Part shown: positions 1-33,578 of the stretch, piece by piece
How the letters are laid out: every line of letters begins with the position of its first letter
Numbering within the stretch: the stretch's first letter is position 1
Assembly: GCA_001800745.1 (NCBI GenBank)
Contig: MGVZ01000045.1
Coordinates: forward strand, 10,342-43,919
Origin: Euryarchaeota archaeon RBG_16_67_27
Lineage (GTDB): Archaea; Thermoplasmatota; Thermoplasmata; RBG-16-68-12
Direction: 5' to 3'
DNA: 33,578 nucleotides
Program-made: the position numbers and the translations under genes
The notes under the pieces: model-generated
The model's database searches: none
What the model was told of the DNA's origin: nothing
What the model saw: the letters and a program-made list of their open reading frames with translations, nothing else

Positions 1-85
1 CCCGCCGCTCGCCGCGGACAGGCCACTCCACGCCCGACTCCCGGATTCGGTCCCGGAGGAGCCCCATCCGGACCTCGAACGCCAT
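1..85 (-). CDS. hypothetical protein, N-terminal part only (runs off window start)
   Basis: Reverse-strand ATG at 85 with open frame to the edge: MAFEVRMGLLRDRIRESGVEWPVRGERR...; divergent from the PHP gene. Confidence 0.4.
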   Translation of the reverse strand, partial: MAFEVRMGLLRDRIRESGVEWPVRGERR

Positions 86-147
86 CGGCGGACGATGGGA
101 CCGCCGAGCCCATAAGGTTGACCGAGGAGTCCCGTCGACCGTCCCCG

Positions 148-158
148 CAAAACCTTTA
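148..158 (+). promoter_or_regulatory. BRE/TATA-like box CAAAACCTTTA upstream of PHP gene
   Basis: CAAAACCTTTA ending 28 nt before ATG at 187; same motif recurs upstream of other genes. Confidence 0.6.
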
Positions 159-186
159 GAGTCTCGGCCCGCTTGCCGCGTTCCCG

Positions 187-849
187 ATGCTCCTCGACCT
201 CCACAACCACACCCGCTACTCCCCCGACTCCCGCGTATCCCCCGCGGACCTCGTCGGGATCGCGAGGCGAATCGGCCTGGACGGCGTCGCGATCTCGGAT
301 CACAATTCGATCGGCGGAGTCGCCGAGGCGGAGGCGGCCGCGGGCGACGGATTCCTCGTTATCCCCGCCTGCGAGGTGTCGACGAGCGAGGGGCACGTCT
401 TGGCGTACGGAGTGCGGGAGGCACCGCCCCGGGGCCTCGGAGCCGCGGAGACGATTGAGCGGATCGTCGCCCTCGGGGGCGTGCCCGTCGCCGCCCATCC
501 CTACCGGTTCTGGTCGGGCCTCGGCGAGGCGGCCGTCCGCGCGGCCCCATTCCCTGCGCACGAGACGTGCAATGGCCGCACGCTCGGCCGCGGGAACGCG
601 AGAGCCCGGGCTTTCGCCCGAGCCCGGAACGCCGGGGAGACGGGCGGGAGCGACAGCCACTTCCTAGACGAGATCGCCCGCGCCGTCACGAGCGTGAACG
701 CGGGACCGATGGAGCTCGACGGCGTCCTCCAAGCGATCCACCAGGGGCGGACGAAGGCCCAAGGCCAGGACCGCGGACCCTCCGCCACCGCCAGGTACGT
801 GACGAAGTGCGTCGGGGAGTGGATCTTCCGCGGGATGCGTCGGATCTGA
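187..849 (+). CDS. PHP-domain metal-dependent phosphoesterase
   Basis: MLLDLHNHTRYSPDS...DHNSIGG...IPACEVSTSEGHVLAYG PHP motifs. Confidence 0.85.
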   Translation: MLLDLHNHTRYSPDSRVSPADLVGIARRIGLDGVAISDHNSIGGVAEAEAAAGDGFLVIPACEVSTSEGHVLAYGVREAPPRGLGAAETIERIVALGGVPVAAHPYRFWSGLGEAAVRAAPFPAHETCNGRTLGRGNARARAFARARNAGETGGSDSHFLDEIARAVTSVNAGPMELDGVLQAIHQGRTKAQGQDRGPSATARYVTKCVGEWIFRGMRRI

Positions 850-1209
850 CTACAGGCTCTCCTCGATCCTCGGTATGTACTTCTCGATCGCCGCCTCGAC
901 CTTCCCCGGGTCCGCGCTGGCCGGCAGGCGCAACGCGAGGACGGTCTTCCGCCCCGTGCGCACGACGAGGCATTTCCCGCCGCTCGTCGAGATCACGACG
1001 CTGTGCAGCCCCTCCTTGAGCTCCGCGGCGACTGTGTCCGCGGAGCCGATGACGACGGCGAACATCGAGGCGAACGTGTCCACGTAGACCCCCTTCGGGG
1101 CGGTCCCCGCGAGGAACGAGCCGGCGAGGGACACGAGGACGCAGTTCTGGACGCCCTCGTTCCGCTCAATCTCGGAAAGGATCGACTCGATCGCGGCAAA
1201 ATCGGCCAT
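850..1209 (-). CDS. roadblock/LC7 domain protein
   Basis: MADFAAIESILSEIERNEGVQNCVLVSLAGSFLAG... typical roadblock fold sequence, 119 aa. Confidence 0.75.
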   Translation of the reverse strand: MADFAAIESILSEIERNEGVQNCVLVSLAGSFLAGTAPKGVYVDTFASMFAVVIGSADTVAAELKEGLHSVVISTSGGKCLVVRTGRKTVLALRLPASADPGKVEAAIEKYIPRIEESL

Positions 1210-1306
1210 AGAGATCCGTCCTCGGCCCTCGTCACGGCGGGCTGCGCCCCGATTGCGAGGGGAGGGGATTAAACCTTTGCGCCCTGATTTCCATCGAGCG
1301 AACCGT

Positions 1307-1714
1307 TCAGAGACCCCGGAGGAGCTCGTGCATTGCGACCACGGCGTCGACCGCGCGGCTCGCGCTGTCGATCCGGGCTAGCGCCTGCTCGTCCGACATT
1401 CCCGGCCCCGTGATCCCGAGTCCGACCGGCTTCCCCGCGCGGAGGGCGATGTCCATGAGGCCCGAGCACGACGCGGTCATGATCGCCTCGTCGTGGAGGG
1501 TCTCCCCCTTGATGACGGCGCCGATTGCCACGACGCCGTCGACGTCCCCGCGCTCGAGGAGTCGCTGCGCGGCGAGCGGGATCTCGTACGCGCCGGGGAC
1601 GCGCACGACCGCGGAGACCTGGACACCCCGCTCGCGCGCCCTCGCGAGGGCCCGCTCGACCATGCGGTCGACGACCTCGCGGTTGAAAAGCGACGCGACG
1701 ATCGCCACCCTCAA
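1307..1714 (-). CDS. ribH: 6,7-dimethyl-8-ribityllumazine synthase
   Basis: VAIVASLFNREVVDRMVERAL...VPGAYEIPLAAQRLL...GAVIKGETLHDE; TTG start in TTGA overlap with upstream stop. Confidence 0.9.
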   Translation of the reverse strand: MRVAIVASLFNREVVDRMVERALARARERGVQVSAVVRVPGAYEIPLAAQRLLERGDVDGVVAIGAVIKGETLHDEAIMTASCSGLMDIALRAGKPVGLGITGPGMSDEQALARIDSASRAVDAVVAMHELLRGL

Positions 1715-2184
1715 GGAACCTTCACCCGCAGAGGACCCGCGTCCGCGTACCCCTCGCGCTGGCCGGTCCCAGCGCGGGCGCGGATCGCCTCGGGCCGGAA
1801 GAGGAGGTCGTACGCGTTCACCGCGTGCTCCCGAGTGCGGCGGTCGAACAGCCACGCGAGCTTCTCGTCGTCCGGAGCCTCCTCCTCGTGGACCATGACG
1901 CCGATCACATGGCGACCGACCTGGGCCTGGACGAGCTGGAGACCAAAGTCCGCGGCGAGGGCGCAATCCTTGTCCACGGTCTGCTGTCCGACCATGCCGA
2001 CCGCGATCACGAGATCGCAGCCCCGGTCGAAGAGGATCCGCGAGCCTGCGGCGAGGTCCTTGATCCCCGGGACCGTGTACCGCTCGACCTTGAAACCGCC
2101 GCCGAGCTTCCGGAGCTCGTGGACCGCGGAAGCGGCCATGTCGAACCGCGCGAACGACGTGTCGACGATCCCGATCCGCTTCAG
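1711..2184 (-). CDS. ribC: archaeal-type riboflavin synthase
   Basis: KRIGIVDTSFARFDMAASAVHEL...RYTVPGIKDLAAGSRILFDRGCDLVIAVGMVG; start assigned to CTG at 2184 because no ATG/GTG/TTG lies close by. Confidence 0.85.
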   Translation of the reverse strand: MKRIGIVDTSFARFDMAASAVHELRKLGGGFKVERYTVPGIKDLAAGSRILFDRGCDLVIAVGMVGQQTVDKDCALAADFGLQLVQAQVGRHVIGVMVHEEEAPDDEKLAWLFDRRTREHAVNAYDLLFRPEAIRARAGTGQREGYADAGPLRVKVP

Positions 2185-2669
2185 CGCTTTCGGAGCGGCC
2201 CCCGTTCCTCGGCCGGCGGTTCCCCTTCGACGTGCCTGAGCTTCTCCTGCAGCGCGAGCCACTCGCCCACCTTCCTCACGATCTTGCGCGTTCCGTCGAG
2301 GTCTCCCTCGAACTTCGGCAGACGCACCACCCGCGTGCCGAGACCCCGCCTCCCACACTCCTCGAGGATCCGGTTCTCGTCATGGGCCTGGTCGAACCCG
2401 AGCACGATGATGTCCGGCCGGACCTCCTGGAGGATCTCGTAGATGTTCCCCTCGTGCCCGAGGAGCACGCGGTCCACGGGCTTGAGGGCGGATACGATCT
2501 GGACCCTGGACGCCTCCGAGGTGATCGGCTCGTGCTTGAACTTCCGCGCGGTGCTGTCCCGTGCGACGACGACGACGAGCTCGTCACCGAGCCTGCGGGC
2601 CTCCTCGAGGAAGTAGATGTGACCGGGATGGAGGAGATCGAAGACCCCCGTCGCCATTACGCGGACCAT
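2181..2669 (-). CDS. ribL: FAD synthetase (archaeal RibL, cytidylyltransferase-like)
   Basis: MVRVMATGVFDLLHPGHIYFLEEAR... HxGH nucleotidyltransferase motif, riboflavin cluster context. Confidence 0.88.
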   Translation of the reverse strand: MVRVMATGVFDLLHPGHIYFLEEARRLGDELVVVVARDSTARKFKHEPITSEASRVQIVSALKPVDRVLLGHEGNIYEILQEVRPDIIVLGFDQAHDENRILEECGRRGLGTRVVRLPKFEGDLDGTRKIVRKVGEWLALQEKLRHVEGEPPAEERGPLRKR

Positions 2670-3355
2670 GCGCGCCACGCCTGGAGGATGTCCTGTCCTT
2701 CCAGGAACACGAGATTTCGCTCTCGCGCATATGCCTTTGCATCCTCCCGGGTCCTGGCGAGGCCGTCGTCGGACATCATCTCGCAGATCGTGGCGCTGGG
2801 GACGAGTCCCGCGATGACCATGAGGGCCGTCGTGAGCTCCGTATGCCCCCGCCGAGACGCGAGGAGGGGCTCCGCGGCGTTGAGGATCGGAACGTGTCCT
2901 GGCGAACGGAACTCGCGGGTGAACGCGGCCGCCGCCCAGCCGTTCTCGCGACCCAATGCCTCTCGCGCGAGCGCCGCGACGCGGGAGATCGTGAGGGCCC
3001 GGTCGCGGTCCGTGATCCCCGTGAACGTGTCGCGATGGTTCACCGTGATCGAGAACGCGCTGTGCCGGTCGTACCGCATGTCCTCCGTCGCGACCGCCTC
3101 GAGGAGCGGGTACGCCCTGCCGGCGGTCCGGAGGATGTCCGTCATCAGAGGCAGGCCGAGCCGCGAGTGGACCCCGCCGGACAGGGTCACGCACACCAGG
3201 CCGCCCGCATCCTTGCGGAGGGTTCGGACCGCCGGAGGGCTCACGAACTCGCTCGCGAGCGTGAGGTCCGTCTCCTCCTCCCGGCCATCACCGTCGTAGA
3301 CGAGGACGAACTCCCCGCGGCGAAGCGCCTCGACGGCCCGGACGATGTCGCCCAC
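2657..3355 (-). CDS. ribB: 3,4-dihydroxy-2-butanone 4-phosphate synthase
   Basis: RRGEFVLVYDGDGREEETDLTLASEFV...RDTFTGITDRDRALT motifs. Confidence 0.9.
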   Translation of the reverse strand: MGDIVRAVEALRRGEFVLVYDGDGREEETDLTLASEFVSPPAVRTLRKDAGGLVCVTLSGGVHSRLGLPLMTDILRTAGRAYPLLEAVATEDMRYDRHSAFSITVNHRDTFTGITDRDRALTISRVAALAREALGRENGWAAAAFTREFRSPGHVPILNAAEPLLASRRGHTELTTALMVIAGLVPSATICEMMSDDGLARTREDAKAYARERNLVFLEGQDILQAWRAWSA

Positions 3356-3436
3356 GAGAGGCCCGACGTGTCCGGCTCATATCAATGTTTTTGTAACTAC
3401 CCGATTCTCGGTTGCGAGGGTCCGGTCGGAGGCCTT

Positions 3437-4513
3437 ATGTCCGCAGGCCCGCTTCGACCCGCGTTGCTCGAGGCGTCTGCGGTCGCGAGGACGGATCCCG
3501 GGAAGATGCGGGAGATCATCGCCTCGATGCCCGAGCAGCTCCTCGAAGGCCTCCGGCGCGGGATCGGGACCCATGCGCCGCTCCAGGATGCGCGCCACGT
3601 GTTCGTCGTCGGGATGGGCGGGTCCGCGATCGCGGGGGACATCTTCCGCGCGTGGATCGCGAGCCGCTCGAAGGTCCCGATCCAGGTCGTCCGGGACTAC
3701 CGTCTTCCCTCGTACGCGCAACCGGGGGACGTCGTGGTCGCGGTGAGCTACTCCGGGGAGACGGAGGAGACGCTCGCGGCGACCGCGGACGGGATCAAGC
3801 TCGGCTGCCACCTCGTCGCAGTCACGTCGGGGGGAACCCTCGCGAGCCTCGCCCGGTCCGCAAAGGCGGACGTCGTCGAGATCCCGGGCGGCTTGCCGCC
3901 GCGGGGCGCGTTCGGCCACCTCTTTGGAATCCTCCCCGGGATAGGCGAGGACTGGGTCTACGGGGACCTCCGCGGGGAACTCGAACGCGCGGTCGTCCAC
4001 CTGAAGGGGCTCCGCGAGCGGCTCAGGCCCGACACCCCGAAATCGAGGAACCGCGCGAAGGCGCTCGCCGTGCGACTCAGGGGGAAGACCCCCGTGGTCT
4101 ACGGCGCCCCGCCCTTCACGGCGGTCGCGAAGCGCTGGCAGACCCAGCTGAACGAGAACGCGAAGGTCCTTGCCTTCTCTTCGGAGTTCCCGGAGGCGGA
4201 CCACAACGAGCTCGTCGGTTGGTGCTCCGACGGAACGTCGCGGCGGTTCGCGCCCGTCTTCCTGCGCGACTCCGACGAGACCCCGGAGATGCGCCGGCGG
4301 CTCGATGCGACCGCGGCCCTGATGGCGCGCGGCGCGAAGGTCGAGCAGCTCGAGGACGAGGATGACGAGCTCCTCGGGCGGATGCTCGGGCTCCTGTTCC
4401 TGGGCGACTACGTGAGCCTGTACCTTGCGACGCTCCGGCGCGTGGACCCCCTGCCCGTCGCGCCCATCGACGAGCTCAAGGCGCGGCTCGCACGGCGGCA
4501 CGGAAAAAGCTGA
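3437..4513 (+). CDS. bifunctional phosphoglucose/phosphomannose isomerase
   Basis: FVVGMGGSAIAGDIFRAW...VVAVSYSGETEETL...FGILPGIG...NELVGW; ATG at 3437. Confidence 0.88.
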   Translation: MSAGPLRPALLEASAVARTDPGKMREIIASMPEQLLEGLRRGIGTHAPLQDARHVFVVGMGGSAIAGDIFRAWIASRSKVPIQVVRDYRLPSYAQPGDVVVAVSYSGETEETLAATADGIKLGCHLVAVTSGGTLASLARSAKADVVEIPGGLPPRGAFGHLFGILPGIGEDWVYGDLRGELERAVVHLKGLRERLRPDTPKSRNRAKALAVRLRGKTPVVYGAPPFTAVAKRWQTQLNENAKVLAFSSEFPEADHNELVGWCSDGTSRRFAPVFLRDSDETPEMRRRLDATAALMARGAKVEQLEDEDDELLGRMLGLLFLGDYVSLYLATLRRVDPLPVAPIDELKARLARRHGKS

Positions 4514-4514
4514 A

Positions 4515-4633
4515 CGCCGAGGGGGAGACTTTCAGGCAGCCGTCATCAGAGCGGCGGGAGCCTTTTGAACTCCCGGGGCCTTGCGACCACCAGCTCTCCA
4601 AGCTGGCGCCCTACCGGACTAGGCGACCTCGGC
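4515..4633 (-). tRNA. tRNA-Ser(GGA), interrupted by a 35-nt intron in the T-loop
   Basis: Coding strand GCCGAGG|TC|GCCTAGTCCGGTAGGGC|G|CCAGC-TTGGAGA-GCTGG|class II variable arm GGTC-GCAA-GGCC|GGGAG-TTCAAA[intron]T-CTCCC|CCTCGGC|G; all arms pair, acceptor 7/7. Confidence 0.93.
4529..4563 (-). other. tRNA-Ser T-loop intron (position 59/60)
   Basis: Intron AGGCTCCCGCCGCTCTGATGACGGCTGCCTGAAAG; bulge-helix-bulge: GGGAG/CTCCC, 3' bulge AGT, central 4-bp TTCA/TGAA, 5' bulge AAA, GGC/GCC; splicing yields TTCAAAT. Confidence 0.9.
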
Positions 4634-4664
4634 ACCCAGCGCTCGCGCCATCGGCTCCGCTGTA

Positions 4665-4692
4665 ATAAAGGTTCTCCGTCAAAGGTTCTCCG
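4665..4692 (-). promoter_or_regulatory. tandem duplicated promoter-like element upstream of tRNA-Ser
   Basis: Coding strand CGGAGAACCTTTGACGGAGAACCTTTAT: two exact copies of CGGAGAACCTTT (4681-4692, 4667-4678), period 14. Confidence 0.6.
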
Positions 4693-4700
4693 CCGGGTTC

Positions 4701-5657
4701 TCACTTCCAGAGCTTCGGGTACGTGCCCGGGTCCATGAGCACGCGTGCCGTGTCCGCGGCGATGCCCGACTTCGCGACGACGACCTCGTCCGTCGTCAGG
4801 AGGGACTTCGCGAACGCGACCGCTTCTCCTTTAGCGCTGAACACGCCGACGGCTTGCCCCCGCCGGATGCCCGGGGTGAGCCGCGCGATGCCCGGGACCG
4901 CGAGGTTCGCCCCGTGGCAGATTGCGTCGACCGCCGTGTCCTTCACGACAATCTGCGGGAGGTGTGCGAGGAGCCGCTCGAAGGGCACGAGCGCCTTGCG
5001 GAGCGGCGCCTCGTCCCCCTCCTCCTTCCAGAAGGCGATCGCGTCCCGGTACGCGTTCAGCGGAAGGGCCTCCGTCTCCCGGAACGTCGCGGTGCGCGTC
5101 CTGCGCAGGTCGACCATGTTCGCCCCGACGCCGAGCGCCTCTCCGAGGTCCGCGCAGAGCGTCCGGACGTACGTGCCGGATTCGCAGCGCACGCGGAAGA
5201 GAACGTTCCTCCCCGAGATCTCAATCGCCTCGAACTCGTACACGTGACGGGACCTCCGCTCGCGCTTCACCGCCGACCGGACCGGGGGCGTCTGGTAGAC
5301 CTCCCCCACGAAGCGCCCGATCATCGTGCTCAGCCGGCGGGCGTCGACGTCCTGATGGAGCTGGAGCACGCCGACGTACTCCTTGTCCCCCTCGAGCACG
5401 GCCTCGAGCCCCCGCGTCGCGTCGGCGAGGGCGACGGGGAGCACGCCGGTGACCCGGGGATCGAGGGTGCCGGAGTGTCCTGCACGCGGCACCCCGAACA
5501 TGTCCCGCACCCAGGCGCTCACCTGGTGGGACGTCGGCCCCTGGGGCTTGTCGACGAGCGCGACGCCGAGCCGGATCGCGTCCCGGATCGCGCGCGCTTC
5601 AGGCCGGGTGCCGTGCTTCGAGTCCGGGGTGTCGTGGAGGACGACGAGCTCGGTCAT
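4701..5657 (-). CDS. truB: Cbf5/TruB-family tRNA/rRNA pseudouridine synthase
   Basis: GVALVDKPQGPTSHQVSAWVRDMFGVPRAGHSGTLDPRVTGVLPVAL... with C-terminal PUA-like region. Confidence 0.93.
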   Translation of the reverse strand: MTELVVLHDTPDSKHGTRPEARAIRDAIRLGVALVDKPQGPTSHQVSAWVRDMFGVPRAGHSGTLDPRVTGVLPVALADATRGLEAVLEGDKEYVGVLQLHQDVDARRLSTMIGRFVGEVYQTPPVRSAVKRERRSRHVYEFEAIEISGRNVLFRVRCESGTYVRTLCADLGEALGVGANMVDLRRTRTATFRETEALPLNAYRDAIAFWKEEGDEAPLRKALVPFERLLAHLPQIVVKDTAVDAICHGANLAVPGIARLTPGIRRGQAVGVFSAKGEAVAFAKSLLTTDEVVVAKSGIAADTARVLMDPGTYPKLWK

Positions 5658-6193
5658 CCTGCCACCCGCGCGAGGATGGTCTCGACGATTCGCTCGGGGG
5701 TCTTTTCGGAGGAATCGACGACGAGGTCGTACACGCCGCGGTCGTCGAGGTCGATGCCGTAGACCTCCCGGTACCGGGTCCGCTCGGACCGCTCCCTCAC
5801 CTCGATCTCGTGGCGCGCGGCAGCGGCGCTCCCGCGTTCCCGTTCCTCGACGCGCCGCGCCCGGACATCGACGGGTGCGTCGATCCAGACCTTGAGGCAC
5901 GGGATCCGCCGCTGGGACAGGAGGTATGCCTGGATCCTCCCGTCGACAACGATGTCGTCGCCCATCGCGTCCCGACGGAGGACCTCCTCGAGGACGAGGC
6001 GGTCGAGCTCCCGGTCGATTCCGGGGTCGGCCTCCGCGGCCCGGGAGAACGCAAGGATGTCCATGCCCCGGGCCTTCGCCATCTCCCGGAATCGTGCGCC
6101 GGCGGACACGAGGGCGTAGCCGAAGCCCTCCGCGAGGCGCTCCGCGACCGTCGTCTTCCCGCTTCCAGGAGGACCGCCGATCGCGATGATCAT
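5654..6193 (-). CDS. cmk: cytidylate kinase
   Basis: MIIAIGGPPGSGKTTVAERLAEGFGY P-loop; archaeal CMK size and synteny with cbf5 and EMC3. Confidence 0.88.
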   Translation of the reverse strand: MIIAIGGPPGSGKTTVAERLAEGFGYALVSAGARFREMAKARGMDILAFSRAAEADPGIDRELDRLVLEEVLRRDAMGDDIVVDGRIQAYLLSQRRIPCLKVWIDAPVDVRARRVEERERGSAAAARHEIEVRERSERTRYREVYGIDLDDRGVYDLVVDSSEKTPERIVETILARVAG

Positions 6194-6202
6194 CCGGACC
6201 CC

Positions 6203-6934
6203 TCAGGCCCGGTCCGGCTCCGCACGGAGGGGTAGCCCCATCTCGCGGAGGCGACGGCGGAAGCGGACGTACTTCATCACGCGGGAGACGATCTGCCCGA
6301 AGGGGATCGCGAGGAGCGAGTAGAGGAGGACCCAGGACGGGAACACGTAGATCGACGGCAGCCACACGTTCGAGGACCACGGGACCGCGATGAACTGGTT
6401 CCCGTTCGCCGACAGGGAGAAGTCGACGAACGTCCGGAGCCAGCTGAACATGACGATGAACACGAACATCGTGAGGGCCATCGACTTGTATGGCGAGAAC
6501 ATGAGGGCCATCTGGTCCTGCTGGAACCCCTTCTGCGCCTCCATGAGCTGCTCGAGCCGCGCCTTGTTCCCCTTCCGGACCGCGTCCATCCGCTCCCTGC
6601 TCCACGCGCGCATGATCTTCTGCGTCCGCGCCTGCCGGACCCAGTTCGTGAAGTAGTCCCGGACGATCGACGAGAGGGTCGTCGTGAACATCCCCGCGAG
6701 GAGGATCGTGATCACGGGGATCGCCGCGTTGAACCCCAGGAGGGGCGTGAGAACCGCACTCGCCGCGTTGCCGGCGATCTGTGCGAGCTGCGGGTCGAAG
6801 AGCGTCCAGAACGCGAGGAGGAAGAGGAAGATCATGACGAACCGAGAGAGGCTCCCCTTCGGCATCGCGGGGGCGCGGGGGGCGGAGGGCTCCGCTGCGT
6901 CGGGTCCGTCCGGGGTCTCCGAGGCGTCGGCCAC
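6203..6934 (-). CDS. EMC3/TMCO1 (DUF106) Oxa1-superfamily membrane protein
   Basis: Three hydrophobic segments and RDYFTNWVRQARTQKIMRAWSRERMDAVRKG coiled region; cmk neighbourhood. Confidence 0.8.
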   Translation of the reverse strand: MADASETPDGPDAAEPSAPRAPAMPKGSLSRFVMIFLFLLAFWTLFDPQLAQIAGNAASAVLTPLLGFNAAIPVITILLAGMFTTTLSSIVRDYFTNWVRQARTQKIMRAWSRERMDAVRKGNKARLEQLMEAQKGFQQDQMALMFSPYKSMALTMFVFIVMFSWLRTFVDFSLSANGNQFIAVPWSSNVWLPSIYVFPSWVLLYSLLAIPFGQIVSRVMKYVRFRRRLREMGLPLRAEPDRA

Positions 6935-6978
6935 GCACTGACGAAAGGGCCTTTCGATATAAGGATTTCCAGGCCGAC

Positions 6979-7344
6979 TCAGCCGGCCTGGGGAGCCGCC
7001 GCACCGCCCAGCGCCTGCTGGATTCTCTCCCCGAGCTGCTCGTAGCGCTCCGTGAGCGCCTTCTCCTGCTTCTGGATCGACTTCACGCGAATCGTGATGG
7101 TCTCCTTGTGCTCGTCGAGCTCCTCCTTGAGGCCCTTGCGGTCGTCGCTCTTCACCAGGAGCATCCCGATGCTCTTGTAGATCGTCGTGTCGGGCCCGAC
7201 CTTCCCGAGCTCGTCGAGGGTCCCCTCGACTTCGCGGAGCTTCGCCTCGAGCTGGAGCCGCTGGGAGGCGAGGACCTGGATCTGCTGCTGCAACTGCTGG
7301 TACTGGGCGATCTGGTTCTGCAACTGGGGGGAAATCTCCTTCAT
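6979..7344 (-). CDS. pfdB: prefoldin beta subunit
   Basis: MKEISPQLQNQIAQYQQLQQQIQVLASQRLQLEAKLREVEGTLDEL...VYKSIG-like IYKSIGMLLVK. Confidence 0.9.
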   Translation of the reverse strand: MKEISPQLQNQIAQYQQLQQQIQVLASQRLQLEAKLREVEGTLDELGKVGPDTTIYKSIGMLLVKSDDRKGLKEELDEHKETITIRVKSIQKQEKALTERYEQLGERIQQALGGAAAPQAG

Positions 7345-7574
7345 CGGCTCACCTGTTCGCGGACGCGCATGGCGACGTCGGACCAACGCAGGTACGAGTT
7401 CACCGCGGCACGGAGCGCACCTGTGTCCTCCGCGTCAATCCGAATCGAGACGCGACCCCTGCGTCCCGCGACCGCGACGCGGGCCTTCGGGACGTCTCGA
7501 CCCGCCTCGGGACGAAGGGCGCCCGCGACGACGTCGGCTCCGGGCCCCTCGAGCACGATCTCCGCGCGGCGCAT
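7341..7574 (-). CDS. KEOPS complex subunit Pcc1
   Basis: MRRAEIVLEGPGADVVAGALRPEAGRD...IRIDAEDTGALRAAVNSYLRW; conserved position in the superoperon. Confidence 0.8.
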   Translation of the reverse strand: MRRAEIVLEGPGADVVAGALRPEAGRDVPKARVAVAGRRGRVSIRIDAEDTGALRAAVNSYLRWSDVAMRVREQVSR

Positions 7575-7576
7575 GG

Positions 7577-7711
7577 TCACCGCGCCTTGACGACCTTCTT
7601 CACGTTCGGTCGTTCCTTGTAGAAGATCTTTGAGCCGCAGCGCTCGCACTGGATCCCGACCGTGTTGATGTTCGCGCGGATGGGCTCGAAGCAGACTGCG
7701 CACTTGTACAC
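7577..7711 (-). CDS. rpoP: DNA-directed RNA polymerase subunit P (Rpo12)
   Basis: YKCAVCFEPIRANINTVGIQCERCGSKIFYKERP; GTG start at 7711 with GGAGG 7 nt upstream. Confidence 0.88.
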   Translation of the reverse strand: MYKCAVCFEPIRANINTVGIQCERCGSKIFYKERPNVKKVVKAR

Positions 7712-7713
7712 GT

Positions 7714-8001
7714 TCAGGCCTCCTCCGCCTTGGGCTCTTCTTCCTCGGCCGTGGCGGGGACCTCTCGCTTGAAGCTCGTCGTCACGACGGGCCGGTATGC
7801 CCCGCCCGCGAACACCGTCCCGCAGTGGCGGCACGCCCAAACGCCCGAGGACTTCCGCTTCACGGCGATGGCCTGGCAGTTCGGGCACGTGTGCCGCGCG
7901 CGGAGGACCTCCTCGATCTCCTGAACGCGGCGGCGGATCCGGACGCCATAGCGCGGACCGTAGCGACCGACGACGCCGACCTTGCGAGTGCGACGGGCCA
8001 T
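7714..8001 (-). CDS. rpl37ae: 50S ribosomal protein L37Ae
   Basis: MARRTRKVGVVGRYGPRYGVRIRRRV...CPNCQ...SGVWACRHCGTVFAGGAY. Confidence 0.93.
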   Translation of the reverse strand: MARRTRKVGVVGRYGPRYGVRIRRRVQEIEEVLRARHTCPNCQAIAVKRKSSGVWACRHCGTVFAGGAYRPVVTTSFKREVPATAEEEEPKAEEA

Positions 8002-8009
8002 GGACGACC

Positions 8010-8786
8010 TCAGGGACGCAGGGATGGGCGGAGCGCGCGACCAACCTTCTGGCTGGTCTCGATGATCCGCTTGACCTCGTCGTAAGAAAAACTCCCTTTT
8101 AAGCCTTTTTGCATCGCGCGGATGTCCCCGTTCTCGTCCGTCGTCACGGTGAGGCGCGCATCCGCCATCCGCTCCTCGTCGAGGCCCGGGTCGACGACGA
8201 GGAGATCCTTGATCTTCGCCGTCGTCACGCTCACGGGCCAGTGCTCCACGGGGAGGGGGAAGTCGTCTCCGAGGCCCTGGGCCTTCGCCGGGACGATCGT
8301 CGTCGCGAGGGCCGCAGCGGCGCCATACGACGACGCATCGAACAGGTTCCCGTCGAAGTCGAGGACGTGGATATCGATGAACATGACCCAGACCTTCTCC
8401 TTCGGCGTGATGCAGAGCTTCGCCACGTTCACCATCTTCGACTCGCGGATCCCGCGGTCGACGACGCGGGCGAGTTCGATCGCGTCCGGCCTCGGAGGTC
8501 CTGCCTCGAACGTCGGGCTCGCCATCGGGATGAGCTCGACGGTCGTCGAGAGGACGCCCGTGTTCGGGGTGTCGGGGTACGGCTGGCCGACGGACATCTT
8601 GATGCCCACGATGACATCCGTGTTCCCGAGCTTCACCCGCGCGCTCCCCTCTGCGGTCTTGACGACGCCGTGCTCGACGGCGAGCTTGCGCGGTTCGTCG
8701 AGGGCACGGCCGTCCGTCCGCCGCCCCGCCTTCGCGGATCGGTAGACGTAGTCCCGCATGAGGTCGGACAGGATGTCGTCGCTCAC
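8010..8786 (-). CDS. rrp42: exosome complex protein Rrp42
   Basis: RNase PH fold: [15 protein letters not shown]...[24 protein letters not shown]. Confidence 0.92.
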
Positions 8787-9649
8787 GCGCCCCCCTCCCG
8801 GTCCTCGTCGAGGGCGTCGAAGTCGAGCTCCGGCTCCCCGACGATCTGGGTGGACATCTCCGGTAGCTCGGTCTCGCGCGGCGGCGCGGCCGGAGATTCC
8901 TTCATGATCTCGTCGATCGACAGGGAGTACCGCCGGCGGAGAGCGTCCCGCTGCATCTCGTAGATCCTCTGCGTCGCGGCGATGCTGAGCTCCATCGCCT
9001 TCTGGAACTCATCGTACGTGAGGTGGCCGTCCATCTGGAGGAGGACGAGCTCGCCCGTCCTGGGAACGATCGCCATCGGGCAATCCGCCTCGCCGAAGTT
9101 GTCCTCGTCCTTGTTCAAATCGAGGCACACGACCCCCCCGATCTTCCCGGAGGCGCACGAGGTCACCAGGTCGCGCATGGGTACGCCCGCGTCCGCGAGC
9201 GCGACGGACGCCGCGGTCAGGCCGGCGCACCGGGTCCCTGCATCCGCCTGGAGGACCTCGATGAAGATGTCGACGGACGTTCGCGGGAACTGCTCGGCGA
9301 ACACGACGGAGGCGAACGCCTCGGAGATCACCTTCGAGATCTCGACAGATCTCCGGTCGGGGCCGGGCCGCTTCCGGTCGGACACGCTGAACGGCGCCAT
9401 GTTGTAGCGGCACTGAACGAGGGCCCGCGCGGGGTCCTGGAGATGCCTCGGGTGCGCCTCCCGCGGCCCGTACACGGCGGCGAGGACCTTGTTCCCGCCC
9501 CACTCCACGTACGCGGACCCGTCCGCGCGGCGGAGGACGCCGGCTTCGATCCGGATCGGTCGGAGCTCGTCGTGGCGTCGGCCGTCGAGGCGGACGCCCT
9601 TCTCGTCAATCAGCTTCAGTTCCTTCGGGATGTGCTCGATGTCTACCAT
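8783..9649 (-). CDS. rrp41: exosome complex exonuclease Rrp41
   Basis: [57 protein letters not shown]. Confidence 0.94.
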
Positions 9650-9662
9650 TCGTATCCTTCCA

Positions 9663-10361
9663 TCAGGCGGAGGGTCGTCCGTCCGCGTGTCGGTACGCGG
9701 ATTCCAGGAACTCCCGCACGGACTCCGTGAGGCCGAACGCCTGGGCTCGCTCCTCGATGAGCCGGATCGCCCTCGCGGCGATCACGGTGTCGCCGTCCGT
9801 GCCATCGAGCCAGATCCGCCCGTTCTGGCCGACGTAGATCCGACAGTGCGTGAGGTCCGTGACGAGGGAGATCATGCTTCCCTCCTTCCCGATGACGCGC
9901 GGGACTTTCGCCGGGGAGACCTCGAGGAGCTGCCCGCCGCGGAGGCGCCGGGACTCCGGGGAGTTCATCGTGACGGAGACCCTCTTAATCTCGTCCACGC
10001 TGGAGACATGGCCGAGGATCGCGTCGCCGACGTTGAGGAACCGGGCGGTGTCGCCGAACTCGACGTGCCACGGGACCTCCGTCGCATGGAGGGGCGCCGG
10101 GTAGGGCGAGTTGATGTCCACGAGCCAGTGCGACGGGCCGATGTCGACGATCTCGCCGACGATCGCGTCGCCGCGCTGCGGGATGTACCGCCCGGCGAGC
10201 GGAATCACGCTCACGAGGCCGTCGCGTTCGCTCAGGATACCGAGCTGGCTCGCGAAAATCCGGCCGCCTTCGCTGTACGTTCCGGGTCCCGGTTTCAGTC
10301 GGGGACCGCCCACGGCTTCGCCAGGGATGACGATCGGGCGAACCGGGCCTTTGCCTTCCAT
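9663..10361 (-). CDS. rrp4: exosome RNA-binding subunit Rrp4
   Basis: S1/KH protein: [41 protein letters not shown]...IGKEGSMI. Confidence 0.93.
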
Positions 10362-10443
10362 CGGGTTCTCTCTCTCACGCGAAGGCGTCGAAATGGCGAC
10401 GGCTACTTGAGGTTTTGGGTAAGGGCGGGCCCGCCCGCCGCGT

Positions 10444-11184
10444 CTACACCTTCTGGTCCGCCTTCAGGGTCCGGGTCTCGACGTTCCCTTTCGTCTTCGC
10501 GTTGAGCCGCTCGAGAAAATCCGTCTGCATCCCCGCGGGCATCTCCACGATGCCGATCCACGCCCCCGAGGGCTGCCATTCCTCCTTGAGGATCGTCCCG
10601 AAGGTCTTGAGGTCCCCGTAGCACTTCGCGCCGTCCTCCGCGCTCAGCCGGACCGCGATCCGGACCTTCTCGAAGCGAATCGGGATGAGCGGACGGAGGG
10701 CGTCGAGGACGTCCTTCACCTGGACCTCGAGCCCCTTGAACGGGTCCACGTGGACCTTGGCCTCTTCCATCGCGATCTCGATCCGCAGGGGGGGATGCGG
10801 TGCGCCCGTCTGCGGATTGATCGCATTCGCCGCGATGTACTGGACGATCTGCTTCCGCTTCACCTCAAGCATCTCGCGTCGCTGCTCCGTCGTGAGCTGG
10901 ATCTCCCCCTTCAGGATGATCTGCTTCGCGACCGCGAGAGGCTCCGTCGTCCCGAAGAGCTCGTTCATCTTCTCCTCGGACGCCTTCGAGCCCTTGTGCG
11001 CGTCCCGGAAGACCTCGTCGATCGCGAGCTCCGCAAGGATGTCGACGTCCTTGCCATCGCGGAGGCGCTGGACGGCGCCGGGCTTCACAAGCACCTCGAA
11101 CTTCTCGCCCGACCTCTCCACGCGGGCGATCACGTACTCCTTGAAAACGTCGTCGCGCCGGTCCGTTCGGAGCTCCTTGGGCAT
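10444..11184 (-). CDS. SBDS ribosome maturation factor (Sdo1)
   Basis: [17 protein letters not shown]...[49 protein letters not shown]. Confidence 0.95.
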
Positions 11185-11193
11185 GGACTGCCC

Positions 11194-11919
11194 CTAGGAG
11201 GCCCCCGGAACCCTGGAGAGGTATGCGCTGACCTCCGCCTCCGCAAGGCGCCGGAACCGCTGGCCTTCGACGACGACGCCGACCTCGATCGCGCGGGCGT
11301 CAAGCTTCTCGCCCTCGGACGCCTTCTGCAGGGCCTCGAGACCGAGGAGGACCGCGTCATCCTGGGCCATCCCGTCGCGCCACTTCTCCTCGAACAGCTC
11401 CATGACCGCGTTCCGGCCCGCGCCGATGCTCCCGGCCTTGTACGAGACGAGGGCTCCGCTCGGGTCCGTCTCGAAGAGATGGGTGCCGAGGTCGTCCACG
11501 CCCGCGACGAGGAGCGCGGTCCCGAAGGGCCGCACGCCGCCGTACTGGGTGTAGTTCTGCTTGTAGTCGCAGATGCGCTTCACGAGGAGGTCCACGCCAA
11601 TCCTCTCGCTGTACGTGACCTTGTTGATCTGCGCGACGAGCCGGGCGTAGTCGACCAGGACGCGGGCGTCGGCCACGAGGCCGGAGGTCGCCGCGCCGAT
11701 GTGCTCATCGATCTGGAAGATCTTCTCGATCGAGGACGTCTCGACGAGGCGCGACCCGATCTTCTTGTCCGCCATCAGGACGATCCCGTTCTTGAACTTC
11801 AGACCCGCGGTCGTGTTCCCGCGGGTGACGGCGACGCGGGCGTACTCGACCTGGAACAGGCGGCCATCGGGACTGAACACGGTGATGGCGCGGTCATACG
11901 CCATTTGACCCGGCTGCAT
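11194..11919 (-). CDS. psmA: proteasome alpha subunit
   Basis: MAYDRAITVFSPDGRLFQVEYARVAVTRGNTTAGLKFKNGIVLMADKK. Confidence 0.96.
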   Translation of the reverse strand: MQPGQMAYDRAITVFSPDGRLFQVEYARVAVTRGNTTAGLKFKNGIVLMADKKIGSRLVETSSIEKIFQIDEHIGAATSGLVADARVLVDYARLVAQINKVTYSERIGVDLLVKRICDYKQNYTQYGGVRPFGTALLVAGVDDLGTHLFETDPSGALVSYKAGSIGAGRNAVMELFEEKWRDGMAQDDAVLLGLEALQKASEGEKLDARAIEVGVVVEGQRFRRLAEAEVSAYLSRVPGAS

Positions 11920-11990
11920 AAGGTGCCTCTTCGCCGCCTAATAAGCCCCTCGTTTATAAGGATTAGTTCGCGGCGACCGGGTGGAGAGAA

Positions 11991-12281
11991 TCACGCCGGC
12001 CGAAGATACTTTGCTGTCGCCCTGCGAATAGTGCCTGAAGTGCCCAGCGTCGTGACCGTCACGGGTGCCCCCGCGATCGCCGTGATTCCACGGAGGGACC
12101 GAATCGCGAGGTCCTTGGAGAGGTTCGTGCATCGGGCGAGGCCTTTCGATCCGCGAAACCCGACGAGCCACGGACGCCCGGCCTCTGAGCGGAACGCGGC
12201 GAGGACCTCCTCGTACGCGAACTCGCGGGGTCCGTCGACGCGGAACGCGATGTAGCGGTACCTCGGGCGACGAGTGCTCAC
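11991..12281 (-). CDS. rnp2: RNase P protein component 2 (Pop5/Rnp2)
   Basis: RYRYIAFRVDGPREFAYEEVLAAFRS...VTVTTLGTSGTIRRATAKYL; next to psmA. Confidence 0.85.
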   Translation of the reverse strand: MSTRRPRYRYIAFRVDGPREFAYEEVLAAFRSEAGRPWLVGFRGSKGLARCTNLSKDLAIRSLRGITAIAGAPVTVTTLGTSGTIRRATAKYLRPA

Positions 12282-12336
12282 GCTCGACCCGTAAGGAAAG
12301 GAAGGAAAAGAAGTTTGAGAAAGAGGGGAGGAGGGT

Positions 12337-13476
12337 TCAGCGTACCTCGTCGACGTCGCTCGATGTCGCGACGGGGCCCGTGAACACGTCCTTGCCCACG
12401 ATCGACTTCGAGCGCACGCCGGTGATCACGAGGAGGACGCGCACGCTGTTCGAGAGATCCTCCTCGACGGTGCAGCCCCAGATGATCCGGGCCATCGGGT
12501 TGATCTTCTGCCCGACGATTTCCGCGGCCCGCTCGGCCTCGGAGACCGTGAGATCCGGTCCGCCGACGACACGCACGAGCGCGCCGCGGGCGTGGGTCAG
12601 ATCGACCTCGCCTAGGAGCGGAGACTCGAGGGCCTCGTTAATCGCGTACTCGATCCGGTCCCTCTCTGCCTCGCTCTCACCGATCCCGATCATCGCGACG
12701 CCGCCGCCCTTCATGATCGTCATCAGGTCCGCGTAGTCCAGGTTGACGAGGCCCGGCTTCGTGATGATCTCCGTCATTCCCTTGATCGACTGCATGAGGA
12801 TCTCGTCCGCGACCTTGAACGCGGCGTTGATCGGCAGACGGGGCACGAGCTCGAGGAGCTTGTCGTTGTAGATCACGATCGTCGTGTCGCAGAACTTCCG
12901 GAGCTTGTCGAGGCCCGCTTCCGCGTTCTCCATCCGGATCTTGCCCTCGGACCTGAACGGCATCGTGACGACGCCCATGACGAGAGCGCCTTCCTCTTTG
13001 GCGACCCGGGCGACATAGTATGCGCTGCCCGTCCCGGTGCCCCCACCCATGCCGGCGGTGATGAACACGACGTGGGCGCCACGGAGGAAGTCGCGAATTT
13101 CCTCCTCGTTCTCATGGGCGGCCTGCTCTCCGACCTCGGGGAGCGCTCCGGCGCCGAGGCCTTTCGTCAGACGCTTGCCGATCAGGATCTTCTTCGGGGC
13201 GTGGACCGCGAGGAGATGCTTCGCATCCGTGTTGATTGCGGCCATCTGCGCGCCGCTGATCCCCGCCTCGCCGCACCGGGTGATCGTGTTCGATCCGCCG
13301 CCGCCGCAGCCGACGATCTTGATCGAGACGTTAATCGAGTCGACGATCTTCTCGATTTCGTCATCGTCCGCGTTCTTTGGCTTCTCGGCCTTGGCGAGCG
13401 CCCGCTTCTCCTCTGCCTTGTCCTTGGCCTGCTCCTCTTGGTGGCGGGCCAAGGCCTCATTGAGAATCGACTTCAT
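12337..13476 (-). CDS. ftsZ: cell division protein FtsZ
   Basis: [16 protein letters not shown]...[13 protein letters not shown]...[18 protein letters not shown] tubulin signature; start MKSILNEAL with GGGATGG upstream. Confidence 0.95.
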
Positions 13477-13583
13477 CGAACCATCCCATCCCGATGGATT
13501 CTGACGGCCGGGAGCATCTGCGTGAAAGTATTTAAAAGTAGTCATACAATCGTCAGACAAATCCTCAAAGAGACGGCCGCCGG

Positions 13584-13610
13584 TGTGACGCCGCCCGCGG
13601 CGGCGTCACA
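13584..13610. repeat. perfect 12-bp inverted repeat, 3-nt loop, over the stop codon of the KaiC-like gene
   Basis: TGTGACGCCGCC-CGC-GGCGGCGTCACA. Confidence 0.9.
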
Positions 13611-14394
13611 GTCCCGAAGGCGGGGACGCGGTCGCGCCGACGTGCACCCGCACGCCGGCGTTCGTGATGTCAAACGGGAACACGAATTCCTCGTGGCTCG
13701 AGCCCTTGTACTTCTCCACGGAGATGAACCGCTTGATTCCCGACTCGTCGCGGAGCTTGTGGAGCCGGATCTCCCCGCGGGCGAGGAACGCCTCCGAGGG
13801 CGCCTCGCCGGAGTCGGGGAGCTCGAGGGAGAGGATCGAAGTCACCCCGGCTTCCGTCAGGAACCGCATGAACGACTGCATCGTGACGGTCTCCTCGAAT
13901 TCCCGCATGCAGAAGTACTTCAGCGCGGTCACGGAGTCGATCACGACGCGGTGGTACTTCCTCCGGAGGAAGAGCTTCTTCAGAAGCTGCTGCAGGGAAT
14001 GCACGGTTACTTCGTGGCTCTCGAAGTCCGGGGTCTTCCGGATCCTCTCCTCGAGCTCGCGCATCTTGATCGGCTCAGTCTCCGTGGAGATTTCGAGGAT
14101 CGGAGTGGGCTCGAACCGGCGGATGTCCGAGTTCGCGTCGAGAATCTCGAGGTCGTCGAGGTTCCACCGGAAGGCGCGCATGTTCACCTTGACCTCGTTC
14201 GGCGGCTCCTCCAGGGCCACGAAGAGGCAATGCTCGCCCCCCTCGAGGCCCTCGCGGAGGAACTGCATCGCGAGGATCGTCTTCCCGGATCCCGGCGGGC
14301 CGGATACGATGTACGGCCGTCCGGCAATGAGGCCGCCGTGGAGCATCTTGTCGAGTCCCGGGACGCCCGTCCGGATCTTCGTGAGGCCGGCTAC
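13606..14394 (-). CDS. KaiC-like/RecA-superfamily ATPase (second of pair; start unclear)
   Basis: GLTKIRTGVPGLDKMLHGGLIAGRPYIVSGPPGSGKTILAMQFLREG; no ATG/GTG/TTG precedes the conserved N-terminus; 5' bound set at GTA overlapping the upstream TAG. Confidence 0.8.
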   Translation of the reverse strand, partial: VAGLTKIRTGVPGLDKMLHGGLIAGRPYIVSGPPGSGKTILAMQFLREGLEGGEHCLFVALEEPPNEVKVNMRAFRWNLDDLEILDANSDIRRFEPTPILEISTETEPIKMRELEERIRKTPDFESHEVTVHSLQQLLKKLFLRRKYHRVVIDSVTALKYFCMREFEETVTMQSFMRFLTEAGVTSILSLELPDSGEAPSEAFLARGEIRLHKLRDESGIKRFISVEKYKGSSHEEFVFPFDITNAGVRVHVGATASPPSGL

Positions 14395-15479
14395 CCTCCC
14401 ACCCCCGGAGGCTTCGGCAGCGAGGCTGGGGGAGGCGGCGGCGGGAGTTCTCCCATCCGCTGTTTGATCTGGGCGTCGCAAGCGAGCGCGGCCTTGAGCG
14501 CCTTCTGGTAGTGCCGACGCTGGAAGTGGACCATCGCGCGGGAGACCGCGACCTCGATGTCCTTCACAGGTAGCTGGCGGCGGTGCGCTTCGTCGATCTG
14601 ACGGAGAACGGAATCGAGGAGGTTCGACACCTCCTCGATGATTCGAGACTCGAGGAACGACTCGCCGACGCGGAGCTCGGACGACGTCCCACGGAACGCG
14701 GCCTGCGCGTTCGGGAACACGACGATTCCCGCGTTCCCAATCGTCATCGCGCAGATGCGGTCGTCGAACGACGAGCCGCGGAACTTCTCGATCGAGAGCG
14801 CACGACGGATCACGTTCCCGTCCAGCCACTTGTGGAGCCGGATCTCGCCCCGACTCAGGAAGAACTCCGTCTCGATCGTGTCTCGCCGCAGGTGCTCGGC
14901 GACGATGAGACTCGTCGCTTCGAGCTCCGCGAGGAACCGCATGAACGACTGGATCAGGATCCGGCTGTCCTCGCCCTGCATGGAGAACATCTTGAGCGCG
15001 GTGAGGGAGTCGATGACGATGCGTTTGTACCGCTGGCTCGTCTGCTCGAGGCGCTGCGCGAACTCCTGTTTGATCATTTTCTGGACGCTGTGCACGCTGA
15101 CCTCGAGGGCATGGATCTGGGACGGCTGGCGCATCCCGTTGACGTCTTCCATGTCGCGGACGTCCATCGTCGTGCCGACATCGATCACGGACCGCACGCG
15201 CTTGTGCGCACGCACGTCGGGCGTTGCGTCGAGAATCTTGAGACGGCCGAGGGACCAGCCGAGGACGGCCATGTTCGCCTTGATCTCACTCGGTGGCTCG
15301 TCCATCGTGACGAGGAGACACGGTTCCCCCTGCCGGAGGCCTTCGAGCAGGAAGTGCATCGCGAGGATCGTTTTCCCGCTCCCCGTCGGGCCCGAGACCA
15401 CGTACGGTCGCGCGGGGAGGAATCCGCCCTTGAGCATGGCGTCGAGGCCTTCGACTCCCGTGTTCACGCGATCGCCCAT
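14391..15479 (-). CDS. KaiC-like/RecA-superfamily ATPase with Pro-rich C-terminal tail
   Basis: MGDRVNTGVEGLDAMLKGGFLPARPYVVSGPTGSGKTILAMHFLLEG; ends ELPPPPPPASLPKPPGVGG. Confidence 0.85.
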   Translation of the reverse strand: MGDRVNTGVEGLDAMLKGGFLPARPYVVSGPTGSGKTILAMHFLLEGLRQGEPCLLVTMDEPPSEIKANMAVLGWSLGRLKILDATPDVRAHKRVRSVIDVGTTMDVRDMEDVNGMRQPSQIHALEVSVHSVQKMIKQEFAQRLEQTSQRYKRIVIDSLTALKMFSMQGEDSRILIQSFMRFLAELEATSLIVAEHLRRDTIETEFFLSRGEIRLHKWLDGNVIRRALSIEKFRGSSFDDRICAMTIGNAGIVVFPNAQAAFRGTSSELRVGESFLESRIIEEVSNLLDSVLRQIDEAHRRQLPVKDIEVAVSRAMVHFQRRHYQKALKAALACDAQIKQRMGELPPPPPPASLPKPPGVGG

Positions 15480-15512
15480 TGTCGGGTCGGCCGCGGACGC
15501 GAACCCGCGCCG

Positions 15513-15524
15513 ATAAAGGTTTTG
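15513..15524 (-). promoter_or_regulatory. BRE/TATA-like box CAAAACCTTTAT upstream of KaiC-like gene
   Basis: Coding-strand CAAAACCTTTAT about 34 nt before ATG at 15479. Confidence 0.6.
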
Positions 15525-15613
15525 ACGTGAGAATCAGAGGAGGCGCGCGACTCGCCGGATCTCGAGGACGCATGGCCGCTCCGCCCACGGCCGGCGGGAT
15601 AGCGGGGGATGGA

Positions 15614-15645
15614 TGTCCCGCGGAGGAGGTGCGGCCTCCGCCGCT
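15614..15645 (-). other. tRNA-iMet T-loop intron (position 59/60)
   Basis: AGCGGCGGAGGCCGCACCTCCTCCGCGGGACA; GATGG/CCATC outer helix, bulges AAA and CAT, central TTCA/GGGA (imperfect), inner GCGG/CCGC and GGAGG/CCTCC hairpin. Confidence 0.85.
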
Positions 15646-15667
15646 TTTGAACCATCGATCTCCGGGT

Positions 15668-15696
15668 GTCTCACCGGGGACCTGGGCGTCCCGAGC
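15668..15696 (-). other. tRNA-iMet canonical intron (position 37/38)
   Basis: GCTCGGGACGCCCAGGTCCCCGGTGAGAC; central helix CTCA/TGAG, 3-nt bulges TAG and ACA, internal GGGAC/GTCCC. Confidence 0.9.
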
Positions 15697-15804
15697 TATG
15701 AGCCCGACGGGATATCCTGGCTACCCCACCCCGCTGCGGTCGACCGGTCGCGGGGGAGCGGCGAGCCCGCCGAACGGTCCCTGATGGATAAACCTATCGC
15801 GGGA

Positions 15805-16134
15805 TTAGAAGAACTTCCGGAACCGCGCAAGGTCATCGAGGCTCCCCTTGAGCTTGACCTTCCCGAGGGCGTACGCCTTGAACGGTCCCATCTCCCGCAG
15901 GATGAGGGCGCGCAGCGTCTCCGCGTCCGTGATGATCGTGATGTCCGCGCCCGCGGCTCCGCCGTCCTCGAGCCGCTCGACGCGACGGTCCTTGAGCGTG
16001 AAATGCCACTTCGTGCCGTCCTTGAGTTCGATCAGGACCGTCTTGGTGAGGCCGCCGATCTCCTCCCGGAGCGCGGGATCGGAGGCGACCTTCGCGTTGA
16101 ACTTCGAGATCAGGCCCTCGAGGAGCTCTCTCAA
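15805..16134 (-). CDS. SCP2 sterol-binding-domain protein
   Basis: LRELLEGLISKFNAKVASDPALREEIGGLTKTVLIELKDGTKWHFTLKDRRVERLEDGGAAGADITIITDAETLRALILREMGPFKAYALGKVKLKGSLDDLARF; TTG start in TTGA overlap with rnhB stop. Confidence 0.82.
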   Translation of the reverse strand: MRELLEGLISKFNAKVASDPALREEIGGLTKTVLIELKDGTKWHFTLKDRRVERLEDGGAAGADITIITDAETLRALILREMGPFKAYALGKVKLKGSLDDLARFRKFF

Positions 16135-16787
16135 CCTCGCCCACCACCGAACTCGTCGAGCTTCCGGATCCGCGCGTCCCCCAGGAGCCGTTTCGCCGTG
16201 TCCCAGGAGGCCCGCGTGTGCGGCGGCAGACCCCCCTTCTCCTTGATCCATCTTTCCAGGAAGGCGACGGTCACCGGGTCCGAGGGGTACCCGGACCCGA
16301 TCGGCTCGCCGAGTTCCGCCTCGATCGATCGCACCTCGCGGTCGCGGCGGACCTTCGCGAGGATGGAGGCCGCGCTCACGACGGGGAAGAGGTCGTCTGC
16401 CTCGTGCTGAGAGATAACCTCGACGTCGAAAGGCAGCTGCCGGAGGATCGCCCGCTTGAATTCGATCTCGTCCACGTCGACGGCGTCGACGTACGCCGTG
16501 TCGGGGTGGAGCTTCTCGATGATCGACGCGAAGAGCTTCACCTCGAACTCATTCAGGGTCATCTCCGCACGCATGATGTCGATGTCCTCCGCCGGAACGA
16601 CGATGAGCTCGTGCCTCGAGATCTTCTCGATCTCCGGCGCGAGTGCTTCCCGGCGCCCTGGGGAGAGCTTCTTCGAGTCGCGCACGCTGAGCTGACGGAG
16701 GGCCACGTCCGACTCGACGGCCACGCCGGCGACGACGAGCGGCCCGATCACGGGACCCCGCCCAGCCTCATCGACCCCGCAGATCAC
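16131..16787 (-). CDS. rnhB: ribonuclease HII
   Basis: MICGVDEAGRGPVIGPLVVAGVAV...DSKKLSPGRRE...YVDAVDVDEIEF...EADDLFPVVSAASILAKVRRD. Confidence 0.95.
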   Translation of the reverse strand: MICGVDEAGRGPVIGPLVVAGVAVESDVALRQLSVRDSKKLSPGRREALAPEIEKISRHELIVVPAEDIDIMRAEMTLNEFEVKLFASIIEKLHPDTAYVDAVDVDEIEFKRAILRQLPFDVEVISQHEADDLFPVVSAASILAKVRRDREVRSIEAELGEPIGSGYPSDPVTVAFLERWIKEKGGLPPHTRASWDTAKRLLGDARIRKLDEFGGGRG

Positions 16788-16790
16788 GAA

Positions 16791-18078
16791 TCATGCCTCG
16801 TAGAGCTCGCGGGCGGTCTCCTGCGCACGCGCGACCACGTCCGCCTCGTCCACGCACCGGACGTGCCCATCCGACATGAGGACGCGCCCGTCGACGATCG
16901 TCGCCACGACATCGCTCCCGCGACAGCTGTAGACGAGATGGCTGATGAGGTTCGCCGGATAAAAAGGAGTCGTGTGCGGGCCGCGGAGCGACACGACCGC
17001 GAGGTCCGCACGCTTCCCGACCTCGATTGAACCGAGTCGGTCCCCGACGCCGAGCGCCTCCGCTGCACGAATCGTCGCGAAGTCGAGGGCGACCTGCGCG
17101 GGGACCACCCGAGCGTCCCAGCGGGTCGCCTTGTGAAGGAGCGCGGCGACCTTCATGTCCGCGAACATGTCCATCCCGTTGTTCGAGATCGGCGAGTCTG
17201 TGCCCAGGGCGACCGTGACGCCCTCCCGGAGCATCTCGGGGACCGGGGCGACCCCCCCGGAGGCGAGCTTCATGTTCGACACGGGGCAATGCGCGACGCT
17301 CACCCCGCGCCGCGCGAGTGTCCGGACCTCGTTGAGGGTGAGCCACACCCCGTGCGCCGCGGTGAGGCGCTCGTCGAGGAAGCCGATCCGCTCGAGCCAC
17401 TCGACGGGCCGGAATCCGGTCTTTGCCGCATGGTCGTACACCTCGCCCCGCGTCTCGGCGAGATGAGTGTGGAGCCGGACGCCGTGCCTCACGGCGACAT
17501 CCCGCGCCCGCGCGTACGTCTCCTCGGACGCCGCGTAGACGCCCTGGACGCCGACGGACGGGGTGACGAGGGGGTCGCCCTTGTGCTTCGCGACGAACGC
17601 CTCGGCGTTCTTCACGGGATCTCCGCGCTGCGTCGTGAGCGCCTCGTCGAGCGTCGCCCAGGAGAGGTACCCGCGGACGCCCGACTCGCGAACGGCCCGA
17701 GCGACTTCGTCCTCCCAGTAGAACAGGTCATGGAAGCCCGTCGTCCCCGACCGGATCATCTCGACGCATCCGAGGAGGGCGCCGATCTGGACGTCCCGCC
17801 GCGTGAGCTTCGCGTCGACGGCGAATGCCTTCTCGAGCATCGGCTCGAGGGGGAGATCGTCCGCGATGCCGCGGAGGAGGGTGTTCGCGACATGGTGGTG
17901 AGCGTTGATGAGTCCGGGGAGGACAGCGCAGTTCGAGCAGTCGATCGTCTCGTCCGCTCGGGCGCCCGCGTCGCCCACGGACACGATTCGCCCGCCCTCG
18001 ACGAGGACTCCGCCGGGGATCACGCGGCGCTCCTTGTCCTGGGTGACGACGAAGCCACCTTCGAGCAGCAGGGACATG
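16791..18078 (-). CDS. amidohydrolase, TRZ/ATZ (MtaD/SAH deaminase-like) family
   Basis: CAVLPGLINAHHHVANTLLRGIADDLPL...LHTHLAET...AHGVWLT...VSVAHCPVSNMKLASG...LGTDSPISNNGMDMF. Confidence 0.88.
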
Positions 18079-18142
18079 CGGGGGCCCGGCGATGCGTCGT
18101 GCGCTAGAAAGGTTTTGCGTGCGAACGGCGATCCGGTGAACG

Positions 18143-19087
18143 ATGGCCGACCCATTCGGCACCGCAATCGTCCGATGCCTCGCGCGAATCCCCCGGGGTC
18201 GGGTCACGACCTGCGGAGCGATCGCACGGGCCCTCGGGGACGTCCGTGCGGCGCGAGCCGTGGCGGCCTGGATCCTCGACCATCCGACGAGGAACGGGCA
18301 CCGGGTCGTGCGCGGGGACGGGACGCCGATCCGCCGGGACGCGGGAGCGCGGTTGCGGGACGACGGCGTCACGCTCCGCGGCGGGCGCGCGAGCGGCTCC
18401 CGATTCGCGGATCCCCTTCCGGCCGTCGGATTGCTCGCGGCGCTCCGAGCGGAGCAAATCCGCCTCGCAGGCCAGGTCCTCGAAGCGGACGAGCCGGCGC
18501 CGCCAGAGACCGTCGCGGGGGTGGACGCGAGCTACGCCGGCGATTCCGCGTTCGCCGCAGCCGCCGTGTACGGGATCGACGATCTCGATCTGAGGGAGAC
18601 CGCGACGGTCCGGATGCCCGTCGACTTCCCGTACATCCCCACATACCTGGGCTACCGGGAGCTGCCCCCCATCGCGGCCGCGCTCGCCAGGCTCTCACGA
18701 CGTCCGGACATGGTCCTCATCGATGGACACGGGCGTCTCCATCCTGCTCGGTTTGGCGTCGCGTGCTTCGCCGGCGTCCAACTTGGCCTCCGGACGATCG
18801 GCGTCGCGAAACACCCGCTCGCGGGCTCACCGCGACGCCAAGATCGGGGGCGCGCAGACGCGGTTCCGATCGACCTCGACGGGCAGCTCGCGGGGTTCGC
18901 ATGGACGCCTCCCCAAGGCACTCGGCCCCTGTACGTCTCCGTGGGCCACCGGGTCTCTCTCGAGAGCGCGCTCGACCTCGTTCGGCGGACGACGAAGGAA
19001 CGCATGCCGGAGCCGTTGAAGAGCGCGGACCGGATTGCACGAGAAATGAAAGGGAAGGAAAAACGGGAAAGGGGTTCAGAACGGTGA
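18143..19087 (+). CDS. fusion: alkyltransferase-like (AGT/ATL) HTH domain + endonuclease V
   Basis: N-term IPRGRVTTCGAIARALGDVRAARAVAAWILDHPTRNGHRVVRGDG (AGT-type, PCHRV position reads NGHRV); C-term VAGVDASY...FPYIPTYLGYRELPP...DGHGRLHPARFGVA...IGVAKHPL (EndoV). Confidence 0.88.
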   Translation: MADPFGTAIVRCLARIPRGRVTTCGAIARALGDVRAARAVAAWILDHPTRNGHRVVRGDGTPIRRDAGARLRDDGVTLRGGRASGSRFADPLPAVGLLAALRAEQIRLAGQVLEADEPAPPETVAGVDASYAGDSAFAAAAVYGIDDLDLRETATVRMPVDFPYIPTYLGYRELPPIAAALARLSRRPDMVLIDGHGRLHPARFGVACFAGVQLGLRTIGVAKHPLAGSPRRQDRGRADAVPIDLDGQLAGFAWTPPQGTRPLYVSVGHRVSLESALDLVRRTTKERMPEPLKSADRIAREMKGKEKRERGSER

Positions 19088-19123
19088 TCCGCCGGAGGCG
19101 GATCGCATCAGTGTCGTGAGGGC

Positions 19124-19243
19124 CTATCGCTTCTTTTTCTTGCCCTTCTTCTTCTTTGCCACTGCGTTCCTCCCTTTGCCACGGATAGATTTCATGAGTA
19201 GATAAAAGTAGCGAAGCACGTTCAGCGACGCGTTTTTCGCCAT
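19124..19243 (-). CDS. candidate 39-aa Lys-rich small protein
   Basis: ATG GCG AAA AAC ... CGA TAG = MAKNASLNVLRYFYLLMKSIRGKGRNAVAKKKKGKKKKR; in-frame ATG (19195) and GTG alternatives; GAATTTTATAAAAAT promoter-like element upstream. Confidence 0.5.
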   Translation of the reverse strand: MAKNASLNVLRYFYLLMKSIRGKGRNAVAKKKKGKKKKR

Positions 19244-19249
19244 TTTGGG

Positions 19250-19264
19250 ATTTTTATAAAATTC
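19250..19264. promoter_or_regulatory. TATA-like element in 19244-19320 spacer, possibly bidirectional
   Basis: ATTTTTATAAAATTC in otherwise GC-rich DNA, between the micro-ORF (-) and panE (+). Confidence 0.55.
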
Positions 19265-19320
19265 GGGATATGCGATTCCGATGTCGAAACCGTTTTAGTC
19301 CGCTTCATGGATGGGCCGGC

Positions 19321-20220
19321 GTGCGCGTTCTCGTGTTCGGAGCCGGCGCGATCGGGAGTCTGCTCGGCGGACTCCTGAGCGCGAGGCACGAAGTCCTGCT
19401 GATAGGGAGGAAAGCGCATGTCGACGCAATCCGGGAACATGGCCTCCGAGTCTCGGGGAAGACGGTCCGGCTTGCGAAGCCCGATGCCGCGACTCGCGTC
19501 CCGGGGGGCGCGGAGGCGGACCTCGTCGTCGTTGCCGTGAAGGCGTACGACACGTCATCGGCGATGACGCACCTGCGCGGCCTCGCGAAGTCGGCGACGT
19601 TCCTCACACTCCAGAACGGGCTCGGAAACGCAGACGTGATCGGGCGCACCGCGCTCCGCGTCGTCGCGGGGACGACCGCGCACGGAGTGACGTTCGTCGG
19701 GCCGGGGGAGATCCGCCATGCGGGCGTCGGCGAGACGGTGATCGGCCCGTGGCGCGGCGTCGACGAGGCGGACCTCGTGCGGCTCCGCGACGTGCTCGAC
19801 GATGCCGGCATCCCGACGCGGGTCACGAGCGACGTCCGGACCGAGCTGTGGGCGAAGGTCGTCGTAAACGCCTCGATCAACCCCCTCGCGGCCCTCGCCG
19901 GGGTTCCGAACGGCCGACTCGTCCGCGACAAGCGACTCCTCGCCACCGTCGAGGCCGTCTGCCGGGAGGCCGCTGCGGTCGCCCGGGCGGAAGGCGTGGC
20001 GATCGACGCGGCGGAGACCGTCCACCGGACGACGCTGATCGCGAGGCGGACCGCGGCGAACCGCTCGAGCATGCTCCAGGATCTGGACCTCGGCCGGCGG
20101 ACGGAAATCGACGCGATCACAGGCGCGATTCTCCGGGCCGCGGACCGGCATGGGCTGGCGACCCCCCTGAACCGGGCGTTGCACGCCCTCGTGAAGGCCC
20201 GGGATAGCGCGGCCGCGTAG
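19321..20220 (+). CDS. panE: ketopantoate reductase
   Basis: MRVLVFGAGAIGSLLGGLLSARHEVLLIGR...TLQNGLGNAD...ELWAKVVVNASINPLAAL; GTG start. Confidence 0.88.
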   Translation: MRVLVFGAGAIGSLLGGLLSARHEVLLIGRKAHVDAIREHGLRVSGKTVRLAKPDAATRVPGGAEADLVVVAVKAYDTSSAMTHLRGLAKSATFLTLQNGLGNADVIGRTALRVVAGTTAHGVTFVGPGEIRHAGVGETVIGPWRGVDEADLVRLRDVLDDAGIPTRVTSDVRTELWAKVVVNASINPLAALAGVPNGRLVRDKRLLATVEAVCREAAAVARAEGVAIDAAETVHRTTLIARRTAANRSSMLQDLDLGRRTEIDAITGAILRAADRHGLATPLNRALHALVKARDSAAA

Positions 20221-20345
20221 GGAGCGCGGACGTCGAGAACCCGCCTGGAGCCCGCGCCAACGTTTATAAAGTCCTATTTAAATCGGGCCCGCGCCCGCCG
20301 GACGAAACGGCCTGTCCGTGGCCCGACATCCGCGGAGGTGTCACC

Positions 20346-20894
20346 CTGGCGAAGATCAAGATCGAGAACGTCGTCGCATCGACGTCCCTCGGAGAGCAGC
20401 TCGACCTGCAGGCGATCGCCCTCGCGCTCGGCGGCGCGGAGTACGAACCGGAGCAGTTCCCGGGACTCATCTACCGCCTGAAGGAGCCGAAGACCGCGAC
20501 CCTGCTCTTCCGAAGCGGGAAGGTCGTGTGCACGGGCGCGAAGAGCCTCGAGCACGTGAAGCAGGCGATCGACATCGTCGCCAAGCAGATCGAGGCCGCG
20601 GGCATCCCGATCAAGAACAACCCGGAGATCGTGGTCCAGAACATCGTCGCCTCCTCGGACCTCGGCGCGCAGATCAACCTGAACGCGATCGCGATCTCCC
20701 TGGGCCTCGAGAAGGTCGAGTACGAGCCGGAGCAGTTCCCCGGGCTCGTCTACCGGATCGACGTGCCGAAGGTCGTCGTCCTCCTCTTCGGCAGCGGCAA
20801 GCTCGTCTGCACAGGCGCCCGCAAGCCCTCGGACGTCGAGCAGGCCGTGGAGAAGATCACGGCCGAGCTGAAGGCCGCCGGACTCCTGCGTTGA
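20346..20894 (+). CDS. tbp: TATA-box binding protein
   Basis: AKIKIENVVASTSLGEQLDLQAIALALGGAEYEPEQFPGLIYRL...NIVASSDLGAQINLNAIAISLGLEKVEYEPEQFPGLVYRI; CTG start 5 nt after GGAGGTG. Confidence 0.92.
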   Translation: MAKIKIENVVASTSLGEQLDLQAIALALGGAEYEPEQFPGLIYRLKEPKTATLLFRSGKVVCTGAKSLEHVKQAIDIVAKQIEAAGIPIKNNPEIVVQNIVASSDLGAQINLNAIAISLGLEKVEYEPEQFPGLVYRIDVPKVVVLLFGSGKLVCTGARKPSDVEQAVEKITAELKAAGLLR

Positions 20895-20988
20895 CCTCGC
20901 CGATCCCGGCCGGACGGTGCGCCTCGGGCGTGTAAGTGCAAAGGCCTTATCCCGCTCCATCCCCTAGCAGACCCGAGGGCGAGCGAGG

Positions 20989-21834
20989 ATGGCCCGACGG
21001 CTGCCGATCTTCGACAACCACATGCACCTTCGCGCGGAGTTCAAGGGCGTGGAAGCCGCAAAGGCGTTCGAGAAGGTCGGCGGCACGGCGATCATGCTGA
21101 CGCACACGCCCTACGACGATGTGCCGATCAGCCACGGCAGCGACTACGAGCGCGCGTACCGGAAGACCCTGCAAATGGCGGAGGCGGTTCGCGCGGCGAC
21201 CTCCCTGCAGGTCTTCGTCGCCCTGGGTCCGTATCCGGTCGAGTGCATGCATCTCAAGGAGGTCGTCGGGCTCGAGGGCGCCGTCGAGGCGATGCGCCAG
21301 GGAATCGACCTCGCCGCGCGCTACGTCGCGCTGGGAAAGGCCGTGGCCCTTGGCGAGGTCGGTCGGCCGCACTTTCCCGTGGGCCCGGACCTCGTGCACG
21401 CGTGCAACGACGTGATCGAGTACACGATGGCGACTGCGAAGCGGCTCGGCTGCGCGGTCATCCTCCACACCGAGGACCCCACCCCGGAGATCTTCGGGGA
21501 ATTCGCCGCGATGGCCGAGAAGGTCGGCCTCGACAAGAACCGCGTCGTGAAGCACCACTCGACTCCGCTCACGCGGCCGGAGGAGAACCACGGGCTCGTC
21601 CCTTCGATCCTCGCGAAGGAGGAGCTCGTCGTGGAGGCGCTCAAGGGCGGCTCCCGGTTCATGCTGGAGACGGACTATATCGACGATCCCGATCGGCCCG
21701 GGGCGGTCCTCGGCCCCGCGACCGTGCCGAGGAAGACGCGCGCGTGGCTCGAACGGGGCGTGCTCACGGAGGAACATGCCTGGACGATCCACAGGGAGAC
21801 CCCCGAGCGGACGTACCGGATCCAAATCGAGTGA
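20989..21834 (+). CDS. TatD-related metal-dependent hydrolase
   Basis: LPIFDNHMHLRAEFKG...AVALGEVGRPHF...VILHTEDPTPE...VKHHSTP...FMLETDYIDDP. Confidence 0.8.
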   Translation: MARRLPIFDNHMHLRAEFKGVEAAKAFEKVGGTAIMLTHTPYDDVPISHGSDYERAYRKTLQMAEAVRAATSLQVFVALGPYPVECMHLKEVVGLEGAVEAMRQGIDLAARYVALGKAVALGEVGRPHFPVGPDLVHACNDVIEYTMATAKRLGCAVILHTEDPTPEIFGEFAAMAEKVGLDKNRVVKHHSTPLTRPEENHGLVPSILAKEELVVEALKGGSRFMLETDYIDDPDRPGAVLGPATVPRKTRAWLERGVLTEEHAWTIHRETPERTYRIQIE

Positions 21835-21996
21835 TCGTCCCTCCGGCGCTCCTCGTCGATCTCGATGACGAAAAGGGCCGGCCAGACGCCGCTCGTCGAC
21901 CTGCGCAGGTTCCGCGGGGGCCGGGCCACGCACCGCGGGTGGGCGCCCCGGGCGCCGCGCGGGCCTGCGCGCGAGAGTACGAAGAGTGCGACCGGA

Positions 21997-22272
21997 CTAG
22001 TGCCGGATGTGGAACCCGCGGAATTCCCCCGTCGGCGCCGCCCACCGCACGTCCACCGATTCCACGCGGGCGTGCGGCTGCGACGCCCGGTTCCACTCGA
22101 TGCACTGCTCGATGAGGTCACGCTCGCCCTCGAAGACGGCCTCCACGCTCCCGTCCGCGCGGTTGCGCACGTAGCCCTCGAGTCCGAGACCGCGGGCGTT
22201 CTCCTCGCAGTGCGCGCGGAAGTACACGCCTTGCACGCGCCCGTGGAACGTCACGACGGCCCGGACGCGCAT
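21997..22272 (-). CDS. acyP: acylphosphatase
   Basis: VTFHGRVQGVYFRAHCEENARGLGLEGYVRNRADGSVEAVFEG. Confidence 0.93.
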   Translation of the reverse strand: MRVRAVVTFHGRVQGVYFRAHCEENARGLGLEGYVRNRADGSVEAVFEGERDLIEQCIEWNRASQPHARVESVDVRWAAPTGEFRGFHIRH

Positions 22273-22352
22273 CGAGCCCGAATTCCGCGGGCCACCGAAG
22301 AACCTTCTTATACGGTCGCTCGCTATGGACCACTCCCCTCCGGCGTGGTGTC

Positions 22353-23501
22353 ATGAAGCGGCTCAAGGTCCAGGACCTCACGGTATCCGCTTTCATGACG
22401 AGGGAAGTCGTCACGGCGACCCCGAGCGAGACAATCGGCGACGTGCTCGGGAAGATGAAGAAGCACGACGTCCACGAGGTGCCCATCCTCGACAAGAAGC
22501 GCATCGAGGGCGTCGTGACGATGCGGGAGCTCATGAAGCGGCGGAACCTCCCGCCCTCGACGAAAGCCTCCACGGTGATGCTCGGCGGTCCCGAGCTCGC
22601 GGAGGACACGCCCCTGCCGGAGGCCGCGGAGACGATGCTCTCGAGTGGATTCCGCACCCTCCCCATCCTGAAGAAGAAGACTCTCGCGGGGGTGATTTCG
22701 CGGACGGACCTCGTGCGTGCCCTCGTCGAGACGGAGGCCCTCGCCTCCCTGAAGGTTCGCGACCTCATGACCCCGAACCCCCAGTGCGTCGGCGAGTCGG
22801 ACACCGTCGACCACGCGGTGAAACTCATGCAGTCCCTCGGGGAGCGGTCGATCCCGGTCGTGGACCGGAACCGGCATCTCGAAGGCGTCGTCGGGCTCAA
22901 GGACCTCGCCGAGTTCTTCGCACGACCGAAGACCCGCGAGCGGTACGGGGATCGTGCCGGCCGCGAGGAGAGGGTCGCGATCGAGGTCAAAGGCGTCATG
23001 CGCTATCCGCCGGTCATGGTCGGCCCCGAGGCGGACGTGCACCGCGCCGCGGAACTCATGCTCCGGCACAACGTCTCGAGCGTGATCGTCGTGGACAAGG
23101 ACGAGCCGGTCGGGATCCTCACGAAGGCCGACCTCATGCACGTCCTCGCGGGATTCCAGGAGCGCGAGCAGCTGTTCGTCGAGGTCAGCGGGCTCGAGGA
23201 CGAACCCACTGACGCCTACGACGCGATGTATGCAACGATCCAGAAGGAGATGAAGAAGATCGCCGAGCTCACGACTCCACGGACCCTGTCCCTGCACGTG
23301 CAGAAGTACAAACCCGACGGCGACCGGTGGAAATACTCCCTCCGGTGCCGCTTCGCGACGGCCCACGACATGTACTACGCGCACCACTTCGACTGGGACC
23401 TCAACCTCGCGCTCGGCGCGCTCCTGGAAGGCCTGTACCGGCGCATCGTGAAGGAGAAGGAGCGCAAGATCACCGAGAAGAAGCGCCACCACTCAGCGTA
23501 G
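22353..23501 (+). CDS. four-CBS-domain protein with C-terminal HPF/S30AE-like region
   Basis: Repeated CBS signatures (MTREVVTATPSETIGDVLGKMKKHDVHEVPILD; LMTPNPQCVGESDTVDHAV...), then RTLSLHVQKYKPDGDRWKYSLRCRFATAHDMYYAHHFDWDLNLALGALLEGLYRRIVKEKER. Confidence 0.82.
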   Translation: MKRLKVQDLTVSAFMTREVVTATPSETIGDVLGKMKKHDVHEVPILDKKRIEGVVTMRELMKRRNLPPSTKASTVMLGGPELAEDTPLPEAAETMLSSGFRTLPILKKKTLAGVISRTDLVRALVETEALASLKVRDLMTPNPQCVGESDTVDHAVKLMQSLGERSIPVVDRNRHLEGVVGLKDLAEFFARPKTRERYGDRAGREERVAIEVKGVMRYPPVMVGPEADVHRAAELMLRHNVSSVIVVDKDEPVGILTKADLMHVLAGFQEREQLFVEVSGLEDEPTDAYDAMYATIQKEMKKIAELTTPRTLSLHVQKYKPDGDRWKYSLRCRFATAHDMYYAHHFDWDLNLALGALLEGLYRRIVKEKERKITEKKRHHSA

Positions 23502-24512
23502 GTTCCAGAACGCCTCGTGCGCGCGCCTCGTCGCGGCGATCGCGGACCCCCCACTCCCTTTCGAGTCGATGTGCTGCGTGAGCTCGAGGTCGATCCGGGT
23601 GCCGCGGAGACGGGCGACGGTCCCCACGAAGACCTCCGCGAGAGCCTGGAGGTGGTAGCCGCCCTCGAGGGCAACGACGAAGCGGTCGCCGCACACCTCG
23701 TGGGCGACCTCGGCGCTCCGCGCGACGAGGTCCACGTAGCCGGGAGACGAGAGGGCGAGGGAGGTGAGGGGGTCGCGGTAGTGCGCGTCGACCCCGAGGC
23801 TCACGAGGATCGCGTCCGGGCGGTACGCGCGGACGATCGGCTCGACGAGCTCTTGGAAGGCAGCCTCGTACGACGCGTCCCCGCAGCCCGCGCCGAACGG
23901 GATGTTCACGTTGAACCCGCGGCCCTCGCCCACGCCGACGTCCTCCGCCGCCCCCGTGCCCGGATAGATCCCGTACTGGTGGGTCGAGACGTAGAGCACG
24001 GTCGCCTCATCCGCGAAGATGTCGCTCGTTCCGTTGCCATGGTGGGCGTCGTAATCGAGGATCGCGACACGCTTGCCCTTCCCGACGAGGTCCGCGGCGG
24101 CCACAGCGACGTTGTTCAGGTAGCAGAAGCCCCCGCCGTAGTCGGGCCCCGCATGGTGACCCGGCGGACGGACAAGGGCGATCGCGGGCTTGCCTTCCGC
24201 CAGGGACCACCGCGCGGCCTGGAGGGTCGCCCCCGCGGCGAGGAGCGCGACCTCGAATGTCCCGGGATGCACGGCGGTCTCCGGGTCGAGGAACCCGTCC
24301 CCGAGGGTCCGGAAGAACTCGAGGAACGGTTCTCGGTGGACCCGCCTGACCTCCGCAGGGGTCGCGGGAACGGGCCTCGCGACGTCCGTGAAGAGACCTT
24401 CCTTCCGAAGCCGCGCGACGATCGCCTCGAGCCGTTCCGGGCGCTCGACATGGAGGGGGGAGGCGACGTGCTCGACGAACCTGGGGTCGTAGACGAGCAC
24501 GGGCCCACGCAT
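23493..24512 (-). CDS. histone deacetylase-superfamily (AcuC/class II-like) deacetylase
   Basis: SPLHVERPERLEAI...VRPPGHHAG...GFCYLNNVAVAA...ILDYDAHHGNGTSDIF...VSLGVDAHYRDPLTSL...ALEGGYHLQALAE. Confidence 0.92.
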   Translation of the reverse strand: MRGPVLVYDPRFVEHVASPLHVERPERLEAIVARLRKEGLFTDVARPVPATPAEVRRVHREPFLEFFRTLGDGFLDPETAVHPGTFEVALLAAGATLQAARWSLAEGKPAIALVRPPGHHAGPDYGGGFCYLNNVAVAAADLVGKGKRVAILDYDAHHGNGTSDIFADEATVLYVSTHQYGIYPGTGAAEDVGVGEGRGFNVNIPFGAGCGDASYEAAFQELVEPIVRAYRPDAILVSLGVDAHYRDPLTSLALSSPGYVDLVARSAEVAHEVCGDRFVVALEGGYHLQALAEVFVGTVARLRGTRIDLELTQHIDSKGSGGSAIAATRRAHEAFWNLR

Positions 24513-24586
24513 GACCGCGCGGGACTTCAACCCATCGACTCGCAGACAGATGTCCGACGTGGCTCCCGGGAGGGACCGCATAAAAA

Positions 24587-24596
24587 TCACCGGTGA
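24587..24596. promoter_or_regulatory. palindrome TCACCGGTGA in the HDAC/PKD divergent intergenic region
   Basis: Perfect 10-bp palindrome in AAAATCACCGGTGAAAATCACCCGG, next to an A/T-rich box for the minus-strand gene. Confidence 0.45.
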
Positions 24597-24685
24597 AAAT
24601 CACCCGGCGAAACAAGTGAGAATCGTGTCGGCGCCTTTAAGGCGGCCCCCTCGAATACATTCCGCTCGTTCCGACAGGGACAGGG

Positions 24686-26605
24686 ATGAAGGGCTCGAGC
24701 GCGTCGCACGCCATGGTCGTCTTCGTCGCGGGCGCCGTGGCCCTCGGTTCCCTGTCCCTTTTTCATCCGGAGGCGGACGCGGAAGGGATGAGCCTCTGGG
24801 AAGCCTATGCCCGCGGACTCGTGAGCATCACCATGGCGGAAGAGACGTATCAACGGGGGGAGGACACGGTGACCCTGCCTGTGGGGATTCGTGTCGTGAA
24901 CGCGGCCGGCGTCCCGGTCGCGGTGGAGGAGGAGGCGGTGCTCATGAGTCCGCACCCATCGGAGCCGAGACCCGCGGGGAGGACGACGCAGGACGGAGTG
25001 CTGTCCGTCGCGTCGATCCCCGCGGGCGGCTCCCTCACCTATCACTACGGCGAGGATGTCCTGCGCGGGTTCCTCGCGGACCCCCCATGGTGGTGCCTGG
25101 AGGAGTTCCAGTTCACGACGGCGGACGTCGCGTTCCGCCTCGGAGGGGAGACGCTCCCGTCCGCGCTGCGGCCGCTCCTCGCGAACCGCCACTACGAGGG
25201 ACCGGAGTCGAACACCCAAGCGGACCTGTGGGCGTATCTCCGGGCGCACCCCGCGGTCGTCGTGGGGAAGGACCCCCTCTGGCGGACGGTCCGGACGACC
25301 GCGGGGGATCGGGTGCCGGTGACGCTGCACGCGACGAACGTCGCCGTGTACACGTTCGACGACGCGGTCACGATCGACGTGAACGTCACCCAGGGGGCGA
25401 TCGAGGACACCGTGCCTGCGGGATGGGCCGTGGAGGAGGGGAGTCTCTCGCCCGCGCCGGACGCGATCGTCGAGCTCGAGGACGGGTCGCGGACGATCCG
25501 TTGGCTCGTCGACCTCCCGGCGGCCCTCGAGTCGGAGGCGGAGAACCCGATGTTCCCGACGGAGTACGAGACGGTCACGTTGTCGTACGTCCTCGTGACG
25601 CCTGGACTCGACGCGGGTCGCGCCGAGCTCCCGCGCGCGAGGTCCGACATGGATGGAGACGGCACCCCGGACGCGGAGTCCCGGCCTGCCCTCCTCGACG
25701 CGGATGCGGCGAGCGGGCGTCCGGACGCGGACGCGGGCGGACCGTACGCGGGCGTGGAAGGGGAGGCGATCCCTCTCGATGCCTCGGCCTCCCGGGATCC
25801 GGACGGGGACGCGCTCGAGTTCCGCTGGGACTTCGAGGACGACGGGACGTTCGAGACGGGATGGTCCTCCTCACCGCAGGCGCAGGCACGGTACACGGAC
25901 GACTTCTCCGGCTTCGCCCGGGTGGAGGCGCGCGACGCCACGACCACGTCGACCGCGGTCGCCGCGGTGACCGTCTCCAACGCACCCCCGGAGATCCACG
26001 GCCTCGAGATCGCGTCGGTCGCGGAGCTCCGGATCGCGATCGCGGGGGAGCGATGGCATGACCTCACGCTTACGATCCTCGCGGAGGGCAAGGCGGTCGG
26101 GGAGACGCGCATCGTGCGCGAGCCCGGCAGCCCTCGTGAACAGAGCGCGACGACGGGGCCGCTCGAACTGCGCCCTGACCTGGGGGCGATCGTGGAGTAC
26201 ACCCCGGGGGACGATCCCGCGAACGGCGGGTCGAACGGAGACAACCCCGCCTGGCTCACCGTGGAACGCGAAGGGCTCGAACCGATGCGGTTCCGCCACA
26301 ATTTCAACGTGCGGCACGAGGGCACGTGGCGCTGGGAGCTCCGGGACCTGGGCGTCGCAGTCGCATCGTCCGGCCTCCTCCTCCGCGCGGGCCTCCGAGA
26401 CCCGGGGAAGGATGACCTCACTGCGACGTGGGACTTCGGTGACGGGACGGTCGAGACGCAGACGTTCCCCGCGGACACGGCGCCTTTCGAGATCGACGCG
26501 AGGATCGCGCACGAGTTCCCCGGCCCCGGCTCCTACCGCGTCCAGCTCGTCGTGCGCGATGACGACGGGGGGACCGCGGCGGCGGAGATCCCCATCGAGC
26601 TCTGA
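24686..26605 (+). CDS. exported PKD-domain surface protein
   Basis: N-terminal hydrophobic segment; DMDGDGTPD; ADAGGPYAGVEGEAIPLDASASRDPDGDALEFRWDFEDDGTFE; ATWDFGDGTVETQTF...HEFPGPGSYRVQLVVRDDDGG. Confidence 0.8.
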   Translation: MKGSSASHAMVVFVAGAVALGSLSLFHPEADAEGMSLWEAYARGLVSITMAEETYQRGEDTVTLPVGIRVVNAAGVPVAVEEEAVLMSPHPSEPRPAGRTTQDGVLSVASIPAGGSLTYHYGEDVLRGFLADPPWWCLEEFQFTTADVAFRLGGETLPSALRPLLANRHYEGPESNTQADLWAYLRAHPAVVVGKDPLWRTVRTTAGDRVPVTLHATNVAVYTFDDAVTIDVNVTQGAIEDTVPAGWAVEEGSLSPAPDAIVELEDGSRTIRWLVDLPAALESEAENPMFPTEYETVTLSYVLVTPGLDAGRAELPRARSDMDGDGTPDAESRPALLDADAASGRPDADAGGPYAGVEGEAIPLDASASRDPDGDALEFRWDFEDDGTFETGWSSSPQAQARYTDDFSGFARVEARDATTTSTAVAAVTVSNAPPEIHGLEIASVAELRIAIAGERWHDLTLTILAEGKAVGETRIVREPGSPREQSATTGPLELRPDLGAIVEYTPGDDPANGGSNGDNPAWLTVEREGLEPMRFRHNFNVRHEGTWRWELRDLGVAVASSGLLLRAGLRDPGKDDLTATWDFGDGTVETQTFPADTAPFEIDARIAHEFPGPGSYRVQLVVRDDDGGTAAAEIPIEL

Positions 26606-26641
26606 CCGGGACGAAAGTTCTTGTGCCGGAGGGCGTGTCGC

Positions 26642-27199
26642 ATGCCCGTGATCGAGACCGCGCGCGCCCTGCGCGGGACACGAGTCGTCCTACGGCCGCT
26701 CGCCCCGGGGGACCTTCGCCGGCTCGTGAAGTGGTACAGCGATCCCCGGGTCATCCACTTCCTCGGCCGGTCGTCCGCGATTACGCTCGCGGAGCAGGAG
26801 CGCTGGTTCCGAGACTACGAACGGAAGGCGGACGATCAGGTGTTCGCGATCGAGGTGGACGGGAAGCACGTCGGCAACCTCGGACTCCATCGCGTGGACC
26901 GGGCGCACCGGAAAGCGGACCTCGGGATCGTGATCGGGGAGACATCGTTCTGGTCCCGCGGGTACGGGACGGAGGCGATACGCCTCGCGCTCCGATACGC
27001 GTTCGATGCCCTGGGGCTGAACAAGGTGACCCTCGACGTGCTCGAGTACAACGTCCGCGGGATTCGCGCGTACGAGAAGTGCGGCTTCGTGCGGGAGGGG
27101 GTGGCCCGCCAGGACGTCCACAAGAACGGGCGGTTCTACGACGTCGTGCGGATGGGGGTCCTCGCGGCGGAGTTCCGCGCACTCGACGGGCCGGGGTGA
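26642..27199 (+). CDS. GNAT acetyltransferase (RimJ/RimL-like)
   Basis: VVLRPLAPGDLRRLVKWYSDPRV...LGIVIGETSFWSRGYGTEAIRLALRYAFDALGLNKVTLDVLEYNVRGIRAYEKCGF. Confidence 0.92.
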   Translation: MPVIETARALRGTRVVLRPLAPGDLRRLVKWYSDPRVIHFLGRSSAITLAEQERWFRDYERKADDQVFAIEVDGKHVGNLGLHRVDRAHRKADLGIVIGETSFWSRGYGTEAIRLALRYAFDALGLNKVTLDVLEYNVRGIRAYEKCGFVREGVARQDVHKNGRFYDVVRMGVLAAEFRALDGPG

Positions 27200-27205
27200 G
27201 CCGCG

Positions 27206-28298
27206 TTAGAGCTCGAAGAACTCGCGAGGCGCGGTCGTCATGTACCTCGGACCGGACCGTGTGATCAGGACGTCGTCCTCGATGCGGACGCCCCCGAAGC
27301 CGGGCACGTAGACGCCGGGCTCGTTCGTGAAGATCATGTTCTGCTTGAGGACGGTCGTGCTCGACGGGTTCAGCGCGTCACCGTCGTGGACGGCAAGGCC
27401 GATGGAGTGGCCAAGGCCGTGGATGAATCGGCCTTTGTAGGGCCCCCGGTCGATCAGCTCCCTCGCCGCGGCGTCGACGGCGTTCCCCCGGCCGCCGGGT
27501 CGCATCTTCCGCAGGGCCGCCGCTTGGGCGCGCGCGACGGTCGCGTACATGCGACGTTGCTCGTCCGAGGCCTTGCCGAGGACGACCGTGCGCGTGATGT
27601 CCGAGCAGTACATGTCGCACATCGCGCCGAAGTCGATCACGACGAGGTCGCCCCGCCTAAGCTTCCTCGGTCCCGCGGTGTAGTGAGGCTCCGCGCCGTT
27701 CGGGCCCGACCCGACGATCGTCCGGAACGAAGGCCCGGTCGCTCCGCGCCTCTGCATCCGGTACGCGAGCTCCGCGGCGACGTCGGACTCCTTGACACCC
27801 GGCCGGATGAAGGGGAGGAGGTCCTCGAACGCGCGGGAGGCGACGTCGCATGCCTTCTGGACGAGCCCGATCTCCGTCTCGTCCTTCACGACGCGGGTCC
27901 GCACGACGGCCTCGGAGATGTCGACGAAGGTCGCGTTCCTCGGCGCGAGCTTCCGGAGACGGGAGAACATGTGGTAGGTGAGCTCCATCGCGTTGATCCC
28001 GATCCGCCGGTGGCCACGCAGGCGGGCCTTCATGAGCGTGAGGTTCTCGTCCCGTGTGCGGAACACATGGAGGGGCAGGTCCGCCTCCTTCGCGGCCTCC
28101 TCTTCGAGGGCGGACGTCGTCACCTCGCAGCCGCCGTCGGGTGTGAGCCACGCCCCGCAGCTCTCGAACAGCCCGTCCGTGATCCCCGTGGCGTAGAAGA
28201 AGGAGAGGTCGATGTGCGGCTCAACCGCGTTCATGAAGACAATCAGGTCGAGGCCGTCGTTCACATTGCGGAAAATCCGCTTCACGCGGGAGCGCATC
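27206..28298 (-). CDS. pepQ: M24 Xaa-Pro aminopeptidase/dipeptidase
   Basis: GPRKLRRGDLVVIDFGAMCDMYCSDITRTVVLG...FIHGLGHSIGLAVHDG...FTNEPGVYVPGFGGVRIEDDVLIT. Confidence 0.9.
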
Positions 28299-28402
28299 CG
28301 AATCGTTGCGAGGAAGCCGCCTGCGTAGTTAAAGGTTGGGCGCGGCGCGCCCGTGGACCCCCAGGGAAGGGTTTTTGTCGAGCGGCGTCCCTCGGCCCGC
28401 GG

Positions 28403-28741
28403 ATGGCAGCGCGGCGGCACCGCGGGCAGGAACGGAGGATCGCCACGGAGCGGATGACAATCCTCTTCCGCCTCGCCGAGCGGGAGGCGCTTCTCCGGCA
28501 TGGAGGCCGCGCGCGGCGGTACGTGGACCTCGCGCGGCGGATCGGGATGCGGTATAATGTGAGGACCCCCGCGGAGTTCAAGCGTCGCTTCTGCAAGGCG
28601 TGCGGTGCCTATCTCATCCCCTCCGCGAACGCGCGCGTCCGCGTCGGCCACGGGCGGATCGTTGTCACGTGCACGGGATGCGGCGCGGTGCAGCGCATGC
28701 CGTTCTACCGGGAGCGTACCGCCCGGCGGAAGCGCGGCTGA
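28403..28741 (+). CDS. rnp4: RNase P protein component 4 (Rpp21/Rnp4)
   Basis: RYVDLARRIGMRYNVRTPAEFKRRFCKACGAYLIPSANARVRVGHGRIVVTCTGCGAVQRMPF zinc-binding pattern. Confidence 0.88.
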   Translation: MAARRHRGQERRIATERMTILFRLAEREALLRHGGRARRYVDLARRIGMRYNVRTPAEFKRRFCKACGAYLIPSANARVRVGHGRIVVTCTGCGAVQRMPFYRERTARRKRG

Positions 28742-28745
28742 TCGA

Positions 28746-29597
28746 TCAATACGACGTCGTCATGTCGATCTTCCCGGCCTTCCTCGCGACGTACTCGCCA
28801 ATCCGGAAGATGATAACGCTCAGGGCGAAGAAGACGAGGGATGAGGCGAACAGGAGGAGAAGGATCGTGAGGTCGTCGTACGCGTTCAGTGTCCTGTCGA
28901 TCGACGTGCCCGGGACGAGAATCCGACGCGTGAGGTCGAACCAGTACGTGAGCGGAATCGCCTGGCCGACGGACCGGCCCCACTCCGGCAACGCGGAGAG
29001 CGGGAAGAGGACCCCGCAGAACACGTAGAACAGCCCGGGGATTCCCTCTGCAAGCCCGTGGACGTGCTTCGCGGTCAAGAACGAGATTCCCCCGAGGCAG
29101 ATCCCGATTGCGAGGAGGACCGCGATCCCGAGGACGAAGGCGGCGACGAGGACGGGAACATCCGCGAGGGAGAGCCCCATCTCCACGCCGAGGAAGGCGA
29201 TCCCGAACGCGAGGGTCACGACTACCGCGAACGTCGCGACGGCGACCTTCGACGCCGCCCTCCCGAGGATGTACACGTAGTAGGAGATCGGGGAGATGTA
29301 CACGTAACGAATCGTCTGGTACCACTCCCGGTCGGACTGGATCACCTGGAACGTGCCGAAGAGGGTCGACGCGACGAAGATGAAGAACGCGTTCCCGACG
29401 TACATGTACGCGAACATCGACGGGTCCTCCGTGTTCCCGATCGTCGCGAAGACGACGTACATGAGGACCAGGATGAACGCTCCCGCGACCGGTTTCAGGA
29501 TCGAGTAGAGGACGAAGAGCCAGGGCTCCGTCCAGTTCGAGTCCATCTCCCAGCCGAGCCACGCGGCGACCTTGAACGTCCTCCAGTACGTGCTCAT
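28746..29597 (-). CDS. ABC-2 type transporter permease
   Basis: Multiple TM segments; follows a second permease and ATPase with 4-nt overlaps. Confidence 0.85.
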   Translation of the reverse strand: MSTYWRTFKVAAWLGWEMDSNWTEPWLFVLYSILKPVAGAFILVLMYVVFATIGNTEDPSMFAYMYVGNAFFIFVASTLFGTFQVIQSDREWYQTIRYVYISPISYYVYILGRAASKVAVATFAVVVTLAFGIAFLGVEMGLSLADVPVLVAAFVLGIAVLLAIGICLGGISFLTAKHVHGLAEGIPGLFYVFCGVLFPLSALPEWGRSVGQAIPLTYWFDLTRRILVPGTSIDRTLNAYDDLTILLLLFASSLVFFALSVIIFRIGEYVARKAGKIDMTTSY

Positions 29598-30520
29598 TGA
29601 TGGCGTGAGGTCAGCTTCCCCTCTCGCTTCGCGAGGACCTCTAGATACGCGAGGGCGTACCTTGCGAGGACGAGGAACACGACGGCGAGGACGAGGAGGA
29701 TCGCGAGCTCCACGTCGACGCTGAACAGCCACATCTGTCCGCCGAACGCCGTCGGGCCGAGGGCGAGCTGGCGCATCGCGTCGAGACCGAGGCCCGCGGG
29801 GATGAAGGAACCCGCGATGGCAACGGCGGATCCCCATACGGGCACGCGAGTCAGGCCGCCGATCGGGAAGTAGAACCCGCTCGCGAAGAAGATCGGCTCC
29901 TCCATGAGCGCGGACAGGTGCCAAGCCTCCCGACCCCACAGGAGGTAGAGCGATGCGAACATCATCCCCATCCCGTACAGAGCGATGAGGGTGACAAAGA
30001 ACACCGCGAGGAGGGTGAGCGGGTCGACGATGCGGTACACGACCCCGAAGACGAGAACTCCTGCGGCGAGAGTCGACACCGCGCGCACGGAGGTCATGAA
30101 CATCCCTCCGAGGGCCATGCCTCCAAGGAGGGCCATCCGGCTCATCGGGGCCATCATGTAGAGCTGGAGGTTCCCGATCTCCTTCTCCCAGTACAGCTGG
30201 CTCGCCATCGACCACAGGACGTTGAGCCAGAACGCGACCATCGTTCCCCCGAGGACCACGGACGCGATCAGGGCATTCGTGTTCGCCTGGATCTCCGCGA
30301 CCTTCGCGGGGTCCGTGGCATTCGCGAGGGCCCGCTCGCCCAGCGCCTGGTAGATGAACACGTACGCGGCGATCCCGAGAAGGGGGAGGAAGGCCTCGAA
30401 GATGATCCATGACGGTTCGCGGTTCGCCCCGATCACCCGCGGATACGCGCGGCCGACCATGGCTCGGAGGTTCAGGGCGATCCGGGCACGCAAGTCGTTC
30501 CGCCGAGCGACCTCGGTCAC
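29594..30520 (-). CDS. ABC-2 type transporter permease
   Basis: Multiple TM segments, ATGA overlap with neighbouring permease. Confidence 0.83.
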   Translation of the reverse strand: MTEVARRNDLRARIALNLRAMVGRAYPRVIGANREPSWIIFEAFLPLLGIAAYVFIYQALGERALANATDPAKVAEIQANTNALIASVVLGGTMVAFWLNVLWSMASQLYWEKEIGNLQLYMMAPMSRMALLGGMALGGMFMTSVRAVSTLAAGVLVFGVVYRIVDPLTLLAVFFVTLIALYGMGMMFASLYLLWGREAWHLSALMEEPIFFASGFYFPIGGLTRVPVWGSAVAIAGSFIPAGLGLDAMRQLALGPTAFGGQMWLFSVDVELAILLVLAVVFLVLARYALAYLEVLAKREGKLTSRHQ

Positions 30521-31599
30521 TCGAGTCCCCTCCCGACCATGCTGATGAAGACGTCCTCGAGCGTGGGCTCCGACTTCTGGAGGGAGTGGACCTTCGAGGC
30601 TTGAGTCGTAATCCGGCTCAGGATCTCTGCGACGGGCGACTCGTCCTCGAGGATGAACGTGAGATGGGCTCGGTTCGTTGCGATGTCCTCTCTGTGGGAG
30701 AAGTTCTTCACACCCCGGATCGAGCCGAAGGACGTCACGTCGTGGAGGGTGTCGACCTCGAGCCGGAAGGTCGTGTCATGGCGGATCATCCGCTTCAGGT
30801 TCGCCGGGGTGTCGCAGGCGAGGATCTTCCCGCGATCGATGATCGCAATCCGGTCGCACATCTCGTCCGCCTCCATCATGTAGTGCGTCGTGAGGAGGAC
30901 GGTCTTCCCCGTCCGCTTGCGGACCCAGTTCATCACGTAGTCCCGGATTACACGGGCTGCGTTCACATCGAGACCGAGGGTGGGCTCGTCCAGAAAGAGG
31001 ATCGACGGGTCCGTGACGAACCCGCGGATCATGTTCATCTTCTGCCGCTGACCTGTCGAGAGCATCCGGACCTTCGTGTCTCGCTTGTCCCACAGTCCGA
31101 ACACGTGCATGAGCTCGTCGATCCGCGCCTTCGACACCTTGCTCGGGACCCCGTAGAACTGGGAGAACATCCAGATGTTCTCGCGGGTGGTGAGGAGCCC
31201 ATATCCCGAGGTCTCGCCGCCGCAGACCATGTTGATCTGCTGGCGGATCGGGAACGGATCCTTCGCGACGTCGTGGCCCGCGACGTAGGCCTCCCCGGAC
31301 GTCGGGAGCAGGAGGGTTGCAAGGATCTTGATCAGGGTCGTCTTGCCCGCACCGTTCGGGCCGAGGAGGCCGAACAGTTCGCCGTCGTGGATCTCCATCG
31401 CCACGTGGTCGAGCGCAGTGACGGGGCCGGACCCGTCCTCACCCTCCGAGGCGTGCCGCTTCCTGCGGATCCGCTTCTTCCCGGCGAAGATCCGGGTCAG
31501 GTCTCTGGTCTCGACGGCAAAGGGCATGTCGCACCGCGTCGTGCCGCCCGCGGGAATCCGGTCCCCCACAGGGAAAAGTCCTGCGGGATCAGGCTTCAT
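30517..31599 (-). CDS. ABC transporter ATP-binding protein
   Basis: LFGLLGPNGAGKTTLIKILATLLLPTSG...LSTGQRQKMNMIRGFVTDPSILFLDEPTLGLD...LLTTHYMMEADEMCDRIAIIDRG; alternative ATG at 31527. Confidence 0.92.
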   Translation of the reverse strand: MKPDPAGLFPVGDRIPAGGTTRCDMPFAVETRDLTRIFAGKKRIRRKRHASEGEDGSGPVTALDHVAMEIHDGELFGLLGPNGAGKTTLIKILATLLLPTSGEAYVAGHDVAKDPFPIRQQINMVCGGETSGYGLLTTRENIWMFSQFYGVPSKVSKARIDELMHVFGLWDKRDTKVRMLSTGQRQKMNMIRGFVTDPSILFLDEPTLGLDVNAARVIRDYVMNWVRKRTGKTVLLTTHYMMEADEMCDRIAIIDRGKILACDTPANLKRMIRHDTTFRLEVDTLHDVTSFGSIRGVKNFSHREDIATNRAHLTFILEDESPVAEILSRITTQASKVHSLQKSEPTLEDVFISMVGRGLE

Positions 31600-31789
31600 G
31601 CCGCTGTCGATACCGGGTGACGTAGCCGGCGATCCGGTTCCTCATCATGATGCTCCGGACGTCCGTGAGCTCGGATACCTTCCGCTTGTTGTTCTCGTAG
31701 TCGTCCGTGAACGCGTCGGGATGGGTCTCGACGAGCTGGATTGCGATGCGCTTGATGTACGTCGGCCGGATGTTGCCCAAGCCTTTCAC
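31589..31789 (-). CDS. rps17e: 30S ribosomal protein S17e
   Basis: GNIRPTYIKRIAIQLVETHPDAFTDDYENNKRKVSELTDVRSIMMRNRIAGYVTRY; start GTG 31789 or TTG 31780. Confidence 0.92.
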   Translation of the reverse strand: MKGLGNIRPTYIKRIAIQLVETHPDAFTDDYENNKRKVSELTDVRSIMMRNRIAGYVTRYRQRHEA

Positions 31790-31983
31790 TCCGTTATCCC
31801 GGGTGGCGGACATTGTCCAAGGAGGGGGAGGTAGATAAACGTTCTCGAAACGTCCGCGACTCGGCGCGCATCGCGTCCGGTCCCGCGGGCCGTCGCCGAG
31901 GAAACGACAACCAGCGGGCAAGAGTTAAATAGGGACCCCTGATACGCCAAATCCGCCGGCGACGCGATTGCGAGGCTAACTCC

Positions 31984-32148
31984 ATGGAAGAACCTCTGGT
32001 GAACGTCGAGTTCATAAAGAGTTCGAACCGGTTCATCGCGCGGATCCAGAGCGAGCTCGGCGGCATGCGCGAGTACAGCAGCTCCTCGTTCGAGGAGGTC
32101 CTCGAACAGGTCGTGATCGACCTCCAAGAGGAGTTCGAGTCCTACTGA
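31984..32148 (+). CDS. small acidic hypothetical protein, 54 aa
   Basis: MEEPLVNVEFIKSSNRFIARIQSELGGMREYSSSSFEEVLEQVVIDLQEEFESY; upstream AGTTAAATAG box; fills the gap up to the convergent gene exactly. Confidence 0.65.
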   Translation: MEEPLVNVEFIKSSNRFIARIQSELGGMREYSSSSFEEVLEQVVIDLQEEFESY

Positions 32149-32928
32149 TCACTCGCCCTTCCACGTGGGCGTGCGCTTCTCGAGGAACGCCCGCATTCCC
32201 TCGATCTTGTCCACCGTCGACCCGACAAGGCCGAACGCCGCGGTCTCGAACGCGAGGCCGGAGGACAGCGACATCTCCGCCGCCGCCCGCAGGCATGCCT
32301 TCGTCAGGGCGACGGCCATGGGGGGCTTCGAGGCGATCTTCGCGGCGAGCGCCCTCGCCTCCGCGAGCAGGCGGTCGTGGGGTACGACGCGGTCGACGAG
32401 GCCGATCCGCTCCGCGGTCGCGGCGTCGACCATGTCCCCCGTGAGGAGGAGCTCCGCGGCCTTCCCGGCGCCGACGAGCCGAGGGAGCCGCTGGGTGCCG
32501 CCGAATCCCGCGATGATGCCGATGTTGATTTCCGGCTGGCCGATCCGCGCCCGGTCCGACGCGATCCGAATGTCGCACGCCATCGCGAGCTCGCAACCTC
32601 CCCCCAGGGCGTATCCGTTGATCGCGGCGATGATGGGCTTGTTGCACGCCCCGAGCGCGTCCCCGAGCCTCCGCCCGCGCTCGGAGAACCGCTGCATCTC
32701 GGGGCCGCTCAGGTCGACCATCTCGCGGATGTCCGCCCCCGCGACGAACGCCTTGTCCCCCGCGCCCGTGATGACGATCGCCCCGACGTCCCGGGCCATC
32801 GCGAGGTGCTCGATCGTCATCGTGAGCTCGTTCACGATCTCGGAGTTCAACGCGTTTAGGGACTCCGGGCGGTGAATCGTGATGATCGCGACGCGGTCCT
32901 CCATCTCGACCCTGACGAACCCGGCCAT
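32149..32928 (-). CDS. enoyl-CoA hydratase/isomerase family
   Basis: RPESLNALNSEIVNEL...AGDKAFVAGADIREM...AINGYALGGGCELAMACDIRIASDRARIGQPEINIGIIAGFGGTQRLPRLVG. Confidence 0.94.
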   Translation of the reverse strand: MAGFVRVEMEDRVAIITIHRPESLNALNSEIVNELTMTIEHLAMARDVGAIVITGAGDKAFVAGADIREMVDLSGPEMQRFSERGRRLGDALGACNKPIIAAINGYALGGGCELAMACDIRIASDRARIGQPEINIGIIAGFGGTQRLPRLVGAGKAAELLLTGDMVDAATAERIGLVDRVVPHDRLLAEARALAAKIASKPPMAVALTKACLRAAAEMSLSSGLAFETAAFGLVGSTVDKIEGMRAFLEKRTPTWKGE

Positions 32929-32979
32929 GGTCCCCTGGCCCGGAACGCTCCCGAGGGCGATGAAGCTTCGGACGCCGCC

Positions 32980-33578
32980 TCACGTCCCGCGGTAGTCGTA
33001 CACGCCGCGGCCGGTCTTCCGCCCGAGCCGCCCCGCGCGAACGTACTTCCGGAGAAGGGGCGCAGGCCGGAACTTCGCGTCCCCCGTCTCGCGGAACAGG
33101 ACCTCCATCACATCGAGGCAGATATCGAGCCCGGTGTAGTCCGCGAGCTCGAAGGGTCCCATCGGCATGTTCGTGCCGAGCTTCATCGCCTTGTCGATGT
33201 CCTCCGGGCTCGCAATCCCCTCCTGGAGCAGGTTGAAGGCCTCGTTCAACACGGGCACGAGGAGTCGGTTCACAACGAATCCCGGGGACTCCCGGACCTC
33301 CACGGGCTCCTTGCCGAGCCTCCGACACAGATCACGGATCAGGGAGACCGTCGCGTCGCTCGTCTCGCTCCCGCGGATGATCTCCACGAGCTTCATCACG
33401 GGCGCGGGATTGAAGAAGTGCATCCCCACGACACGGTCCGGCCGCTTCGTCGCGTTCGCGATCTCCGTGATGCTCAGACTCGAGGTGTTCGACGCGAGCA
33501 CGACGTCGGGCGGGCAGAGCGCATCGAGCTGCGCGTACAGGTCTCGCTTGACGTCGATCCTCTCGAAAACGGCCTCGA
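32980..33578 (-). CDS. 3-hydroxyacyl-CoA dehydrogenase (N-terminus beyond window)
   Basis: [67 protein letters not shown]...; frame open to window end. Confidence 0.92.

Follow-up and report, generated by a model that had tools for sequence, protein, structure and literature searches.

The soil archaeon examined here, a member of the Thermoplasmata, carries a serine tRNA gene for UCC/UCU codons that is interrupted in its T-loop by a 35-nt intron. We consider it very probable that this is the working tRNA-Ser(GGA) gene of the organism, interrupted between nucleotides 59 and 60 by an archaeal bulge-helix-bulge (BHB) intron that would be spliced out of the transcript. A BHB intron at 59/60 is a known kind from other archaea: such noncanonical introns have been described in tRNAs of Crenarchaeota (Thermoproteales) and Nanoarchaeota (PMC4090602), and noncanonical or multiple introns are also listed for Nanoarchaeota, Korarchaeum, Methanopyrus, Methanothermobacter and ARMAN (PMC4090602, PMC4033280); euryarchaeal introns have been reviewed as single and canonical in position (PMC4090602). 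An earlier note on this DNA had taken the genome for euryarchaeal, which its placement in the class Thermoplasmata bears out, and had described noncanonical introns as mainly known from Thermoproteales-type crenarchaea. This statement is right as far as it goes, and incomplete, as more archaeal groups are named in the reviews and more T-loop introns were found in the present analysis. As far as the literature searched shows, neither the combination of an alpha'2 endonuclease with a T-loop intron in Thermoplasmata nor in-place allele swaps at such a locus have been described; no paper on noncanonical introns of Thermoplasmatota or of Woesearchaeota came up in the search, which left most subscription journals outside its coverage.

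The gene and its predicted splice junction

The gene lies on the minus strand of the window (the whole stretch of 33,578 nucleotides that was analysed) and reads from 4633 down to 4515. On that strand, the acceptor strand GCCGAGG is followed by the D arm, the anticodon arm CCAGC-TTGGAGA-GCTGG, the variable arm and GGGAG-TTCAAA^[35 nt]^T-CTCCC-CCTCGGC-G. The 5' exon (4564..4633, 70 nt) runs from acceptor G1 to T-loop position 59, as delimited by the sequence and by alignment with intronless orthologues; the intron AGGCTCCCGCCGCTCTGATGACGGCTGCCTGAAAG occupies 4529..4563; and the 3' exon (4515..4528, 14 nt) comprises T60, the T-stem strand CTCCC, the acceptor strand CCTCGGC and the discriminator G73. 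The insertion site is thus between T-loop nucleotides 59 and 60, away from 37/38.

The junction reads GGGAG-TTCA-AA^A-GGC......GCC-TGAA-AG^T-CTCCC, which is a strict hBHBh' motif with two 3-nt bulges, a 4-bp central helix and both outer and inner helices. The 5' strand of the T-stem, GGGAG (4570..4574, partner 4523-4527), doubles as the outer helix and is 100% paired in eight distinct sequences. The central helix is formed by TTCA (4566..4569, T-loop nt 54-57) with TGAA at 4531-4534, where the TGGA of relatives still pairs, and the inner helix by GGC (4560..4562) with GCC at 4535-4537. The predicted cuts fall between 4564 and 4563 in the 5' bulge AAA (4563..4565), and between 4529 and 4528 in the 3' bulge AGT (4528..4530). 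The helix and bulge lengths given in the earlier note match exactly once read on the minus strand, a strand that it had left unnamed.

Removal of the 35 nt from 4563 to 4529 yields an 84-nt class II tRNA-Ser(GGA) that ARAGORN reports as perfect and that RNAfold likewise folds into a cloverleaf, with acceptor, D, anticodon, variable and T arms all full; this agrees with the earlier claim that the arms pair only after these nucleotides are taken out. The same note had warned that standard scans may mishandle the gene, as indeed they do: the Rfam tRNA model gives the unspliced gene 25.4 bits against a cut-off of 29 (intronless orthologues score 55-58 bits), and ARAGORN calls a malformed tRNA at 4547-4630, taking the T-stem from the CTCCC inside the intron. 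In the free unspliced RNA, the BHB fold lies 2.3 kcal/mol above the minimum, with near-isoenergetic alternatives, and the second CTCCC in the intron is able to pair with the T-stem. The corresponding gap is 0.3-2.8 kcal/mol in the other T-loop-intron orthologues that were folded (G016, G011, G002 and G024), and in the Thermoplasmata genome JOPF135 the BHB fold is the minimum itself. These gaps fall within the error of the predictions, and the enzyme could capture the BHB motif from such an ensemble.

The short BHB core was dropped as a stand-alone detector. The pattern GTTCRAA...TGRANNNC matches 18 sites in the genome, most of them random, and is therefore not diagnostic alone; only one of the 18, the locus described here, falls in a tRNA T-loop with a closing T-stem. 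Fluoride riboswitch and miRNA matches from a permissive Rfam scan were likewise discarded, being at chance level.

A probable TATA box, CTTTATTA (4663..4670, minus strand), precedes the 5' end of the tRNA by about 30 nt and is named as such from its position and its conservation; the CTTTATA/CTTTATTA element is kept in front of the orthologues. Directly upstream of the tRNA lies an ORF (4701..7004, minus strand) whose C-terminal half is a pseudouridine synthase of the Cbf5/TruB type (Pfam TruB_N, PUA and DKCLD at residues 461-756). On the other side, a convergent ORF for a SIS-domain phosphosugar isomerase (2561..4513, plus strand; Pfam PF10432 and PF01380), whose true start is probably internal, ends two bases from the tRNA 3' end and is a conserved downstream neighbour of the locus, found also in G014. 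Farther along the window, an ORF at 18143-19087 (plus strand) fuses a methylguanine-DNA-methyltransferase-type DNA-binding domain to endonuclease V, and another at 23493-24590 (minus strand) encodes a protein of the histone-deacetylase family (PF00850).

Conservation and alternative readings

A BLAST search of 60 relatives recovered the gene, with this intron, from eight congeners at 91-98% identity (nine genomes of the genus counting the host) and from G024, which belongs to another family of the same order, at 83% identity. Three further genomes of the order (G025, G029 and G030; loci L040-L042) have the same tRNA without the intron. There the junction reads TTCAAATCTCCC, and query positions 1-71 are joined straight to 107-120, omitting exactly the predicted intron at 72-106; orthologues are thus continuous at the very sites where, according to the earlier note, cutting after the second nucleotide of each bulge would restore the T-loop. 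The intron is more than chance: among random 35-nt inserts with a similar composition, about 0.07% form a strict BHB when the splice sites are fixed, the exact empty site is present in three genomes, and nine other genomes retain the insert. Each of the eight distinct intron-bearing sequences has standard pairs at all 19 of the acceptor, T-stem and BHB positions tested, and standard pairing amounts to 100% in register versus 46-59% when the partner is slid by 1-3 columns. In G024 an inner-helix pair has changed from C-G to A-U, a compensatory change that gives GGA/TCC, and one U-A pair has become U-G among the relatives; covariation within the family is consistent with the BHB, but thin. Variable columns number 2 of 72 in the exons outside the variable arm and 22 of 37 in the intron.

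The interrupted gene could in principle be a decayed copy, with a working tRNA-Ser(GGA) encoded in the missing part of the genome, and we hold this to be very unlikely. The assembly is 75% complete, and debris of the same gene does occur in the sister species G006, G010, G012, G013 and G014, both of which lend the idea some credit. However, the exons hardly vary and keep all their pairs in nine species, and the species with true debris all have another tRNA-Ser(GGA) at the locus, whereas those with the T-loop intron do not. The earlier note had proposed looking for an intact tRNA-Ser(GGA) elsewhere in the genome; a tRNA search of this assembly found none, the other serine tRNAs being GCT and TGA. 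Sole-copy status argued from this assembly by itself is weak; the T-loop-intron gene is also the only tRNA-Ser(GGA) seen in the congeners G003 (98% complete) and G011 (94% complete).

That there is no intron at all, and that the gene is the one ARAGORN places at 4547-4630 with its T-stem closed by the 'intronic' CTCCC, is extremely improbable. The program does report it, and CTCCCG in the intron is complementary to CGGGAG; the T-loop of this gene would nevertheless be 9 nt long and its acceptor stem broken, and the call was rejected on those grounds. Besides, the intronless orthologues use the distal CTCCCCCTCGGCG, and in G024 and in JOPF135 (= G379) ARAGORN detects no tRNA until the intron is removed. 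It is also extremely unlikely that the intron doubles as a C/D-box guide RNA, as the tRNA-Trp intron of some Euryarchaeota does. The host intron contains CTGATGA and CTGA (UGAUGA and CUGA), but the C-box-like motif is lost in relatives (UAAUGA, GGGCGA, UGACGA, UGGUGA), the boxes stand 7 nt apart, too short for a guide, and the CUGA belongs to the BHB helix. Conserved C/D and C'/D' boxes with a guide between them were not found, and a nested C/D-box sRNA was accordingly set aside.

As to the origin of the BHB intron, its start, T/A-GG-CTCCC, echoes the 3' exon, which hints that it may have arisen by duplication of the 3' end of a tRNA. In G052 (L043) and G039 (L049), an intact tRNA-Ser(GGA) is followed some 50 nt downstream by a further copy of the tRNA 3' end, CTCCCCCTCGGCG, which resembles an integration scar.

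Splicing machinery and proposed pathway

In the 40 relatives with a match, two PF01974 domains sit in one open frame (the first weakly matched in G039), and the endonuclease is present in all 18 other genus members searched. The host's own 75%-complete assembly gave no endonuclease match, and the gene presumably sits in the missing quarter. The G003 protein is a single 348-aa chain that aligns end to end with the Archaeoglobus fulgidus alpha'2 enzyme (1r0v/2gjw) and with the Methanopyrus chain 5x89, and the motifs FRAYEG, HHAKY and VKK are confined, by eye, to the C-terminal half of the relatives' enzyme. ARMAN-2 epsilon2 aligns with it only as three separate pieces, and the insert that precedes the ARMAN-2 catalytic core is absent from G003. 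Because of the end-to-end alignment and the missing insert, the relatives' endonuclease is classed from sequence as alpha'2-type, fused and two-domain, without the ARMAN-type loop; the alternative epsilon2 (ARMAN) assignment, with its three units alphaN-alpha-betaC and ARMAN-specific loop, was discarded. Enzymes of the alpha4 and alpha'2 types are described as narrow, cutting canonical BHB motifs (PMC6379350, PMC4033280). Archaeal endonucleases recognise the BHB motif without the tRNA body, and the homodimeric endonuclease of Ferroplasma, another Thermoplasmata archaeon, cuts minimal BHBs (PMC8707768). The T-arm BHB described here, odd in position and strict in motif, fits a narrow-type alpha'2 enzyme.

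The tRNA-splicing ligase RtcB is encoded in the host genome. Its gene (L140/L141, G000:C25:14646-17441) is broken in frame by an intein-like segment of about 480 codons, from CLEGDSQVL to SNC, and so the ligase would itself need protein splicing.

The proposed pathway would begin with transcription from the CTTTATTA box and folding of the pre-tRNA with its T-stem as the outer helix of the strict BHB, the T-loop UUCA pairing with UGAA at the 3' end of the intron. The alpha'2-type endonuclease of the lineage would cleave each 3-nt bulge on the 3' side of its second nucleotide. Ligation of the exons by RtcB would then restore the T-loop UUCAAAU across the predicted exon junction GGGAGTTCAAA^TCTCCC. 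T-loop modification and formation of the elbow would have to come after splicing.

Other T-loop introns and probable allele replacement

When 85,462 genomes were scanned with a pattern for T-loop introns that have this T-stem, 17 loci came back, in this group, JOPF135, six Woesearchaeota, one Heimdallarchaeota and one Aenigmatarchaeota; the pattern demanded TTCRAA and TGRA, so that the scan under-counts and its hits are unusable as evidence of covariation. Removal of the intron yields a full-armed tRNA in the Thermoplasmata and Woesearchaeota cases, where a second intron often confuses the ARAGORN anticodon call, and gives no full-armed tRNA in the Heimdallarchaeota and Aenigmatarchaeota ones, which stand as candidates. 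A looser pattern applied to 400 genomes of the class produced 20 matches, 12 of them tRNAs by inspection: nine of the genus, G024, JOPF135 and a tRNA-Cys in G060. JOPF135, a Thermoplasmata MAG, has an unrelated T-loop intron in tRNA-Ser(GGA), and G060, from another Thermoplasmata family, an unrelated 32-nt one in tRNA-Cys(GCA) (L107, G060:C1:5002876-5002922). These two introns and those of the woesearchaeal tRNA-Ser(GCT) share with the host intron both the site and the TTCA/TGAA central helix, but differ from it in sequence. Unlike the host gene, most of the Woesearchaeota cases also have a second intron in the anticodon loop together with a single-domain alpha endonuclease, of which each of these genomes has one. 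In a separate tRNA (L018 1501-1599, G000:C23:6239-6337) with the anticodon loop CTTATAA (UAU, Ile), the anticodon and T arms stand about 25 nt farther apart than usual, which may reflect a noncanonical intron in the variable loop or else a long variable arm; 24 genomes yielded no close relative of it.

Within the genus, eight other members (G006, G007, G010, G012, G013, G014, G015 and G017) instead have a tRNA-Ser(GGA) with an intron at 37/38, as do G019 and G021 of the sister genus, and both intact forms together were seen in no genome searched. The swapped gene stands behind the same promoter-like upstream element in most of the 37/38-form genomes, and the same isomerase gene adjoins it in G006, G010, G012 and G014. 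In G006 (L127), G010 (L130), G012 (L129), G013 (L133) and G021 (L131), a decayed 5' half of a tRNA-Ser precedes the new gene by about 40-60 nt; in G014 (L132), a decayed 3' half that retains most of the T-loop intron lies about 270 nt downstream of the new gene. These remnants imply, as read from sequence, repeated in-place replacement of the T-loop-intron gene by the 37/38-intron gene. The endonuclease tree places the T-loop form at the base of the genus, and its well-supported branches require a minimum of three state changes over the whole tree, which means at least two, probably three, replacements within the genus. We lean, with some reserve, towards a single tRNA-Ser(GGA) locus that switches repeatedly between two disrupted alleles, the older T-loop form having been overwritten in place at least twice, and probably three or more times, by the 37/38 form, with 5' or 3' stumps left behind.

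The tRNA-Thr(GGU) locus of Caldiarchaeum subterraneum is similar in that an old tRNA fragment adjoins a new tRNA of different intron content and in that the locus varies between relatives (PMC3293823). The pieces there are separated by a 1.8-kb recombinase-bearing insert (PMC3293823), whereas the spacer here is about 40-270 nt and a search around the locus in 13 genomes turned up no PF00589 tyrosine recombinase. The host intron resembles the crenarchaeal and nanoarchaeal 59/60 introns in position, BHB junction, short length and presumed endonuclease/ligase pathway; it differs from them in that it occurs in Thermoplasmata, with a fused alpha'2 endonuclease rather than (alpha-beta)2 or epsilon2, and in that its motif is strict and not relaxed. 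Korarchaeum likewise combines a fused two-domain endonuclease with noncanonical intron positions, but its enzyme reportedly has the loop specific to broad enzymes, whereas that of this clade, when compared with ARMAN-2, aligns without the insertion present there.

On the practical side, gene finders miss or mis-call such tRNAs, and the tRNA sets of Thermoplasmata MAGs, and by the same pattern those of Woesearchaeota MAGs, may be undercounted. Between them, the sister species preserve what is rarely available, namely a tRNA gene before, during and after a change in the place of its intron. If the repeated switching is real, tRNA intron position can shift by gene replacement, perhaps through elements integrating at the locus, and a narrow alpha'2 endonuclease tolerates introns anywhere, given a strict motif. 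Reviews link noncanonical tRNA introns to broad-specificity endonucleases, and euryarchaea with alpha4 or alpha'2 enzymes are said to keep introns only at 37/38; this clade uncouples the two, joining an unusual intron position to a strict motif and a narrow-type enzyme, and raises the hypothesis that it is the motif, and not the position, that limits narrow-type endonucleases.
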